DNA of 64,000 nucleotides. Origin: Halostagnicola sp. A-GB9-2. Its GTDB lineage: Archaea; Halobacteriota; Halobacteria; Halobacteriales; Natrialbaceae. The notes under the pieces are model-generated. The model saw nothing but the letters and a program-made list of their open reading frames with translations, made no database searches and was not told the DNA's origin. Numbering within the stretch: position 1 is the stretch's first letter; the number at the start of each line of letters is the position of its first letter. Below are positions 1 through 64,000 of this stretch, one piece after another. Made by a program: the position numbers and the translations under genes. The stretch covers positions 496,001 through 560,000 of the forward strand of contig NZ_JASJOC010000002.1 in the NCBI RefSeq assembly GCF_030068615.1. Reading direction: 5' to 3'.

Positions 1-1
1 C

Positions 2-103
2 GGGGCCCGGATCCTCGGCCATTACGCCTACGACCTGACGCGGCGTGATTATGCTTTCCCCGCAGTTAGCATTCTGAGATTCGAGAGGGGCTCGAGGCGG
101 TAA
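2..103 (+). CDS. C-terminal end of a gene cut by the left window edge
   Basis: One frame stays open from the window edge for 33 codons and stops at TAA 101-103. The encoded tail contains RILGHYAYDL and AFPAVSILRFERG, reads like a folded protein and uses GC-rich codons typical of the host, so it is probably the end of a real gene that begins to the left. The family cannot be identified from this stub. Confidence 0.4.
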   Translation, partial: GARILGHYAYDLTRRDYAFPAVSILRFERGSRR

Positions 104-334
104 CAGTCACGTCTTCGAGAACGCGACGTGATTTACAGATCTTCAAGGCGAATGCTACGGGGCTTGACCTCGAGGCACTTCACCAGTCGGCCCTCCATCC
201 GGCATCGAGAGAGAGGCGTTTCTCAGACCGATGGCGAGACGATTTGAGGCCGACGATAGCGCACGCATGGCATGATCGGACGGGACTCCCGAGCGGCAGG
301 GAGACGAATAAAGGACCGCGTTGGTGGCGAAATC

Positions 335-1489
335 TCACTCGAATTCGGTAACCGTCCCGTTCACATCGATCCGGTTGAACTCGAGGGTGATCGATTCGTT
401 CTCTCGAAGTTGGTCGCCGTGGAACCTGACGCCCGTGTCGGTCTCGAGGGTCCGAAGTTCGACCTCGAGGGTCACGTCTCGGTTCGTTGGATGCTCGCGG
501 AGGTGGATGTTCCCGTCGTCGCTCTCGAGGACGACTTCGGCGGGTTCGCTTCGAACGGACTCGACCGTCGCGAAGGTTTCCCCGCGGACCGTTTCGGTCT
601 GTCCGACCTCGAGGCTTTCGTCGACGTTCGGGCTGACTGAGTCGAGTTCGATCGTGGCCCGAGTCGTCGTCGGCTCGCCGGCCTGCTCGTCGGTTCCTCG
701 CTGGCGGATTTCGCCCTCGAGGTCGTAGGCGTCGGTCTGGAGCGTGAGTTGGGTTCCGATGGTTACCGGTTGGGTGCCGTATGTCGGCGTGGTGCCCTCG
801 GTGAGTGTCTCGAGTTCGGCTCCGACGAACGCCCGGTACTGATCGCCGCCTGTTGGATAGAGATCGACGGCGGTTACGGTGGCAGTTTCGTGCGGCCCGA
901 GCGCGACCGTGTCGCCGGACTCGAGTTCGGCCGCAGTTCGGTCGTCTACCGTCGTTTCGAGAAGGACCGGGGTTGTGTCGGTCTCGAGGGCCGGGTTGTC
1001 GAAGTCGACGTCCGTCACTTCTCCTTGCGTGGTGTACTCGGCCGTGGCTAGTTGGAGGTCGGTTCCGACGCGGAGTTCCTCGCCGGCGTACTGGATGTTC
1101 GAGGAGTCGTCGTCGGAGTCTGTCAGTTCGCCGTTGATTTCGGTTCGTATCGTAACGGTGGGTTCGACGTTGTTCGACAGGTTCGGCGTGACGTAGACAT
1201 CCGTAATCGTGAGGTTGTGTGGGCTGTCTTCATGCGTGACGGTATCGCCCTCGTTGATTCGATCGACGACGTACTCGGATTGGTCGCCCAGGTCGATCGT
1301 GACGTGTCTGGTCTCGAGGTCTTCGTCGGGGTCGATCGAGGATTCATCGGGCTCGCTCGAGTCGCCGATTCCGAGGACGCCGACGACCGCGACGCCTGCG
1401 ACGAGGACCGCGAGTACGAGGACGATGGCGAGGGCGTCGACGACGTTGACGACACCGAAGAGATTCCCGTCTTCGTCGATGACAGTCAC
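335..1489 (-). CDS. Membrane-anchored DUF4330 family protein (copy 1)
   Basis: 384 residues from a GTG start. The N-terminus (DEDGNLFGVVNVVDA) is the DUF4330 signature and runs into a single membrane helix at about residues 17-42. The rest is a long acidic, beta-rich domain predicted to lie outside the cell. Two internal segments repeat the pattern of an L..GT.L.L motif followed by a Y..G turn, suggesting duplication. The C-terminal third (VSPNVDESLEVGQTETVRGE onward) closely matches the next gene, so the two are paralogs. A TATA-like element 25 nt before the GTG supports a leaderless transcript. DUF4330 has no established function; in this neighbourhood a role in envelope assembly is only a guess. 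Confidence 0.8.
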   Translation of the reverse strand: MTVIDEDGNLFGVVNVVDALAIVLVLAVLVAGVAVVGVLGIGDSSEPDESSIDPDEDLETRHVTIDLGDQSEYVVDRINEGDTVTHEDSPHNLTITDVYVTPNLSNNVEPTVTIRTEINGELTDSDDDSSNIQYAGEELRVGTDLQLATAEYTTQGEVTDVDFDNPALETDTTPVLLETTVDDRTAAELESGDTVALGPHETATVTAVDLYPTGGDQYRAFVGAELETLTEGTTPTYGTQPVTIGTQLTLQTDAYDLEGEIRQRGTDEQAGEPTTTRATIELDSVSPNVDESLEVGQTETVRGETFATVESVRSEPAEVVLESDDGNIHLREHPTNRDVTLEVELRTLETDTGVRFHGDQLRENESITLEFNRIDVNGTVTEFE

Positions 1490-1509
1490 GTTTCCTCACT
1501 GTTCATTGG

Positions 1510-1518
1510 AATTTATTC
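1510..1518 (-). promoter_or_regulatory. TATA-like element for DUF4330 copy 1
   Basis: On the minus strand this reads GAATAAATT and is centred about 25 nt before the GTG at 1489. That is the spacing expected for a leaderless haloarchaeal transcript. Confidence 0.5.
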
Positions 1519-1811
1519 ACGAGTGAGTGTAGATAACTCCTGTGGCTTTTTGTCTCGGAGCTGTCTGGATGCTTGACAGATGGTTTGGTTCGGTATGTTT
1601 CCGTTGGTAGTAGGAACGGTTCGATTCTGGTTGGGCGGAATAATTTAGCGATCTCGGTACCACTGAGGTCCAGATCTCTAGACGTGGGAAAGGCCGAGTC
1701 TCGTACGTCCCCCTCGTTATCCGAGATGCGAACGAAGTGAGGGTGTCGCGCTCGCTTCGCGTGGTGCAGTGAAATCTAACGGCTAGCCTTCCAGGTTGGG
1801 GGACACTTCGT

Positions 1812-1859
1812 TCCAACTGTATTCTGGAGGGGGATGGACACACCCCAGTCCAACTGTAT
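1812..1859. repeat. Direct repeat TCCAACTGTAT x2 in the 1490-1996 intergenic region
   Basis: The 507-bp gap between the two DUF4330 genes holds no credible gene. It contains two exact copies of TCCAACTGTAT (1812-1822 and 1849-1859), 37 bp apart and separated by a GGGG/CCCC-rich stretch. On the minus strand the first copy continues as GTTGGAACGAAGTGTCCCC, loosely like haloarchaeal origin-recognition boxes. No orc1/cdc6 gene lies nearby, so that reading is weak. Confidence 0.35.
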
Positions 1860-1996
1860 CCGCTCGAGTAGAAGTGGGAGGAGAGGTCGTGTAGACGCTG
1901 TGCGTTGTCTCACTATTGTCGACACTCGCTATCGGTACCGGAAGATCACTCTCCTCGAGTGCTTTCAGAGTTGTTCCTCAAAGTCAAACGGTAGCC

Positions 1997-2881
1997 TCAC
2001 TCGAGGCTGGTGACCTCACCTTCGACGGTCACCATGTCGAAATCGAGAACGATTGAGGAACCAATCTCGAGTCGATCGCCCTGATAGGAGAGCCCCGCCC
2101 CGGTCTCCGTGGTGTGTAGTTCGACCGCTATCGTCGCGTCCTCGTTCCGGGGATGTTCCCGTTCGTGAAGCTCCCCGTCATCGCTCTCGAGGACGACAGT
2201 TGCGGGTTCGGTTTCGACAGACTGGATCGTCGCTACCGTCTCACCCCTTGCGGTTTCGGAGAGCCCCTCCTCGAGTTCGGCCGCAACTGCGGGGGAAACG
2301 TTCCGGACCTCGAGTTCGGCCTCGGTCGTGGTCGTTTCGAGGTTGGTAGTGGATTCGTCCCGCTCGAGGGCGGTCAACGTGCCGTTGGTTACGTAGGTGC
2401 CGCCCTCCAGCGTGAGGTTGGTCCCGAGGAGTATCGGCTCGCCGTCGACCTCGAACCGCTCTCTCCCGTGATCGTCCTCGGAGGCGACCCCCTCGATCTC
2501 GAGGTGGATCGTCAGGTTCGCACCGTCCGCGAGCGAGGCGTTCGCGCCGCTTGCCAGCGAGGCGTTCGATTCGGTTTCGACCGTGGCGGTGTCGTAGATC
2601 CCCGTTACCGTTCCGTCCGCGGTTGTGCCGTCCCCGTCCCAGCCGCTGGTCTCGAGGACGTCGCCTTCGTCGAGGTCCTCGAGGACGTATTCGGGTTGCT
2701 CGCCGAGTTCGATAGTCGCGTATCTCGTTTCCGACTCGGGCGATTCCCCGGGCTCGTCCGAACCACTGCCCGAGATGATCGCGACTCCCGCGATGAGCAC
2801 GGCGACGAGTAACAAGACGACAAGCGCGTCGATGATGTTCACCGCGCCGAAGAGCTTCCCATTGTCGTCGATCAGTGGCAT
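1997..2881 (-). CDS. Membrane-anchored DUF4330 family protein (copy 2)
   Basis: 294 residues when started at ATG 2881, which puts MPLIDDNGKLFGAVNIIDA at the N-terminus in register with copy 1. A longer reading from GTG 3007 adds a 42-residue basic stretch that looks non-coding, so it was not used. One membrane helix (about residues 17-40) is followed by an acidic extracellular domain with RYATIELGEQPEYVLEDLDE, the same motif as RHVTIDLGDQSEYV in copy 1, and a matching C-terminus. It lacks the extra central repeat of copy 1, which explains its shorter length. A TATA-like TAATTATGG at 3018-3026 would give a leader of about 110 nt. Function unknown. Confidence 0.78.
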   Translation of the reverse strand: MPLIDDNGKLFGAVNIIDALVVLLLVAVLIAGVAIISGSGSDEPGESPESETRYATIELGEQPEYVLEDLDEGDVLETSGWDGDGTTADGTVTGIYDTATVETESNASLASGANASLADGANLTIHLEIEGVASEDDHGRERFEVDGEPILLGTNLTLEGGTYVTNGTLTALERDESTTNLETTTTEAELEVRNVSPAVAAELEEGLSETARGETVATIQSVETEPATVVLESDDGELHEREHPRNEDATIAVELHTTETGAGLSYQGDRLEIGSSIVLDFDMVTVEGEVTSLE

Positions 2882-3164
2882 GGCTCTCTCGAGTCGCGTG
2901 GTGTCAGCGGTCGCGGTATCGAGCGACCGGGAGTTTGGTTGTCGGCGCTTCGACAACGGCGTGTCCCGCGTGGTGACGGGCTCTGCGGTGACATACCGTA
3001 CCGCCACTCTCGATCACCATAATTAGCGAACGCCTACCGACGGCGTTGAGAGGGAGTTTTCCTTCGTCCGGGCCTCGGTTCCGTCTCACCGCGAGGGGGA
3101 TTCTTCGAGAGATCCAAAAGCGCGTCTATGGTTTGTTGGCCGCACAACAGGCAGAGACACAAGC

Positions 3165-4544
3165 TCAATCCGACGCAAAGACAGCAGCGAGTTCTCCCGG
3201 AGAGTACAGATAAAGGTCCGGACGTTCGTTAGCAAGCGTTTCCAACTCGTCGGTGAACCCAGAACGCGAAAATAGCGCGTACTCAACAGTGTGATCACTG
3301 CCGTTCCACTGCACGTCCGATTCGAGCGCTTCGATATCGGTTAGCAAACTGGTTCCGACAGGAGTATTGGTCCACTTGCACTCGCCGAGCAACAGCGTAT
3401 TCGTTTGTGGATTGAGTCCGACGACATCGATTTCGGCTTCCTTGTACCACCACCGACCGACACGCGAGCACCCGACCGGAAACGAAGCTGTCTGGACCGC
3501 CTGTTGACAGACCTCCTCAAACGTCTGGCTCGTATGTATCGGGAGCGAATCTGCGAGGGAGTCTCGAACTGTTTCCGTTCGTCCCTGTTCAAGCGTCCCT
3601 CTGTTTGGAGCGACAAATCTGAACCAGAACCGAAGAAAATCATCCGCTATCCGGTAGACGCCACGCCCGTCTGGATCAGTCACCGGCGTCTCTCGGTTGA
3701 CGAGTGCTAGCTTCGAGAGGTTTTTGAGATAGCGAGAAATCCCGCTCGAATTCTTTCCGATAGCGTTCGCGATGTCCGTTACGCGGGTTGCACCCCCGGC
3801 GATCGCTTCGAGGATGGCCATATACGTTGCTGGTTCGCGGAGTTCCTGTCGCAAGAGGAATTCGGGCTCTCCGTACAGAAACTCACCTTTCGAGAGAACG
3901 TGTGTCTCGATACTTTGCATGAGCGGTTGCTCGGGATCGAACTGTTCTAGATACGCCGGAATTCCGCCAAGAACACTGTATATCTGGATTTGCGTATCAA
4001 TATCTTTGGCAGGGAAAAACGCCCGCATATCCGCGAACGAAAGCGGGGCCAGTTCCCATTGTCCCGTCCGTCGACCGTACAGTGGGCTTTCGTAGCTCAA
4101 TACTCCCTCTTCCATCATTGAAATCGAAGATCCGAGGAGCACAAGCGATATCTCCGTCTCCGCGAGCACATCGTCGACGATCGTTTGAAACACAGACGGA
4201 ATCGTTTCATCGGCCTCAACGAGGTATGAAAATTCATCCAGAGCGACGATGCACGGCCCTTCAACCCGACTTTTGAGATACTGGAACGCATCAACAAACC
4301 CGTCGACATTCGGCGAGATATCATCGAACGTCTCCGCACAGTGCGTTGCAAACTGCGCGGCGTTGTGTGCTGATCCGCGCTGATCGCAAAGGTAGTACAC
4401 AGACTCCGACTGAAGCGTTTCGAGCGCTTCTGTCACTAATGTCGTCTTCCCAACCCGCCGTCGACCATAGACGACGAGCAGCTGTCGCTCGTCTCGAGTG
4501 AGATGAGACGTAATCCACTCGAGTTCTTCGTCGCGGTCAATCAT
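3165..4544 (-). CDS. Archaeal AAA ATPase with winged helix and DUF234 nuclease-like C-terminal domain
   Basis: 459 residues from ATG 4544; a longer reading from 4676 only adds an unlikely N-terminal tail. The N-terminal ATPase domain has Walker A (YGRRRVGKTT, near residue 28) and Walker B (VALDEFSYLVE), the pattern of the archaeal ATPase family. A winged helix follows (ATRVTDIANAIGKNSSGISR). The C-terminal DUF234 region carries EIDVVGLN and, a few residues on, LLLGECKW, the E..ID...ECK pattern of PD-(D/E)XK nuclease-like domains. These proteins are common in archaeal accessory DNA and their substrate is unknown; a defence or DNA-maintenance role is inference. The start codon lies at the edge of a large palindrome (4543-4576). 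Confidence 0.85.
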   Translation of the reverse strand: MIDRDEELEWITSHLTRDERQLLVVYGRRRVGKTTLVTEALETLQSESVYYLCDQRGSAHNAAQFATHCAETFDDISPNVDGFVDAFQYLKSRVEGPCIVALDEFSYLVEADETIPSVFQTIVDDVLAETEISLVLLGSSISMMEEGVLSYESPLYGRRTGQWELAPLSFADMRAFFPAKDIDTQIQIYSVLGGIPAYLEQFDPEQPLMQSIETHVLSKGEFLYGEPEFLLRQELREPATYMAILEAIAGGATRVTDIANAIGKNSSGISRYLKNLSKLALVNRETPVTDPDGRGVYRIADDFLRFWFRFVAPNRGTLEQGRTETVRDSLADSLPIHTSQTFEEVCQQAVQTASFPVGCSRVGRWWYKEAEIDVVGLNPQTNTLLLGECKWTNTPVGTSLLTDIEALESDVQWNGSDHTVEYALFSRSGFTDELETLANERPDLYLYSPGELAAVFASD

Positions 4545-4576
4545 TATGCATGCGATCATATGATCGTGTGCATAAT
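4543..4576. promoter_or_regulatory. 34-bp near-perfect palindrome spanning promoter and start codon of the AAA ATPase
   Basis: Fifteen of 17 base pairs match around a centre at 4559/4560. The core ATCATATGAT extends outwards through CG pairs and, after two mismatches, through ATTATGCA/TGCATAAT. The outer arm on the far side gives a TATA-like TTATTATG about 30 nt before the ATG, and the other arm overlaps the ATG itself. A dimeric repressor bound here would block transcription, so autoregulation is a fair inference. Confidence 0.6.
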
Positions 4577-4729
4577 AAGGGTGCCGGGCAGGAAATCGCA
4601 GGGAGTAACGCTTGTCGACGAATCCCTCAAGACGGTTCGAAAAGCTCTCAAAAATAGCCGTCAGCTTCACACTCACTCGGAGTCTAACTCACTGGGCGTG
4701 TCACTACCGTCCCATATCCGGTCAACAAC

Positions 4730-4748
4730 CCCGACCTCAAGGGTCGGG
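4730..4748 (-). ncRNA. Right-end hairpin of an IS200/IS605-type element (TnpB omega-RNA 3' end remnant)
   Basis: A 7-bp stem (4730-4736 with 4742-4748, CCCGACC/GGTCGGG) and 5-nt loop lie just beyond the TnpB stop codon on the minus strand. This matches the position and shape of the right-end hairpin in IS1341/IS605 elements, where the RNA scaffold of TnpB ends. The sequence beyond it on the minus strand (below 4730) would be the guide position in an intact element. The associated TnpB is broken, so this is probably a fossil. Confidence 0.45.
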
Positions 4749-4775
4749 ACTTGTCAGTGAACTCCCGCTCTGGCG

Positions 4776-5205
4776 CTATACTGCGGAGGCGTTGAAATCG
4801 CCGTTCGCGTTCACCGTTCCTGACTTCAGGGCTCGTTGACTGGTAGCCCGTCCAGAACCAGACTTGAGCCAATTTTGGACAAGACGCCACGCGACGTTCC
4901 GAGCAGCATTGTAATCCGCGTGCAACTCCTTTCCACACTTCAAGCACTCGAACTCGTCGCCATCACGGTTATCCTCGTGCGTGAACCCATACTCACCGTG
5001 ACTGCACCGCTGCGACGTGAATTGGGGCGCAACTGTATCGACTTCGATGTCGTATTCTTCGGCCTTGTATTCGACTCGACGTTGGATTTCTCGGAACGCC
5101 CACTGCTGGAACTTCAAAGCGTTCGAGATGCGCGTCCAGTTCACTACACAGCTCCTCGAGATTGCGGCTGGCAGTCAGTAAGAATGTTTGCGTGTCCTCT
5201 CTGCG
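4776..5205 (-). pseudogene. tnpB: Decayed TnpB (IS200/IS605 family accessory nuclease), C-terminal part
   Basis: The frame ending at 4776 encodes WAFREIQRRVEYKAEEYDI, then a zinc ribbon (CSHGEYGF...CLKCGKE) and HADYNAARN with the last RuvC Asp. This is the C-terminal third of TnpB. A neighbouring frame just upstream (about 5145-5205) continues the homology with RREDTQTFLLTASRNLEEL, so the gene is frameshifted and probably has a small deletion at the junction. Everything further upstream (the first RuvC motif and N-terminus) is missing. No tnpA is present. The right-end hairpin at 4730-4748 is retained. Confidence 0.75.
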
Positions 5206-5321
5206 ACCACCCGACGAACGGTAAGTACAGACGACGCAGTTGCTGGTTGTTTTGACTGAAGTAGCAGGCGGCGAGACTGCACGGAGGATTATTCTACCTG
5301 ACACACATACATCTGCTATCG

Positions 5322-6059
5322 ATGAAGACGGCTAACGCGGAGCAAATCGGGATTCTCTGTAAGGATGATCAGCCGGTCTTCACTGCCGTCGCCAGCCGAC
5401 TTCGGGACGCGGGATATACCGTTCGATTCTTCGAGCCGCGATCCGAACTCTCTCCGAGTCAGATCAACGATCTCGCTTTGCTCGTCAATAAGCAGGTATT
5501 CCCACTCAATCTCCCCGCTCTCAGGTTTGCACGACAAAAGGGAACGCCCTTGTGGAACAACCTCCTCGCAACGATGGCCTTGAGCTCACGACTAATCGGG
5601 CTACGAGCGCTCGAGGCAGTCGGGTTTCGCACTCCTCGGCTATCCTTCGAGAAACCCGAGTTTGAATACGTTGCAAAACCCTACTATATCTGGGACGGCA
5701 ATCCCGAACTGAACAGCGAAGGGGATTTCTATCAACAGTTGATCCACACGATGCCTGTCGATTACAAATACTACGCGGTAAACGATGGAACACGAGTCCA
5801 GACGGCAGCCAAGGTCGTCACCTCGAAACTCTACGGCCCCAAGCGATTCCTAACTCAGGTGCGCCCCAGACTGACGCTTACTCGACGTTTGCGTCGTCTC
5901 GTCAACCGACTCGATCTCCGGGGCGTCGGGGTTGATTTCGTCAAAGATAACGAAGACCAATTCTGGGCCGTAGACATCAATCTCGCCGCAGGGTACCGGG
6001 ATAGCGGATTAGAGCCCGCTCTTTACGATTCAATTAACATGGCTCTTTCCAATCGGTAA
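5322..6059 (+). CDS. ATP-grasp / RimK-like family protein
   Basis: 245 residues starting MKTANAEQIGILCKDD. The layout fits a compact ATP-grasp enzyme: an N-terminal Rossmann-like region (about 1-95), a middle part with YVAKPYYIWDG resembling the ATP-binding lysine strand, and a C-terminal GVDFVKDNEDQFWAVDIN, where the Asp and Asn match the usual metal ligands. It is shorter than typical RimK proteins (about 290-300 residues). RimK-like enzymes join an amine to a carboxylate using ATP; the substrate here cannot be told. It stands alone between the TnpB remnant and a 473-bp gap. Confidence 0.65.
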   Translation: MKTANAEQIGILCKDDQPVFTAVASRLRDAGYTVRFFEPRSELSPSQINDLALLVNKQVFPLNLPALRFARQKGTPLWNNLLATMALSSRLIGLRALEAVGFRTPRLSFEKPEFEYVAKPYYIWDGNPELNSEGDFYQQLIHTMPVDYKYYAVNDGTRVQTAAKVVTSKLYGPKRFLTQVRPRLTLTRRLRRLVNRLDLRGVGVDFVKDNEDQFWAVDINLAAGYRDSGLEPALYDSINMALSNR

Positions 6060-6532
6060 TCTAAAAATCGCCTGTATTGACTGATCACCACTCTTAGCAA
6101 ATCGACCTCAACTCATGCAACATTCATTCGCGCCTTCTATTCAGCGCATCAGTCCCTGTACCACTAGGAATTCATAGAGTCAACGGTGATCGGTAAGCAG
6201 GTGTACTTACCGCGAGTTTCATGAGCTGGTCTGAATAAAGAAATCGCCTTACCAACCACTGATAGTGTGACCTCGAGCTGAACAACAAGTTTAGGCTCCA
6301 GTGACAGCTGTTGTCTTCAGGATCCCCTTCACTTCCTGTCCGTCAGTGTGACCAGCGACGACCACTCGAGGGATAGACCCACGACTACCCGCCCCTTCTA
6401 CACCCGCGTATCCGGTGAGATCGGTGTCGGAGAGACTTACTCAACCCCTCTCGAGGCCACCGCTTCCCCGCTGTCCTCGGTCATCCGAGGACACCAGCTG
6501 TCACCGGCTGTTGCTCTCCCTGTCACCGGCTG
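6060..6532. other. Intergenic region, no gene seen
   Basis: 473 bp between the ATP-grasp gene and the convergent coiled-coil gene. The first half is AT-richer than the surroundings and no frame looks coding. The only structure noted is the tandem 22-bp repeat at its right edge. Confidence 0.5.
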
Positions 6533-6542
6533 TTACTCTCCC
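6499..6542. repeat. Tandem 22-bp repeat over the stop codon of the coiled-coil gene
   Basis: Two adjacent 22-bp units (6499-6520 and 6521-6542) differ at a single base: TGTCACCGGCTGTTGCTC versus TGTCACCGGCTGTTACTC, each followed by TCCC. On the minus strand this difference is CAA versus TAA, and TAA is the stop codon of the gene. The duplication therefore carries a stopless copy of the gene's end just downstream. Confidence 0.6.
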
Positions 6543-7327
6543 GGGATTTGTGCATCTGCGGGAAGCACTACCCGCCGTTCGGTGTACTCGAGGCCGTTCT
6601 TTCGTTCGGTTCGCTTGCGGACCGCGAGGCGGTGCTTGGAGAGTTCGAGTATCGCGTCGATAGTTCTCGAGACGAGTTTCTTCGCATAGGTTTCGCTCGT
6701 GCCCGGCTCCCGTCGTCGGATCCAGTGTTTCAAATCGCTCGCGGTGACGTACTCCGCGACGCTCTTGCACCCGGATTTCCAGGGATCGTCGCCGACGCTC
6801 GGATCGGTTCGGGCCTCCCAGAGTTTCGCGGCGAGTCTCGAGGGCAAGGCGTTCGCCGTCGAGCGGCGCATGTCCTCGTCCATCCTGGCGAGTTGCTGGA
6901 TCGGCAGTAGGTCGGCGTAGGCGAGCGAGACCCCTCCGTTCTCGAGCGGGTCGGCGCTTTCGGGAAGACGGACGTGGGATTCCCCGCCCTCCTTGGTAAT
7001 CCGCTCGAGTTGATCGCCGGAGACGTCGAGTTCGTGTGCGTCGACGCGATCGGCGCGGAGGTGGGCACCCTTCTCGAGTTCTCTCGCCTGGAGTTCCTCG
7101 ATCCGTTCCTTGTTGGTCCCGGCCTTGTTCAACGCCGCATCGACGGCGCTCTCACAGCGCGTGCGCTCGCGTTCGCACGCCTCGAGTTGCTCCTCGAGGG
7201 ACTGGACCTGCTCCGTTAATCGGTTGCGGTCGCGCTCTAAGTCGTCGATACGGTCGGTTTTGGTCTCGAGTTCGGCCTCGAGGCGTTCGACGCGCTTTTC
7301 GAGGGCGGCGAATCGGTCGTCACTCAT
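6533..7327 (-). CDS. Coiled-coil protein of haloarchaeal accessory type
   Basis: 264 residues from ATG 7327 (MSDDRFAALEKRVERLEAE); the longer frame upstream only shadows the preceding gene. Residues about 5-95 form a continuous heptad-rich, highly charged coiled coil. The C-terminal 130 residues are compact and basic, with WIRRREPGTSETYAKKLVSR, suggesting a nucleic-acid-binding or virion/plasmid-maintenance domain. The start overlaps the end of the MSDD-type gene, so the two are translated together. Such genes recur in haloarchaeal plasmids and proviruses; no function is established. Confidence 0.7.
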   Translation of the reverse strand: MSDDRFAALEKRVERLEAELETKTDRIDDLERDRNRLTEQVQSLEEQLEACERERTRCESAVDAALNKAGTNKERIEELQARELEKGAHLRADRVDAHELDVSGDQLERITKEGGESHVRLPESADPLENGGVSLAYADLLPIQQLARMDEDMRRSTANALPSRLAAKLWEARTDPSVGDDPWKSGCKSVAEYVTASDLKHWIRRREPGTSETYAKKLVSRTIDAILELSKHRLAVRKRTERKNGLEYTERRVVLPADAQIPGE

Positions 7328-7625
7328 CTCGCTCACCTCGCGGGTCGTTGTCGGGCTCTGGAATCGTCGCCTCGGGGCCGACCACGAGACAGAGAGTGCG
7401 GTTCGTCTCCGCGCTGATCTCGCGCAGGCGTCTGCGGACAGCTCTCTGTTCGGCCGACTCGAGGTGCTCGAGTGCTGTTGGTCGGGTCGTCTCCTCGAGG
7501 AGGATGTTTGTGAGGTGATCGATGGTCTCGAGGCGTTCTCGAAAGAGTCGCGTCGCGTGGTCAGTCTCGCTCGATGCGTCTTGTCGGTCGGGGCTTTCAT
7601 TACCCCGTGGGTTGTCATCTGACAT
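7320..7625 (-). CDS. Small acidic MSDD-type protein of regulatory cassette A
   Basis: 101 residues, highly acidic, with a helical core (RLFRERLETIDHLTNILLEE ... RRRLREISAET). It is homologous to the protein at 29717: both start MSDD, contain (R)LETID, and have a (R)LREI(S/C)AE helix. Its stop overlaps the start of the coiled-coil gene by 8 nt. It is read from a conserved promoter (7753-7761) through a leader of about 100 nt with a hairpin. Function unknown. Confidence 0.7.
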   Translation of the reverse strand: MSDDNPRGNESPDRQDASSETDHATRLFRERLETIDHLTNILLEETTRPTALEHLESAEQRAVRRRLREISAETNRTLCLVVGPEATIPEPDNDPRGERDE

Positions 7626-7657
7626 GGCTTCCGTAGAGTGGTTACGGGAGCTTTTCG

Positions 7658-7684
7658 CGGACTGGTGGGGCTAACACCAGTCCG
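7658..7684 (-). promoter_or_regulatory. Leader hairpin upstream of MSDD-type gene A
   Basis: A perfect 10-bp stem (7658-7667 with 7675-7684, CGGACTGGTG on the plus strand) with a 7-nt loop, ending 32 nt before the ATG at 7625. Cassette B has a hairpin at the same place with a different but still paired stem, while the 3' flanking sequence up to the ATG is nearly identical. This compensatory pattern suggests the RNA fold itself is conserved. Confidence 0.6.
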
Positions 7685-7752
7685 TTATCTGGACTGTTGA
7701 GCGATGAGTCCGAGCGGTAGCTTCCGTACAGTTGCCCAACAAATCCCACCCA

Positions 7753-7777
7753 CTTATAGACTAGCGTATTTACGCTA
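7753..7777. promoter_or_regulatory. Promoter GTCTATAAG for cassette A with adjacent inverted repeat
   Basis: On the minus strand GTCTATAAG (7753-7761) is a TATA-type element shared exactly with cassette B (29592-29600). Directly next to it on the upstream side is TAGCGTATTTACGCTA (7762-7777), a perfect 7-bp inverted repeat with a 2-bp spacer. It is a good candidate operator for the divergent winged-helix protein at 7854. Confidence 0.55.
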
Positions 7778-7853
7778 TTATTAGGTACTGAATGAGCTAC
7801 GATATCACAAAACCAAATCAAGTTAATGCGCGTCGGTGGGACCACTGCTCCGA

Positions 7854-8132
7854 ATGCGTCCTCGACCAGAATGGATGTCGTTGAAAGACGGGCTCATCCT
7901 CGAGTTCCTCGCTGAGCACGATCTCGAACTACCAGCGAAGCCACTCTATCGGAATCTCAATCGCCACGGCCACGAGATCGGCTACTCGACGGTTCGGCAA
8001 CGATTGGGTGTCCTCGAGGACTACGGCCTGATCGAGAAAGTCGACGAGGCTGGCTATTATGCGATCAGTTCGAACGGAGAAGCTTATTTGGCAGGCAACC
8101 TCGACGTTTCGGAACTTGAGTCAGAGGACTAA
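7854..8132 (+). CDS. Winged-helix DNA-binding protein (PhiH1-repressor-like), cassette A
   Basis: 92 residues from ATG 7854, chosen because MRPRPEWM aligns with the start of its homolog at 29494 (MRKRAEWM). The fold reads as a winged helix: ILEFLAEHDLELPAKPLYRN (helices), VRQRLGVLEDYGLI (recognition region) and a beta wing ending YYAISSNGEAYLAGNLD. Proteins of this type resemble the repressor of halophage PhiH1 and are usual in proviruses and plasmids. It is divergent from the MSDD-type gene and probably binds the shared intergenic region (inference). Confidence 0.75.
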   Translation: MRPRPEWMSLKDGLILEFLAEHDLELPAKPLYRNLNRHGHEIGYSTVRQRLGVLEDYGLIEKVDEAGYYAISSNGEAYLAGNLDVSELESED

Positions 8133-8201
8133 CTTTCTGTTGTCGACGATTCGGACTCGAATGGCTGTTCTCGAGAGATAATTTCCAACCGATAACAGTA
8201 G

Positions 8202-8308
8202 TTATATGACACTACAGGGCATTAGGTCAAACGGAAGCCATGAATAGCGCAGATGGGCGTTTCCGTTGAAATGCCCCGGGTGCTCATGACACCCGAGACG
8301 TGGCTTCC
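8202..8308 (+). ncRNA. Candidate structured RNA with its own TATA box
   Basis: The 303-bp gap between two genes holds TTATAT (8202-8207) and, at the distance where transcription should begin, a multi-branch fold. P1 is GGAAGCCA 8233-8240 with TGGCTTCC 8301-8308. P2 is 8255-8263 with 8268-8276 (GGGCGTTTC/GAAATGCCC, one G-U pair, 4-nt loop). P3 is CGGGTG 8277-8282 with CACCCG 8290-8295. P2 and P3 abut, so they could stack. No frame looks coding. It could be a small RNA, a long leader of the HalOD1 gene at 8436, or a right-end scaffold of a lost IS200/IS605 element. Confidence 0.5.
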
Positions 8309-8435
8309 AACCCCATGAAGGATCGGTTGCCATGATTGGATATCTTCTCCGCGGGCTTAAACATCCCGTCCGACAGACGAATCGAAGTCGAACCACTGCC
8401 GCACGCTCTCGGTACGCTACGAGGGTTGCTGAGGC

Positions 8436-8654
8436 ATGACCGCAACTACTGATACTCTTGTTGTGGATATCGTGCGGACCCTCGAGGAACATGGGCTTGC
8501 TCGAGACGCCTACCAGCTCGGAACCGAATTCGATCCGGAGGCACTCGAGCGGTTGGTTTGTTCTGCCGATCAGTCAATTGAAGTCCGACTCGAGGTGCAG
8601 GGGATTCCGCTGGTTGTGACTCCCGACGAAACACGGGTGCGTCGCGATGAGTGA
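8436..8654 (+). CDS. HalOD1 output-domain protein
   Basis: 72 residues. The C-terminal half (IEVRLEVQGIPLVVTPDETR) is the characteristic strand-turn-strand of the halobacterial output domain HalOD1, and the N-terminal part (VVDIVRTLEEHGL) is its usual helix. Stand-alone HalOD1 proteins are common in haloarchaea and are thought to be signalling or regulatory outputs; no partner is established. Its stop overlaps the start of the next small gene (ATGAGTGA). Confidence 0.75.
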   Translation: MTATTDTLVVDIVRTLEEHGLARDAYQLGTEFDPEALERLVCSADQSIEVRLEVQGIPLVVTPDETRVRRDE

Positions 8655-8799
8655 GGGCGAAGAGCAGAGCGAGGACGACTGTCCGTTTCCGCTCTGTCCC
8701 CGCTGTGGTGAGCCCGTACTTCTCGTCACGAGTCGCGGTCCGCACGACCACGAAGCCAACCCCTGTGGCTGTCGAGTGAGTGGAAACTTGCTCGAGTAG
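8647..8799 (+). CDS. 50-residue CPxCG-type zinc-finger protein
   Basis: A short gene starting at ATG 8647 inside the end of the HalOD1 gene and stopping at TAG 8797-8799. The product has an acidic start (MSEGEEQSEDD), then CPFPLCPRCGEP and later NPCGCR, i.e. two cysteine pairs able to hold one zinc ion. It fits the class of small CPxCG-related zinc-finger proteins that are frequent in haloarchaea. Overlap with the HalOD1 gene suggests coupled translation. Confidence 0.65.
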   Translation: MSEGEEQSEDDCPFPLCPRCGEPVLLVTSRGPHDHEANPCGCRVSGNLLE

Positions 8800-8940
8800 T
8801 CGAATCGTTTCTGGAATTACAATTCGGTAGGATTCCCCCTTCTCGTTTCAATCCCAAAAAGAACGACGAGACTTTATACTGCGATACGCGAATATCGATT
8901 AATTCAACTCGTGCGACCCCGCGCGGGTAGCTCTCTTCCA

Positions 8941-10752
8941 ATGTCCGAGACTGATGACGGCACCCTAGATCTGACCTGGCGCGAAAAAGGCCAGGCCCTG
9001 TATCGAGTCGCGACGTTCCAGCCGTTCTTCGCAGCCGGCGTTATCGTGTTGGCTGTGATTGCGGCACTGCTCGAGGGGATCGGGCTGAGTTTCCTGATGC
9101 CGATCGTCGAGGTTGCGGAGTCCGGTGGCCAACCGGAGGATGCGGATGGGATTCTCGAGGCGTTTTTGACTGTCTACGAGTTTCTTGGAATCCCGTTCTC
9201 CCTCGGCTACCTTGTTACTGGCGTCGCAGTGATCATGACCGTTCGGTACACGACCTCCTTTTTAGTAGGATGGCTTCGAGCGGCGATCGAGACGAAGTAT
9301 GTTCGACATTTACAAGAAGAAGCGTTTAACCACGCACTCGATGCCGAAATCGCGTACTTCGATGAGGAGGGGTCCGATGATATTCTCAACGCAATCGTAA
9401 CGCAAGCGGAATACGCAGGGAAAGTCATCAGGTATGTAATCAACGTCATCGAACAGGGACTGTTAGCGGCAATGTATCTGGCGATCGCGATGATTCTCTC
9501 ACCTTCGCTGACTGTTTTCACGATCGTCTTGTTGGGTGGCGTGACGATTCTGTTCCGGTCCGTTCTCGATACCGGGTATTCACTCGGGGACAAAGTTGCC
9601 GATGCGAAGGAGGGCATTCAGTCGAATGCTCAGGCTGGAACCCAGGGTGTGAGAGAAGTGAAGTTGTTTGGTATCGTTGACGAACTTCGAAGCGGTTTCT
9701 CTAAATCTGCTGAGAAGTTCGAAACGAACCGAATCAAAGTCCAACGCAATAGTGCAGCGATTACCAACTTTTACCAGCTCACGACTGCGGTGACAGTTTT
9801 TGTTCTGATTTATCTTGCTCTCACCTTTTCAGCGATGAATCTCAGTCAATTGGGCGTCTTCCTGTTTGCGATGTTCCAACTCGGGCCGAAAGTCAGTAAT
9901 CTCAATAAGTACGTGTATCGTGTTGAGAGTGAGCTGCCGCATCTGGTCCGAACACAGGAGTTTATCGACGAACTGGAGCACAACAGTGAACCAGATATTG
10001 ACGCAAAAGAGGTGCCAACTCCGATCGAACGAACCGAATTTAACGAGGTGCGCTTCAGCTATAATCCGGACGACGAGACGGTCCTTCGCGACGTTTCGTT
10101 CGGGTTTGATCGGGGAGAATTCGTTGCATTTGTCGGACCATCTGGCGCTGGAAAATCGACAATTGCGTCACTGTTGGCACGGATGTACGAACCGACTGAC
10201 GGTGACATCACAGCAAATGGAGTTCCGATAGACGAATTCGATATCCGAGACTGGCGGTCTCGAGTGACCATCGTACGACAGGATCCACACGTGTTCAACG
10301 ATACGCTTCGCCAAAACGTGACGGTCGGGAACCGTGATGCGTCCCAAGCTGAGATCGAAGAAGCCTGCGAGATCGCACAGGTGACCGAATTCCTCGAGGA
10401 CCTCCCCGACGGATACGACACGGAACTCGGCGATCAGGGCGTGAAACTGTCCGGCGGACAACGCCAGCGGGTCGCGATCGCTCGAGCGTTGTTGAAGGAC
10501 GCCGATCTGTTGATTTTGGACGAGGCTACGAGTGATTTGGATACGTCGCTCGAGAAAGAAGTCCACGAGGGAATTGAGGCTATGGATCGGGAGTACGCGA
10601 TGTTGGTCATCGCCCATCGTCTGTCGACAGTGACGAACGCGGACTGTATCTACGCGATGAAAGACGGCGAGATCGTCGAATCGGGGCCACACGGAAACCT
10701 GGTTTCTAATGATGGGCAGTACTCGCAGCTGTATTCGCTACAATCGACGTGA
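8941..10752 (+). CDS. ABC transporter, fused permease and ATPase (MsbA/PglK type)
   Basis: 603 residues from ATG 8941. Six membrane helices fill about residues 20-320. The nucleotide-binding domain has Walker A (GPSGAGKST, about 398), the signature LSGGQ (about 502), Walker B (LLILDEATSDLD, about 522) and the switch histidine in AHRLSTV. This half-transporter would act as a homodimer. At the head of a glycan island it most likely flips a lipid-linked oligosaccharide across the membrane, like PglK or MsbA; that substrate is inferred from context. An alternative GTG start at 8911 would add ten residues. Confidence 0.85.
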   Translation: MSETDDGTLDLTWREKGQALYRVATFQPFFAAGVIVLAVIAALLEGIGLSFLMPIVEVAESGGQPEDADGILEAFLTVYEFLGIPFSLGYLVTGVAVIMTVRYTTSFLVGWLRAAIETKYVRHLQEEAFNHALDAEIAYFDEEGSDDILNAIVTQAEYAGKVIRYVINVIEQGLLAAMYLAIAMILSPSLTVFTIVLLGGVTILFRSVLDTGYSLGDKVADAKEGIQSNAQAGTQGVREVKLFGIVDELRSGFSKSAEKFETNRIKVQRNSAAITNFYQLTTAVTVFVLIYLALTFSAMNLSQLGVFLFAMFQLGPKVSNLNKYVYRVESELPHLVRTQEFIDELEHNSEPDIDAKEVPTPIERTEFNEVRFSYNPDDETVLRDVSFGFDRGEFVAFVGPSGAGKSTIASLLARMYEPTDGDITANGVPIDEFDIRDWRSRVTIVRQDPHVFNDTLRQNVTVGNRDASQAEIEEACEIAQVTEFLEDLPDGYDTELGDQGVKLSGGQRQRVAIARALLKDADLLILDEATSDLDTSLEKEVHEGIEAMDREYAMLVIAHRLSTVTNADCIYAMKDGEIVESGPHGNLVSNDGQYSQLYSLQST

Positions 10753-10907
10753 CATTAGAAAGAGTGTGCGTGTTGGCCTGCCCCAGACGGTAACTGGCTC
10801 TCCTGCGATGTCTTGCCGGAACGAGCTCGCGAGTTCGTACTGAAACCCGACTCGGTTCGACATACCCGACCGTAACCGCTAAGAGAACAGTCGGGAACAG
10901 TGATATC

Positions 10908-11300
10908 ATGGCAGCGGATTCCGTTCTGAAACGTGCACTGAAGAAATCGCATCTGTATCAGGCGATTGCTCTGCCGATAGACAAGCACAACTCCGAAACA
11001 GGGAACGATTCCGAAGCAGATGACGAATCCCGCGTACCCCTCCAAATCATTGTCTCAAACTCTCTGTTCTGCAAAGGAATCGCATCCATCTGGGGACGGG
11101 CCGCTTCGAGTCCGCTCGGGTCCGCACTTTCCAACCAGCGTGTGCTCCTGTCGGGCGCAATTTTGTTCGTGTTAGTGAGCCTCGCTCGGATACTGATGTC
11201 GGGACTACACGTCACCATCCAGTTTCTCAGCTTCGCGTTGCTTGGGACCGTGTTGTTGGTTCTCGTCTGGCCATACACTGAGCCGGTGACGAACGGATAG
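10908..11300 (+). CDS. Small membrane protein, possibly the truncated N-terminus of a polysaccharide polymerase
   Basis: 130 residues: a charged N-terminal half (to about 60), then two membrane helices (VLLSGAILFVLVSLARIL and QFLSFALLGTVLLVLVW). The soluble start followed by helices resembles the beginning of haloarchaeal Wzy/O-antigen-ligase-like proteins, but the frame ends abruptly inside the opposing gene. The last 96 bp overlap the 3' end of the convergent polytopic protein. It may be a decayed gene whose rest was replaced. Family assignment is tentative. Confidence 0.45.
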   Translation: MAADSVLKRALKKSHLYQAIALPIDKHNSETGNDSEADDESRVPLQIIVSNSLFCKGIASIWGRAASSPLGSALSNQRVLLSGAILFVLVSLARILMSGLHVTIQFLSFALLGTVLLVLVWPYTEPVTNG

Positions 11301-12425
11301 CTCCCAGCGCTGGATCACCGGCGCGGCGAAGACGAGCAGTAAAAACGTAAACGGGATTCTGTGCCGGACGTTCGTTCCGAAGTTAGAGTTGATGAGCCCA
11401 TAGCCGGTAATACCGGCGAGATAGACGACGAGGAGTATAACGAGTACGACTTCGTCGGTTTCACACACGTACAGCGATCGGGCAGCGGAAATGACGAAGA
11501 CAACGATGTACACTGTCGAGATGAACGCGAGTGCGTGATACACCGTCTCGATGTGCATCGGGAACGGCGCGAATTGGAAGTAGATCGCTCGGCCTGGAGC
11601 GGCGACGAGGAAGTCGAGCCAGGAGGAGTACTGCATCCCCTCGAGGTAAACAGCACCGCCGCTAGATCGATAGGAGAGTTCGGCGTTGACACGGTCGAAC
11701 GAGTACATGAACTCGGCAAAGAGAACGAATCCGAGGCCGCCGAGAAGCCCGCCCGTCGCGAGTAGTGTTGGATAGCTCGTCTGGATCTCGAACGTATTGT
11801 ACAGGACGATCGTAGCTCCTGCCAAGAATCCGAGAAAGAGCACCATTCCCCACTCGGGTCGAAGAAGGTAGGTTACGGCGAGCAAGCAGGCCAGCGGAAG
11901 CCCCATCAACACGTCACGGGTCGAAAGGACGTGAACGATCAGTGCGAGCGTACAGAGAACAGTAAACGTCGAGAGGGCGTCACGCATCGGAATCGTGAGG
12001 AAGAAAAACGGCAGCGGGAGGAACAACACCAGGGCGACGAGGCCACGCGTACTGGTGAGGATATCGCCGTACAGTTTCGACGCCAGGTAGACGACGGGAA
12101 TTGGGATTAGGACCGCGATGAAGCTGTTGGCGATAGAGACGACGGTCGTGTTGACGCCGAAGGCGACGTAGAGGAGTCCCTGAAACGTGCCGAAGGACGT
12201 GACCGTGGTCGACGCAGTTGGAAGTGATCCCTGTATCAGATCAACCCCTGCGCTATGGAAACTACCGATGTCCCAATTGTATGGTACCCATTGAAGAACA
12301 ACCAAGGCGACGAACAAATGACCGAAATAGGCGATGACAGCAACCAACCCATAAAAGGGATCCGGATACTTCCTCACAAGAAGGGCTAACGCCAAGGAAA
12401 AAACAATAACTGCTAAGATCACCAT
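11205..12425 (-). CDS. Polytopic membrane protein, polymerase/ligase-like (surface polysaccharide)
   Basis: 406 residues from ATG 12425; upstream TTG and GTG codons are possible, but the TATA-like GGTATTTTATC at 12450-12460 fits the ATG. About ten membrane helices with short loops, a larger loop near residue 250-285 (YSFDRVNAELSYRSSGG), and NFGTNVRHRIPF near the C-terminus. An N.GT..RHR.PF motif is typical of Wzy-type polymerases and related multi-pass glycan enzymes. In this island it would polymerise or transfer glycan units at the outer face of the membrane. A GT-C glycosyltransferase is the alternative. Confidence 0.6.
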   Translation of the reverse strand: MVILAVIVFSLALALLVRKYPDPFYGLVAVIAYFGHLFVALVVLQWVPYNWDIGSFHSAGVDLIQGSLPTASTTVTSFGTFQGLLYVAFGVNTTVVSIANSFIAVLIPIPVVYLASKLYGDILTSTRGLVALVLFLPLPFFFLTIPMRDALSTFTVLCTLALIVHVLSTRDVLMGLPLACLLAVTYLLRPEWGMVLFLGFLAGATIVLYNTFEIQTSYPTLLATGGLLGGLGFVLFAEFMYSFDRVNAELSYRSSGGAVYLEGMQYSSWLDFLVAAPGRAIYFQFAPFPMHIETVYHALAFISTVYIVVFVISAARSLYVCETDEVVLVILLVVYLAGITGYGLINSNFGTNVRHRIPFTFLLLVFAAPVIQRWELSVRHRLSVWPDENQQHGPKQREAEKLDGDV

Positions 12426-12449
12426 TAATCGGGTTGTGGGCACCAACGC

Positions 12450-12460
12450 GATAAAATACC
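12450..12460 (-). promoter_or_regulatory. TATA box of the polymerase-like gene
   Basis: On the minus strand GGTATTTTATC lies about 30 nt before ATG 12425, consistent with a leaderless transcript and the main reason for choosing that start. Confidence 0.5.
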
Positions 12461-12527
12461 TGCGTTATTTTGCTCTGTCGTCTGTTTCGAGTCTCTGAAG
12501 TAAGTAAGCGTAGTAGTCACGTTTCAA

Positions 12528-13607
12528 ATGAATGAGAGCGAAAAACATCAGGAACCAATCTCTCTTGTCTATATTATCAACGCACTCGATACAGGTGGTG
12601 CTGAGGTGGGAATGTGTCGGTTGTTGGATGGGTTAGATGCTGAAAAATACAATGTCACGGTTGTTTCGCTCAACGGAAGCAATGGCGCGTTTGTCAAACG
12701 AATCCCGGATGACGTGACCGTGATTGATATTAAAGACGAAAGTACCCGAGACATAGTAACCGCGATTTCAAAAACAAGAGCGGCAGACGTTATTGTCGGT
12801 TCACTCTTCCACGCTGTTGTTCTCTCGAGGTTGGCCGGGATAGTAAATAGGGATGCAGTTGTCGCAACATGGCAACATAACGAGATTTTCAAAACGAAGC
12901 GGCGGAAACAGGTGATCGGGATCACGAATCGGTTAAGCGATGTCGTCCTTGCTGATTCGGAGCCGGTTGCAGAGATGTACCGAAGCGAGTTCGACGTGGA
13001 TGAGAACTTCGTACAGACAGTCCCAATTGCAGGTGTGGACTTAGAGAATTATAATTCTCGATCCCATCGAGACAGAGACACGGTAGTCGTCGGAAGTGTT
13101 GGGAGGTTGGTGCCACAAAAAAATTATCGTACTCTCATTGAGGTTGCTGACGAACTCTCCGATGAGAGTATTCTATTTCGGGTTGCTGGTGATGGGCCCC
13201 TTCGCACCGAACTTGAAGATCTAATTCGGGCAGAAGGTCTCGATAATATAGAACTCGTTGGTGAGGTCGAAAACGTACCCTCGTTTTTAGATACCCTGGA
13301 CATCTATATTCAACCATCACGTAGAGAGGGACTCTGTATGACCGTTATCGAAGCGATGGCTGCAGACCTTCCCATTATTGGAAGCGCTGTTGGGGGTATC
13401 GAGTACAACATTACAGATGGCGAACATGGCTACCTCCACGAGACGAACGATGTAGAAGGATATAGTAGATCGATTCGGATATTGGCGGATGATTCGACGA
13501 GAAGGACGGATTTTGGTAGGGCTAGCCGTGACCTTGTTGAAGAATATTATACACAGAACGTACTTACATCTGAGTTTGAAAGAGCAGTCCTATCCAACCT
13601 TCAATAA
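12528..13607 (+). CDS. GT4 family glycosyltransferase
   Basis: 359 residues with two Rossmann-like halves (GT-B fold). The N-terminal half opens with SLVYIINALDTGGAEVGMCR, the G-rich acceptor loop of GT4 enzymes. The C-terminal half has VGSVGRLVPQKNY and PSRREGLCMTVIEAMA, which contains the E-x7-E motif of retaining GT4 transferases. No membrane segment, so it acts at the cytoplasmic face on a lipid-linked sugar. Donor and acceptor are unknown. Its 3' end overlaps the convergent gene by 7 bp. Base composition is moderately AT-rich compared with genes outside the island. Confidence 0.85.
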   Translation: MNESEKHQEPISLVYIINALDTGGAEVGMCRLLDGLDAEKYNVTVVSLNGSNGAFVKRIPDDVTVIDIKDESTRDIVTAISKTRAADVIVGSLFHAVVLSRLAGIVNRDAVVATWQHNEIFKTKRRKQVIGITNRLSDVVLADSEPVAEMYRSEFDVDENFVQTVPIAGVDLENYNSRSHRDRDTVVVGSVGRLVPQKNYRTLIEVADELSDESILFRVAGDGPLRTELEDLIRAEGLDNIELVGEVENVPSFLDTLDIYIQPSRREGLCMTVIEAMAADLPIIGSAVGGIEYNITDGEHGYLHETNDVEGYSRSIRILADDSTRRTDFGRASRDLVEEYYTQNVLTSEFERAVLSNLQ

Positions 13608-15091
13608 TTGTCGATAATTGAATTGGCTAATACAGACGAATTCTCCTGAGTATTGTCCCCCTCGTACGGCTTTATGTATCCCTGGTAACATATTTCTTCC
13701 ATTTTAGATGCGAATCTTTTTATTGATTCTATAGTTGGTCCGGAACGACTGCTACTATTTATTTTCTCTATGGCTTCTATCAGGTCAGACTGGGACTTAA
13801 TATGATAACATCCTGGGGAATTACGATACCAAGCATTACCGAATACTAACGCAGGCGTCCCTCGCACAAGAGCTTCCCAACCAGTAGTGCCAGTAACTGT
13901 GGCTACAGCACATGAATTGTCAACTAAATCAAACACAGGTGTTTTCAATGGGACCAGTTCCACATTATGTATGTTAGACATATCCTGGTAGAAATAGGGT
14001 CTACGACCTTGTTCTCCTTTAATTCTTTTTGAAAACTGTGACGGGTGTTCCTTGACATATATCGTTGTTTTAGGCAGTGTCTGTGATAGAAGATTCACTG
14101 CTAAATATTGATGGACATATAAACCACCTTCCGGTGAAGTGGTTCTTTCTGGCTGGTAATGTAATGGGAAATATATATATTTCGTAGAAATATCTGGATC
14201 TATTGTATATCTCCTATAGTGTTTGTATAATTTTCTTCTATAGATCCAGGCTTTGAGCCGATAAAAATACCATTGATATTTCGTTAGACGTGAATCCTCG
14301 ATCTGATTATTATGTTCCTTTACATACGCTGTTGGAAACGGTTCACATGCTGTAATAGCATTCTGGATTACACTTTTTGATATTTTTGTTAGTCCCTCCA
14401 GAGATGGTATGATTGAGCTATTAGATTGGCTTTCAGTCATATATTCTGGAATTGCTTCTTCATATTCTTTTCTTAAAGAATTAATATATCGATCATTTTT
14501 GTCAGATATTCCTCCTGAGTTTTTGATAGTACCTGAAGACAACACTGGTGGACCATCTATACACTCTCTTACATAAAATAGGTCTGGAAGAGATACAGAC
14601 GAATATATTAGTGTATCTATTCCCCGACTTTTACAGCAACTATATAATATATAATCTGATACTAAGTGAGGTGTACTTCCGAAAATAGCCAAGTCTGGAC
14701 TTAGATCATCAAGGACCATTTCCCAGTACGTAACCATACGATGAAAGTGGCGAATTCGTCCACCATATGTGAAATTAGAATTAGTTACATTCCCTGTATC
14801 TAACCGGTCCATCATTTTTAGAGCAATTGATTCGTTAAAAAGATGGTCTTCTAATATATCTTTATCAAGTGGGTGATAAAATGGTTCATCTGTATCATAT
14901 TCCTTCACAGGACGCCCTTGAATACAATCAATAGACTGATGAGTGATACAGTTCGGGAAGCGTTCTTCGACTTTGTTTTTAATTTCCCCTCTGCATATCC
15001 AATAGCACGGTTCAATGCTATCGGATAATTGTTTAATTGCCTGTATCCAATCAGTTATAGATACCCCAGATATTATAACTTGTTTAGTCAT
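13601..15091 (-). CDS. Capsule polysaccharide biosynthesis family protein (KpsS/KpsC-like transferase)
   Basis: 496 residues. The C-terminal part carries KEHPSQFSKR, a long spacer, then VTGTTGWEALVRGTPALVFG, the HP and TG(T/S)..WEA signatures of the Capsule_synth family, which includes Kdo-type transferases of bacterial capsules. The N-terminal 200 residues are less typical and include several aromatic stretches. The gene is strikingly AT-rich, using AGA, ATA and TTA freely, unlike almost everything else here, so it is probably a recent acquisition. A role in adding an acidic sugar to the glycan is inferred from the family and the neighbouring nonulosonic pathway. Confidence 0.75.
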   Translation of the reverse strand: MTKQVIISGVSITDWIQAIKQLSDSIEPCYWICRGEIKNKVEERFPNCITHQSIDCIQGRPVKEYDTDEPFYHPLDKDILEDHLFNESIALKMMDRLDTGNVTNSNFTYGGRIRHFHRMVTYWEMVLDDLSPDLAIFGSTPHLVSDYILYSCCKSRGIDTLIYSSVSLPDLFYVRECIDGPPVLSSGTIKNSGGISDKNDRYINSLRKEYEEAIPEYMTESQSNSSIIPSLEGLTKISKSVIQNAITACEPFPTAYVKEHNNQIEDSRLTKYQWYFYRLKAWIYRRKLYKHYRRYTIDPDISTKYIYFPLHYQPERTTSPEGGLYVHQYLAVNLLSQTLPKTTIYVKEHPSQFSKRIKGEQGRRPYFYQDMSNIHNVELVPLKTPVFDLVDNSCAVATVTGTTGWEALVRGTPALVFGNAWYRNSPGCYHIKSQSDLIEAIEKINSSSRSGPTIESIKRFASKMEEICYQGYIKPYEGDNTQENSSVLANSIIDNY

Positions 15092-15176
15092 GGTTTTGAC
15101 TCTGTATGACTTTCGTATACACTTTGCTGTCTACAACTTCAATAAGCGGGTCTACTGGTAGCAACACTTATCGTAA

Positions 15177-15185
15177 CATATATTA
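15177..15185 (+). promoter_or_regulatory. TATA box of the sialyltransferase-like gene
   Basis: CATATATTA centred 28 nt before ATG 15209 supports leaderless transcription from that codon rather than from the in-frame ATG at 15191. Confidence 0.55.
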
Positions 15186-15208
15186 GTTGAATGTTTATGT
15201 GTGTCTAT

Positions 15209-16216
15209 ATGGACTTCTATTTTTCATCAACCCCATACCATATTCTTTTGTCATTTGCAGTTGCTCGTGAACATCCAGATGAACAGAATATTCTTTGCGT
15301 TCGATCAAGTTCAGAAGGAGTTGCGGTTCTCACACGGTGTATCGAGAAACATCCCTCATCACCCTTCGAGGAGGTCTACTATCTCTCAAACAGTTATGGA
15401 CAGAGCACAAATAAAAAGCGGCTGTTAAAAGCGATCTCTGCATTCAAAGTCCTTAAAATAGTCAGAGAGTATGATGTGAAGACCATTTTTGTTTTCAACG
15501 ATATCTCTGGTGATGTCCAGATGTTTCTGTCTCTACTGAGAAGCAATGTTGACGTAGCATATATTGAAGACGGGTCTGCAGCCTACAACGGTTCCGCTCG
15601 AGATTGGTCAACTACCGAAATCATTGCTCGAAAAGTTTTCTTTGGCCCGTGGTGGAGACGGATAACTGTAATCGGTACAGGCGGGTATAGTGATACCATT
15701 TGGACAACGCACTCTGAAATGACGAGACATGAACTATCAACATTAGATCACAAACAAATACCCAGTGAAAATCTACTCGAGGATGTTGGTTGGATTGATC
15801 AATACCTCAAAGAAGTATGGAGTTTGGAAACAGTTCCGAAAATAGAAAGCGTTGTCCTTTTGCCCCACTCTTCAATACTACAGTCAGATGAGTATAAACA
15901 AGGAACCTTAGAGAACGTGATCGCTACGTATAACATGAATAACACAGCGATTAAATATCATCCACGGGAAGAACACGAGAGCCGGTTTGGTTTCGATCCA
16001 AGATTTGAAATACCACAATCGATACCTGCAGAAATATTATACATGAAATGTGGAGATCTCAATAAAGTTATCGGCGATTTATCCACCAGTTTACTAACTG
16101 CAAAGTGGCTTCGAAGTGATATCGATGTTATTTCATACGGGCCTGCTGTTGGTCGCTTTGATCAGAATTTGTACGATACCTTCGATCAGTTAGGGATCAC
16201 AATGAAATCAGAGTGA
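15209..16216 (+). CDS. Sialyltransferase-like glycosyltransferase (GT52 / polysialyltransferase-like)
   Basis: 335 residues from ATG 15209 (MDFYFSSTPYHILLSF). The N-terminal STPYHILLS and the central VAYIEDGSAAYNG, where a D/E-D-G follows a strand, match bacterial sialyltransferases of the GT52 and PF07388 type. The C-terminal half has IKYHPREEHESR, then IPAEILYM and VIGDLSTSLLTAK, equivalent to the HP motif and the S/T-S motif that bind the CMP donor. It lies directly upstream of CMP-sugar genes, so transfer of a sialic-acid-like sugar is well supported by context. Which sugar and linkage cannot be told. Confidence 0.7.
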   Translation: MDFYFSSTPYHILLSFAVAREHPDEQNILCVRSSSEGVAVLTRCIEKHPSSPFEEVYYLSNSYGQSTNKKRLLKAISAFKVLKIVREYDVKTIFVFNDISGDVQMFLSLLRSNVDVAYIEDGSAAYNGSARDWSTTEIIARKVFFGPWWRRITVIGTGGYSDTIWTTHSEMTRHELSTLDHKQIPSENLLEDVGWIDQYLKEVWSLETVPKIESVVLLPHSSILQSDEYKQGTLENVIATYNMNNTAIKYHPREEHESRFGFDPRFEIPQSIPAEILYMKCGDLNKVIGDLSTSLLTAKWLRSDIDVISYGPAVGRFDQNLYDTFDQLGITMKSE

Positions 16217-16265
16217 GTGCCTTGCAGGTAGGTTAAATTGGAACCTGCAACAAAATAACCATCAG

Positions 16266-16275
16266 ACATATGTGA
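16266..16275 (+). promoter_or_regulatory. TATA box of the spsF-like gene
   Basis: ACATATGTGA is centred 28 nt before ATG 16298, consistent with a separate leaderless start for the spsF-spsG pair. Confidence 0.45.
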
Positions 16276-16297
16276 TCGGATTGTTTCATCAACTACG

Positions 16298-17044
16298 ATG
16301 AGAGCAGTAACAGTTATCCAAGCTCGAGTCGGCTCCACCCGCCTCCCAGGCAAAGTCATGTATCCACTCGACGGCCGACCAACACTCGAGCACGTCGTCA
16401 CTCGAGTCAGTCACGCCGACACCGTAACCAACGTCGTCGTCGCGACCTCCACGAAACCCCAGGACGACGTCATCAAACAGTACGCACCCGAGTTCGGTGC
16501 AGATGTCATCAGAGGGGGCGAATCGGACGTGTTGAGTCGATTCGAACAGGCGCTCGAGCAGTACGACCCGGAAATCATCGTTCGAGTGACGGCCGATTGC
16601 CCCCTGATCTCCCCGCGATTTATCGATGCCAGTATCCGTCGTATCGAGAAGGGCGATACCGAGTACGTGTCCGCTGGGTTCGACCGAACGTTCCCCCGCG
16701 GGCTGACTTGCGAGGCGTTCACCGCTGAGTCCTTCGAGCGGGTGTGTGTCGAATCGACCGACCCCCACCACCGCGAGCACGTGACGCCGTATTACCGGGA
16801 ACATCCCGAGGAGTTCGAGCTGTACAATCTCGAGTCGAATGAGGTGTTCGACGAACCATGGCTTCAGGGTCGCACCGATATTCGGCTCACGCTTGATAAA
16901 CCAGCAGATTATCAGTTGCTCGAGACCCTATATCGAGAGATAGAGTTCGATGGCATACTCGATATCCCCGATGTCATCAACTATAGCGACGAGCATGATC
17001 TTGCAACCGTTAATCAGCACGTTAATCAAAAATCCGTCAAATGA
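16298..17044 (+). CDS. spsF: SpsF-type cytidylyltransferase (CMP-sugar activation)
   Basis: 248 residues. The N-terminus VIQARVGSTRLPGKVM is the nucleotide-binding signature of the SpsF / CMP-Kdo-synthetase family, followed by ESDVLSRFEQAL and RVTADCPLISP, where the D..L.P segment helps bind metal and nucleotide. It should transfer CMP from CTP to the nonulosonic acid made by the NeuB-type synthase. Its last codons overlap the start of the next gene (ATGA), so it is translationally coupled to the PseG-like hydrolase, the same pairing as spsF-spsG in Bacillus. Unlike the AT-rich neighbours, its first half has host-like base composition. Confidence 0.85.
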   Translation: MRAVTVIQARVGSTRLPGKVMYPLDGRPTLEHVVTRVSHADTVTNVVVATSTKPQDDVIKQYAPEFGADVIRGGESDVLSRFEQALEQYDPEIIVRVTADCPLISPRFIDASIRRIEKGDTEYVSAGFDRTFPRGLTCEAFTAESFERVCVESTDPHHREHVTPYYREHPEEFELYNLESNEVFDEPWLQGRTDIRLTLDKPADYQLLETLYREIEFDGILDIPDVINYSDEHDLATVNQHVNQKSVK

Positions 17045-18030
17045 AAGTAGGAATCAGAGCCGATGGAGGGTCTAAAAGGGGAATCGGCCATCTAGTCCGT
17101 TCCGGCGTTCTCGCCGATCGATTTCTTGAAGAAGGATACGAAGTGACCTACCTCACGAGAACACCGGGGACAGTTGTTGATGTATGCTCATCAAGAGTCA
17201 ACACGTACGAATTAGATGCACAGCATCCGCAAAAAGATGCTATCGAATGGATTGAAAACACTGGTACTGAAATCGTCATTAGCGACTGCTATGATGTTGA
17301 TACAGCAACACAAGAAGCGATAGCTGGTGTAGCAGACTGTTTTGTTGTTATTCAGGTTGACGATCGCCACGACCTTTGCTGTGATATTCTCGTAAACGGT
17401 AATCTCTTCGGCCCAGATGTTGAGTATCAGTGGCAGGGTTCTGAACCAACATGGTGTGTTGGCATTGATTATGTGTTACTCCAAGAAAAATTTCAAGAGC
17501 TTGCAAAACAGTCTCCAAAATACCGTTCATCGCCTGAATCAGCACTCATCACAATGGGAGGAAGCGATGTAACAAATACAACGCCAACTGCAATGCGTGC
17601 GTTCAATGGCTACGATTTAGAAATTGATGTTATTATCGGCCCTGGCTATGATAACCAAGAGGAAATTTCGACAGTTGCGTCTGAAATCTCTTGTCAATTT
17701 GATTTGATTGAAGATCCGCCTGATCTTCCAGCGAGGATGGCAAACGCAGATATTGCTGTAAGTGGATTCGGGACAACAGCGTATGAGTTGCTCGCTGCAA
17801 AAACACCATTTATCGGCATTCCAGTCGTAAAAAACCAGAAGAGAAGTGCCCAAATTTTCGAGAAAAACAAGCTGGCAATAGTTAAATACTGCAAGGAGGA
17901 TCTCGTGGAAGGAATTCAAAATATGATGTGTACGCCAGCAACATATCATAGATTCGGTGAAAAGTATGACTCATTGATCGACGGGAATGGTACTGAACAA
18001 ATTTTCCAAGAAATCCAATCCCAGATCTAG
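17041..18030 (+). CDS. pseG: PseG/SpsG-like UDP-sugar hydrolase
   Basis: 329 residues with a GT-B-like fold. The N-terminus GIRADGGSKRGIGHLVRS has the G.GH..R motif of PseG, where the His is catalytic. The C-terminal half has ALITMGGSD and ISGFG-type AVSGFGTTAYELLAAKTP for UDP binding. PseG removes UDP from UDP-2,4-diacetamido-2,4,6-trideoxy-altrose so that the free sugar can be condensed by the NeuB-type synthase. It starts inside the spsF stop (ATGA). The sequence is AT-richer than the host average. Confidence 0.85.
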   Translation: MKVGIRADGGSKRGIGHLVRSGVLADRFLEEGYEVTYLTRTPGTVVDVCSSRVNTYELDAQHPQKDAIEWIENTGTEIVISDCYDVDTATQEAIAGVADCFVVIQVDDRHDLCCDILVNGNLFGPDVEYQWQGSEPTWCVGIDYVLLQEKFQELAKQSPKYRSSPESALITMGGSDVTNTTPTAMRAFNGYDLEIDVIIGPGYDNQEEISTVASEISCQFDLIEDPPDLPARMANADIAVSGFGTTAYELLAAKTPFIGIPVVKNQKRSAQIFEKNKLAIVKYCKEDLVEGIQNMMCTPATYHRFGEKYDSLIDGNGTEQIFQEIQSQI

Positions 18031-18123
18031 TAGTTTCTATTTTATAGTTACATTCACGATTGTATAGAATCAATAAGACTAGATAACCACATGTCATACA
18101 TTTATGAGATCACATCTCGAATA

Positions 18124-18133
18124 ACATTATATG
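18124..18133 (+). promoter_or_regulatory. TATA box of the acyltransferase gene
   Basis: ACATTATATG centred 28 nt before ATG 18157. The spacing fits a leaderless transcript. Confidence 0.55.
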
Positions 18134-18156
18134 CCCCTACTGACAATCTAGGATAA

Positions 18157-18969
18157 ATGGCTGTCAAATCAAAAGAGATAGCGGAGTATCTATCAGCACC
18201 GCATAAAGGACCAGTCGTATATATAGAAGACGTAAATGATATCTCGAGGGCAGACAATAATGAGATGTCATTTTATATAGGGACTAATTTAGACGAGTTA
18301 GAAAGTTCTGCAGGGGTCATAATTTGTTCTGAAGGGGTAGCACCTCCAGAAGGAATGACTACCATTCAACACTCAGATCCACAATTTGCGTTCCTCAAAG
18401 CTGTAAAACAGTATTTTAAACAGAGCCCGAATCAGACCAAGATACATTCTTCAGCAGTAGTAGAATCAGGAGCAGAAATCGGCGAACAGTGCCTAATCGG
18501 ACCAAATGTATATATTGGATCGACTGTTGAGATAGGTGATCAGTGCCGTATTGGAGCTGGAACCACTATCGGTGGAGACCCGGTAGGTATCGTTGAAGGT
18601 GATGATTATGAAATGTATCGCCACAAGTACCGCGGTGGGGTTGAAGTAGGAAATCAAGTAGAAATCGGGCAAAATTGTTGTATCAATAGATCGGTTTTCA
18701 ATAACACTATAATCGGTGAGGAATGTATATTGGATGATCAGATTCACGTTGGACACCGAGTAAACATAAAACCACGAGTATGGATCTCCTGTAATGTTAC
18801 GCTTGGTGGCAGAGTCACAATTGAAGAGGGTGCAAGAATTAATCCCGCTGCAGCAATCGGGCAGTACGTTAATATTGGAGAAGGAGCGACCGTCGGTATG
18901 AACTCAACTGTTCTCGATGATGTTCCAGCGGAAGCTAAGGTAGTAGGTACTCCGGCAAGTCGGGTCTAA
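18157..18969 (+). CDS. Hexapeptide-repeat (left-handed beta-helix) sugar acyltransferase, LpxD-like
   Basis: 270 residues. Residues 1-90 form a small alpha/beta domain like the N-terminus of LpxD. From about 95 a left-handed beta-helix of [LIV]G.... hexapeptides runs to the end (IGPNVYIGSTVEIGDQCRIG and further turns), with catalytic-type histidines near MYRHKYRG and HVGHRVN. In the nonulosonic context it is the best candidate for acylating the 4-amino sugar, a step done by an unrelated GNAT enzyme (PseH) in Campylobacter. The gene is AT-rich with ATA and AGA codons. It overlaps the convergent synthase gene by 4 bp. Confidence 0.8.
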   Translation: MAVKSKEIAEYLSAPHKGPVVYIEDVNDISRADNNEMSFYIGTNLDELESSAGVIICSEGVAPPEGMTTIQHSDPQFAFLKAVKQYFKQSPNQTKIHSSAVVESGAEIGEQCLIGPNVYIGSTVEIGDQCRIGAGTTIGGDPVGIVEGDDYEMYRHKYRGGVEVGNQVEIGQNCCINRSVFNNTIIGEECILDDQIHVGHRVNIKPRVWISCNVTLGGRVTIEEGARINPAAAIGQYVNIGEGATVGMNSTVLDDVPAEAKVVGTPASRV

Positions 18970-20012
18970 TTATCGATATTATTCCACAGAATTGGTTCGT
19001 CAGGTTCTATCCTCTTTTTAACACATGAGCCAATTACCTCTTCTATTTCTGATGAAAATATCCCTTCGCTGTTTTCGTGTCCAGCACGAAGAATTTTGAT
19101 AGAATCTTTCTCAATGATTTCACCAGGTCCAAGGCTTTGATCAGCATAAAGTCGTCTTCTTCCACGCTTCACAGTATCAGATTCGACTTCCGAAATAGAG
19201 AGGTTTCCGTTACCAAGGCACTGTTTCGTTTGTCGAACACGTTTGACTAACTGCCTCAATCCCGTTGGTTCAAGCGCAAATGAGTGATCCGGCCCGTCCA
19301 TCTCCTTGTCGAGAGTAAAGTGCTTTTCAACCACAGATGCACCGAGCGCCACGGCGGCAGCGGGAGCAGTCGCGGGATCGGTCGTGTGATCCGAGAACCC
19401 GACCACAGTATCGAACTCTCGATCTAACGTGTCGACTGCACGAACGTTGATCTCCTCGAGCGGCGTCGGATACGACGAAACGCAGTGAAGCAATGCAATG
19501 TCCTCGACGCCGTTCTCCCGAAGCACTGCAACCGCTTCCTCGACTTCATCCTGTTCATGAGCCCCCGTCGACATGATCACGGGTTTACCGTACTCGGAAA
19601 GTTCCTCGAGAAACGGATGATGGGACAGCGTAAACGAGGCCACCTTGAACGCTGGCACGTACTCGGCGAGCTCCTGCACAGAGCGCTCGTCGAACGGTGA
19701 GGACATAAACTGCACGCCCCGCGACTGGCAATGCTCGTACAGTTCGGGGATCCACTCGTAAGGCTGTTCAAGACTTTCGAGTAACGAATATGTCGACTCC
19801 GCGGGATCGTCGACTAGTTCTCGATCATCGACATAGAGATCCTCCGCTCGAAACGTCTGAAATTTCACAGCATCAGCACCAGCATCCGCAGCGACATCGA
19901 TGAGTTCTTTGGCAATCTCGAGATCGCCGTTGTGATTCGAGCCAGCTTCGGCAATCACGTACGTAGGTTCGCCTGGCCCAACCGATCGGTTTCCAATATC
20001 GAACGTCTCCAT
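18966..20012 (-). CDS. neuB: NeuB/PseI-family nonulosonic acid synthase
   Basis: 348 residues. The N-terminal TIM barrel (1-280) starts with YVIAEAGSNHNGDLEIAKEL, the family hallmark, and keeps KFQTFRAEDLY, KVAS, MSTGAH, LLHCVSSYPTP and GFSDHT, which bind phosphoenolpyruvate, metal and sugar. The C-terminal 60 residues form the SAF antifreeze-like domain (RRLYADQSLGPGEII). The enzyme condenses PEP with a six-carbon amino sugar to give a nine-carbon sialic-type acid. Whether the product is pseudaminic, legionaminic or another acid depends on the upstream enzymes, which look Pse-type. Confidence 0.9.
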   Translation of the reverse strand: METFDIGNRSVGPGEPTYVIAEAGSNHNGDLEIAKELIDVAADAGADAVKFQTFRAEDLYVDDRELVDDPAESTYSLLESLEQPYEWIPELYEHCQSRGVQFMSSPFDERSVQELAEYVPAFKVASFTLSHHPFLEELSEYGKPVIMSTGAHEQDEVEEAVAVLRENGVEDIALLHCVSSYPTPLEEINVRAVDTLDREFDTVVGFSDHTTDPATAPAAAVALGASVVEKHFTLDKEMDGPDHSFALEPTGLRQLVKRVRQTKQCLGNGNLSISEVESDTVKRGRRRLYADQSLGPGEIIEKDSIKILRAGHENSEGIFSSEIEEVIGSCVKKRIEPDEPILWNNIDN

Positions 20013-20047
20013 GCACCTATCCCGATCCGGGAGGAAAATAAACGCAC

Positions 20048-21235
20048 CTACTCCCGATGAGAGTCCGAGAGCGTTTCGATCGCCGTCACAACATCGTACA
20101 CATCCTCGTCGGTCATCTCGGCGTGTAACGGCAGACTCACCAGCCCCTCGTACACACGTTCGGTCTCGGGAAACATCCCTCGTTCGTATCCAAACTCGGT
20201 TTGGAGATGCGGATGATAGTGCAACGGCACGTAGTGTACCTGGACGCCAATATTCTCGGCGTGCATTGCATTCACGAACGTCTTGCGATCACATCCGAAT
20301 TCCTCGTTCACTTCGACCGCGTAGAGGTGATACATCGGATCCGACTCAAGTGGCTCCGGAGGCGTCCGAACGCCGTCGATCCCAGCTAGCGCCTCGTCGT
20401 ACTGTGCGATGATCTCATCTCGCCGTTGTTTGAATTCCTCGAGCCGATCTAGTTGCGCCAGACCAAGCGCCGCCTGCAGGTCGGTGACGTTGTAGTTGTA
20501 CCCAACATCCTCGGATACCTGATACCACGGCTCGTCATCGTGCCCGTCGGGACTGTACTCCATGTCGAACGAGCGCAGCCGGCGACATCGTTCCGCCAGC
20601 TCGTCGTCGTCGGTCACGATCATGCCACCCTCGCCTGTTGTGATGTTCTTGACTGGATGGAAGCTGAACACCGCCATGTCGCGCTGGGCACCGATCGCTT
20701 CGCCGCGCCAGGAGCCACCGAAGGCGTGACACGCATCCCAGATGACCGTGAGATCATACTCGTCGGCAACTTCGAGCAATCCGTCAATATCAGCTGGGTG
20801 ACCGGAATAGTGCATCGGAACGAGTCCAACCGTGTCCTCGGTCACCTGCTCTCGAACTGCATTCGGATCGAGCGTGCGCCGATGTGGATCAATATCGGCA
20901 AACACTGGCGTTGCGTCGTTGTACGTCGCCGTGTGTGCCGTCGAGACGAACGTCAGCGGCGTAGTGATCACGTCGTCACCCCGACCGAAGCCAGCAGCCT
21001 TCCCCGCCAGATGTAACGCCGTCGTTCCCGATGTCGTCGCGACTGCGTGTTCGACGCCGACCATGTCTGCAACCCGCGCTTCGAACTCGTCTACTGTCGG
21101 TCCACGCGTAATGTAATCTCCCTCGAGAGCCTCCAGAACAGCCTCTTTTTCCCGGTCGGTAATACTCTGGCTGCCATAGCCGAGGACCGTCTCTCGAACC
21201 GGTTCACCACCGTAGTACGCTGGCACCTCAGACAT
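20048..21235 (-). CDS. pseC: PseC-type PLP-dependent sugar aminotransferase (DegT/DnrJ/EryC1 family)
   Basis: 395 residues from ATG 21235 (MSEVPAYYGGEPVRE); the longer frame upstream is a shadow of the epimerase gene. The PLP lysine is in SFHPVKNITTGEGG, the form typical of PseC, with VIWDACHAFGG supplying the Asp that contacts the PLP nitrogen. PseC adds an amino group at C4 of the 4-keto sugar produced by PseB. The start overlaps the stop of the epimerase gene, placing it in a minus-strand operon 22-23 kb to 20 kb with the dehydratase and epimerase. Confidence 0.88.
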   Translation of the reverse strand: MSEVPAYYGGEPVRETVLGYGSQSITDREKEAVLEALEGDYITRGPTVDEFEARVADMVGVEHAVATTSGTTALHLAGKAAGFGRGDDVITTPLTFVSTAHTATYNDATPVFADIDPHRRTLDPNAVREQVTEDTVGLVPMHYSGHPADIDGLLEVADEYDLTVIWDACHAFGGSWRGEAIGAQRDMAVFSFHPVKNITTGEGGMIVTDDDELAERCRRLRSFDMEYSPDGHDDEPWYQVSEDVGYNYNVTDLQAALGLAQLDRLEEFKQRRDEIIAQYDEALAGIDGVRTPPEPLESDPMYHLYAVEVNEEFGCDRKTFVNAMHAENIGVQVHYVPLHYHPHLQTEFGYERGMFPETERVYEGLVSLPLHAEMTDEDVYDVVTAIETLSDSHRE

Positions 21236-22181
21236 TGGCCTCGTTTTGTTCTCGAAGCCAGTCGCGCAGTCGATCGATTCCCTCCTCGAGAGATACTTGC
21301 GGTTCCCAGCCGAGCATCGCTTCGGCTTTGGACGGATCACAGAGGAGTTTCTGCACCTCGCTCTGTGGATGGTGATGCTCGACGTGGGTAATGTCAGTCC
21401 CCTCGGTTGCAACCGTCTCTGCCAGTTCGTTGATCGAGATGTCCGAGCCGGTCCCGGCGTTCAATACTTCACCAACGGCGTCGTCCGAGAACGTCCCCTC
21501 GACGATAAATCGAGCGCAGTCAGTCGCGTACAGCAGATCGCGTGTCTGCGTGCCGTCGCCGAAAATTTTCAGGGTCTTATCCTGAAGGTCGAGATTCGTA
21601 AAGATCGACACGACACCGCCTGCCATTCCCGTCTTCTGATACGGGCCGTACGTGTTGAACGGTCGGAGAATCGTCACCGGCAGATCGTACCCATGATAGT
21701 ATCCTTCAGCGAGGTCTTCCGCGGCGAGTTTCGATCCCGCGTATGGTGAAGCCGGCTTCACGGGATGGTCCTCGCTGATCCCATCTTCGGAGTCGACCAT
21801 GTCGTACACCATGCACGTACCGACCAGCCCGAGTCGTGTCTCGGTCTGCCGACAGGCCTCGAGGACGTTCTGCGTGCCGATGAGATTGGACTCGAAATGT
21901 GCGTCCGGATCGTCGAGACTCTCCTGGACGTCGATTTCCGCAGCGAGATGGATACAGGCATCGACACCCGTATCGAAACGGTTTACGACAATCTCTCGAT
22001 CACAGACATCGCCTTCAACAAGATCAAATCGCTCGTGGTCCTCGAACGCTGCAATATTTCGGTATGAGCCGTTCGAGAAGTCGTCCAGTCCTCGAACGGT
22101 ATGGCCACGCTCGAGCAGTTCACGCACGACCCAGCGACCGATAAATCCTGCTGCACCAGTAACGACAATGGTCTTGCTCAT
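21228..22181 (-). CDS. NAD-dependent nucleotide-sugar epimerase/dehydratase (extended SDR)
   Basis: 317 residues. N-terminal Rossmann fold with VTGAAGFIGRWVVREL (NAD binding), then the catalytic YAGSK (Y..xK) and LRPFNTYGP. The segment before the tyrosine reads GTCMVYD and lacks the Asp/Glu of 4,6-dehydratases such as LegB or RmlB, so an epimerase role is more likely. It sits between the PseB-type dehydratase and the PseC-type aminotransferase, abutting one and overlapping the other, so it presumably works on a UDP-amino-sugar of the same pathway. This extra enzyme is not part of the Campylobacter Pse pathway. Confidence 0.82.
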   Translation of the reverse strand: MSKTIVVTGAAGFIGRWVVRELLERGHTVRGLDDFSNGSYRNIAAFEDHERFDLVEGDVCDREIVVNRFDTGVDACIHLAAEIDVQESLDDPDAHFESNLIGTQNVLEACRQTETRLGLVGTCMVYDMVDSEDGISEDHPVKPASPYAGSKLAAEDLAEGYYHGYDLPVTILRPFNTYGPYQKTGMAGGVVSIFTNLDLQDKTLKIFGDGTQTRDLLYATDCARFIVEGTFSDDAVGEVLNAGTGSDISINELAETVATEGTDITHVEHHHPQSEVQKLLCDPSKAEAMLGWEPQVSLEEGIDRLRDWLREQNEANV

Positions 22182-23287
22182 TATTGGTCTATATAGGTCT
22201 CTTCGTCGAAGGTGGCACTTTGCTCTTCCGACGACGGCTCTAGCGCACCATCAGTCGTAGAAATCGGTGCACCTGCTGCAGCCAGCGCACCGTTTTCGTC
22301 CAACAGTTCGATAATCTCGTCTGTCGAAAGTTTAGGAGCATTTTCCGACGACAGTGTGATCTCCGAGGAATCCGTGAATCCGATCGTGTGTCGCTCTGTT
22401 TGGAACGCGTCCATTTCCGGTTGAATTGCATACATCGACTCGTTTTCGTATGCACGTCTTGTTTCACGGCTCGTCATGATCTCTTCGTGGAAGGTTTCAC
22501 CGGGCCGGCGACCGATCACATCGATATCGATTTCTGTGGGATCATAACCGAATTCTGGTGCGAGGATCTCGATCATTGCCTCGGCGAGATCTTCGATCTT
22601 GATCGCTGGCATCTTGTAAACGAATACTTCACCACCCTGCATTTTCTCGATCGCTTGTGAGACCAGGCCGAACACATCATTGTAGGTGAGGAAAAAACGA
22701 GTCATTCGTTCATCGGTAAGGGTGACGGGGCCGCCCTCTCGAATCTGTTCAGTGAAAATCGGAATGACTGACTGCGAAGAATTAATTATATTGCCGAAAC
22801 GGACTGATGCGAACCGTAAGTCTCGATCACCACGATGGTTGTTTCCTGCCGTAATGAGTCTCTCCCCAAGGAGTTTCGTCGTTCCCATCGTGTTCGCTGG
22901 ATTTACAGCCTTGTCACTGCTGGTAAAGACGACACGCTGGACATTGGCATCAATCGCCGCATCAACCACGTTCTGAAGTCCAAGTGTATTCGTTTTAACA
23001 GCCTCAAACGGGTTGTATTCACAAACATCGACGTGTTTCATTGCAGCTGTATGAACGACAATATCGATGTTTTCCATTGCGCGAGAAAGTCGATCCTTGT
23101 CTCGAACATCACCTGCAAGATACCGACATCGATCATCATCGATTGCCGATCGGATTTCTGCAAGCCCTGATTCGTTATTATCCAATAGCCTGAGAACGTT
23201 TGGATCCTGATTCAAAAACCGGGGAATAAGTGTCCGGCCAACCGAACCTGCACCACCCGTGAGAAGAACGTTTTGACCTGTAATCAT
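22181..23287 (-). CDS. pseB: PseB/FlaA1-type UDP-N-acetylglucosamine 4,6-dehydratase
   Basis: 368 residues from ATG 23287 (MITGQNVLLTGGAGSVG). The NAD-binding GGAGSVGRTL and the active-site block FTSSDKAVNPANTMGTTK, with Lys after SSD and Met in place of the usual Tyr before ...K, are diagnostic of the inverting FlaA1/PseB group. It would convert UDP-GlcNAc to the 4-keto-6-deoxy sugar that feeds the aminotransferase. It is the first gene of a tight minus-strand operon and shares one base with the next gene. The last 50 residues are a variable acidic tail. Confidence 0.88.
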   Translation of the reverse strand: MITGQNVLLTGGAGSVGRTLIPRFLNQDPNVLRLLDNNESGLAEIRSAIDDDRCRYLAGDVRDKDRLSRAMENIDIVVHTAAMKHVDVCEYNPFEAVKTNTLGLQNVVDAAIDANVQRVVFTSSDKAVNPANTMGTTKLLGERLITAGNNHRGDRDLRFASVRFGNIINSSQSVIPIFTEQIREGGPVTLTDERMTRFFLTYNDVFGLVSQAIEKMQGGEVFVYKMPAIKIEDLAEAMIEILAPEFGYDPTEIDIDVIGRRPGETFHEEIMTSRETRRAYENESMYAIQPEMDAFQTERHTIGFTDSSEITLSSENAPKLSTDEIIELLDENGALAAAGAPISTTDGALEPSSEEQSATFDEETYIDQ

Positions 23288-23294
23288 CGTTTGG

Positions 23295-23495
23295 TCAGTT
23301 GCACAGCCCATACATCAACCTATTGGAAACTGCCGAAATTTGACCAAGTTGGCTAAACTCGATTATCTCACCACCAATGTCCAACAAAAGAGACAAAATC
23401 AAAGCAATCAAAGAAGCAACTAACCACAAAACCTCACTCCCGCAACTGATTGCTAACTCTCGAGTCTCTCTCAACGCATTCGTCGTTCGTTCCAC
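23295..23495 (-). CDS. Possible small single-span membrane protein
   Basis: 66 codons upstream of pseB on the same strand, in a 426-bp gap. The predicted product has a charged start and one strong hydrophobic stretch (LVASLIALILSLLLDIGG). The spacing to pseB (8 bp) would allow co-transcription. No family is recognised, the codon use is poor for the host, and it may be fortuitous. The rest of the gap (23496-23713) shows nothing. Confidence 0.3.
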   Translation of the reverse strand: MERTTNALRETRELAISCGSEVLWLVASLIALILSLLLDIGGEIIEFSQLGQISAVSNRLMYGLCN

Positions 23496-23713
23496 CGTCT
23501 CGATCCAGCACAGTGACTGTCTCGTTTTGTACTTGCGAACACGTACCGAGCGTGTTCATCACGACACACCAATCAAGTAGCTACGAAGTAAATCGACAAA
23601 TGTCCTAATCACCTCAAGCGGCTCCGCTTTCAGGGACCGAATTGTCCCAACTTCCTCTCGAAAAGCCTAGTAGAACGAAAACATAATCAAGCCACACTCG
23701 GACGTACGGTGTA

Positions 23714-26182
23714 ATGGCCGGAGACGCCGCCGAGGTCGCCGATGCGGCAGTTGCCTACCGCGAGGAACGAGCCGACGGCGAGAAAACCCTCGAGATACTC
23801 CTCGAGACCGACGCGAACCACGAGACGTGGACGTTCGAAGATCTCCCTGTTGATTCGGGAACCTTCGGCGAACTCGTCTCCCGAAACCTCGTAACGAAAA
23901 CCGACGGTGAGTACCGTGTCTCGAGTCGAAAAGGAGTTCGAGCAGGGCTCAACGGAGAATCCCTTTCACAGGACACCGACTCCACCGGAACCAGTTTTGA
24001 ATTCCCGAGTATAACCGGCTTCGATAGCCGCACGGTGATAGCCGTCTTTGGATCCTTGATCTTCCTATTCTTTATGCGAATCCTCAATATTCAATCCGTT
24101 CTCCGGGGTGACGATGTCCTCTCACCGGGAAACGATCCCTACTACTACCGGTACCAGATGGACGAACTACTTGCAGAATCGAACGGGATTGCAGATCTCG
24201 GATTACTCGCGGACATGCCTGGTGACGCCACAAACACGCGCCCGCTCACCCACGCCGCAAACTGGTTTCTTGCCGAACTCCTCGGTGGCAACCAGTGGGC
24301 CGCGGACATGGTTGCCGCGTGGTTGCCCGTCGTCGCGACACTCATCCTCGGACTCCTCATCTACTGGCTCGCGGTCATCGTCACTGATGATGTCCGCGTA
24401 GGGATTGCCTCGGTCATCCTGCTGGCGTTGACACCAGTTCACGCCGTCTATTCGGGGATCGGGTTCCTCGAGCATCGACTTCACCAGTATCTCTGGCTCG
24501 GCGTTACACTGGTCGCGTTCGCCTGGCTCGCCGTCGACCTGCAGCGTCGCAGAAAACACGCCCATACCGACGAGCCAGACTCGAGACTCACGACACCGCT
24601 TCGAAATCATCTCCGTTCTCCCTGGACGTGGGTCGGGGCACTTGCACTCGGATTCGGTCTGAGTCTCTCCTCGCTCGCCTGGGGCGGCTCCATCGTGATG
24701 TTCGTTCCTGCGGCGGCTTACATCAGCCTCAAGGTCGCTTTGGACGCTCGAGAGGGCGTCTCCCCAACCGGAGCAAATATTCCGGTCGTCGGAGGTCTCA
24801 TCGTCGCCAGCGCCCTCACGGCTTTTCTCCATTTCCGCTGGGGCTGGCAGGACACATTCGTCGCGATCGTACCGATTCTCACCGTTCTTGGCACCCTCGG
24901 CGTTATGGCACTCACCGAATTCTGGGCTCGAGTCAAATGGCCCGCTAGCGCATTAGTCGGCCTCGAGGCACTCCTCGCTGGAGTTGGCGTCTTCCTCTTT
25001 CAACAGATCCGGCCCGAAGACTGGGCGGGACTTCGAGAGCGTGCGGATAATCTCCTTCTTCGCGAGGGGTTTACCGAATCCGCCTCGTTGTTCTCGGCTG
25101 ACCTCGCCGTCATCCACGGCCCGTTGTCACAGCTCGGCATCCAGTTCTACGTCGCGCTCGCGGTCCTCATCTGGACCTGCTGGGTAGCGTACAAACGGTA
25201 CGAGCCCGCCTGGTTGCTTCTCAGCGTCTACGTCGTCTTCTGGATCATTATGGCGGCCTTTCAGGTCCGGTTCGCCGCCCAGCTAGCAGTCCCGCTCTCG
25301 GTACTGGGCGGACTCGGCCTCGTCCACATGATCGCCTGGGTCGACCTCGCTCGAGTGCCCGCCCCGTTCCGCGAGGACAAAGCCGGTGGCCGCTCGAGTC
25401 GACTCCCATCACAAACCAATGGGCTAAGAGCGAACGGCGGCACCGACGAGGAAGCGAGCATCGTTTTCCCCAGCGATTTCTCGACCGTTTTTCACCTTGC
25501 ACTGATCGCGCTGATCGTCTGCGGAATGAGCTTGATCTTCGTGCCGTCGTTGGTCGCCCAGACGGCACACACCGACGGCCAATACGAAGCAACGATGGTA
25601 ATCGACGACCACGCGGAAGCGGTCGACCGCGAGTATCCCGAGAATTTTGTCCTAAGCGAATGGCCGGACAGCCGGATGTACAACTACCTGGTAAACGGTG
25701 AGGCGAGGGGGTACGGCTACGCGATGAATAACTTCCAGGACTTCCAGACCGACGGTGATCCGGACGGCTGGTACGAGCAGTTCGAAGGAGATAATATTGG
25801 CTACGTCGTGATGACCGGAACCGATGATGACGTTCCCCAAAACACGACCCAATCACAGCTCCACGAGAACCTCGGGACCGGCAACGAGGAAGCCGACGCG
25901 CTCTCTCACTACAAACTCCTCGAGGCCAACGAAGACGCCACGGCCTTCGCCATCGTCCCCGGGGCAACCATCCAGACCACCACCGACTCCGAATCAGAAG
26001 TCACGGTCACCACCGAACAAACGATTGGCGACGAGGCCATCACCTACGAACGCGAGGTCGAGCCCGAGGACGGCACCCTCGAGGTGACGGTCCCATACGA
26101 CGGCGAGTACACAATCGGCGACGACGCGGTTGAAGTCGAGGAAGAAGACGTCCTCAAGGGAAATATGATCGAACTCGAGTGA
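23714..26182 (+). CDS. aglB: STT3/AglB-type oligosaccharyltransferase with N-terminal cytosolic domain
   Basis: 822 residues. Residues 1-95 are a soluble acidic domain (FGELVSRNLVTKTDGEYRV) found on some haloarchaeal OSTs. About 11-13 membrane helices follow from 105 to 615, with GNDPYYYRYQMDEL in the first extracytoplasmic loop, the acidic metal/peptide motif of STT3 proteins. The C-terminal 200 residues form the external domain. The expected WWDYG motif is replaced by EWPDSRMYN at about residue 650. The enzyme should transfer a dolichol-phosphate-linked glycan to Asn of surface proteins. Placement beside the nonulosonic genes suggests that this glycan carries the acid. Confidence 0.82.
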   Translation: MAGDAAEVADAAVAYREERADGEKTLEILLETDANHETWTFEDLPVDSGTFGELVSRNLVTKTDGEYRVSSRKGVRAGLNGESLSQDTDSTGTSFEFPSITGFDSRTVIAVFGSLIFLFFMRILNIQSVLRGDDVLSPGNDPYYYRYQMDELLAESNGIADLGLLADMPGDATNTRPLTHAANWFLAELLGGNQWAADMVAAWLPVVATLILGLLIYWLAVIVTDDVRVGIASVILLALTPVHAVYSGIGFLEHRLHQYLWLGVTLVAFAWLAVDLQRRRKHAHTDEPDSRLTTPLRNHLRSPWTWVGALALGFGLSLSSLAWGGSIVMFVPAAAYISLKVALDAREGVSPTGANIPVVGGLIVASALTAFLHFRWGWQDTFVAIVPILTVLGTLGVMALTEFWARVKWPASALVGLEALLAGVGVFLFQQIRPEDWAGLRERADNLLLREGFTESASLFSADLAVIHGPLSQLGIQFYVALAVLIWTCWVAYKRYEPAWLLLSVYVVFWIIMAAFQVRFAAQLAVPLSVLGGLGLVHMIAWVDLARVPAPFREDKAGGRSSRLPSQTNGLRANGGTDEEASIVFPSDFSTVFHLALIALIVCGMSLIFVPSLVAQTAHTDGQYEATMVIDDHAEAVDREYPENFVLSEWPDSRMYNYLVNGEARGYGYAMNNFQDFQTDGDPDGWYEQFEGDNIGYVVMTGTDDDVPQNTTQSQLHENLGTGNEEADALSHYKLLEANEDATAFAIVPGATIQTTTDSESEVTVTTEQTIGDEAITYEREVEPEDGTLEVTVPYDGEYTIGDDAVEVEEEDVLKGNMIELE

Positions 26183-26318
26183 TGGTAGCGCACTTAAAAG
26201 GGAGCAGGGGATATGTGTCTGCAAAAAATTCCTTAATTTTCTTACTAACTAATAGCGATAGCTCCACATCAAAATAACCTGTTTGTCAACAGTCAGCATT
26301 ATGTATATGCGTCATTAC

Positions 26319-27980
26319 TCAACGTGTAGCATGGAGGAGCAACTCAATGTTTAACAGACGGTTGATGGACCTGTTAGAAGATGGATTAACTTGGACCTGT
26401 TCAAGTATTGACTCAACCTGGTTTAACAATTCATCTAAGGTCGCTTCTTCGTATACAAGGGATTGGTTTTGTGTTAGTTTATCCTCGTGTCGATCTACGA
26501 GTGGCGATCGGGTACTGGTCTCTCTATTTCGGAAAAGTCCATCTCGGGTAACCAACTCTCGGTACGAACTGCCAGTAAGTTCTTCAACGAGGTTGTATAG
26601 TTCTCGTTTTGGGTTTAATACATCTGTAATTGGAGTTCCTGACCCAAACAATGCCGATTGCATCGGACCCCACATCACCGGTAAGTGGACGGGAACAGAT
26701 GCGGGAGTTCCGGTTCCGGTGATGGTCTCTTGGCAACTTCGAGAGTAGTGATAGAAATTTAATAGTTCTATCGATTCAAGATTGTCGTCAGTCGGTGTGA
26801 AGTTCAGCAATTCCTTAACGTCCGGACGCCAGACGCTGTCAAGAAGATGTTCTGATAGGTTATCTGTCTGTATCACACTTGGCTTTCCAGTGCTTTGCAT
26901 CCCCAACACGAATCCTCCAGAGCCAGGGACGAACTTTCGTTCCTGTCGGACAGTTGTGAGATGTCTAAACAAGCTATTTGAACCCGTTCGATTGATATAG
27001 AAATCGGTGTATCGGAGATTGGAGAGGGCTAGTCGAGTTGCCCGATACCATCGTTTGTAGAGAGGAGCCTCTGGCAACGACAGATGAACGCCAGGCGTTC
27101 CCATATTGATAGTCATTGCTGCATCCATATTTTGTCCAGAGACAATAACACCGTCTGAGACCAGTTCGGACGTGAAGCCGAAATGTGGGTTGCGAGGATT
27201 GACAAGACGGTCTCGCATCGTTGACTCAATATGATTGATTACTCCGGTGTCTATGAATGGGTATTCATGATCGACGAATTCGACATCAAGATTTAACTTC
27301 TCGTTGAGTTGGTGGGCTGCCGGCCCGTTCGTTGGCGACTCAATACCGAACGTTACCGGGACAACGTCATCATAGACTTGATCGAATAAGAGGAGGTAGA
27401 GAAGGCTATCAACGCCACCGGAGAACATCACATACAACGGCCCAGAAACGGTCTTGCTAAGTCTGGCACCAATCTCAGCGAGGGCTTCTTCGACGCTAAG
27501 ATCGTTTGGCGTACGCTGAAGATATGACCGCGTCGAGACGTCTGTTCCCGTTATCTCACATACTGCCGCTGGTGGGAGTCTAGATGTCCCACTGAATAGC
27601 GTGCTACATTGTGGCGTCCGTGTCGTCCCGTTCTGGAGATAGTTCAGGACATGGTGTTCGTTGAGTTCTGCGTCAGCTATCGACGCTATCTCGCTCATCG
27701 AATTGGATACGAATACCTCCTTCCCTTCTGCGTGATAGAATTGGCCGGAGAAACCAGGTGCTGTAATAATTCGAGTATCACAGGATTCAGCAGACGAATC
27801 CACGACCATGTAGTCGCCCATCGACCAGCGGCGTTCGGAGTCAATGAAGGCATCGAGAGAGTCTTTCTGATAGCTTGAGAGGAGTCGCCCTGACGATTTG
27901 TGCAGCGGACTTCCGATAACGGTTATTCCTGAGAAGTCCGCTAGGGACTGGCACCCAGAAAGATGTCTTGAATGACCCAT
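26319..27980 (-). CDS. Asparagine-synthase-like ATP-pyrophosphatase (amidotransferase-like, no catalytic Cys)
   Basis: 553 residues from ATG 27980; a TTG at 28007 would add nine. A TATA-like GTATTATTG lies about 27 nt before this ATG. The N-terminal 130 residues resemble the glutaminase domain of AsnB, but the start is MGHS rather than MC, so no catalytic Cys is available. The second half holds the PP-loop VMFSGGVDSLLYL, which activates a carboxylate by adenylation. Such Cys-less AsnB homologs make amides or rings in peptide and glycan modification. The preceding genes encode a 55-57-residue acidic peptide and a 157-residue protein. The sequence is AT-richer than the host core. Confidence 0.75.
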   Translation of the reverse strand: MGHSRHLSGCQSLADFSGITVIGSPLHKSSGRLLSSYQKDSLDAFIDSERRWSMGDYMVVDSSAESCDTRIITAPGFSGQFYHAEGKEVFVSNSMSEIASIADAELNEHHVLNYLQNGTTRTPQCSTLFSGTSRLPPAAVCEITGTDVSTRSYLQRTPNDLSVEEALAEIGARLSKTVSGPLYVMFSGGVDSLLYLLLFDQVYDDVVPVTFGIESPTNGPAAHQLNEKLNLDVEFVDHEYPFIDTGVINHIESTMRDRLVNPRNPHFGFTSELVSDGVIVSGQNMDAAMTINMGTPGVHLSLPEAPLYKRWYRATRLALSNLRYTDFYINRTGSNSLFRHLTTVRQERKFVPGSGGFVLGMQSTGKPSVIQTDNLSEHLLDSVWRPDVKELLNFTPTDDNLESIELLNFYHYSRSCQETITGTGTPASVPVHLPVMWGPMQSALFGSGTPITDVLNPKRELYNLVEELTGSSYRELVTRDGLFRNRETSTRSPLVDRHEDKLTQNQSLVYEEATLDELLNQVESILEQVQVNPSSNRSINRLLNIELLLHATR

Positions 27981-28043
27981 TTCAATCCAGTTTACATCAA
28001 TACCCAATAATACTTATGGTGTATTCACTTGATTGATGATTAA

Positions 28044-28217
28044 TCAGAACTGTTCGTCCCACCACTCGACGGGTTCGGTGTTGAGGTCGTCCAGACTGAC
28101 GTTTTCGACGTTCCACTCACCGTCCCAGTCCGATGGTTGAGATGGTTCTGATACGCTGTAATATTGTGCGATAACTGTGCCGTCAGCGTCTCTGACTTTG
28201 TATGCTTTCATTTTCAT
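28044..28217 (-). CDS. Small acidic, Trp-rich protein of 57 residues
   Basis: ATG 28217 overlaps the stop of the upstream gene (GGATGA); a second ATG at 28211 follows a GGTGG ribosome-binding-like sequence with good spacing. The product begins MKMKAYKVRDADG and ends VEWWDEQF, with four Trp and many Asp/Glu in the second half. No family is recognised. It lies between a 157-residue unknown gene and the asparagine-synthase-like gene, all on one strand, so it may be a substrate or partner of that enzyme (speculative). Confidence 0.55.
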   Translation of the reverse strand: MKMKAYKVRDADGTVIAQYYSVSEPSQPSDWDGEWNVENVSLDDLNTEPVEWWDEQF

Positions 28218-28687
28218 CCCACCTTGTTGATTAATAATCGAGTGTGCCAAATGGCAGTCTCCGATTCTCCACTTGTATGCCGGGTTGCGAATGACACTTC
28301 TCCATTTTCTGGTAGTTCAATCAAGATCGACCGCTCCCCTCCCGTGAATCCACCTTGGCCAATGAGATTGACAGGGGCGTGCTCAAACGATGATGTGATG
28401 GCATCGTCGCTGTTCCAATATATCCGCCCTTCTGTATCACTCCCATTTAGTGGCCTGAGCCTCAGATCAATTCTGAATAGATACTTTCCCGCTTCATTGG
28501 CTGTCCAAACTACGTCATCAGGTCCCATACTGCCTAATTCATCGAAATATTCTCGTTTCCAATAAAGGTCCGTCTCCGTGCTGTCTGGGATATCAATGTC
28601 ATCGGTGGACGACCCATCCCCAAGGATATAATGGGCGATCGAACTTCCGATACTTGCAGTCCCTGTACTTACCGACCCGACATTCAT
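28214..28687 (-). CDS. Unknown 157-residue beta-rich protein
   Basis: Starts at ATG 28687 (MNVGSVSTGTASIGSS). The composition (alternating polar and hydrophobic residues, many Gly, Ser and Asp; no membrane segment or signal) suggests a beta-sandwich or jelly-roll, as in phage structural or adhesin-like proteins; motifs include GKYLFRIDLRLRPLNG and RSILIELPENGEVSF. It is the first gene of a three-gene minus-strand group and is translationally coupled to the small Trp-rich gene. No family recognised. Confidence 0.55.
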   Translation of the reverse strand: MNVGSVSTGTASIGSSIAHYILGDGSSTDDIDIPDSTETDLYWKREYFDELGSMGPDDVVWTANEAGKYLFRIDLRLRPLNGSDTEGRIYWNSDDAITSSFEHAPVNLIGQGGFTGGERSILIELPENGEVSFATRHTSGESETAIWHTRLLINKVG

Positions 28688-29236
28688 CTCGTTCGTGACA
28701 TCTTCCGAGTCTGTACTGAGTGACCTGAAATGTGGCTCTTGAATTGAATTAGCATTTCGTCTCTTGTATCCGAATTAATCTCGACGATCTTTCGATATAT
28801 AAACTCAGTTGTCGATGTTCGTGAGTCTCACCATCACACCGTCCGCTAACTCGAGCGTGGCATCAAATTCCCACAGTACCGAGTCGTACGTCTCTGAACT
28901 ACTGCTAGAGAGCCCTACTCGTACAGCGTACTCGACCACCGCCGCGATCCAGCCCGCCAACCAACACCCGGGTGGGCCAGAAAGGGACGACGAGCTCGAG
29001 AGGTGCGAGACGATGGTAAGCCGAACGCCGAGAGACTCGTTTCCGCTCGTCTTCCGAACAACCACCGCAACGACGCGAGGAGCGTGGTTCGAAAGGCGCA
29101 AGCACCGTTCGTCGCGAAGCGGGATCGAAGATCCGATAGGTCCGTGAACCCGAAGGGCTCGCTTGATAACGAGAGAGTGGAGCCCTCTCGAACGACAACG
29201 AGTCACAGCTCTCGAGCACCTTGGGGCTATTATAAG
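28688..29236. other. Gap of 549 bp, no supported gene
   Basis: A minus-strand frame (28805-29206) ends in a plausible stretch, WEFDATLELADGVMVRLTN, but its first part is low-complexity and basic. It may be the tail of a decayed gene. Nothing else is convincing. Confidence 0.4.
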
Positions 29237-29494
29237 TTATATCGTGTCCGCGAGTTCGCTTGCATCGAGTTCGCCCTCGAGATACTCTCCACCGGAGTCA
29301 GAGAGAACGTAGAACCCTCGAGAGGGTTTCTTCACCAGCCCGTACGAAGCGAGTTTCCGACAACGCACTCCGATGTAGTCGTTGTTGCGATCGATTTCGT
29401 CCGCGATAGACTTGGGTGTCCCAGCCCCGTGTGACTCGAGGTATTCGAGAATTTCGTCGTCCGCCCGTGTCATCCACTCGGCTCGCTTTCGCAT
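29237..29494 (-). CDS. Winged-helix DNA-binding protein (PhiH1-repressor-like), cassette B
   Basis: 85 residues, MRKRAEWMTRADDEILEYLE at the start, homologous to the cassette A protein at 7854. The helix-turn-helix segment GTPKSIADEIDRNNDYIGVR and the wing SRGFYVLSDSGGEYLEGELD are clear. It is divergent from the MSDD-type gene at 29717, exactly as in cassette A but mirrored. A short inverted repeat (GCACT 29502-29506, AGTGC 29516-29520) just before its start could be its operator. Confidence 0.75.
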   Translation of the reverse strand: MRKRAEWMTRADDEILEYLESHGAGTPKSIADEIDRNNDYIGVRCRKLASYGLVKKPSRGFYVLSDSGGEYLEGELDASELADTI

Positions 29495-29591
29495 CTGTAT
29501 AGCACTGCTAAAGGGAGTGCAATCAATCTACGCTGAAGCATATCCATAGATATCTATTACAGAGTGCTGAAAATGTAAAGCATAGTTTTAT

Positions 29592-29600
29592 GTCTATAAG
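29592..29600 (+). promoter_or_regulatory. Promoter GTCTATAAG for cassette B
   Basis: Identical to the nonamer at 7753-7761 of cassette A. Placing the start about 27 nt downstream gives a leader of about 93 nt before ATG 29717, unusual in organisms with mostly leaderless mRNAs. Confidence 0.55.
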
Positions 29601-29657
29601 AAATATAATTGGGAACAACGGGATACTGGATCACGTAACGATCCACGAATGAAACGT

Positions 29658-29682
29658 GACCCGGTGATGGAGACACCGGGTC
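29658..29682 (+). promoter_or_regulatory. Leader hairpin upstream of MSDD-type gene B
   Basis: A 9-bp stem, GACCCGGTG (29658-29666) with CACCGGGTC (29674-29682), and a 7-nt loop. The stem differs from that of cassette A, yet pairing and loop length are kept. The 34 nt from the hairpin to the ATG match cassette A almost base for base. Confidence 0.6.
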
Positions 29683-29716
29683 CGCGAGAAGCTCCCGTAA
29701 CCACACTACGGAAGCC

Positions 29717-30121
29717 ATGTCAGATGACGATTCACGGGAACTTGAAACTCCCGACCGAACCAAATCGACTCGAGCCGACGAAGACACCACTAACGATACA
29801 GACACGACCACCAATACAGCCCACCACACAGATACCGACCGCGGGTCCTATAGCGACCGCCTCGAGACCATCGATCGAACTGCGCGGCGACTCCTCGAGG
29901 ATGTCCGAGCCGACGAGAGTCTCGAGACCCGCGTCGTCGCGCGTCATCTCCGAGAGATTTGTGCGGAAGTCGAGTGCATCGAGCGCGAGCTTCGATCCGA
30001 CGCGGACGTGCCGATGGTTCGACGAAGCGGGAGCGGGACGCGGTCGGCTCTCGGCCCGGAGCCGGCTGCCTTCGAGCGCTGGGAACGCGACCGAACGGAG
30101 GGTGAGGAAAATGGGGAGTGA
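29717..30121 (+). CDS. Small acidic MSDD-type protein of regulatory cassette B
   Basis: 134 residues, homologous to the protein at 7320-7625: MSDD start, then a Thr/Asp-rich linker, DRLETIDRTARRLLED and ARHLREICAEVECIERELR. It is longer than copy A at the linker and C-terminus. A second start (ATG 30110) overlaps its end exactly where cassette A begins its coiled-coil gene, but the frame that follows is low-complexity and runs into the opposing glycosyltransferase, so cassette B has lost that partner. Confidence 0.68.
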   Translation: MSDDDSRELETPDRTKSTRADEDTTNDTDTTTNTAHHTDTDRGSYSDRLETIDRTARRLLEDVRADESLETRVVARHLREICAEVECIERELRSDADVPMVRRSGSGTRSALGPEPAAFERWERDRTEGEENGE

Positions 30122-30228
30122 GACGGGTCACGACGGGACAACTCGAGGGCAACGAACTCCAACTCGGATAAGACACACTCCAACTCGAGTAACACCGAAA
30201 CGCACGCCAACATTCAAGCAGGCAAAAT

Positions 30229-31314
30229 TCACTCCACAATCGACGCCAGCACCGCCGTTGTCCGGTCCACCGTCTCCGTCCATGCCTGTGACCCTCCGTC
30301 AGCCGACCCACCGGCCTCGAGCGACTCGAGAAGCCTGCTCGAAAACCCATCCACATCACCGATCTCGAACGTCCGCCCGTTCGGGCCGAGCGCGCTCGAG
30401 ATCTGCTCGAGGTTCGAGGCGACCACGGGCGTTCCCGAGGACTGGGCTTCGAGGACGGTCCGCGGGAGCCCTTCGGCGCGACTCGGAAGGACGAGAACGT
30501 CCGCGCTCCGATACACCTTCGGCATCTCGTCGTAGGAAAGGTGCCCGAGAAACTGCACGGAGTCACGAATCCCCAACTCGGCTGCCAGCGTCTCTAACTC
30601 CTCGCGTAACGCGCCGGACCCGCACAGAGATAGCGTCGCGTCGGGATAGCGATCCAGAACGTCGACCAGCGCACGAATTGCATCTTCGGGTCGCTTCCCC
30701 TCGACCAATCTGCCGACGAACAACAGCGCGGGTCCCGTCGATGTAATCCGTTCACTCTCCGCACCGGTCGGCGTGAACCGCTCCGTATCGATCCCGTTCG
30801 AAACGACCTCGATCCGACTCGAGACGCCGAACTCCCGTACCCGCCGTTTATCGGTCTCAGTATAACAAAACACCACGTCGGCCCGGTTGAACGTCCACCG
30901 TCCGAGACTCCGCAGGTACAGGTTGAACACCCATTGTGGCGCGTTCTGTGAGTACAGCCCGTGGTTCGTGATCGCGAGCGGAATATCTCCCACAAATCGC
31001 TTCAACGCGGCCAGGTTCGTCGCGAAGTACAGATGGGAGTGAGCGTGCATCACGTCGAAATCGTCGGCTCCAGCCAGATACCGCGCCAGCCCCGGACTGA
31101 TATCGTTGCCCAACAGCTTCACAGCCGGATCGTATCGAACCAGAGTATACCCGTCCCGTTCTTCGACGTGCGGTAACTCGGGATCGGTTCGAACCGTCGC
31201 CACCGTCACGTCGTGGCCCATCGCGGCCTGATCGCGACTCATCGCGTGGACGTGGTAGGGACCGCCGCCTTTTACGTCCGGATAGATCTTCTGTGCAATA
31301 CGAAGGATCCGCAT
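30229..31314 (-). CDS. GT4 family glycosyltransferase
   Basis: 361 residues, GT-B fold. The N-terminus RIAQKIYPDVKGGGPYHVHA holds the glycine-rich acceptor loop, HAHSHLYF lies in the N-terminal domain, LLFVGRLVEGKRPEDAI begins the C-terminal domain, and PSRAEGLPRTVLEAQ carries the E-x7-E motif of retaining GT4 enzymes. It should add a hexose or related sugar to a lipid-linked glycan in the cytoplasm. Base composition is host-like, in contrast to the glycosyltransferases inside the island. Its 3' end nearly meets the remains of cassette B. Confidence 0.87.
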   Translation of the reverse strand: MRILRIAQKIYPDVKGGGPYHVHAMSRDQAAMGHDVTVATVRTDPELPHVEERDGYTLVRYDPAVKLLGNDISPGLARYLAGADDFDVMHAHSHLYFATNLAALKRFVGDIPLAITNHGLYSQNAPQWVFNLYLRSLGRWTFNRADVVFCYTETDKRRVREFGVSSRIEVVSNGIDTERFTPTGAESERITSTGPALLFVGRLVEGKRPEDAIRALVDVLDRYPDATLSLCGSGALREELETLAAELGIRDSVQFLGHLSYDEMPKVYRSADVLVLPSRAEGLPRTVLEAQSSGTPVVASNLEQISSALGPNGRTFEIGDVDGFSSRLLESLEAGGSADGGSQAWTETVDRTTAVLASIVE

Positions 31315-31469
31315 TAGGTACTGATTCTCAACTCTCCTGTTATGTTATTCGGTTCGAAACACCGAGAGAGTTCGGTGGTCGGTGCGTGAAAAATAACCGT
31401 TCACAGCTACTGAGCCGAACCACCCTCGAGGAAACCATCTCTTATGGAGCGGAATACACGATCGATATC

Positions 31470-31970
31470 CTAGTCAACGGGATCAAGATCTGGCTCGTCG
31501 AACTCGAGTGCTTTCCCAACAGTTTCGGGAAGCTTAGGGCGCGGTGCCGACTCGTGGCGTTCAATTTTCTCGGTTTTGCGGGTCTTCTCATAGAGGGCGC
31601 GGGCGACTGGGAGGCCGCGCAGATACTTGTACTCGTGAAGAATCTCGACGCCTCGCTCCGTGAAGCCGTAGAACTGTGAGGCAAGAGCGCGTTTCTCCTC
31701 GCTCGGTTCGTGCGTATAGCGTGCGAGGATTCCGGCCTCGATCAGCGTCTCCAGTTGGTCTTTGATGGCTGCCTGGCTCTTCCCGATCATATACTCGAGT
31801 TCGGCGAGAGACATAAGGTGGGCGGGATGACCCAGAAGCTCCTGGATGATGAGGTGACGCGTATCCTGTGACAGCAGCTTGAACAGTCGCTGCTGTTCCG
31901 CAAACGGCCCCAAATCGGCCGTTCCGCTGTGGCTCTCGCTAATACGTGTCTCTACAAGTAGCGACGCCAT
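31470..31970 (-). CDS. Winged-helix transcriptional regulator (ArsR/MarR-like)
   Basis: 166 residues from ATG 31970 (MASLLVETRISESH). The DNA-binding domain spans about 25-105: RLFKLLSQDTRHLIIQELLG, then MSLAELEYMIGKSQAAIKDQ as helix-turn-helix and a wing through ASQFYGFTERGVEIL. The tail is charged. It lies between two glycan genes transcribed the same way, so local control of glycan synthesis is plausible but unproven. Confidence 0.72.
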   Translation of the reverse strand: MASLLVETRISESHSGTADLGPFAEQQRLFKLLSQDTRHLIIQELLGHPAHLMSLAELEYMIGKSQAAIKDQLETLIEAGILARYTHEPSEEKRALASQFYGFTERGVEILHEYKYLRGLPVARALYEKTRKTEKIERHESAPRPKLPETVGKALEFDEPDLDPVD

Positions 31971-32061
31971 AATTACCTGTCCTCGTAGCATCCACTTTAT
32001 TACGAAGCTCGAGACAAGATCGACAATTCACAGGGAAAGCGGACTGAGTGCCCGACAACTG

Positions 32062-33504
32062 CTACCGGATCGTCGCCCACGTGTCCCGACACACTTTCCA
32101 GATCTGTCGGAGCACAATCTTCAGGTCGAACCAGAACGACTGTCGGCGGATGTACTCGAGGTCGTAACGCAACTTCGCATCGGGCTTGGTGCTGTTCGCA
32201 TCGTTCACTTGCGCCAGTCCGGTCAAACCGGGCTTGACGAACCAGCGCTTTCGCCAGGACGTCGTCTCACGCTCGATGACCTGCTCCTCGTCGGTCCAGG
32301 CCGCTCGCGGGCCGACGACGCTCATTCGGCCCAGCAGGATCGCCATCAGCTGCGGGAGTTCGTCCAGGTGGGTCTTCCGGAGCACGCGCCCGACTCGAGT
32401 GATACGGTCGTTTTCCTCGTCTTCGGACGGGTTAGCAGACTCGCCCTCCGGAACCATCGTTCGGAACTTCGAGACGGTAAACGTCTCGCCGAAGCCGGCG
32501 GTCCGCTCCTGACTGTACAGCGCCGGGCCCGGGCTGTCGAGCGTGATCGCCAGCGCGATCAGAATCATTAGCGGGGCGAACACGATCATGCCGACGAGCG
32601 CGAACGCCACGTCGAACACCCGTTTGAACATGTAATCCAGCGGGTCCCAGGGCTCGAGGTCGACATCGACCAACTCCCCGATTTCGTCCTCCGAAACGAG
32701 CACGCTGTCGGCGTACTCGCGGTGGACCTTCGCGTCGACGCCGTGCTCGAAACAGGCGTCCAGCGATCCGAAGAACTCGGCCCGATCGGGCTGGTGGAAC
32801 GCGAGCACGACGGTGTCGACGTCGTACTCGACGAGGATGTCTTCGATCCGCGAGAGGCCACCGAGTCGTTCCAGACTACTGTGTCTGCCGTACTCGAGGA
32901 GGACTTCCTCACCTTCCTGCACCCCGCCATCGGGGACGGCCTCGATGCCGGCTCCCTCCTCGACTCCCTGGGACGAACGGATGTTCGTGGGACAGAGATA
33001 GCCCAGCACGGGGCCGGCTACCTGGGGCGTGATCTGGTGGATCTGGTCCGGATCGTCGCCGACGATCAGCGTCCGGCCCGGATCGCCGCTGGGTCGGCGT
33101 CGCATCCAGACGAACCACAGTGGCATCGCGATCGACAGCAAGCCGACGACCATCACGAGGGTTGCTCGAGGCAGGCGGTGGGACCACTTGAAAAAGCCGA
33201 AGGTGGCGATGGCGAGTCCGCCGGTGACCACTCGTTTTTGGGTCAAAAGGATCGTATCGAGGACGCGACGCGGCCGGGGCTTGTAAAGCGGGATCAGACA
33301 CCCGAGCATGACGACCGAACAGAGAAAGATGGCCCACAGAAAGAGGCTTCCGCCGAGCGTCTGGACCTCCAGTCGATTGAACAGGGGAACGTAGCTCGTG
33401 AAGAACTGTTGGGTGACTGAATGGTTTGCAATGAACACGGCGGCTACGGTCAGACCGACCACTCCGACAGCACTGACGACTCGATAGCGCCATCCAGTCA
33501 GCAT
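32062..33504 (-). CDS. Polyprenyl-phosphate sugar-phosphate transferase (WbaP/PglC-like)
   Basis: 480 residues. Four N-terminal membrane helices (to about 125), a soluble Rossmann-like middle domain (TLIVGDDPDQI), another membrane hairpin near 290-315, and the catalytic bacterial-sugar-transferase domain with TVSKFRTMVPEGE, KTHLDELPQL, MSVVGPRAAW and VKPGLTGLAQV. This is the full-length WbaP architecture. It moves a sugar-1-phosphate from a nucleotide sugar to a polyprenyl or dolichyl phosphate, the first step of lipid-linked glycan assembly, and so likely initiates the glycan built by this locus. Confidence 0.9.
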   Translation of the reverse strand: MLTGWRYRVVSAVGVVGLTVAAVFIANHSVTQQFFTSYVPLFNRLEVQTLGGSLFLWAIFLCSVVMLGCLIPLYKPRPRRVLDTILLTQKRVVTGGLAIATFGFFKWSHRLPRATLVMVVGLLSIAMPLWFVWMRRRPSGDPGRTLIVGDDPDQIHQITPQVAGPVLGYLCPTNIRSSQGVEEGAGIEAVPDGGVQEGEEVLLEYGRHSSLERLGGLSRIEDILVEYDVDTVVLAFHQPDRAEFFGSLDACFEHGVDAKVHREYADSVLVSEDEIGELVDVDLEPWDPLDYMFKRVFDVAFALVGMIVFAPLMILIALAITLDSPGPALYSQERTAGFGETFTVSKFRTMVPEGESANPSEDEENDRITRVGRVLRKTHLDELPQLMAILLGRMSVVGPRAAWTDEEQVIERETTSWRKRWFVKPGLTGLAQVNDANSTKPDAKLRYDLEYIRRQSFWFDLKIVLRQIWKVCRDTWATIR

Positions 33505-34488
33505 GCGTTTCAGAGATCAGACGGATCGTATATAACACCTGTTGTATTCCCATCGGTCAGATTTGGTGTTGTGTCATCATCTTTTCGGCCGACGGCTATC
33601 GCTCGAGAGAACTCGGACAATACAGTGAGAAACGGACACGTATTGTCGGCTCGGGATATCCGCGCAGTCGTGTTGTTTGGTCCCCATGAAACGGAGAACG
33701 CTCGTACGTCTCTCCGACGAGGTACTCGCCGGGGACGATCCGGAATGTCCTGACGAACGGCACGATTAGCTCGTGAACGCACGCGGCTACCCCGTTTTAT
33801 CCCGACCAGCCGACGGGCCGGTGGTGAGTAACGCCGTGTCCCCGGCTGAAACAATCCGGGACAAACTGAGGGGAGAACCCGGAACCGAACCCGATAGCCC
33901 ACATGATCCTGAACTGCCGGCCGATCAGCTCCGAGGCCGGCTCCAGAACGCGTTCTGGACCAGCGGGAACTCGAATGATCGCCGGGGGTGGCTTCCCCTG
34001 GCCCAGGTGCTGTTAGGTGCGCTTTCATCCGCCGGTGAGCGCGAGTCGTCACAACGCGGAAGGCGGTGAGCAGATTCGGCGAACTGTGCGTTCGCACGGG
34101 CGACGGTCGTCTCGAGCATTCGCCCCGTCGTACGTCAGAACGGAGATTGCCTTCGACGCGAGCGCCCCTGCTAGCGATTTTCCGTCTCGAGTCGAGGTAT
34201 CCGTCGGCGGCGTGACGGTCTGGAACGAATTGGGACTCCAGCAACACACCTCCTGGACGGACCCATTCTCCGATCCGAATAACCACTACTGCTGAAAGAC
34301 GAACACGTCATTTTATATATTCTTATTTCCCAATCCTACATGAGAGTCAACCGGAGGACGGAGATTGGGGGTAAGAAAGCATCGAGGCACGCACGAAACG
34401 ATGAGCGAACTGCTCACGGCGATCTCCTTCATCACGGGAGAAGCATAGAGTGTACCGGAACCCACGGTTAAAATAGCAACATCAATAC
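33505..34488. other. Large gap of 984 bp, no convincing gene
   Basis: Several open frames exist on both strands but all are rich in Arg, Ser and Pro in the manner of shadow frames. The least bad is a plus-strand reading from GTG 33821 to 34069 (SPAETIRDKLRGEPG... LPLAQVLLGALSS). The stretch could be the remains of a lost gene. AT content rises after 34290. Confidence 0.4.
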
Positions 34489-35397
34489 ATGTCATCAAAC
34501 ACTTACGTAAGCAAAGTTAGACAGTATCTATCGCGACAAGGGTGGGAAACGACAACCACCCAGGTACAGGAGGGAGTCGTCCTGTTCAAGGGCACTCGAG
34601 CGGACTCGGAACCGAACACGTGTGCGGGGCTCGTCGTAACAGCGCCCGAACCGACCACCACCACGACCCATCTCGAGTATCTCGTCAAGACCTGCCGGGA
34701 AAATCAGATTAACAACGTGCTGTTGTCCCACACGGTCGGGATCTCCAACGATGCCAGACGGGCCGCAGACAACTACGACGTGGAGGTTATCGATTCCGAT
34801 CAGCTCGGCGGGACTTCAGGCGGTCTCGATCAGGGGTCGCTGTCGTCGGATACCCAGCCACCGACACAACCGTCATCTGGTCCCCAGGGAGTCTCGGATA
34901 TCCTCTCACAATCGAGCACACAGAGACGCCTCGTAAACGGAGTCGGAATCTTCGCCGTTGCCGGCATCGGGTTTGGCCTGACCAGTACGTTCAGTGCCCG
35001 ACTGTTACTCGATGGTTCGGCGTTCGGTCAATTGCTAGGGGTTACGCTTATTTTGTTCGTGCTCGCGGTGATGCTTTTTTCCGGGCCGGTGTTCGGAGTG
35101 ATCACCGGCTTACTCGCAGCGAGAGACATCTCGAAGACGCGAGAGTCGATGATTACGGCCGCTGCGACCGGCACGATCGGCTACGTTGTAATGACGGTTC
35201 TGGGAGCGGTGATTACGCTTACGTTCCTGCCCAGTTCCGATAGCGGTGAGACGAGCGAGCCCGAACCGAACGGACAGGAAGCAGGCGGAAGCGAGCTCCA
35301 GTTGCTCGAGGTCGGTGAACTCGTGGTTCCACTCGTTGTGATGGCGATTCCTGTCGGGATCGTGGCCGCCGGAGTCGTCTACGTTCGACACCGGTAA
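34489..35397 (+). CDS. Membrane protein with N-terminal restriction-endonuclease-like domain
   Basis: 302 residues. Residues 1-110 look like a small alpha/beta domain of the Mrr/restriction-endonuclease-like type (VRQYLSRQGWETTTTQVQEG, then LVVTAPEP and LLSHTVGISNDARRAADNY). A Ser/Gln/Pro-rich linker (115-150) leads to four membrane helices (about 160-295). Haloarchaea carry many such soluble-domain plus membrane proteins. Catalytic residues are not obvious and function is unknown. No co-directional neighbour is close. Confidence 0.65.
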   Translation: MSSNTYVSKVRQYLSRQGWETTTTQVQEGVVLFKGTRADSEPNTCAGLVVTAPEPTTTTTHLEYLVKTCRENQINNVLLSHTVGISNDARRAADNYDVEVIDSDQLGGTSGGLDQGSLSSDTQPPTQPSSGPQGVSDILSQSSTQRRLVNGVGIFAVAGIGFGLTSTFSARLLLDGSAFGQLLGVTLILFVLAVMLFSGPVFGVITGLLAARDISKTRESMITAAATGTIGYVVMTVLGAVITLTFLPSSDSGETSEPEPNGQEAGGSELQLLEVGELVVPLVVMAIPVGIVAAGVVYVRHR

Positions 35398-35780
35398 CTG
35401 CGGAACGCCTCGTTTCCGTAGTGCAGCTGAAAATCGCGCGTTCGCGATGAGCCGATTGGTAACAACAATACGTGCCCTCATCCGTCCGATGTATCCGATA
35501 CGTATCGTTTCCCACCAGTACTATTTCATTTCATCTATGACACAAATTGTAAAGACGGATCAGAGTCGACCGGCACAAACTGGCGGAGAGATCGCGTCGA
35601 TCCCGATGGAGCAATTCTTCCCGAGGACCTCTTTGAGAGGGTTTTTGCAAAATTAGCTCGGGTTCTGAGTGACCAGTAATCGAAGTGGATTCGGTGTGAG
35701 GTGAACGAATAACAATTTCGCGTCGATCGACAAAATATCCATAACCCAAAGCGTTATTCAGGAATACATATACTAGTGCA
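35398..35780. other. Gap of 383 bp, no gene seen
   Basis: AT-rich towards its right end, where the promoter of the following histidine kinase must lie (ACATATAC near 35766-35773 is the best TATA-like string, but it is too close to the ATG for a leaderless transcript). No frame looks coding. Confidence 0.4.
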
Positions 35781-37637
35781 ATGATGACTCAGATCCGTGT
35801 GCTCTCCGTCGACGACGATCCGTCATTCGCGGATCTGACAGCGACGCACCTCGAGCGTGAGGGAGATCGAATGGAGGTCAGCACCGAAACGACCGTCGAA
35901 GACGCGGTAGCTGTCCTCGAGGGGAACGCCTCCGACATCGATTGTATCGTAAGCGAGTACGAGCTGTCCGAACGGGACGGCCTCGAGTTCCTGCAGACGG
36001 TTCGACGGGAGTACGGAGATCTCCCGTTTATCCTCTTCACCGGGACCGGGAGCGAGAAGGTCGCCAGCGACGCGATCACCGCCGGCGTCACCGATTATCT
36101 CCCGAAGGGGAGCGTCGAACAGTTTTCGCAGTTGGCGACCCAGATCCACGACGGCGTCGAGAGACATCGCGCCAGACGGGCAGCCGAGCGCTCCGAGCGG
36201 CAACTGCAGGAACTCGCCGAGAAATCGAACGACATGCTGTGGATGTCTTCTAGCGACTGGCAGGAGCTGATTTTCGTCAGCAACGCCGTCGAAGATCTGT
36301 TCGGTCTTACGCCCGACCAGCTACGGAAGAACGCCCAACGGTTTCTCGAGACGATCCATTCGGCGGATCGAGAGCGGGTTCGGGATGCGATGGACCGACT
36401 ATCCGCGGGCCACTCCGTCGATATCGAATGTCGTGTCACTGGAATCGAGGACGAAACCCGCTGGGTCTGGATGGACAGCAAACCGGTGTTCGACGACGAC
36501 GGCACCGTCGAACGGACTGTCGGCTTCGTCCGGGATATCACCGAACACAAAGAGCGCGAGGAGGCGCTGCAGGCGCTCAACGATGTCGCGGTCGATCTCA
36601 ACACCGCCGGAACGGAGACGGATATCTTCGGCCGAACGATCGACGCGAGCGAGGACATCCTCGAGTTCGATCTGAGCGTGATCGACACCGAGGAAGACGG
36701 CCGACTCACCAAAGCGGCGATCTCCGAAAACATCGCGCAGGCCGAGACGGCGTCGATGTCGATCGAAGAAGGGATCGCCGGCAAAACGTACCGCACCGGC
36801 GAATCGATGTTGATCGAAGATATCGCCGACATCCCGGAAGCCAACCCGCAGGGGCCGTTTCAGTCGGGGATCAGCATCCCGGTCGACACCTACGGCGTCT
36901 TCCAAGCCGTCGCAGAGGAGCCCGGACTGTTCGACGAAACCGATCTCGAACTCGCCGAACTCTTGGTCAGTCACACCATCAGCGCGTTAGATCGCCTTGA
37001 GCGCGAACAACAGCTCCAGTACCAGAACGATCGACTCGAGAAGTTCACGCAGATCGTCTCGCACGATCTTAGAAACCCGTTGAACGTCCTCGACGGGTCG
37101 CTCGAACTCGCGAGCGAGGAGTGTGACTCACCGCACATCGAGACCGCGACGGAGATGGTCACCCGCATGGAGGCGATTATCGAAGACACGCTCACGCTCA
37201 CCGCCGAGGGGACGCTCGTCAACGAAATGTCAACGGTAAATCTCGAGGCGATTACGCGGGACTGTTGGCAGACCGTCTCGACCGCGCAAGCCACGCTCAC
37301 AGTCGATACCGACGCGGAGATCAGCGCCGCTCGGGGCCAGGTCTATCACATCTTCGAGAACGTCTTTCGAAACGCCATCGAACACGGCGGCTCCGAGGTG
37401 ACGGTCCGCGTCGGCGATACCGCGGATGGATTTTATATCGAGGATGACGGCCGGGGGATTCCAGACCGGAAGCGCGAACAGGTGCTCGAGCTCGGCTATA
37501 CGGACGGCGGCGGGTCCGGGTTCGGACTGGCCATCGTCGAGCAGATCGCCGAGGCTCACGGTTGGACGGTTCGAGTCACTGACGGAACGGACGGCGGTGC
37601 GCGGTTCGAGTTCGAGGGTGTCGAGAGCCAGCGATAA
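35781..37637 (+). CDS. Hybrid histidine kinase: pseudo-receiver, PAS, GAF, HisKA, HATPase
   Basis: 618 residues. An N-terminal receiver (VLSVDDDPSFADL, 4-125) is followed by a PAS domain (about 145-265), a GAF domain (270-415), a HisKA helix with SHDLRNPL (phospho-acceptor His428), and an ATPase domain with N box (FENVFRNAIEHGG), G1 (EDDGRGIP) and G2 (GGSGFGLAIV). The kinase core looks intact. The receiver is odd: where the phospho-acceptor Asp is expected (SDYDMP in the other two receivers here) this protein has SEYELS, so Glu59 replaces Asp and the following Pro is lost. It is cytoplasmic, with no membrane helices. Confidence 0.88.
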   Translation: MMTQIRVLSVDDDPSFADLTATHLEREGDRMEVSTETTVEDAVAVLEGNASDIDCIVSEYELSERDGLEFLQTVRREYGDLPFILFTGTGSEKVASDAITAGVTDYLPKGSVEQFSQLATQIHDGVERHRARRAAERSERQLQELAEKSNDMLWMSSSDWQELIFVSNAVEDLFGLTPDQLRKNAQRFLETIHSADRERVRDAMDRLSAGHSVDIECRVTGIEDETRWVWMDSKPVFDDDGTVERTVGFVRDITEHKEREEALQALNDVAVDLNTAGTETDIFGRTIDASEDILEFDLSVIDTEEDGRLTKAAISENIAQAETASMSIEEGIAGKTYRTGESMLIEDIADIPEANPQGPFQSGISIPVDTYGVFQAVAEEPGLFDETDLELAELLVSHTISALDRLEREQQLQYQNDRLEKFTQIVSHDLRNPLNVLDGSLELASEECDSPHIETATEMVTRMEAIIEDTLTLTAEGTLVNEMSTVNLEAITRDCWQTVSTAQATLTVDTDAEISAARGQVYHIFENVFRNAIEHGGSEVTVRVGDTADGFYIEDDGRGIPDRKREQVLELGYTDGGGSGFGLAIVEQIAEAHGWTVRVTDGTDGGARFEFEGVESQR

Positions 37638-37770
37638 AGACGCCTCAAGCGTCGTCAGGACGGCATACGCCGGTGTAGTACCGCGAATCGGGAGCCAAAG
37701 AAACAACCCCCTGCAAACGGCTTCTATGAAGCGACGATATCGAATTTCAGAGCGAGTGATCCGAACGCGT

Positions 37771-38718
37771 TCACGACTCGGGAGAGTCGCCCGTGATCGT
37801 GCTTGGGGGAGTTTTGCTCACGTTAGTACTGGATCCGGCATCGATACTGGCGTCGCCGTCGATCGTACTGTTCCTAAGCGAGAGGTTCCCGTTGACGCCG
37901 GCATCGATAGCGACGTCGCCGTTGATTGTACTGTTGTTCATATTCAGTGTCCCATCTGATCCGGCATCGATTGTGACGTCGCCGTCGATCGTACTATTCC
38001 GTAGATCGATGATACCGTTAGTTGCGGGGACGACAAGGGTGACATCGCCATCGATTGCACTATTGCTCATATCCAGCGAACCGGACTGTGACCCCTCTAT
38101 ATACACGTCTCCCGAAACAGTCGTGTTCGGATTGATCGTCAGATGCGCGTTCATCGTCTCCACCACGACGTCACAGCTCGTGTCTCCGTGGAGCGTCGTC
38201 GGGGCGGTGTACTCGTCGACGCACGTCTCGTCGGCCGGTTCGCAGTGAACGTCGATATCCCGCTCTAACTCGACGGAGTTGTCGGGCCCCTCGGCGACGA
38301 TCTGTAACGAGACGAGATCCGCCACAGTGGACGCACACGATAGCTCACCGACGATTGGTGCTCGCTCACCGGACGCCAGTGTCGTCGGTTGATTGGAACT
38401 GTCAAGGGTCAGTTGATCTCCGTCACCCGTCGTTATCTCGAAGGACGAGAGCGTCCCTGAGAACTCGTTCGTGACCGTCGCGAGTTCGACCTCCTCGCCT
38501 GCTTCCCCCGAAATATTCTCGTTAGGTTCGATTTTGAGCAGGGCCTCGTCATCGCTCGAGATGCCGAGATTGAACTGGCGAGACGCCTGGGCGACATCGA
38601 ATGCCCCGCTCGCGTGGACCGCTCCGAGTCCGACCCCGCTGGCAGTAAGCATCGTCAGGATAGACCGGCGGCTCATCACCCCTGTCTTCCCTCGGGACCG
38701 TCTCCGTTTTCTGGACAT
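37771..38718 (-). CDS. Tat-exported DUF1102-like protein with beta-helix repeats
   Basis: 315 residues from ATG 38718. A twin-arginine signal (SRRSILTMLTASGVGLGAV) is followed by a region like haloarchaeal DUF1102 surface proteins (ASRQFNLGISSDDEALLKIE). From about residue 195, five imperfect units of about 21 residues repeat the pattern N/S-S-T-I-D/N-G-D-V-T-I-D-A (STIDGDVTIDAGSDGTLNMN, STINGDVAIDAG, and so on), the spacing of a solenoid beta-helix. The repeat is also visible at DNA level as recurring GACGTCGCCGTCGAT-like blocks. It is probably a cell-surface protein. Residues up to 190 contain four Cys. Confidence 0.7.
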   Translation of the reverse strand: MSRKRRRSRGKTGVMSRRSILTMLTASGVGLGAVHASGAFDVAQASRQFNLGISSDDEALLKIEPNENISGEAGEEVELATVTNEFSGTLSSFEITTGDGDQLTLDSSNQPTTLASGERAPIVGELSCASTVADLVSLQIVAEGPDNSVELERDIDVHCEPADETCVDEYTAPTTLHGDTSCDVVVETMNAHLTINPNTTVSGDVYIEGSQSGSLDMSNSAIDGDVTLVVPATNGIIDLRNSTIDGDVTIDAGSDGTLNMNNSTINGDVAIDAGVNGNLSLRNSTIDGDASIDAGSSTNVSKTPPSTITGDSPES

Positions 38719-39004
38719 TTTCGATACGCTAGATGTTCGTAGATACAACAACGGAATCCCGCCGGATCAGTGTTTCTATCGGGCAGATACCGACTCGGTG
38801 TTCAACTAACAGGACAAACGGCTGAATCGAACGAGACGCGCCGGCTGACTCGAGTCGCCCTTCCTCGGGCCCATCGGCGGACGAAAACGGGCCACGCGTT
38901 GGCCATGACGGTGGGAAAATGGACGTGTTCGCCCCTCGAGGGAATGCGTCTCGAGGGACCGGCGATGGATACTCCGTTCTGCCTCCGAAAGCAGCAGTGA
39001 CGAC

Positions 39005-39412
39005 TCAATTACCGACTGCTTCCGTAATACGTTGGGCTAGGACGGTGTACTGGTCGGCGTCGGTGCCTTTGTGTCGGAATTCGGTTGCACCTGCACGAAG
39101 CGCAGCGGTTTCGAGGCTCTCGGCAGGCTTGCCGGTGAACAGAATAAAGGGAAGATCGGGCGAGCGTGCCCGAACGAATTCCAGAAATTCCAGCCCGTCG
39201 TGGCCCGGCATATCGTAATCGCTGATCACGCAATCGATCGGCTGGGCATCGAGAACGTCGAGTGCATCTTCGACGGACGACTCCGTCGTCACTTCGATCA
39301 GGTCGCTCTCTCGCTCGAGGAAGATTGCGGCGAGGTCTACCAGTGCCTCGTCGTCGTCGACGTGTAACACCCGAATCGGATCGGACCGAGTAACTAATCC
39401 ATTTCCTGACAC
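39005..39412 (-). CDS. Stand-alone response-regulator receiver protein
   Basis: 135 residues from GTG 39412; an in-frame ATG at 39502 would add 30 residues rich in rare codons (AGA, ATA). The domain is a complete CheY-like receiver: acidic pocket HVDDDEA, phospho-acceptor Asp in CVISDYDMPGHDGLEFL, Thr in FILFTGKPAE and Lys in FRHKGTDADQ. There is no output domain. It lies just downstream of the hybrid kinase at 39554-41356 on the same strand, which is its likely phospho-donor. Confidence 0.8.
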   Translation of the reverse strand: MSGNGLVTRSDPIRVLHVDDDEALVDLAAIFLERESDLIEVTTESSVEDALDVLDAQPIDCVISDYDMPGHDGLEFLEFVRARSPDLPFILFTGKPAESLETAALRAGATEFRHKGTDADQYTVLAQRITEAVGN

Positions 39413-39553
39413 GCTGTTCTCCTCTCTATCGAATATGTCCAATGGTGTCGTGATAACTCTACTGGCCCGAAAACCGCCGACTTCACGATCGGGAAACTGC
39501 ATTGTCAGGCCGCTTGCGCCCGGTAGAGCGTCGAAGCAACCCGCAGCGAGCGC

Positions 39554-41356
39554 TCACGCCCGGTCGCTTTCGTCCACGGACTCGACGTTCGAGATCTCGA
39601 ACAGCGCGCCACCAGCCGGCCCATCAGCGAGAGAGATCTCCCAATCGTGTGCCTGAACGACCTGCTCGACGATGCGCAACCCGAATCCGGTTCCGTCGGT
39701 AGCCGTCGAGTAGCCGGGCTCGAAGACGTCATCTCGGTGGGCCGAGGGAATACCGGGGCCGTCGTCCGCGACGAAAAAACCGGTCTCCGTCTGTCCGACG
39801 GTGACGGTAACGTCCCTTCCCCCGTGCTCGACCGCGTTGGCGAACAGATTTTCGAACAGCTGTCGGAGGCGATCCTCGTCGGCGGACACGGTTCGATCGG
39901 TTTCGACGATAAGCGTACCAGCGGCCGTCTCGACGGCGCTCCAACATCGCTCGACGAGCGGAGCCAGTTCGACGGGTTCGGCACTGATCGCGCTCGAGCC
40001 CTGCCGGGCGAGTGTGAGGAGGTCGTCGGTCAGCGTTTCCATCCGATGAAGTGCGTGGTCGATGTCGTCGAGCTGTTCGCTCTCGACTTCGCTTCGGAGT
40101 ACCGTCAACCGACCCTGTGCGATCTGTAGCGGGTTTCGAAGGTCGTGCGAGACGGCGCTTGCGAACCGATTCAGGCGTTCGTTCTGCCGAACGAGATCCT
40201 CCTCCCGTTGTTTACGTTCGGTGATCTCGCGATCCATCGCGACGAACCGATCCTCCCCGTCAAGGTTGAGTCGCGTCAGGTGAATCTCGACCGGGAACGT
40301 CGAGCCGTCTTTCCGCTCCAGGACCCCTTCGAATCGCCGCGGCGAATTCGTGGGAAGATCGGTCCAGAACGCCCGTGCTTCGGACGGCTCTACGGTCGTA
40401 TCGAGATCCCAAACGGCCTTTCCGACGAGTTCCTCCGGTTCGTATCCCAACTCGTCACAGAATCGCCGGTTGACGTCCCGTAATCTCCCCTCCGCATCGT
40501 GAATTCCGATAAGGTCCGGCGAGTTCTCGAACAACGCCTCGAGTCGGGCCTTACTCGAGCGGAGTTGCTCCTCGCGCTCCTTGTGAGCGGTAATATCGCG
40601 GATAGTCCCGACGATCCGCGAAACGTCGCCGTCGGAGTCAATGATGGGGGTCGCCTCCTCCCGCATCCAGCGCCGCGTCCCCTCCTCGAGAACGATTCGG
40701 TACTCGATGTCGTCGCGGTCGCCCCCGGAGAGTGTTTCCATAAACGATCGGACTCGGTCGCGATCCGCTGGCTGGATATGCTCGAGAAACGCCATCGGAT
40801 CGTCGCTAATTTTTCGGATAGAACCGCCCCATTCGTCCTCGTACGCCGAGTTCATGAACAGAAGTTCGGTCCAATCGGCCGAAAACATGTAGAGGACTTC
40901 GTCGGTCTTCTCGACGATCCGGGCGAATTTCTCCTTGGTTGCTCTCGCGGATTGCCTCGTCTGATATTGCTCGACTGCGTTCTGGATCCTGTTGGTGAGA
41001 ACGGCGTACTGACCGCTTCCGCCCCCCTTCTGTAGGTAGTCCGTGACGCCCGCGGAGATCGCCTCGCTTGCGATTTCCTCGCTTCCCTTTCCGGTGTACA
41101 GAATAAACGGCAGCTCCGGATGGTCGGCTCGAACCCGCTCGAGAAACTCGATCCCGTTGCACTCCGGCATATCGTAATCGGACACGACGCAATCGATATC
41201 CCTCTCGGCGAGGATCTCGAGTCCGTCCACAGGGCTGGTCGTGGTCCGAACCGCCAACTGCGGATCGTTCCGCTCTAAAAACGTTGCAACCATGTCGCAA
41301 AACGGCTGGTCATCGTCGACATGCAATACGGATATCGTGTCAGAATAAAGAGTCAT
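39554..41356 (-). CDS. Hybrid histidine kinase: receiver, two PAS, HisKA, HATPase
   Basis: 600 residues. The receiver (1-125) keeps the phospho-acceptor Asp in VVSDYDMPECNG. Two PAS domains follow (about 145-260 and 270-385, the second with LEALFENSPDLIGIHDAEGR and the PAC segment EDRFVAMDREITERKQ). Then come HisKA with AVSHDLRNPLQI and an ATPase domain with FENLFANAVEHGG, ADDGPGIP and GTGFGLRIV. There are no membrane helices, so it senses an intracellular signal. Its domain order matches the kinase at 35781 except that PAS replaces GAF. Confidence 0.9.
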   Translation of the reverse strand: MTLYSDTISVLHVDDDQPFCDMVATFLERNDPQLAVRTTTSPVDGLEILAERDIDCVVSDYDMPECNGIEFLERVRADHPELPFILYTGKGSEEIASEAISAGVTDYLQKGGGSGQYAVLTNRIQNAVEQYQTRQSARATKEKFARIVEKTDEVLYMFSADWTELLFMNSAYEDEWGGSIRKISDDPMAFLEHIQPADRDRVRSFMETLSGGDRDDIEYRIVLEEGTRRWMREEATPIIDSDGDVSRIVGTIRDITAHKEREEQLRSSKARLEALFENSPDLIGIHDAEGRLRDVNRRFCDELGYEPEELVGKAVWDLDTTVEPSEARAFWTDLPTNSPRRFEGVLERKDGSTFPVEIHLTRLNLDGEDRFVAMDREITERKQREEDLVRQNERLNRFASAVSHDLRNPLQIAQGRLTVLRSEVESEQLDDIDHALHRMETLTDDLLTLARQGSSAISAEPVELAPLVERCWSAVETAAGTLIVETDRTVSADEDRLRQLFENLFANAVEHGGRDVTVTVGQTETGFFVADDGPGIPSAHRDDVFEPGYSTATDGTGFGLRIVEQVVQAHDWEISLADGPAGGALFEISNVESVDESDRA

Positions 41357-41655
41357 GAACGAATACAGTTAGTGCACAGTTATCGGTTCCACCCGTAAAA
41401 TTTGTCCTTCTGGAAAGGGAATTGTCACTTTTGCGAGAAGCCGATCCGATACGGTTCCGGCTCCCGTCGGAGTCCCGTTTGGGTCCCTCGAGACGGACGT
41501 CCGATCCGCCTGACCGTCGAGCGGAGATTCTGCCTTGTGTATTGTTTCGGATGGCGCGCGTGCCGGACGAGCGAACGGCCTCGAGTGCGAAAGAACTACG
41601 CTAGTAGCAAAAACTATACGAACGCCATCCGAAAGGCGAAATTAGAACACAAACG

Positions 41656-42105
41656 ATGAATAACACAATAGTTATCCCAACGGACGGGAGCGAACACGCT
41701 GAATCCGCGGCCGAAGTTGGATTCGGTATCGCCACAACGATGAACGCGACCATCCACGCGCTGTCCGTCGGAGACGTGAACTTGACACAGATCTCCTCGA
41801 TCGGCGGGGGACCGCCAAAAACGAAAGACGACGTCACGGATATCGCAGCCGAGTGGGCGACCGAACTTGCAGAACTGGCTCGAGCGGAGGGCCTCGAGGC
41901 GAAGGAGGTCGTCCGAACGGGAACGCCGGCCAGGGAGATCGCCGACTACGCCGAGGAGGTCGATGCCGATATGATCGTCATCGGAACCGCCGGTCGAAGC
42001 GGCATCGAGCGAATGGTCGTCGGGAGCGTCACCAACAAAGTCGTTCGAACGGCTCCCGTTCCGGTCGTTACCGTCCGACCCGATGGGACCGTCGATGCGG
42101 CCTAG
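41656..42105 (+). CDS. UspA-family universal stress protein
   Basis: 149 residues. MNNTIVIPTDGSEHAESAAE at the start and IVIGTAGRSGIERMVVGSVTNKVVRTAPVPV near the end (G-x2-G-x9-G-S/T motif) are the ATP-binding features of UspA. The fold is an alpha/beta five-strand sheet, normally a dimer. Haloarchaea carry many such genes. The 299-bp gap upstream (41357-41655) contains no other gene. Confidence 0.9.
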   Translation: MNNTIVIPTDGSEHAESAAEVGFGIATTMNATIHALSVGDVNLTQISSIGGGPPKTKDDVTDIAAEWATELAELARAEGLEAKEVVRTGTPAREIADYAEEVDADMIVIGTAGRSGIERMVVGSVTNKVVRTAPVPVVTVRPDGTVDAA

Positions 42106-42243
42106 GGCTTCGATCTTCGGGTCGCGACTCTCTGACAGCTCCGGAGAAGGTCGGGCTTTACGGGCACGACGAAACTCCGCACTCGCTGTCCGAAGGCGGG
42201 TTTTCGAGGACGGCGAACAGAAGCATCGAGGGCGAAAAGGAAG

Positions 42244-42822
42244 TTACGCGCCCTCGTCGGGTTCCGGTTCGGCGACGGCGGCCTCGAGGAGCGTCTGTCG
42301 GTCCGGAAAGTACGCCGGTGCGTCGCGATCGGCCTCGAACTGGACGAGCCGCTCGAGTGCCGCCTGGCTGTCGTCGGCGTCTCGTTGTAGCTCCGTGGCG
42401 AGTTCAGTGTAGGCCGATGCGAGTTCCTGAAACGCCTCCATCCGTACCTGCTTGGCTTCGACGATCGTCTGTTTTTCCTCGAGATCTGCTTCGAGCTCTT
42501 CGATAGCCGCGATATCCAGATCGGGGTCCTGACCGCCGGGAGCCGCCGCCGAGGACGGCGATTCGGGTTCGGTCACGGCGTCCGATCGGCCCTCGAGGCG
42601 AGTCCTGATCTCCGCCATTTCGTCGTCGATCTCGTCCAGTAACTCGTCGGCTTCTGCTCCCATCGTTTCGACGGCTCCGGAGAGAAGCCCCGCCTGCGTG
42701 CGGCAGTATTCGACGAGTTCGTCGACCGTCACCGTCTCCGCGTCGTCCTCGCCCATGCCCGACCGTTCGAACTCCGAGTGCAAGTCAGTTGGGACCGCCA
42801 CGGTGATCGAGTGGCCCTTCAT
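42244..42822 (-). CDS. Acidic coiled-coil protein, unknown function
   Basis: 192 residues starting MKGHSITVAVPTDLHSEFER. Two helical segments (about 35-80 and 105-170) with heptads, joined by a Pro/Ser/Ala-rich linker, and very high Glu/Asp content. No membrane segment and no recognised domain. It is convergent with the UspA gene. The 320 bp on its upstream side (42823-43142) show no further gene. Confidence 0.55.
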   Translation of the reverse strand: MKGHSITVAVPTDLHSEFERSGMGEDDAETVTVDELVEYCRTQAGLLSGAVETMGAEADELLDEIDDEMAEIRTRLEGRSDAVTEPESPSSAAAPGGQDPDLDIAAIEELEADLEEKQTIVEAKQVRMEAFQELASAYTELATELQRDADDSQAALERLVQFEADRDAPAYFPDRQTLLEAAVAEPEPDEGA

Positions 42823-43142
42823 TTCAGACCGAACCGTCGATCGATCCCTTCGAGTTTCGTTACTCGATTTCCCCGTCCCTGAATCGGTCCCCGACGTCGA
42901 GAAGAAGCACGGTTCGCCGCGGCCGGCTATCGACGGCTGGGTTCGTCACCCGGAGACTGATCTACCGATACTGCTTCGTGGGGTCCGTTGAGTTGGCCTC
43001 CTCCACGCGGTGAACGACGTGGAATTAACCGCAATACGGCCGAAGTCGACGTTTCGCTTGGAGACAAGGGAGACGACGACCAACAGATTCGAGCAGTGGT
43101 CCGCGAGAACGGGATTCGTCCCTCAGGAACTATCGGACGTTC

Positions 43143-43643
43143 TCACCCGGCTAACCGAGTCAACACTCGAAAGAGAACGCCGTAGACCACCCCAAGTATT
43201 CCGCCGAAGATCACTAAGCCGACGAGGCTCGGTTGATGGACGTACGGGAGCGGTCGCTCGAGGCCGACGGCGAACCCCCACAGCGGTATCAGCGTCGCGA
43301 CGAAAACACCCCAGAGCATCAGCCCGTACACTACCCCGGCCAGAGCGGTCACGGTCGGGAAGCCGGCGTACCGCTCGAGTACCCCCACCCCGGGTAGGTT
43401 GGTCGCGCTCAGCAGTGTTATCACGCCGAGAAAAAAGACCCCGGCGAAGATGCTATGAGCGGTGTGAATCAGCCACCCGACGTGAACTCCGTCCTGTCCG
43501 TAAAGAGCCGCGACGGACTCCATTCGTCCCGTTTCGTGTAACAACAGCCCGAAAGCGGCTCCTGCGATGAGTGCACCCACCACGGCGCTGGTGAACGCTT
43601 CGTTCTCCGCGTCTCGAATACCCACCGCTTGTTCGACGGCCAT
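43143..43643 (-). CDS. Four-to-five-helix membrane protein, haloarchaeal hypothetical
   Basis: 166 residues. A short soluble start (MAVEQAVGIRDAENEA) is followed by membrane helices at about 18-35, 55-80, 95-120 and 140-163, with conserved-looking His in HTAHSIFAG. The layout resembles the histidine-containing membrane proteins common in haloarchaea. Function unknown. The 333 bp upstream (43644-43976) hold no supported gene. Confidence 0.6.
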   Translation of the reverse strand: MAVEQAVGIRDAENEAFTSAVVGALIAGAAFGLLLHETGRMESVAALYGQDGVHVGWLIHTAHSIFAGVFFLGVITLLSATNLPGVGVLERYAGFPTVTALAGVVYGLMLWGVFVATLIPLWGFAVGLERPLPYVHQPSLVGLVIFGGILGVVYGVLFRVLTRLAG

Positions 43644-43976
43644 TCCTGCTGGAACCGACGGGTCGTCGTTCGATTGTTATGGGGAGAATACTGCGGCGTA
43701 CCTGTTTGCGAGTGTTCCGTCCCGCCCCTGCTCGAATCCGCAGTGTGAGTTGCGTTTGCGACGGACTGTGAGAGCCAGAGACACTTGTACAGCGGTGTCC
43801 GATGATGGCACTCGAACTCGAGGGGGCGTGCTCCGCGTAACGCCGTCGAAAGAGCCAACGGAGTCGAGCGCGTTCGGCGCGTCCAAACCGAAAACCGATC
43901 GATAAAACGAGTCTCGGCGCGAGGAATCGAGGAAGAGAGCGATTCGCTCGAGGGATTGACGATCCACCACGCGTAC

Positions 43977-44537
43977 TCACTCGCCTTCGAACTCCGTCTC
44001 CGACGACGGCGAATCGAGAGGCGGATCTCGACCCGCGATGGGAGTTGCTCCGAGCCGACCCGGCCCGGGGAACCATCGAGGAACCCGCTCGCAGTACTCC
44101 TCGTAGGCCTCGCCGTGTTTGTCCGCGAGGTGTGGCTCTTCGTACTCGAGCACGCGCCGATGAAACCCGAGCCAGCAGACGACGCCCCACCAGAGGACGT
44201 GGAGCGATTTGTACCGGACGGCCTGGCCGCCGATGGCCAGCACGACGCCGAGGTACATCGGATTTCGTGAGTACGCGTAGACACCGCCTGTGACGAGTTC
44301 CGGAGGTTCGTCGCTCGGCGACGGCGTTCCCGAGCCCTCGGTTACAAATCGCCCCGCCGTGTGCAGGTACAGAACGATTCCGGAGACGAGCAACGCGTAG
44401 CCGACCGTTCGCACGCTTCGGCGCTTGAGGGTCGGTGATCGGCGATCGTACCGAGCCAGCACTCGGGGGACGAGCCCCGCGACCGTTCCGGGAACGAGGA
44501 CCGAAAAGACCGCCGTTTTCAGGAGCGGTGATACCAT
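43977..44537 (-). CDS. Isoprenylcysteine/phospholipid methyltransferase-family membrane protein
   Basis: 186 residues from ATG 44537. Three to five membrane helices, with GGVYAYSRNPMYLGVVL in the middle, the R-N-P-M-Y-x-G signature of the ICMT/PEMT/NnrU superfamily, and EYEEPHLADKHGEAYEEYCE near the C-terminus, where E-x-H-L and the E-Y-x-x-Y segment bind S-adenosylmethionine. It would methylate a lipid or lipid-attached group in the membrane. A TATA-like TACTATTTTC 28 nt upstream supports the start, and a series of direct repeats lies just beyond that promoter. Confidence 0.78.
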   Translation of the reverse strand: MVSPLLKTAVFSVLVPGTVAGLVPRVLARYDRRSPTLKRRSVRTVGYALLVSGIVLYLHTAGRFVTEGSGTPSPSDEPPELVTGGVYAYSRNPMYLGVVLAIGGQAVRYKSLHVLWWGVVCWLGFHRRVLEYEEPHLADKHGEAYEEYCERVPRWFPGPGRLGATPIAGRDPPLDSPSSETEFEGE

Positions 44538-44560
44538 ACGACCACCTCGACGCACACAAC

Positions 44561-44570
44561 GAAAATAGTA
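44561..44570 (-). promoter_or_regulatory. TATA box of the methyltransferase-family gene
   Basis: Minus-strand TACTATTTTC centred 28 nt before ATG 44537, typical leaderless spacing. Confidence 0.5.
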
Positions 44571-44596
44571 CGGCTCGATTCGGAGGGCATACCCGT

Positions 44597-44748
44597 GTGT
44601 GCCAGCCAGCTATCGGCAATAAATAACATAGTGTGCCAGCCAGCTACCTCGACGGATAACACAGTGTGCCAGCCGGCTCCCGCCAGCGGCTGTCGTGAGA
44701 GTATCGGCCCAACCGCCGGTGCCAACGACATCACTGTGCCGGCCTGCC
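44597..44748. repeat. Regularly spaced repeats GTGTGCCAGCCAGCT upstream of the methyltransferase-family gene
   Basis: Exact or near-exact copies at 44597-44611, 44631-44645 and 44664-44678, i.e. every 33-34 bp, and a weaker copy (TGTGCCGGCCTGCC) at 44735-44748, about two periods further. The spacing is close to three helical turns, so proteins bound here would sit on one face of the DNA. The repeats begin about 60 bp before the start codon, on the upstream side of the TATA box, where activators act. Confidence 0.65.
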
Positions 44749-44886
44749 ACTACTACCATACGATCTCATTTCACAAGACCCGGGGCCAAATGGTGAACAA
44801 ACGTGCGCGGTTGTCGGGGTGTAGTAACCGGTTCCTAACACAGACAATTATATTAATCCACATGTTGACTTAAATGACCGGAGTAC

Positions 44887-44912
44887 CCAAGCCCGTTCAT
44901 CAACCGGCTTGG
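44887..44912. promoter_or_regulatory. Inverted repeat upstream of the Bat-type regulator
   Basis: CCAAGCC (44887-44893) and GGCTTGG (44906-44912) with a 12-bp spacer lie in the 558-bp gap, about 185 bp before the regulator. It could be a binding site or an RNA hairpin. Confidence 0.35.
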
Positions 44913-45009
44913 CGCTGTTCGTTCGCATCAGTTCGATCCCAACAGAACGGGACACCGTCGATGGTCACATCTCTCGTTCGTCCCAACGGCAGGATCGACT
45001 GGACTACCC

Positions 45010-45099
45010 ATGATACAATTCGAGTCCCACCCAGATCGCGTCAGTAGTATGAACACCCACTCGGACTCGAAAGTTACGTCCGGGGGTGGAGACAGATGA
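45010..45099 (+). CDS. Possible 29-residue upstream reading frame coupled to the Bat-type regulator
   Basis: ATG 45010 opens a 29-codon frame (MIQFESHPDRVSSMNTHSDS...) whose TGA stop overlaps the ATG of the regulator (ATGA at 45096-45099). The arrangement is that of a leader peptide coupled to the downstream gene. It is too short to judge from composition and may be accidental. Confidence 0.3.
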   Translation: MIQFESHPDRVSSMNTHSDSKVTSGGGDR

Positions 45100-45770
45100 C
45101 GACGATCGCAGAGATCACGATCACAGCGGCTGACTTCGCGCTCGCCGAGACGTGTCAGTCGAATCCGGATCTCGAGCTTCGAGTCGAGAGCGTGGTCGGA
45201 GAAGGGCAACAAACGATGCCGCTCGTGTGGTTCTCGAACACCGAACGCGACGAGTTAGAGACCGCACTGACGAACGATCCGACGGTAGGCGGTTTCCAAC
45301 AACTGCTAACCAGTTCCGACGGCGCGGAATGGCTCTACCGCCTCGAGTACGATTCGGCGGTCGCGGATCGATGTAACTGCGTCTTCGAGTACGACGGGGC
45401 GATACTCGACGCGCAGGTTTCCGACGGTCAGTGGACGCTCAGACTGCTCTTTCCGCGACGAGAGAGCCTTTCGAGTGCGATGGAGGCCATCGAACGCTAC
45501 GACGTCGTCGTCGACGTTCGGCGCATGGTCGAGGCGGGTCGAAACGCTGACCTCGAGGCGACCGCCGCACTAACGGAACCACAGCGTGAAGCGATCGCCG
45601 AGGCCTACCAGCAGGGATACTACGACGTCCCGCGAGAGATTTCTCTGGAGGAACTCGCTCGAGAACTGAACATCTCTCACCAGGCGCTCTCCGAACGACT
45701 CCGCCGAGCGAACCGCGTGCTCGCCGGGGAGCAACTGAACCAACCTCGAGGCGAGATTATCCGGAACTGA
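45096..45770 (+). CDS. Bat-type HTH-10 transcriptional regulator
   Basis: 224 residues. The C-terminal HTH-10 domain is clear: LTEPQREAIAEAYQQGYYDVPREISLEELARELNISHQALSERLRRA (about 158-205), the usual form with GYYDVPR before the helix-turn-helix. The N-terminal 150 residues are a beta-rich sensory region without known cofactor motifs, as in many haloarchaeal Bat homologs. A GGTGGA ribosome-binding-like sequence sits 5 nt before the ATG. Targets are unknown; the divergent methyltransferase-family gene is one candidate. Confidence 0.85.
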   Translation: MTTIAEITITAADFALAETCQSNPDLELRVESVVGEGQQTMPLVWFSNTERDELETALTNDPTVGGFQQLLTSSDGAEWLYRLEYDSAVADRCNCVFEYDGAILDAQVSDGQWTLRLLFPRRESLSSAMEAIERYDVVVDVRRMVEAGRNADLEATAALTEPQREAIAEAYQQGYYDVPREISLEELARELNISHQALSERLRRANRVLAGEQLNQPRGEIIRN

Positions 45771-46547
45771 GTGCAGTCCCTCGCCGATAGAACCGGCCCT
45801 GTCAATAGCTGAATGACGCGATTTGCTTTCCTGTCGATTCAACGATTACTTCTCGAGTGGTGGGGCATGTCTCGTATTCGATGCTCCGAGAAAGGAATCC
45901 ATACATCAGAGAGACAGTTTAACGGCCGGTGTTGACTGATCTGTCCCTCTTCGGCTTCGCGAACGAACGTGTTAGTTCTCACGCTAGTCTCGCTGTAGTG
46001 ACGGATCGGCCAGCATACAGGAACTGTAGTGAAACACCCACGAAGGTTCTCCGCTCCCTGACGCGATAGCAGCCGGTGTATATATAGGTGCGAGTTCGTG
46101 GTGGTGACGGTGTGGACACCCCGTGATCGCCCGAAGATCACACTGTCCACGTCGATAGCGAGAGCTGTCTGCAAGCGTCGGGGCCGGTCGAACGGCTCCG
46201 ATCGTTTCGCCCTGTGAGCGCCGGTCACCCTCTCCGGAGGGTGTTCGATCCGGCTGTTTCCCGGAAACAGTCCGCACCGAACTGATGGCCAACGACAGCA
46301 TCGGGAGAGCGATCTTTCGTCGAGCGGGTATAACTGGCTGAAAGGAGTTTATCTAGTCAACGAGCATTGTTGTCCTCTGAACGGATTCGACGGCGAACGG
46401 GTGGAATCCGACGGCAATAACAGAGAGTTGGAAGGACGTCCGATAGCGACATCGGACGGGTTTTCGATCCGTTCCGCATGTTCTAGAACCAATCCTCGGT
46501 CGTGATTCTCCTTTTCTAGCGTTGAAATTCGCCGATGGACGGACCGA
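45771..46547. other. Gap of 777 bp without supported gene
   Basis: No frame on either strand is convincing. The notable structure is a pair of adjacent hairpins at 46226-46272, listed separately. A small RNA gene is possible. Confidence 0.45.
46226..46272. ncRNA. Two adjacent strong hairpins in a gene-free region
   Basis: Hairpin 1: CACCCTC (46226-46232), loop TCCG, GAGGGTG (46237-46243). Hairpin 2: CTGTTTC (46254-46260), loop CCG, GAAACAG (46264-46270), extendable by one G-U and one G-C pair to 46252-46272. Ten bases separate them. They may belong to a small RNA or processing site; strand is not determined. Confidence 0.35.
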
Positions 46548-47627
46548 TCAGAAGTACGCCTGCGTCTGGACGGTACCCGTCACGGTTACCGTTCGGCCGT
46601 CTTCCTCGACCGAGTAGTCCTCGAGGGTCGCAAATTCGTCGGTGATATCTCGGTTCCGGCGGACGTATTCTTCGACGTCGTCTGCCACCGCATACCGCTC
46701 CAAATCGAACAAGAAGACGGTAGAAACGTCCGTCGTCTGCCCGTCGATCGACTCGGCGCTCGTTCCGCCCAGCAGTCCCGTACGCCAGTCGTTTTCCTCT
46801 TGTTCGTCCTCCGTTTCCTCGGAATCGTCATCGAATTCGAGCAAGAACCCGGAATTGACGTGTCCCTGGTCGAACTGCGACAACAGTTCGTTGGCATCGT
46901 CATCATCAGTGAGCCGGTAGGAGCCCTCGACGTTTGCGTCGATGACGATTTCGAGCGTCTCGAGGAGGTCGATATCCCCCTGATCGGACGTGACCTGGAC
47001 GATCGTTTCGCCGGAGACACCGTACACCGCGTCGAAAGTTTCATAGAAGTCAAACCCTTCGTACTGGCCCTCATCCGTGAGATTGTCGTCGGCCCAGCTT
47101 TCGAGGTTCTCCTCAATCTCCTCGGGATCGAACGAGCCGCCGATAACGTCCACGCTGATGCTAGAGCTTTGCGATTCAGTTGCTTCGGACTGACTGCCGA
47201 ACGATGTCTGTGTGTGAGTAAACTCCCAGTCCCACGTCATGGACTGGGTCAGTTGCCAGTCGATTTCGGACGCGGGCGCGCTCACTCGAGACCGAAGTCG
47301 GGAAACCGACCCTCCCTCGAGCGGTCCGTAATCGTCGAGTTCGTCCGCGTTATCGAAGATCGCTTCGGGAACCGCACTTTCGAAGCTCACCTCGGAGCGG
47401 TTTCCATCCGAAAACTCGAAGTCTTCGACCCGATCTTCGTACTGGCTCGTGTCCAGTATCTCCTCGAGCGTCGGATCGACGAGCCAGTTGCCGATCGGTA
47501 CACTATCGTACTCGTCACTGAGAAACGGAACGCTTCCAGTACAGCCGGCCAATCCGGCGATACCCACCGCTGCAATGCCTGTGCTACTGTGCCGGATGAG
47601 ATCCCGGCGTGATAGGTCTTCCCCCAT
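46548..47627 (-). CDS. Tat-exported lipoprotein, unknown function
   Basis: 359 residues from ATG 47627. The signal is a clear haloarchaeal Tat lipoprotein type: LSRRDLIRH, hydrophobic stretch, then lipobox AGLAGC with Cys29. The mature part is highly acidic (an EETEDEQEEND stretch near residue 275) and mostly beta, with no recognised family. It should be anchored to the outer face of the membrane. An 8-bp inverted repeat lies about 20 bp before the start. Confidence 0.75.
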   Translation of the reverse strand: MGEDLSRRDLIRHSSTGIAAVGIAGLAGCTGSVPFLSDEYDSVPIGNWLVDPTLEEILDTSQYEDRVEDFEFSDGNRSEVSFESAVPEAIFDNADELDDYGPLEGGSVSRLRSRVSAPASEIDWQLTQSMTWDWEFTHTQTSFGSQSEATESQSSSISVDVIGGSFDPEEIEENLESWADDNLTDEGQYEGFDFYETFDAVYGVSGETIVQVTSDQGDIDLLETLEIVIDANVEGSYRLTDDDDANELLSQFDQGHVNSGFLLEFDDDSEETEDEQEENDWRTGLLGGTSAESIDGQTTDVSTVFLFDLERYAVADDVEEYVRRNRDITDEFATLEDYSVEEDGRTVTVTGTVQTQAYF

Positions 47628-47647
47628 ACTCACCACGGTTACAATCA

Positions 47648-47673
47648 ACTTGAATAACAATTCCGATTCAAGT
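47648..47673. promoter_or_regulatory. Inverted repeat upstream of the lipoprotein gene
   Basis: ACTTGAAT (47648-47655) and ATTCAAGT (47666-47673), perfect 8-bp arms with a 10-bp spacer, 21 bp before ATG 47627, where a bound dimer would overlap the promoter. Candidate operator. Confidence 0.45.
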
Positions 47674-47786
47674 GAAACTCAGAATTATTGACGATAAAAT
47701 AGGTTTATTATTTATATACGGATACTATTGCGCGGCAACTCCTCGTTCACGTCGCACTGTTACTGGGCATACCGCCCTGTCGATAC

Positions 47787-48590
47787 TCAGGCCGCTCGCT
47801 CGAGCGTCTCTTCGTTCGCTTCGATCAACTGGATCAGGACCGAGGCGAACAGCGATTCGACGCTCCAGATCGCGGTTTCACTGCCGTCGTCGTCGACGAC
47901 GCTAAGGAGAATACTGTTGTCGTCGACGACCGCGATTCGACCGGAGCGTTCGTCCTCCGCTCGCGGCTCCGATGGCTCGTAGACGCGAACGTTCTCGCGG
48001 GCCTCGAGCCGGTCACGAACAGGTTCCGAACTGCTGAACGCGGTTACCGATACGCCGCCGGTCGCACGCTCTTCGAGGACCTGTTCGATCGACGAATCGA
48101 GCAGGCTCGGGAGGCGAGCGGCGAAGACGATTCGCTCCTCGGCGTTCGCCAGCAGATCGGCGACCCGATCGTTGATCCGGCGGCTTCCCCGAACGGTCCA
48201 GATCTCCTCGGTGGTTTCCTCCGCGGGGGTATCTTCCTGCACCCGTTCGACGTACTCGAGCGCGCGCTCTTGTTCGTTTTCGAACCGTTCGCGAAGCGTC
48301 TCTCGAGCTTCTTCGACGCTGACCGGCCGATACCGAATCGGACTTGCGTGATGGACCTCGAGAAGTCCCCGTTGCTCGAGGTTTTCTGCGACGCTGTATA
48401 CCTGCGATCGGGGAACGTCGGTAATCTCGGCGATGTCCCGGGCCGTTCCCGAGCCGAGGCGGTGGAGTGCGATGAAGACCTTGGCCTCGTAACCGGTGAG
48501 TCCGAGGCGTTCGAACGCGTCGACGGCGGCTCCCTGGTCGTTGGAACCGGTCTCATCACCGCCGCGCGCTTCGTCGCTTCCGGTCGTCAT
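47787..48590 (-). CDS. TrmB-family transcriptional regulator
   Basis: 267 residues. The N-terminal winged helix (FERLGLTGYEAKVFIALHRL, GTARDIAEITDVPRSQVYSV) is the TrmB signature, followed by a short coiled coil (about 95-120) and a C-terminal phospholipase-D-like effector region (130-260). TrmB proteins often sense sugars or metabolites. The ATG overlaps the stop of the RND gene (ATGA), so the two are one operon and the regulator probably controls its own transporter. Confidence 0.88.
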   Translation of the reverse strand: MTTGSDEARGGDETGSNDQGAAVDAFERLGLTGYEAKVFIALHRLGSGTARDIAEITDVPRSQVYSVAENLEQRGLLEVHHASPIRYRPVSVEEARETLRERFENEQERALEYVERVQEDTPAEETTEEIWTVRGSRRINDRVADLLANAEERIVFAARLPSLLDSSIEQVLEERATGGVSVTAFSSSEPVRDRLEARENVRVYEPSEPRAEDERSGRIAVVDDNSILLSVVDDDGSETAIWSVESLFASVLIQLIEANEETLERAA

Positions 48591-51500
48591 TCGTTCTTAC
48601 CCCCGCCGATATTCGCGTCCGACTCCTCGGACTCGACCCGGCCCCCGTCGCTCGCGGCCGGGGTCGACGTCGGACTCCGAGAGGGATCGAAGGAGACGTC
48701 CGGGCCGAAATACCGCGTCCAGAGCACGAGCAAGGTGGGCAAGACGACGACGCTCGCGAGGAACGCGTACGTGATCGTCAGTGCGGTGATGATGCCGAAC
48801 TGTCTGAGCACGGGCAGGATGGCGAACGCCAGCGTTCCGAAGCCACCGACCGTCGTCGCCGCGCTGCCAAGCAGTGCGCCGCCGGTTCCGGTCACGGTCG
48901 TTCGCATCGCGTGCCAGACGTTCCCCTGGCGCTCGAGCTCGAGCGTGTACCGCGCGCTGATGTGGATGCTGTAGGCGACGCCGAGCCCGATCGTCAGGCT
49001 CGTGATCATTCCGGTCAGGACGTTAAAGGGCATCCCGATGAGGTACATCGTTCCGAGGATCCAGCTCACGGCGAACGCCACCGGCAGGAGCGTCACCGCA
49101 CCGAGGGTCGCGCTGTTACCCGTGAGCCGGTAGGCCGCCGAGAGGAAGACGAAGACGGAGACGAGCGTGATCATCAGACTCTGCAGGACGGTATCCAGGA
49201 GGTCCTGCTCGACGACGTAGTTGACGACAGGGTCGCCGGTCGCGATGGCGCTCCAGCGCTCGTCCGGATCGGTGACGAACTGATCGCCGCCCCCGCCGCT
49301 ATCGCCGATCCCTGCCGCGATCTCGCGCATCTCATCGGTCGTATCCTCGAAAGCGGCGTCGCCGTCGGTGGCCACGACGAGCCGGATCGACTCGTACTCA
49401 CCGTCGGCGTTGCGATGGATGACTTCGTTCGCCGCGTCTTCGTCCACCTCGAACAGCTCGTCGTACAGCGCGGAGACGTTCTCGTCGGGAACGTCGTCAC
49501 CCGTCGTATCCGCCGCGGTGAACGACTCATTGAACGACTCGTTCTGGGCGGCGACGTCTTCCATCACCGAAAGCGGGCTCTGAACGTCGGCCTCGCCGTT
49601 GGGAAGCGTGTACGCGACGTCGCTCTCCGAAGCGTCCTCTTCGGCCGCGTGGATACGCTCTAGCGTCTCGTCGTGGGCGACATCACCCTGGGTTAGTATC
49701 TGTGCCTGAGAATCCTCCCGCTGGAAGTTCTCGTTGACGTACTCGAGGTCGTCGGTCGCCTGATACTCGCCGGGGCTCATCGGCCCGGGCAGGTTCTCCG
49801 TCCACCCCGGCGGACTCTCGGCGAGGAAGTCCTCCTCGTCGAAACTCGTGTCGACCTGACTCGCGCCGTAGACGCCGCCCGCGGTGAGCAACAGGACCGC
49901 CACGAGGAGGATTACCGGCGCTTTTCTGGCCGCGGTCGAACCGACCGTGAGAACGTCGCTGAACCGGCCCTCACCCGTCCCGAACGCTCGTTTCCGGCGA
50001 TCGTAGCCGCGGGACTCGAGGAACGTGTCGATCTCGATTTTCGCCGCCGGAACGAGGCCGCCGAAGACGATCAACGCGGCGACGATACCGACCGAACTCA
50101 CGATGCCGAACTCCTGGATAGGACCGATCGGACTCACGAGATTCGCGAGGAAACCGATCGCGGTCGTCGCGGTGACCCAGACGAGCGCGACGCCGACGCC
50201 CGCGAGGGCGATGGTCATCGAGCCCCGAACCGTGTCCGTGACGCCGTCGGCCTCCCCTTGCTCATCCGGGGTGCGTTGCACCCCGCGTTGCTCTCGATGG
50301 CGCATAAAGACGTGAATCGCGTAGTCAATAGAGAGCCCGATGAGCAAGACGGGGACGGCGACGAACATCTGATTGAACGAAATCCCAACCCAGCCCATGA
50401 AACCGAACGTCCAGACCAGGACGGCTCCGATTCCCGCGACGCCGAGGACGATGTCGATCGGATCTCGGTAGGCGACCAGCAGGGCACCGACGACGAACAA
50501 CAGTGCGAGCGGTCCGACGATCGCCAGACTGTCCTCCATCGAGCCGTCGATCTCGTCGGTGAGAATGCCGCCGCCGAAGACGATGTACTCGCCGGCCATT
50601 TCGTCGTCGTACTCGCCCGCGAGTTCCCGAATGTCGAGTTGGCTGTCGACGATTTCGTCGTCGACAGCACCCATCTCCGCGTCGACGCCACCGTCGGCCG
50701 ACTGCGTGATCGACGTCATCCGAGCGTCGGCGTCCGTCGAGCCCGGCTCGTAGGACGACGCCATGAGTCCGAGTGCGTCGTTGTTGCCTTCGTCGTCGTC
50801 GAGCGTCTGTTCGACGATATCCTCGAATGCCTCGTCGTCGAGCTCCTCGAGCGCCTCGATCTGTTCGTCGAGCGACGGCTGGTCGTCTTCTTCGCCGCCT
50901 TCACCACCCGCTTCGAGCTCCTCCTGGTCTTCCTCGAGCTGTTCGGAGTCCTCCTCGAGTTGGGCGTACTCGTCTTCGAGAACCCCCATCGTCGCGGCGG
51001 TGTAGACGCCCTCCATCTGCTCCGTGGCTTCCTCGTAGGCGTCCTGCTCCGTGGCTTCCTCGCCGTACTCGGCCTCGAGCTGTACGAGCTGTGCCTCGAT
51101 ATCTCGAGCGTCGTCAGCCGCCTGTTCGAACTGGGTGGTCTGTTCGTCGTCGAGACCAACTGTGGCCTCCTCTATCGCCTCGTCGAAATCACTCTCCAGT
51201 GTTTCGGCCTGTTGTTCGTACTCGGGATCATCCGGGTCGGTCGTCGCGTTCAGCTCCTCGTAGTCCCGCTGGGTATCTCGCACGTCGTCGATCCCTTGCT
51301 CGAGTTGCTCGCTCGTCGCGTCAAGTTCTGCGCTTCGGTTCTCGATCTCCTCGCCCCGCTCCTCGAGTTCGGTGACCTGTTGGTTGGTGATCGCGGCGAA
51401 CGCGACCATGTTTTCGACGCCGAATATCGGATCGTCCTCGACGAGGGTCTCGTTGATCGACTCGTTCTCCTGGAGCTGTTCCTGGAACTCGAGCGATTCG

Positions 51501-51790
51501 ATCAGCGACTCCTGCGTGAGGACGCTCTCGCCGGCCTGATCGCCGTCGTGCTCGTTTGTATAGATTAGCTGGAGACTCGTCGTGTTCTCGGACTCCTCAA
51601 CGGTGAAGTTGTCATCGATGTACTCCTGGGCCTGTCCTTCGGGCGAGTCGCTCTCGAACTGGTCGAGCGAGGAATCGTCGTCGACCATCGTCGCTCCCGC
51701 GCCCACGAGCGCGGTCAAGAGCAAGAGGACGACGAGGACGATTTTGGTGTGCGTCGTTACGATATCGGCGAGACGTTCGGGAACGCTCAT
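48587..51790 (-). CDS. RND/MMPL superfamily transporter with long external coiled coil
   Basis: 1067 residues. TM1 is at about 17-36. Residues about 125-310 form a very long acidic coiled coil (Glu/Gln/Ala heptads), then the first external domain, TM2-6 (430-600, with the GLSIDYAIHV motif, Asp in the centre of the helix as in proton-driven RND proteins), TM7 (near 640), a second external domain and TM8-12 (890-1030, with GLGVAYSIHISARY). The two halves match the MMPL/SSD arrangement. In place of the second Asp, the C-terminal half has VAYS, so only one half may carry protons. Substrate unknown; lipids or hydrophobic compounds are typical. Confidence 0.87.
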   Translation of the reverse strand: MSVPERLADIVTTHTKIVLVVLLLLTALVGAGATMVDDDSSLDQFESDSPEGQAQEYIDDNFTVEESENTTSLQLIYTNEHDGDQAGESVLTQESLIESLEFQEQLQENESINETLVEDDPIFGVENMVAFAAITNQQVTELEERGEEIENRSAELDATSEQLEQGIDDVRDTQRDYEELNATTDPDDPEYEQQAETLESDFDEAIEEATVGLDDEQTTQFEQAADDARDIEAQLVQLEAEYGEEATEQDAYEEATEQMEGVYTAATMGVLEDEYAQLEEDSEQLEEDQEELEAGGEGGEEDDQPSLDEQIEALEELDDEAFEDIVEQTLDDDEGNNDALGLMASSYEPGSTDADARMTSITQSADGGVDAEMGAVDDEIVDSQLDIRELAGEYDDEMAGEYIVFGGGILTDEIDGSMEDSLAIVGPLALLFVVGALLVAYRDPIDIVLGVAGIGAVLVWTFGFMGWVGISFNQMFVAVPVLLIGLSIDYAIHVFMRHREQRGVQRTPDEQGEADGVTDTVRGSMTIALAGVGVALVWVTATTAIGFLANLVSPIGPIQEFGIVSSVGIVAALIVFGGLVPAAKIEIDTFLESRGYDRRKRAFGTGEGRFSDVLTVGSTAARKAPVILLVAVLLLTAGGVYGASQVDTSFDEEDFLAESPPGWTENLPGPMSPGEYQATDDLEYVNENFQREDSQAQILTQGDVAHDETLERIHAAEEDASESDVAYTLPNGEADVQSPLSVMEDVAAQNESFNESFTAADTTGDDVPDENVSALYDELFEVDEDAANEVIHRNADGEYESIRLVVATDGDAAFEDTTDEMREIAAGIGDSGGGGDQFVTDPDERWSAIATGDPVVNYVVEQDLLDTVLQSLMITLVSVFVFLSAAYRLTGNSATLGAVTLLPVAFAVSWILGTMYLIGMPFNVLTGMITSLTIGLGVAYSIHISARYTLELERQGNVWHAMRTTVTGTGGALLGSAATTVGGFGTLAFAILPVLRQFGIITALTITYAFLASVVVLPTLLVLWTRYFGPDVSFDPSRSPTSTPAASDGGRVESEESDANIGGGKNE

Positions 51791-52116
51791 CGAGACGGAC
51801 CTCCGGAGACGGGTGGGAAATCGGCGGAAACCATTCTGTTGTTACGATCCTACAAAACGCTCGCTCAAGTACTTATTGGGAATCTAACACTATTGTGAAA
51901 GTCACAACTGTTGATAATTCGGGAGAAAGCGCGCCAACAGTAGCGCATACAGCAATCACAATTATATTTGGAGAAACCATCACCAAAATATGACATACCA
52001 ATCGATCGAGTCAACGTGCCGTTCGGGTTCGAAACTGCGTCTTCAGGTGAGGCCATTCGTCAGGAATAGCGCTCGCGCTGGGTAACAAAAATATCGGCGG
52101 CGAACACAGTACGTCC
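51791..52116. other. Divergent intergenic region of 326 bp
   Basis: AT-rich DNA between the RND operon and the VOC gene. Holds both promoters; AAAATATCG at 52088-52096 is a likely TATA box for the VOC gene (centre 25 nt before the ATG). No gene seen. Confidence 0.45.
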
Positions 52117-52530
52117 ATGGGTCACGATCACGCAGATCCCGAGTACGCCGGACGACTCCATCACGTCGAACTCTCCGCGTCGAATCTCGAGCGGGCGGTC
52201 GATTTCTGGGAGTGGTGGCTGGGCGAACTCGGTTACGAACCGAAAAGCGAGTGGGACGGAGGCCGTTCCTGGACCAATGGGTCGTTGTATATCGTCCTCG
52301 TGCAAGCCGAGGACACCGACCACCCGTTCGATCGCCGGGCTCCCGGGTTGGACCACCTCGCCTTTCACGCCCGTTCACGCCGACAGGTCGACGAGTTCAC
52401 GGCGGGCGTTCGAAACCGGTCGGATGCAACCGTTCTCTTCGAAGATCAACACCCCTACGCCGGCGGCTACTACGCGCTCTACTGTGAGGGACCGGACGGG
52501 ATGAAGATCGAACTCGTCGGGCCCGAGTGA
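52117..52530 (+). CDS. VOC-family (glyoxalase/dioxygenase fold) protein
   Basis: 137 residues. LHHVELSASNLERAVDFWEWWLGELGYE at the start and GYYALYCEGPDGMKIELV at the end are the paired beta-alpha-beta modules of the vicinal-oxygen-chelate fold; metal ligands are likely His in LHHVEL, His in GLDHLAFHA and Glu in KIELV. Such small enzymes include lyases, isomerases and resistance proteins. The substrate cannot be predicted. Confidence 0.85.
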   Translation: MGHDHADPEYAGRLHHVELSASNLERAVDFWEWWLGELGYEPKSEWDGGRSWTNGSLYIVLVQAEDTDHPFDRRAPGLDHLAFHARSRRQVDEFTAGVRNRSDATVLFEDQHPYAGGYYALYCEGPDGMKIELVGPE

Positions 52531-52613
52531 GTCCACCGAGTTCCGAAGGAGTTCCGACCGAATGTGACAATCCCCAGATCTCGAGGATCCTCTCCGTCGA
52601 GGAGCCGCCAAAA

Positions 52614-53348
52614 TCACGTAATCGTGACCGTCTGAAGGTCCTTGGCGAATCGAACGTCGCCGTCGTACTCGGCCGAAATGGACTCGAGCATCTCCTCGTG
52701 ACGACCCTCGGTGTGGGGATAGAGGTGGGTCAGATAGACGCGTCCGATATCCGAGCCGGCGAGTTCCGCGCCGAGTTTCTCGGGCGTCGGGTGGTTCGAC
52801 ACGTCGACGTCGTCGGGGAACGAACAGTCGTGGAGCAAAATGGCGCATTCCTCGGCGAAGTTCACCAGTCCGGCGAAGGCCTCGCTGTCGCCGCTGAACG
52901 TGAACCGATCGTCGAATCGATAGGCGAGACAGGGCAGTGAATGTCGGGTTTCGTAAGCCGAAACGTCGAACCCGGCAACGTCGAAATCGCCGGCGACGAC
53001 CTCCCTGACCTGCAACTCGAGTTTGTCCTGCATGTACTCGTGAACCTCGAGAAGCCCGTCGATCATCGCCTTCGTCCCCTGTGGACCGACGATCTCCAAG
53101 GTCTCCTCGCCCGCGAGCCAGCGGGCTTTCATTAGCGGGAGCAGATCGGCGACGTGGTCCAGGTGGTGGTGGGTGAGCAGGACGCTCGAGATTTCTTCGT
53201 AGCCGATCCCCGATTGTTGGAGCCGGTGGAGGACGCCCGATCCGCAGTCGATCAGGAGCGTGTGTTCGTCCTCCTGTACGACGATCCCCGTCTGGAATCG
53301 CTCGCCGGTAGGCATTGCACTTCCCGTCCCGAGAAAGGTCACTCGCAT
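52614..53348 (-). CDS. Metallo-beta-lactamase-fold hydrolase, RNase Z-like
   Basis: 244 residues from ATG 53348 (MRVTFLGTGSAMPTGERFQT). The metal-binding motif LTHHHLDHVADL is present, with further ligands in HDCSF and THLYP, and LLIDCGSG near the start. The sequence order matches the RNase Z/ElaC-like group of metal-dependent hydrolases rather than true lactamases. A tRNA 3'-end role is possible, but the tRNA-binding arm of classical RNase Z is not evident, so a general phosphodiesterase is equally likely. Confidence 0.83.
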   Translation of the reverse strand: MRVTFLGTGSAMPTGERFQTGIVVQEDEHTLLIDCGSGVLHRLQQSGIGYEEISSVLLTHHHLDHVADLLPLMKARWLAGEETLEIVGPQGTKAMIDGLLEVHEYMQDKLELQVREVVAGDFDVAGFDVSAYETRHSLPCLAYRFDDRFTFSGDSEAFAGLVNFAEECAILLHDCSFPDDVDVSNHPTPEKLGAELAGSDIGRVYLTHLYPHTEGRHEEMLESISAEYDGDVRFAKDLQTVTIT

Positions 53349-53520
53349 GGTCGGCTCGACACCGCCCTGCCCGATAAACGTGGCTCTCTGCAACCCCGTG
53401 TGAGGCGGGCCGCTCGGTTCGTCCCGGTAAACGGTGATGGACTCGAGCAACGATGCCTCTCGAGTAGGATTACCTCTCCAGTAACAGGGGCCCTATTATC
53501 CCGCCAATTCGGCCGCTCGG

Positions 53521-53727
53521 TCAGTGCGTGTCGATGTGATGGACCGCTTCGGGAGACAGCAGGCGACCCGTCGGGAGCTTGACCCATCCGTTCGCGAGGA
53601 TCCGGACACGGCCTTCGTGAAGAACTGTTTCGCCGTCGATATCGCCGTAGACGACGGCGTCCTCATATTCTTGCTCGAGAAACTCGGCGAGATCAAAGTC
53701 GACGGCAGACTCGGTTGAGAGGACCAT
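53521..53727 (-). CDS. Small conserved-type haloarchaeal protein, unknown function
   Basis: 68 residues, MVLSTESAVDFDLAEFLEQE at the start, then VVYGDIDGETVLHEGRVRILANGWVKLPTGRLLSP, which reads as a small beta-barrel-like domain with a polar surface. Codon use matches real host genes. No domain is recognised. Confidence 0.6.
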   Translation of the reverse strand: MVLSTESAVDFDLAEFLEQEYEDAVVYGDIDGETVLHEGRVRILANGWVKLPTGRLLSPEAVHHIDTH

Positions 53728-53843
53728 AAGATACCATCGAATTGAACGGTCAAAAATGTGACTGAGGCGGGTAGAACTTTGACCGAGAGTGGACTGAGAC
53801 TTCGACCGGACTCCCGTTCGAGTTCCATTCCTCAGAGAGGCCC

Positions 53844-54470
53844 TTAGCGCGCGTCAGAGACGGATCGCTGGCGACCCTTCGGCACGACCGACTGCAGTTC
53901 GCCGTGGACGTAGAGTCCGACACCGAGGGGCTCGAGCTTCCCTCCTTCGACGGCATCGCCGTCTCGCCCCGGTCGCCCCTCCGGCTCGACCCCGATCTCG
54001 TGGGCGGCGATCAGGTACCCCCAGTCGCCGTCCCACTCGAGTTCCTGATCCTGGCCGTCGGTGAACGCTCGAGCTTCCTCCCGAGAGAGTTCGATGACGC
54101 AGTCGGTCGCGTACGGACCGAACCGCTGGACCGCGTCGGTCGTCGGCTTCCAGTGTTCCTGACGCGTTCGCAGACAGGTCATCCCGATCGCTTCGATCTC
54201 GATCGGCGAGGGAGCTTCGCCCGCGTAGACCCAGATCTTGCCCGCGCCCTTCTCCCAGAAAGTGTACTCGTCGAAGGTCTCCGGCGGAATCCCGAAGCGG
54301 TCGTGGAAGTACTCGATGACTTCCTCCCGACTCGCCCGCCCTTCGACCCGACGCTCGTCTGCGGTCGCCGGTAATCGATCAAATCGATAACCGACGTTCT
54401 CCTCGAGTTCGCCGCTCTCGGGCGTTTCGCTCGCACGCTCGTCGTCGCCCTCCGAACGCTCTCCAGCCAT
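53844..54470 (-). CDS. PUA/NIP7-like partner of the rRNA methyltransferase (tentative)
   Basis: 208 residues from ATG 54470 (MAGERSEGDD); the longer upstream frame shadows the methyltransferase gene. The core has EEVIEYFHDRFGIPPETFDEY, an aromatic-rich segment, and PSPIEIEAIGMTCLRTRQEHWKPTTDAVQRFG. The layout resembles proteins with a NIP7-type N-terminus and PUA-like C-terminus that bind rRNA. The start overlaps the methyltransferase stop (TGATG), so the two are coupled and probably act on the same RNA. The assignment rests mostly on context. Confidence 0.6.
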   Translation of the reverse strand: MAGERSEGDDERASETPESGELEENVGYRFDRLPATADERRVEGRASREEVIEYFHDRFGIPPETFDEYTFWEKGAGKIWVYAGEAPSPIEIEAIGMTCLRTRQEHWKPTTDAVQRFGPYATDCVIELSREEARAFTDGQDQELEWDGDWGYLIAAHEIGVEPEGRPGRDGDAVEGGKLEPLGVGLYVHGELQSVVPKGRQRSVSDAR

Positions 54471-55378
54471 CACGCGGTCACCTCCAGTTTCGCGACGAAA
54501 AAGCCACCAGTATCGTTCTGGTGGGGGTAGATCCGCGCGGCATTCTCGAGTGACGAATCGAACTCCTCGTCGTCCCAGCTCTCGAGGCCGGACGAGTGCT
54601 CGAGGGCGAGGTCGAAGTCGACGACTTCGCAAGATTCGGTCTCGAGGGCGTGCTGAACGACGGCCTCGTTCTCCTCGGGGGCGAACGTACACGTCGAGTA
54701 GACGACGGTGCCACCCTCTCGAGTCGTCTGGATCGCCCGTCGAAGGATCCCCTTCTGAATGCCCGCGACGGAGTGAAGGTGGTCCTCGGACCAGTCCTCG
54801 AGTGCGTCCGGGTTCTTTCGAATGGTTCCCTCGCACGAACACGGGGCGTCGACGAGCGCCCGATCGAAGGAATCGAAGTCGAACGGCTTCATCGAAAAGT
54901 TTCTGGCGTCTTGATTAGTCACCGCCAGGCTCGTCGCGCCGAGTCGTTCCGCGTTGAATCGGAGCGCCGAGAGTCGTCCGAGATTGTTGTCGTTCGCGAC
55001 GACCGTTCCTTGGTCGTCCATCAGCGCCGCGATCTGGGTCGTCTTCCCGCCCGGCGCGCCGCAGGCGTCCCAGACGCGCTCACCGGGTTGGGGGTCCAAC
55101 ACGCCCGCCGGCACCGCCGAGACTTCCTCCTGTCCGTAGGTGAACCCGTGAAACGACGTCCACGTCGATCCCGGCGAATCGGTCTCGAGGGTCAATACGC
55201 GCGGGTTCCAGTCGGCCTGTTCGTACGCGACGCCCGTCTCCTCGAGCACCGCGATCGTTCGGTCGACCGACGCCTTGATTGTGTTCACACGGACGGCCGT
55301 CCCGAGCGGCCGCCGGCACGCCTCGAGAAACGCCTCGAAATCGTCGATAATCGGTCGATACCGCTCGAATGGCTCCAT
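54470..55378 (-). CDS. RsmB/NOL1/NOP2/Sun-type RNA cytosine-C5 methyltransferase
   Basis: 302 residues from ATG 55378 (MEPFERYRPIIDDFEAF). SAM-binding block VWDACGAPGGKTTQIAALM, motif IV with catalytic-proximal Cys in VDAPCSCEGTIR, and the nucleophile Cys in VYSTCTFAPEENE identify the family. It methylates C5 of cytosine in rRNA or tRNA. The N-terminal region (1-90) is the short RNA-binding part typical of archaeal members. It forms an overlapping pair with the downstream partner gene. Confidence 0.9.
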   Translation of the reverse strand: MEPFERYRPIIDDFEAFLEACRRPLGTAVRVNTIKASVDRTIAVLEETGVAYEQADWNPRVLTLETDSPGSTWTSFHGFTYGQEEVSAVPAGVLDPQPGERVWDACGAPGGKTTQIAALMDDQGTVVANDNNLGRLSALRFNAERLGATSLAVTNQDARNFSMKPFDFDSFDRALVDAPCSCEGTIRKNPDALEDWSEDHLHSVAGIQKGILRRAIQTTREGGTVVYSTCTFAPEENEAVVQHALETESCEVVDFDLALEHSSGLESWDDEEFDSSLENAARIYPHQNDTGGFFVAKLEVTA

Positions 55379-55509
55379 TGCACCCTCTTTCGTTCGCACC
55401 TCGTTTGTGGGTTTCGAACCGCCGGCGAGAGCCCGATTCGACCGCCATCCGATCCGTTCGGCGTCGATTTGCCTATTGATTTATAGTGATCCCGCCGGTC
55501 TCAACACGT

Positions 55510-56250
55510 ATGTCACGTGTTCGCTTACAGGGGGCACAAGCCGACCTCGAAAACGCCACGCTCGTCGAGGGATTTCCCGGCATCGGGCTGGTTGGAAAGA
55601 TCGCAACCGACCACCTCATCGAGGAACTGGACATGCGCTACTACGCCAGCGTTCACTGCGAAGGGTTGCCCCGGGTCGGCGTCTATCGCGAGGGCGACCG
55701 AACCGTTCAGCCGCCGGTTCGCCTCCACGTGAGCGAAGAACACAACGTGCTCGCACTGCAGAGCGACACGCCAATCAGCGCGAGCGCCGTCGACACCGTC
55801 GCCGACTGTGTCACGAGCTGGATCGTCGATCAGGATGCACGACCGATCTACCTGAGCGGCCGTCCCACGGAACGAGAGGGAACGCCGACGATCAGCGGTA
55901 TCGGGACCGGAAACGCCGGGGACGAACTCGATGAAATCGGAATCGATCCCCCCTCGGAAAACGGGGTTGTCAGCGGTCCAACTGGTGCGCTGATCAATCG
56001 AGCGGCCCAACTGGACTACGACAGTCTCGGTCTGATCGTCGAATGCAATCCGAACTTTCCCGACCCCGAAGCGGCCAGTGCCCTCCTCGAGAAGGCGATC
56101 GCCCCAATCGCGAATCTCTCGATCGACATCGAGGCGCTTCTCGAGCGAGACGAGGAGATCCGAGAACACCGCGAACAGTTCGCCCAGCGAATGCAAGAGA
56201 TCGGGCAGGACGAAAGTACGCAGGCGAGGCCGCTTCGGATGTATCAGTAG
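55510..56250 (+). CDS. PAC2-family protein (archaeal proteasome-assembly-chaperone-like)
   Basis: 246 residues from ATG 55510 (MSRVRLQGAQADLEN). LVEGFPGIGLVGKIATDHLIEEL is the family signature, with the second conserved block GVVSGPTGALINRAA near residue 155. PAC2 proteins resemble eukaryotic proteasome chaperone 2; archaeal members are trimers of uncertain function and are found in most archaea. It is divergent from the methyltransferase gene. Confidence 0.88.
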   Translation: MSRVRLQGAQADLENATLVEGFPGIGLVGKIATDHLIEELDMRYYASVHCEGLPRVGVYREGDRTVQPPVRLHVSEEHNVLALQSDTPISASAVDTVADCVTSWIVDQDARPIYLSGRPTEREGTPTISGIGTGNAGDELDEIGIDPPSENGVVSGPTGALINRAAQLDYDSLGLIVECNPNFPDPEAASALLEKAIAPIANLSIDIEALLERDEEIREHREQFAQRMQEIGQDESTQARPLRMYQ

Positions 56251-56471
56251 GTGCAGACCGGTACGAACGTATCACTCTGGTCGGTATATCGTGGATGAAA
56301 TATATTCGGGTTCAGAGTTGAACCGACTCGTTTCGGTCGGCGCTGCCATCCGGTTTTGACGGCGTTTCCGAAAAACTGACTTTCACACTGGCGTTCCGTT
56401 CCTGTCGGTTGTTTTGCGTCAGAAAGGTACCACGTGTTTTTTAGTGCAGGGTTCGTTCAGGAAGGATAGAG

Positions 56472-57842
56472 ATGACTACCGAATCCCACGATGTCGTGGT
56501 CGTCGGCGGCGGAACCGCCGGTTGTTTCGCTTCGGCGACCGCAGCACGGGAGGGGCTCGACGTCGTCCTCCTCGAGCGGAAAACGGAGGAGGAGGGTGGG
56601 AAGATCGCCTGCGGTGACGGTCTGAAAGGCAAGAGTTCACTCCCGGACGTTATCGACCGAGATCGACTCAAATCAGAGTCGTTCACCAATCAACATATCG
56701 AGCGGGCGATTTTCGAAAACCCCCAATCCGGTGAAGAAGTCGACATCCCCTTCAACGAGACCGGGGCCGTCATCGACCGGTGGAAGTACGGACAGATCCT
56801 GCTCGACGAGGCGGATCGCGCCGGCGTGGACCTTCACTACAACACGGTCGTCAAAGACGTTATTCAGCCGAACAGACGGGTCGAGGGCGTAACGGCCGTA
56901 CGAGACGGGGACCATATCGAGTACGAGGCGGATATCGTCATCGACGGCGCCGGTGCGCTCTCGCTGTTGCAGGATAAAGCCGATTTCTCCACTTCGACGT
57001 TCGACACGCGCGTCGACTACTCGCAATTTTGTTCGGCCTACCGCGAAGTTGTCGAGGTCCCCGAGCCGGTCGAGTGGGACGACGCGCTCGTTTTCAAGCC
57101 AACCGAAGAGCTTGGCTATCTGTGGTACTTCCCGCGTTCCTCGACCGAGATCAACGCCGGACTTGGCTTCCAGATGAACAAGCCCTCGATGCCCCTCGTC
57201 GATGTCCTCAAGGACGACCTCGCGAACCATCCTGAGTTTCAGGGCGCCGAGGTCAAGAACAAGCTCGGTGCGGCGCTTCCGACGCGGAGACCGTACGACT
57301 CCGCGGTACACCCTGGATACGTCGCTGTTGGCGACTCAGCCGGACACGTCAATCCCTGTACCGGCGGCGGCATCCCGGGAGCGGCGAAAGCCGGTCACTG
57401 GGCGGCAAAGGTCGCCACTGAGGCGATCAGCGACGGCGACGTGAGCGAGGCCGCGCTCTGGGAGTACAACCGCCGCGTCCAGACCGACTTCGGCAAACGC
57501 TTCGCCGCGATGGACCTGTACAATATCTTCGGCGGAGCACACGATATCGACGACCTCATCGGCGTCATCACCGCACTGCCGGGACAGCAACTCGTCGATG
57601 CGCTCGGCAAGAAAGGAACGGCCGACATGACCCTCGGGCTCAAATTAAAGACGATCCTCAAGACGTTCGGCCACTGGGATGTCCTCTACAAGCTCTACAA
57701 ACTCCAACAGGAAGCGAACTCCCTCAAAGACGTCTACGATAGCTATCCGAACGATCCCGAATACTTCGACGCCTGGCGGCAGGAACGAGACGCCGTAATG
57801 GATGATGTTTACGAGCTGACTGGTGCAGAGTCGAAGTACTGA
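56472..57842 (+). CDS. Geranylgeranyl reductase family flavoprotein
   Basis: 456 residues. FAD-binding VVVVGGGTAGCFAS at the N-terminus, KIACGDGLKG (the C-G-D-G loop characteristic of geranylgeranyl reductases), and VAVGDSAGHVNPCTGGGIPGA near residue 285, which closes the FAD site. The enzyme reduces the double bonds of archaeal isoprenoid membrane lipids or related polyprenols. Haloarchaea have several paralogs; this one might also act on dolichol phosphate used for glycosylation, but nothing in the sequence decides that. A GGAAGGA ribosome-binding-like sequence precedes the ATG. Confidence 0.88.
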   Translation: MTTESHDVVVVGGGTAGCFASATAAREGLDVVLLERKTEEEGGKIACGDGLKGKSSLPDVIDRDRLKSESFTNQHIERAIFENPQSGEEVDIPFNETGAVIDRWKYGQILLDEADRAGVDLHYNTVVKDVIQPNRRVEGVTAVRDGDHIEYEADIVIDGAGALSLLQDKADFSTSTFDTRVDYSQFCSAYREVVEVPEPVEWDDALVFKPTEELGYLWYFPRSSTEINAGLGFQMNKPSMPLVDVLKDDLANHPEFQGAEVKNKLGAALPTRRPYDSAVHPGYVAVGDSAGHVNPCTGGGIPGAAKAGHWAAKVATEAISDGDVSEAALWEYNRRVQTDFGKRFAAMDLYNIFGGAHDIDDLIGVITALPGQQLVDALGKKGTADMTLGLKLKTILKTFGHWDVLYKLYKLQQEANSLKDVYDSYPNDPEYFDAWRQERDAVMDDVYELTGAESKY

Positions 57843-57914
57843 ACGCCCATCACTCACCCCCGTCCGCTTCCGCTTTCATAACCCCCTTTTTTACTCGTCA
57901 CTGAGTGGCTACAC

Positions 57915-58745
57915 ATGACAAGCGATATCGCCCCCGGAACGTGTCCAACCGCAAACGGCATGCCGATGCTCGGGCTCGGCACGTGGCAAAACACCGATCC
58001 GGAGCAGTGCGCCGAAAGCGTCCGAACCGCCCTCGAGATGGGGTATCGACACATCGACACCGCCCAGATGTACGACAACGAGGCGGCCGTCGGGGAAGGT
58101 ATCGCCCGGGCCGACGTCGACCAGGAGGATATCTTCCTCGCGACGAAAATCGTCCCGGCGAATCTCGCTCGAGAGGACGTACTCGAGACGGGGCGCGAGA
58201 GCATCGAGCGCCTCGGCGTCGATTCCGTCGACCTGCTGTACGTCCACTGGCCGACCAAAGCCTACGATCACGAGGAGACCCTCGGCGCGTTCTCGGAATT
58301 ATACGATGAAGGGCTCATCGACAACGTCGGCGTTAGTAACTTCGAACCCGAACAGCTCGAGGTCGCGGTCGACGTCTGCGACGCGCCGATCTTCGCCAAC
58401 CAGGTCGAACTACACCCGATGCTCCCCCAGGAGCACATTCGGGAGACCTGCGATGAACTCGACATCGAAGTCGTTGCCTACTCCCCGTTAGCTCGAGGCG
58501 GCGTCTTCGATCAACCCGTGTTACAAGAAATCGCGGCCAAACACGACGTGAGCGAAGTGCAAGTCAGCCTCGCGTGGCTCCGCGAGCGCGGCGTCAGCGC
58601 GATTCCGAAAGCGACCGGTGAGGCTCACATCCGAGACAACTGGGAATCGATCACCCTCGAACTGGATCGAGCGGATCTCGAGGCGATCGATGCAATCGAG
58701 GAGACGCATCGAGAGGTCGACCCGGCGTTCGGTCCGTGGAACTGA
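57915..58745 (+). CDS. Aldo/keto reductase
   Basis: 276 residues. The catalytic tetrad is present: Asp in HIDTAQMYDNE together with its Tyr, Lys in FLATKIVP and His in LLYVHWP. The C-terminal YSPLARGG and SAIPKATGEAHIRDN form the NADPH-binding loops. A TIM-barrel enzyme that reduces aldehydes or ketones with NADPH; substrate not predictable. Confidence 0.92.
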   Translation: MTSDIAPGTCPTANGMPMLGLGTWQNTDPEQCAESVRTALEMGYRHIDTAQMYDNEAAVGEGIARADVDQEDIFLATKIVPANLAREDVLETGRESIERLGVDSVDLLYVHWPTKAYDHEETLGAFSELYDEGLIDNVGVSNFEPEQLEVAVDVCDAPIFANQVELHPMLPQEHIRETCDELDIEVVAYSPLARGGVFDQPVLQEIAAKHDVSEVQVSLAWLRERGVSAIPKATGEAHIRDNWESITLELDRADLEAIDAIEETHREVDPAFGPWN

Positions 58746-59136
58746 GTTAGACCGACGACCAGAGTGTCCTTCGGCGTACCCGATAGATCTCGTTAACGCG
58801 GGTATGCCGCCGTTATGGCACCAAACGAGTGGCTATCAGCGATCGCAAAAGAGACAGGACGACCCGATGAACCTCGGAGCGATCGGCGGTCCTCCTCGAG
58901 ACGAGGACGGCTGACCGCTCGGAATGAACCACGTGATCGACGAGCGGATAAATACGTATCAGAGAAGGTGATGATTTCAGGAGCGGATGGCGCTCCTTAC
59001 ATACGATAAAAGCCATCTATGGCCCCTATATGGGGCATTTATCCCGTTTCAGGAAAATTCCGAACCATAGCATTTCCATAACAATATACGGTCAACTCAT
59101 AGCCCGACGTGTAATGAATACACGAGGTGTTCCTGA
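58746..59136. other. Gap of 391 bp with inverted repeats, no gene seen
   Basis: No convincing frame. Adjacent inverted repeats GCCAT-CT-ATGGC (59012-59023) and GCCCCTATATGGGGC (59022-59036) sit about 100-125 bp before the DUF354 gene. AT-rich after 59040. Confidence 0.45.
59012..59036. promoter_or_regulatory. Overlapping inverted repeats around a TATA-like core
   Basis: GCCATCTATGGC and GCCCCTATATGGGGC share one base pair or two and are centred on TATA-like strings. The second could be a promoter element flanked by symmetrical repressor contacts for the DUF354-wecB pair downstream, giving a leader of about 80 nt. Confidence 0.4.
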
Positions 59137-60216
59137 ATGAACTGTCTCTTTTTTACGAACACGCCTGCACACGTTCATCTCTACAAACACACCATCGAAC
59201 GTCTCGAGGAACTGGGCCACGACGTCCTGGTGTTCGCCAGAAGTGACGAGTGTACGGAGGCGTTGCTGAGCGCTCACGACCTGCCGTATCGAATCTACGG
59301 CGGTCGAGGTGACGCGAAGCACTCACTGCTGTGGGAACTTCCCATCCAACTCGGACGAATCGTCCGCCGCGCCCGGAACTTCGACCCGGACGTCATCTTC
59401 GGAATCGGACCCTACGCCGCGTACACGGGGATCGTAACGGGTTCGCCCGCTATCGCGGTCCTCGACTCGGAGCCCTCGCTGGATCACGTCGTCGCCCGGC
59501 CGTTCGTTCGCGCGTTTCTCACCCCCGAGGCGTTCCAGAAGGAACTCGGCGAGAACCACTACCGGTTCAAGGGGTTCAAGGAATCGGCGTACCTCCACCC
59601 CGAAATCTTCGAGGCCGATCCCGACATCCGCGACGCCCTCAACGTCGACCCCGACGAATCGTTCGCGATCGTTCGGCTCAACTCCTTCAACGGCCACCAC
59701 GACGTGGGCCAAAAAGGGTTCTCGACCGAACAACGCCGACGGCTCCTCGAGACGCTCGCGGATGAAACGACCGTCTTCGTCTCCGACGAGGGAAGCAAAC
59801 TGGACCTCAAGCGCCTCGACGTGCGCTCGTTCGACCTCCATCCGGCGAAGCTCCACGACGCGCTTTCGGAGGCCGACCTGCTGGTCGCGGACACCCAGAC
59901 GATGGTCACCGAAGCCGCCCTGCTCGGAACGCCGGCGATCAGGTCGAATTCCTTCGTCGGCGAGTCGGATATGGGCAACTTCCTCGAGCTCGAAGAGGAG
60001 GGGCTCATCTACAACCTCTCCTCGTTCGAGGCGGTGCTCGAGCGATCGCAGACGCTACTCGCGGATGAATCCACCCCACGGCGGTGGGAGCGCCGCCGCG
60101 ACGAGTACGTCTCGGATATGGTGAACCTGACCGACCTCCTGTGTACCGTCGCGCTCACGTTCACCGACTCGGCGCGCGAGACAACTCTGGGCGACGTCGC
60201 GGAGGTGAGCGGATGA
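59137..60216 (+). CDS. DUF354 family protein (UDP-GlcNAc 2-epimerase-like GT-B fold)
   Basis: 359 residues. MNCLFFTNTPAHVHLYKHTI, then HDVLVFARSDE, is the DUF354 N-terminal pattern. The C-terminal half (LVADTQTMVTEAALLGTPAIRSNSFVGESDMGNF) resembles the nucleotide-binding half of UDP-GlcNAc 2-epimerases. DUF354 proteins are frequent beside WecB in archaea; a role in making or using UDP-ManNAc-type sugars is likely but unproven. Ribosome-binding GAGGTG lies 7 nt before the ATG. It overlaps the next start (ATGA). Confidence 0.83.
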   Translation: MNCLFFTNTPAHVHLYKHTIERLEELGHDVLVFARSDECTEALLSAHDLPYRIYGGRGDAKHSLLWELPIQLGRIVRRARNFDPDVIFGIGPYAAYTGIVTGSPAIAVLDSEPSLDHVVARPFVRAFLTPEAFQKELGENHYRFKGFKESAYLHPEIFEADPDIRDALNVDPDESFAIVRLNSFNGHHDVGQKGFSTEQRRRLLETLADETTVFVSDEGSKLDLKRLDVRSFDLHPAKLHDALSEADLLVADTQTMVTEAALLGTPAIRSNSFVGESDMGNFLELEEEGLIYNLSSFEAVLERSQTLLADESTPRRWERRRDEYVSDMVNLTDLLCTVALTFTDSARETTLGDVAEVSG

Positions 60217-61328
60217 ACGTCTGCTCGGTCGTCGGGGCCAGACCGCAGTTCGTCAAGGCCGCGGTCGTCTCCCGAGAGCTTCGAGAGGTCGGCGAAGAGG
60301 TGCTCGTCCACACCGGCCAACACTACGACGAAGAGCTGTCGGACGTCTTCTTCGACGAACTCGAGATACCGGAGCCCGAGTACAACCTCGGCGTCGAGTC
60401 GGACACCCACGGCCGACAGACAGCGGCGATGATCGCCGAACTCGAGCCCATTCTCGAGGAGACTCAACCCGACGTTCTCCTGCTGTACGGCGACACTAAC
60501 TCGACGCTCGCGGGTGCGGTCATCGGATCGAAGCGCGACGTCGCCGTCGCACATGTCGAAGCGGGCCTTCGGAGTTACAACCGCGAGATGCCCGAAGAGA
60601 TCAACCGGATCCTCACGGACCACGCCTCCGACGTGTGTTTCGCACCGAGCAAAGCCGCCGTCGAGAATCTGGCCGACGAGGGGATCACGGACGGCGTCTA
60701 CTGGACGGGTGACGTCATGTACGATATGATTCTCGAGGCCCGCACCCGGGCACACGATCGGTCGGGTATCCTCGATGACCTCGATCTCACACCCGGCGAG
60801 TTCGTCCTCGCGACGGTCCACCGAGCGAGCAACACCGACGACAGGTCGAACCTCGAGTCGATCCTCAAGGGACTCGCGTCCTCGCCGTTGCCCGTCGTCT
60901 TCCCCGCCCATCCGCGAACGATAGCGCGACTCGAGGAGTACGAACTCTGGAATCGTGCAACCGACGAACTCGAACTGGTCGAACCGCAGGGATACCTCGA
61001 CTTCGTTCGACTGCTGGATGCGGCCGAACGCGTCGCGACCGACTCCGGCGGCGTCCAAAAGGAGGCGTTCTTCCTCGAGACCCCGTGCGTGACGCTTCGG
61101 AAGGAGACGGAGTGGACCGAGACGGTCGAGTGCGGTTGGAACGAACTCGTCGGGCCCGACGAGGGTCAAATTCGAGAAGCGCTCGACCGCGAGCGGGGAA
61201 CGCATTCGACTCCACAGCCCTACGGCGACGGCGTCGCGAGCCTTCGAATCGTCGGGCTCCTCCAGCAAGCGTTCGACGACGACTCGAGCCCCGACGTGGA
61301 ACCGCTCCCGAACAACCTCACGGACTGA
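60213..61328 (+). CDS. wecB: UDP-N-acetylglucosamine 2-epimerase (non-hydrolysing)
   Basis: 371 residues from ATG 60213, overlapping the DUF354 stop. All family motifs are present: VVGARPQFVKAAVVSREL, HTGQHYDEELSDVFF, YGDTNSTLAGA, HVEAGLRSYNREMPEEINR, TDHASDVCFAPS and TDSGGVQKEAFFLETPCVTLR. The enzyme interconverts UDP-GlcNAc and UDP-ManNAc for cell-surface glycans. The gene pair lies far from the main glycan island but may feed the same glycan. Confidence 0.92.
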   Translation: MNVCSVVGARPQFVKAAVVSRELREVGEEVLVHTGQHYDEELSDVFFDELEIPEPEYNLGVESDTHGRQTAAMIAELEPILEETQPDVLLLYGDTNSTLAGAVIGSKRDVAVAHVEAGLRSYNREMPEEINRILTDHASDVCFAPSKAAVENLADEGITDGVYWTGDVMYDMILEARTRAHDRSGILDDLDLTPGEFVLATVHRASNTDDRSNLESILKGLASSPLPVVFPAHPRTIARLEEYELWNRATDELELVEPQGYLDFVRLLDAAERVATDSGGVQKEAFFLETPCVTLRKETEWTETVECGWNELVGPDEGQIREALDRERGTHSTPQPYGDGVASLRIVGLLQQAFDDDSSPDVEPLPNNLTD

Positions 61329-61533
61329 TGGCCCCCGACTCACCTCCGCGCGCTAAACCGGTACACAAACGACCTGAGAGAGACCATAAAGATGACAATC
61401 GACGGTGTTGCCGATCAGTGTATGCGGTCGTCGGAACCGAGGCAGTTCAATGGGGACGAGCCTCGTACGATAGATTCACCGGCGATCCGAACTTCCGACA
61501 GACGTTTCCGCTCCCCCAAAGCGTTTAACCGAA

Positions 61534-61551
61534 GTAATTATATCTAATTAC
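61534..61551. promoter_or_regulatory. Inverted repeat before the PAPS-reductase-family gene
   Basis: GTAATTATATCTAATTAC: perfect 7-bp arms with a 4-bp spacer, ending 5 bp before ATG 61557. It contains a TATA-like core. Candidate operator or overlapping promoter. Confidence 0.45.
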
Positions 61552-61556
61552 AGACG

Positions 61557-62528
61557 ATGACCGAGAACTTCCCCGAGTACGTCGACGTCGATTACGACGA
61601 CGGCGACGGACAGACGCCCGAGGAGTATCCACACATACACGACAAAATCGAGAAGGCGATCGAGGTCACCCGACAGGGACTCGAGCAGTACGAGAACCCG
61701 GCGGTCATGTGGACCGGCGGCAAGGACTCGACGCTCGTGCTCTACTTCGTCAAAGAGGTCGCGGATCGGTTCGACCTCGAGGTCCCGCCCGCGATCTTCA
61801 TCGATCACTACCAACACTTCGACGAGATCCACGGGTTCGTCGACCACTGGGCGGACGAATGGGATCTCGAAGTGATTTACGCCCGAAACGAGGACATCGG
61901 CGAGTACGTCGATGAACGAGGCCTCGAACCCGGCGACGACATCGAGATTTCCGAGCTCTCCGAACACAACCAGCACCACGTCGACAACATCCTCGAGTAC
62001 GAGGAGGACAGCTTCCCGTTCCTGCTCGATACCTACGCGGGCAACCACCTCCTGAAGACGGTCGCGCTCAACGACGCGCTCGAGGAGTACGACGTTGACG
62101 GCGTCATCTCCGGTGTGCGCTGGGACGAACAGGAGGCCCGCGCCGACGAGACGTTCTTCTCGCCGCGACACGATCCGGACATCTACCCGCCACACGACCG
62201 CGTCCAGCCCATCCTGCAGTTCGACGAGGCGGCCGTCTGGGAAGCCTTCTGGAACTTCGCGGTACCGGATACTGTTGCCGAATTCCCCGACGACGGTTAC
62301 GTCCCACAGAGCGACGACGACCTGCCGAACGACCTCACGCAGGACGACATCCCGGTCTCGCCGAAGTACTTCGCCGGGTTCCGATCGCTCGGGAGCGAAG
62401 TGTCGACCGAAAAGGCAGACAACGACCCCGCGTGGTTGCAAGACCTCGAGGGGACGACCGAACGCGCGGGCCGCGCCCAGGACAAAGAGGACCTGATGGA
62501 GCGCCTGCGCGATCTCGGCTACATGTAA
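61557..62528 (+). CDS. PAPS-reductase / ATP-sulfurylase-family PP-loop protein
   Basis: 323 residues. The PP-loop is in VMWTGGKDSTLVLYFV (about 51-66), followed by IFIDHYQHFDEIHGFV and, further on, VISGVRWDEQEARADETFFS, which is the Arg/Asp-rich segment of the PAPS-reductase family. The C-terminal 100 residues (FAGFRSLGSEVSTEKADNDP) resemble CysD. It is normally a sulfate-assimilation enzyme or a sulfur-transfer protein; no cysH/cysN partner lies in the window. An inverted repeat just upstream may control it. Confidence 0.8.
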   Translation: MTENFPEYVDVDYDDGDGQTPEEYPHIHDKIEKAIEVTRQGLEQYENPAVMWTGGKDSTLVLYFVKEVADRFDLEVPPAIFIDHYQHFDEIHGFVDHWADEWDLEVIYARNEDIGEYVDERGLEPGDDIEISELSEHNQHHVDNILEYEEDSFPFLLDTYAGNHLLKTVALNDALEEYDVDGVISGVRWDEQEARADETFFSPRHDPDIYPPHDRVQPILQFDEAAVWEAFWNFAVPDTVAEFPDDGYVPQSDDDLPNDLTQDDIPVSPKYFAGFRSLGSEVSTEKADNDPAWLQDLEGTTERAGRAQDKEDLMERLRDLGYM

Positions 62529-62642
62529 GACGGTCGAACGTCGACGACGAAGCGTACAGTCGCTGTTCTTTCTTCGAGTTCGCCGCTCGAGGCGTTGCAC
62601 TGACGTTCGAAAAATCGTCGGTCGTTCCTATCGCGCTCTCGC

Positions 62643-62852
62643 TCAGTTCGTCGCCCGGTACTCGCCGTGTTTGACACCGATTGCGAGCATGATCGCACCG
62701 AAAATCGCCATCGACGGCAGGACCATCATCATGATCGTGTCCGTGGCCATCGGGGCCATCGGTGTCAGTTCGGGAAGTGCAAATAGCGCTCCGGTTCCGG
62801 CGGCGAGAACGAGCGCGAACGCGCCGATCGTCTTGGTCAAGTCGAGTTCCAT
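62643..62852 (-). CDS. Small two-helix membrane protein, haloarchaeal
   Basis: 69 residues with helices at about 8-27 and 38-58, a Met-rich second helix (TIMMMVLPSMAIFGAIMLAI) and a basic tail. Host-like codons. It resembles small conserved haloarchaeal membrane proteins of unknown function. Confidence 0.65.
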   Translation of the reverse strand: MELDLTKTIGAFALVLAAGTGALFALPELTPMAPMATDTIMMMVLPSMAIFGAIMLAIGVKHGEYRATN

Positions 62853-63054
62853 AGCAAATCTGGGTAACAGGTCGACCTAAGTCGAACGGAATCAGAACAC
62901 AGTTCAAAAAAGTGGATTGTGATGACCGGCGAATCGGCATCAGTAGTTGGCACTATTATTTCGTTATTCAAAGTTGGGCGTGTGACTCGCGGTAAGTACA
63001 GGGCGTGGGTGTGTCAGAAAGGTGATCGTGCCCTTAGCTGTGTTTGGGTGCCCA

Positions 63055-63075
63055 GAGGTGATGATGAATCACCTC
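63055..63075 (-). terminator. Hairpin downstream of the 63100-63486 gene
   Basis: GAGGTGAT (63055-63062) and ATCACCTC (63068-63075), an 8-bp perfect stem with a 5-nt loop, starting 25 nt past the stop of the minus-strand gene. No U-rich tract follows. Possible transcript end or processing site. Confidence 0.3.
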
Positions 63076-63099
63076 GGGGTCAAGCCTCGAGGTATTCTC

Positions 63100-63486
63100 C
63101 TATACCGTTTGATAAAGCAGTTCGGTAATGGGCATCGCCCAGATGAATGCGACTGTAAACTGAAGTACTGTCCCGATATGTCGGTGGGGCACAATCAACC
63201 ACACGACGATGGTGGCCACACAGATACAAACGAGGACGACAATTGATGCCGTCACGCTGTTGGCATCCTGAAGATTGATATCGGCCAGTCCAATGGCCGC
63301 CACAATTCCGAAAAATATCCCTAGTCCAATAGCCGCTACCGTTGCCTCGAGCGAAACAATCCGACGGGCAGGCTCAATCAACAGCAATATCGGGGTTAGC
63401 GAGACCGAAAACAGAAGCGACCGAAGAATCCGTGCCCGCTCGTCAGCACCCAGTAACGGGTGTGTCTCAGTGGAGGGGCCGTTCAT
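63100..63486 (-). CDS. Four-helix membrane protein, unknown function
   Basis: 128 residues from ATG 63486 (MNGPSTETHPLLGADERARI). Four hydrophobic segments at about 24-42, 48-70, 76-97 and 105-124. ATG codons further upstream (63513, 63552) are less likely because the palindromic TATA element at 63510-63519 sits 28 nt before 63486. No family recognised. Confidence 0.6.
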   Translation of the reverse strand: MNGPSTETHPLLGADERARILRSLLFSVSLTPILLLIEPARRIVSLEATVAAIGLGIFFGIVAAIGLADINLQDANSVTASIVVLVCICVATIVVWLIVPHRHIGTVLQFTVAFIWAMPITELLYQTV

Positions 63487-63509
63487 AAGGAGAATTGCAT
63501 ATTGTGTGG

Positions 63510-63519
63510 ACATATATGT
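63510..63519 (-). promoter_or_regulatory. TATA box ACATATATGT of the four-helix membrane protein
   Basis: A perfect 10-bp palindrome centred 28 nt before ATG 63486, decisive for the choice of start. Confidence 0.55.
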
Positions 63520-63623
63520 TTTCCTACCTCGCTGAACGCAAGTTACATTCACGCGTAGTTACCGACCTGTCTCGGTCTATTTCAAATATGTTTTTGAATG
63601 AGAAATCGCGCTACTAGCTACTG

Positions 63624-64000
63624 TTATCCGGAGGGTCGCACGAGATTCGCCAACGCGACCACTATCCCGAAGAACCATCCGAGCGGGAAGGATAGCCCGA
63701 GCCACATCCCCGCGTAGGCCGCTCCCTCGAGTTCGAAGTTCGCCCGAAGGTACTCGTTGGCCCCGCCGACGAACAAAACGTTGTCGAGTATCCAGACCGC
63801 GAAGTCGTAGCTTGGCTCGAGGATCACTCCCTCGAGCGAGGGCGTGACGAGCGCGGCGACGACGGGCGGGAGGAAGATCGCCGTCATCGCGAATGGGTAG
63901 GCCAGCAACACCGAGACGAGTCGTCCACCGATCTTCGAGAACCCGGCTGCGAGCGCCGTCGAGACGACGGCTACACCGCTGGCCGCGGCGATCGGAATGA
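63624..64000 (-). CDS. Multi-pass membrane protein, N-terminal part cut by the right window edge
   Basis: The reading frame is open up to the window edge; the visible 125 codons include at least four hydrophobic segments (AAASGVAVVSTALAAGFS, LLAYPFAMTAIFLPPVVAAL, FAVWILDNVLFVG, LGLSFPLGWFFGIVVALANL). A GTG at 63911 could be a start, but the coding-like sequence continues upstream, so the true start lies outside. No family recognised. Confidence 0.6.
   Translation of the reverse strand, partial: IPIAAASGVAVVSTALAAGFSKIGGRLVSVLLAYPFAMTAIFLPPVVAALVTPSLEGVILEPSYDFAVWILDNVLFVGGANEYLRANFELEGAAYAGMWLGLSFPLGWFFGIVVALANLVRPSG

What the first reader, a model, noticed from the sequence alone, without database searches (positions are those of the whole stretch)
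29592..29716. Covarying hairpin in an unusually long leader of the MSDD-type genes
Haloarchaeal mRNAs are mostly leaderless, yet both MSDD-type genes appear to have leaders of about 93-104 nt. Each has a hairpin ending 32-34 nt before the ATG. The stems differ (CGGACTGGTG-type versus GACCCGGTG-type) but both pair fully and keep a 7-nt loop and the closing GGTG/CACC. The single-stranded part to the ATG is almost unchanged. Paired changes suggest selection on RNA structure, for example a protein-binding leader or attenuator.
Basis: seen in the sequence. Interest (0 to 1): 0.65.

Follow-up and report, generated by a model that had tools for sequence, protein, structure and literature searches.

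The report
Sense/antisense RNA leader of archaeal proviruses
The hairpin lies in a conserved, structured RNA leader that sits in front of the integrase operon of haloarchaeal viruses in about half of haloarchaeal genomes, and that appears to be a relative of the phiH virus leader known since 1993 to be controlled by an antisense RNA.

Summary
Both genes have the covarying hairpin (SL1) with a 7-nt loop. But the "unchanged single-stranded part" is a second hairpin (SL2) abutting the ATG, a third (SL3) lies in the ORF start, and the leader's 5' end (segment a) also pairs with the SL2 strand.

A covariance model finds the element in 190 of 391 haloarchaeal genomes (57 of 86 genera). It lies next to a divergent winged-helix repressor and upstream of SNJ2-type integrase operons, also in SNJ2, HRPV-9, Halfgib1 and Humcor2. 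Compensatory changes in SL1, SL2 and a:C exceed all 300 tree-aware simulations.

The closest known system is phiH T1/T_ant, whose mapped T_ant start is at ATG-1. In the family a TATA-like box is conserved on the minus strand 23-31 nt inside the ORF and predicts an antisense start at about -2. In SL2 nearly all departures from Watson-Crick pairing are C.A, which is G.U in an antisense RNA, so SL2 should fold in the antisense RNA but barely in the mRNA.

Best reading: a lysogeny-control leader regulated by its own antisense RNA. That RNA has not been shown outside phiH.

The parts
29586..29591 (+). Copy A: predicted TATA box of the sense promoter (TTTTAT)
   Evidence: About 29 nt before segment a; in 81 anchored homologues A/T is 0.96 at -28, with AA at -35/-34
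29618..29623 (+). Copy A: segment a (ACGGGA), predicted RNA 5' end; complementary to TCCCGT at 29693-29698
   Evidence: Position; a:C covariation in the family; a mapped start at the equivalent place in phiH1 T4. In copy A itself the fold prefers SL2
29627..29645 (+). Copy A: SL0 (TGGATC-ACGTAAC-GATCCA)
29655..29686 (+). Copy A: SL1, the hairpin of the finding (core 29658-29682)
29691..29715 (+). Copy A: SL2, strand C 29691-29699, 7-nt loop 29700-29706, strand E 29707-29715; one C.A mismatch
29717..30121 (+). Copy A: first ORF, 134 aa, MSDDDSRELETPDR...
29735..29753 (+). Copy A: SL3 inside the ORF (CGGGA ... TCCCG)
29740..29748 (-). Copy A: TATA-like box on the minus strand (GTTTCAAGT); predicted antisense start about 29715-29716
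   Evidence: phiH1 T_ant mapped at the equivalent place
29237..29494 (-). Copy A: divergent winged-helix gene (SNJ2 Orf4-like)
7753..7760 (-). Copy B: predicted TATA box of the sense promoter (TCTATAAG)
7720..7727 (-). Copy B: segment a (ACGGAAGC), predicted RNA 5' end
7658..7684 (-). Copy B: SL1 (CGGACTGGTG-TTAGCCC-CACCAGTCCG)
7627..7651 (-). Copy B: SL2 (GCTCCCGTA-ACCACTC-TACGGAAGC), one C.A mismatch
7583..7686 (-). Copy B: stretch matched by the covariance model (SL1 to SL3, includes the ORF start at 7625)
   Evidence: 84.9 bits, E 2.5e-14 with R2
7854..8126 (+). Copy B: divergent winged-helix gene
   Evidence: tblastn with SNJ2 Orf4 1e-16
8231..8374 (+). Probable third, diverged copy; its 36-aa ORF appears to begin at about 8330 and to end in an ATGA overlap
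   Evidence: R2 8270-8374, 23.9 bits, E 0.0054; sequence

Best explanation
The element is the 5' leader of the integrase/early operon of haloarchaeal proviruses and related integrated elements, together with a promoter for an antisense RNA that covers the leader, as in T1/T_ant of virus phiH. Shown here by computation: transcription should start at segment a; a pairs with central strand C (P1), and C can instead pair with strand E next to the ATG (SL2); both pairings covary. SL2 carries a C.A mismatch in nearly every homologue, so the mRNA should mostly form P1 and leave the ATG free, while the antisense RNA, in which C.A becomes G.U, can fold SL2 as its own 5'-terminal hairpin. Inferred: in a lysogen the divergent winged-helix repressor represses the sense promoter; mRNA that escapes is bound by the antisense RNA, the ATG is blocked or cut off by a host RNase (as reported for phiH T1), and the downstream genes, many joined by 4-nt ATGA/GTGA overlaps, are silenced with it. 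Induction would reverse this and release integrase expression.
For: Spread: 190/391 haloarchaeal genomes, 57/86 genera at E<=1e-3; in a phylum-wide sample every match listed was in the window's own order; not in Rfam. Layout: among 86 neighbourhoods a divergent wHTH was found in most (64 and 55 by two queries), and an SNJ2-type integrase lies downstream in 44, many loci being too short to tell; also in SNJ2, Humcor2, Halfgib1 and HRPV-9. Structure: tree-aware null, SL1 103 vs 19.7, SL2 87 vs 7.2, P1 68 vs 22 compensatory cells, 0/300 simulations reach these; SL3 0/300 on cells paired only; controls at null. Start: sharp TATA/BRE profile 28-35 nt before a; in phiH1 T4 the mapped start is the first base of a 16-bp 5'-terminal helix. 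Antisense: the sense TATA matrix peaks on the minus strand at +23..+31 (mean 2.35; all windows -7.66, sd 2.03), predicting a start at -2, and phiH1 T_ant is mapped at -1. Third codon positions T26 (0.89) and A29 (0.95) are conserved against GC-rich usage. SL2 has exactly one mismatch in 125/149 elements; over 50 distinct C/E pairs there are 54 C.A/A.C cells against 2 G.U, while a/C pairs other than the commonest have 23 G.U against 15 A.C. Partition functions: P(C:E) 0.15 in sense, 0.51 in antisense. ORF overlaps. T_ant function: review PMC4284463.
Against: No transcript data for any member other than phiH, so the antisense RNA is a prediction. phiH1 and phiCh1 leaders score weakly with the models (R1 11.0-14 bits; R2 15.8 and 17.3 bits, E 0.12 and 0.04; phiH1 T1 is not among the R2 matches up to E 1), so kinship rests on layout, mapped starts and shared details. 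SL1 folds slightly better on the minus strand and SL0 on the plus strand. The main Natrialbaceae class has the C.A mismatch in P1 as well as in SL2, and copies A and B in this window fold with SL2, not P1. Single-pair tests are weak: only 3 column pairs reach E<0.05, none in a:C. The minus-strand A/T box also lies in the SL3 loop, so an RNA-loop role is not excluded.
Confidence: 0.58

Rival explanations
1. A cis-acting translational switch without antisense RNA: the leader alternates between P1 (ATG free) and SL2 (ATG sequestered) in response to a small molecule, an ion, a host or viral protein, or transcription kinetics; the C.A mismatch simply tunes SL2.
For: P1 and SL2 share strand C and both covary; partition functions split (C:a dominates in 89-100, C:E in 40-53 of 149); SL2 abuts the ATG.
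Against: Does not explain the minus-strand TATA-like box at a fixed distance from the ATG or why the departures are C.A almost without exception rather than other mismatches or G.U. No ligand-like invariant core is evident outside the helices.
Confidence: 0.22
2. A protein-binding leader: the winged-helix protein, the first gene product or a host RNA-binding protein binds SL1 or SL2 and blocks translation.
For: The wHTH gene is a near-constant neighbour; SL1 has a conserved GGUG/CACC top and mostly a U at loop position 2 (94/149).
Against: The first ORF is unrelated between loci and may be as short as 17 aa, so the gene product cannot be a general ligand; SL1 and SL2 loop sequences vary widely. 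Not tested directly.
Confidence: 0.12
3. DNA operator: the inverted repeats are half-sites for the divergent repressor and no RNA structure is involved.
For: a, C and E are copies of one motif (ACGGRAGC) in direct and inverted orientation; dimeric repressors bind such repeats.
Against: The repeats lie downstream of the predicted start by up to ~115 bp; stems vary with G.U in the a/C pairs (23 cells); SL0 and SL1 loop lengths vary; in phiH the repressor operator is described next to the T4 promoter (PMC4284463); a dinucleotide-controlled RNA fold excess of 3-6 sd is seen.
Confidence: 0.06
4. A chance hairpin in two recent duplicates, with no function.
For: The two window copies share 86% identity over 80 bp.
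Against: Conserved in 57 genera with compensatory changes.
Confidence: 0.01

Closest known systems
phiH T1/T_ant (Halobacterium virus phiH, L region; Stolt and Zillig 1993, PMID 7683366)
   Same: Divergent wHTH (imm) gene, ~150-nt leader, PadR-like first gene whose start MPNHDSQGNKG resembles the family's; T_ant starts at ATG-1; 5' end (AGAGCAGG) and ATG-proximal segment (AGAGCAUG) both complementary to the central UGCUC; the C.A (sense) / G.U (antisense) pair recurs
   Different: T1 scores weakly with the models (R1 11.0 bits); SL2 overlaps the AUG there; no SNJ2-type integrase follows; antisense RNA is proven only there
phiH T4 leader / phiCh1 ORF48-ORF49 intergenic region
   Same: Repressor gene divergent; mapped T4 start at the first base of segment a; long a:C helix, SL1, SL3-like hairpin
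   Different: Weak model score (R2 15.8 and 17.3 bits); no ATG right after E; E pairs with a segment further downstream
SNJ2 integrase operon (orf3-orf2-int; NC_074646)
   Same: A full member: leader, divergent orf4, PadR-like Orf3 (PF03551, 5.6e-12), integrase
   Different: The leader structure is not mentioned in the held papers on SNJ2; the primary 2018 paper could not be read
Plasmid and phage antisense-controlled leaders of bacteria (CopA/CopT, R1; from general knowledge)
   Same: Structured leader covered by an antisense RNA; variable loops; U-turn-like loop (YUNR in 58/149 sense SL1 loops, 3/149 antisense)
   Different: Controls an integrase/early operon in archaea, not plasmid replication; no sequence kinship claimed

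Membership tests
phiH T1/T_ant-type sense/antisense leader | Divergent winged-helix repressor/immunity gene upstream | tested here: met
   Found divergently in most of 86 neighbourhoods at a nearly constant distance; both window copies
phiH T1/T_ant-type sense/antisense leader | Long leader starting well upstream of the first ORF | tested here: met
   Predicted from TATA/BRE profile; mapped only in phiH1
phiH T1/T_ant-type sense/antisense leader | Antisense promoter that starts RNA at about ATG-1 | tested here: inconclusive
   Conserved minus-strand TATA-like box at the right distance; transcription itself not testable
phiH T1/T_ant-type sense/antisense leader | Antisense RNA made in the lysogen and causing cleavage of the leader | not testable with these tools
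   Known for phiH from PMC4284463
phiH T1/T_ant-type sense/antisense leader | Homology of the RNA itself (model score) | tested here: inconclusive
   phiH1/phiCh1 leaders 11-17 bits with R1/R2, at the expected places but weak
SNJ2-type integrase operon leader | SNJ2-type integrase downstream on the same strand | tested here: met
   44 of 86 neighbourhoods, a lower bound; not found in this window, so copies A and B are orphan or remnant loci
Riboswitch | Ligand binding to a conserved aptamer core | not testable with these tools
   No Rfam match; alternative pairing present
Transcription attenuator with intrinsic terminator | Hairpin followed by a run of U | tested here: not met
   No conserved T-run in the 25 nt after SL3
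Rfam families | Match above gathering score | tested here: not met

The most novel reading that the evidence does not exclude
One stretch of DNA encodes two RNAs that are made to fold differently by wobble asymmetry: a single C.A in the mRNA hairpin next to the ATG is G.U in the antisense RNA, so the hairpin forms in the antisense regulator but not in the mRNA, while G.U pairs in the mRNA's own 5' helix are broken in the antisense. This would be a general, horizontally shared lysogeny switch of archaeal viruses of unrelated families.
Probability: 0.35. Interest if true: 0.85.

Novelty: new variant of a known kind. Interest (0 to 1): 0.74.

Why it matters
Antisense control of an archaeal virus leader was described once, in phiH in 1993, and the 2018 phiH1 genome paper still calls the topic not fully explored (PMC6210493). 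If this element is the same kind of control, it is one of the most widespread structured RNAs of haloarchaea, present in pleomorphic viruses, probably head-tailed viruses and many integrated elements, and sits in front of the integrase. It gives lysogeny control in archaea a defined RNA that can be tested in tractable lysogens such as Natrinema J7-1 (SNJ2), and it would be a clear case of selection using G.U/C.A asymmetry to give the two strands different folds.

Tried and rejected
Transposon end or TnpB guide RNA (first idea from the repeated GGAAGC motif): rejected, the element has a fixed place between a repressor and an integrase operon. A leader specific to the MSDD protein: rejected, downstream ORFs are unrelated. 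RNAalifold on the raw MAFFT alignment: recovered only 9 pairs because SL1 has a one-base bulge that shifts. Naive strand test by fold energy: mixed over the whole element, dominated by SL2; the control stretch downstream also favours the minus strand, so only the helix-specific counts are used. Single-pair covariation with my own tree-aware null: only 3 pairs at E<0.05; the helix-level test is the informative one. Segment a chosen by complementarity inflates a:C pairing, so one search uses an anchor found by sequence profile alone. P0 extension of P1 upstream of a: seen in single sequences, but it would lie upstream of the predicted start; not pursued. Wang et al. 2018 and the 1993 ds/ss-RNase paper are not held.

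Full report
1. The observation. Each has the described hairpin (SL1) with a 7-nt loop and a GGTG/CACC top, ending 34 and 32 nt before the ATG. The intervening stretch is nearly identical in the two, but it is itself a hairpin, CCGTA-N7-TACGG inside GCTCCCGTA-N7-TACGGAAGC (SL2), whose 3' strand ends one base before the ATG. Both leaders fold better than all 200 dinucleotide shuffles (z -3.3 and -4.6).

2. How far it extends. An exact-type pattern for SL2 alone occurs in 52 of 391 haloarchaeal genomes with almost no hits of the reversed control pattern. A covariance model of SL1-SL2-SL3 (R1) finds 190 of 391 genomes and 57 of 86 genera at E<=0.001, with up to 10 copies per genome and five in this one. 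A phylum-wide sample gave 31 genomes with matches, all listed in the window's own order. Rfam has no match. With a second model from the diverse set (R2) both window copies score about 85 bits, and a third, diverged copy appears at 8270-8374 (+).

3. Anatomy. From 5' to 3': segment a (ACGGAAGC or a variant), SL0, an A-rich linker, SL1, strand C, a 6- or 7-nt loop, strand E, ATG, and SL3 within the ORF. C can pair with E (SL2) or with a (P1). Examples read: a ACGGAAGC, C GGGCTTCCGTG, E CACGAAAGCC; a ACGCGAGT, C GGCTCGCGTA, E TACGCAAGCC; a ACGAGCGT, C GCGCTCGTG, E CACGAACGC. All three strands change together.

4. Statistics. Permuting partners among 149 elements weakens pairing for SL1 (z -17.7), C:E (-11.1) and a:C (-7.1). 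Relatedness inflates such tests, so I simulated columns independently on a FastTree tree (97 sequences, segment a anchored by sequence profile, not by pairing). Compensatory cells: SL1 103 against 19.7 (max 56), SL2 87 against 7.2 (max 44), a:C 68 against 22.2 (max 60). SL3: cells paired 0.909 against a maximum of 0.897, compensatory cells 40 against 12.0, but the null maximum is 56. Slid or parallel controls lie at the null. Column-pair tests are less powerful: three pairs at E<0.05, two in SL1/SL2 and one that extends SL1 inward.

5. Where the RNA starts. Aligned on segment a, the upstream region shows one sharp A/T peak (0.96 at -28) with AA at -35/-34, a TATA/BRE signature that puts the start within a few bases of a. 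In the phiH1 record the mapped start of early lytic transcript T4 is exactly the first base of a 16-bp helix GACGAAGGUAAUCGC:GCGGUUGCCUUCGUC. This counts against the operator-only reading.

6. Neighbourhood. In 86 oriented neighbourhoods a wHTH gene similar to SNJ2 Orf4 lies divergently upstream in most, its start 160-210 bp from SL1, and an SNJ2-type integrase lies downstream on the same strand in 44, a lower bound because many loci end early. The element is present in SNJ2, Humcor2, Halfgib1 and HRPV-9, degenerate in Harhisp1 and HHPV4, and absent near the integrases of LSV-48N and HRTV-25. The first ORF varies from 17 aa to several hundred; in 41 cases it is shorter than 90 codons, and in about two dozen of these it ends in a 4-nt ATGA/GTGA overlap with the next ORF, several times one of integrase size (L122, L124, L185). 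So the leader's ATG is probably used, with the downstream genes translationally coupled. Neither window copy has an SNJ2-type integrase in the window: copy A lies next to a glycosyltransferase gene and looks like a remnant.

7. Link to phiH. In phiH1 the record maps T1, T2 and T3 at 38582 (+) and T_ant at 38732 (-), between imm (wHTH, -) and a PadR-like gene starting at 38733. This is the SNJ2 layout orf4/leader/orf3, and SNJ2 Orf3 is PadR-like (PF03551, 5.6e-12). T1 begins AGAGCAGG, the stretch before its ATG reads AGAGCATG, and both are complementary to the central TGCTC; the C.A/G.U feature recurs; the protein begins MPNHDSQGNKG. Model scores are weak (R1 11.0 bits, E 0.0083 in 1.3 kb), so this is kinship by layout and detail, not by score. 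A review states that T_ant binding exposes T1 to host RNases that cut the ribosome-binding site off the first ORF (PMC4284463).

8. Antisense promoter. A TATA matrix learnt only from the sense promoters, scanned over the minus strand, peaks at +23..+31 from the ATG (mean 2.35; all windows -7.66, sd 2.03; best elsewhere downstream of +50 is -5.36), which predicts a start at -2. In 95 of 148 elements this is the best minus-strand window between +5 and +100. The positions are T26 0.89, A28 0.99, A29 0.95, and third codon positions of codons 7, 9, 10, 11 and 12 carry 1.2-1.7 bits, which indicates nucleotide-level selection. The phiH1 T_ant box lies at the same place.

9. The single mismatch. SL2 has exactly one mismatch in 125 of 149 elements and 147 mismatch cells are C.A, at positions 5, 6 or 7 from the loop while the helix sequence changes around it. 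Over distinct C/E pairs, 54 cells are C.A or A.C and 2 are G.U; over distinct a/C pairs, leaving out the commonest combination, 15 are A.C and 23 are G.U. On the opposite strand C.A reads as G.U. Partition functions for 108 elements give P(C:a) 0.68 and P(C:E) 0.15 in the sense RNA, and P(C':E') 0.51 in the antisense; the Wilcoxon p of 4e-13 ignores relatedness. My reading is that SL2 is kept for the antisense RNA and kept weak in the mRNA. The sequences could also be explained by a need merely to weaken SL2, but then other mismatch types should be commoner.

10. What is shown and what is inferred. Shown by computation: conserved structured leader, two competing covarying pairings, promoter position, minus-strand box, operon context. 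Taken from records and papers: T_ant and its effect in phiH. Inferred: that the antisense RNA exists throughout the family, that it controls the integrase operon, and that the C.A/G.U asymmetry is its signature.

Noticed in passing
window 8231-8374 (+): Probable third, diverged copy of the element, with a short ORF (MIGYLLRGLKHPVRQ...) that carries the family's RG-x-K-x-P pattern and ends in an ATGA overlap with the next ORF.
   Followed up: partly
L102, L104, L109, L110, L120, L123, L142, L144 and others, ~205-445 nt after the start of SL1: A small zinc-ribbon-like protein (MPSKEVVRIEDRQDRWRFVCPRGHRSWEPTNHHFWCQKCA) is downstream in 17 of 86 neighbourhoods and matches no Pfam family.
   Followed up: partly
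L036, L040, L137, L142, L159, L162, within 60-200 nt of the ATG: The region between the tiny first ORF and the next gene often translates to F(H/T)FHS-like strings, i.e. a TTCACTTTCAC-like DNA motif of unknown role.
   Followed up: no
SL1 and SL2 loops of the family: SL1 loops often begin YUNR on the sense strand (58/149) and rarely on the antisense (3/149); SL2 loops keep 6-7 nt but vary widely in sequence, as specificity loops of antisense systems do.
   Followed up: partly
G059 and G066 (10 copies each), G050 and G053 (9): Some genomes carry up to ten copies, sometimes two in tandem within 2 kb (L176, L177, L178); cross-talk or mutual immunity between copies is an open question.
   Followed up: no
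L190 2752-2844 (HHPV4) and L193 3221-3322 (Harhisp1): Degenerate forms that keep SL3 and an ATG-proximal GCC but have a reduced SL2; useful to define which parts are essential.
   Followed up: no
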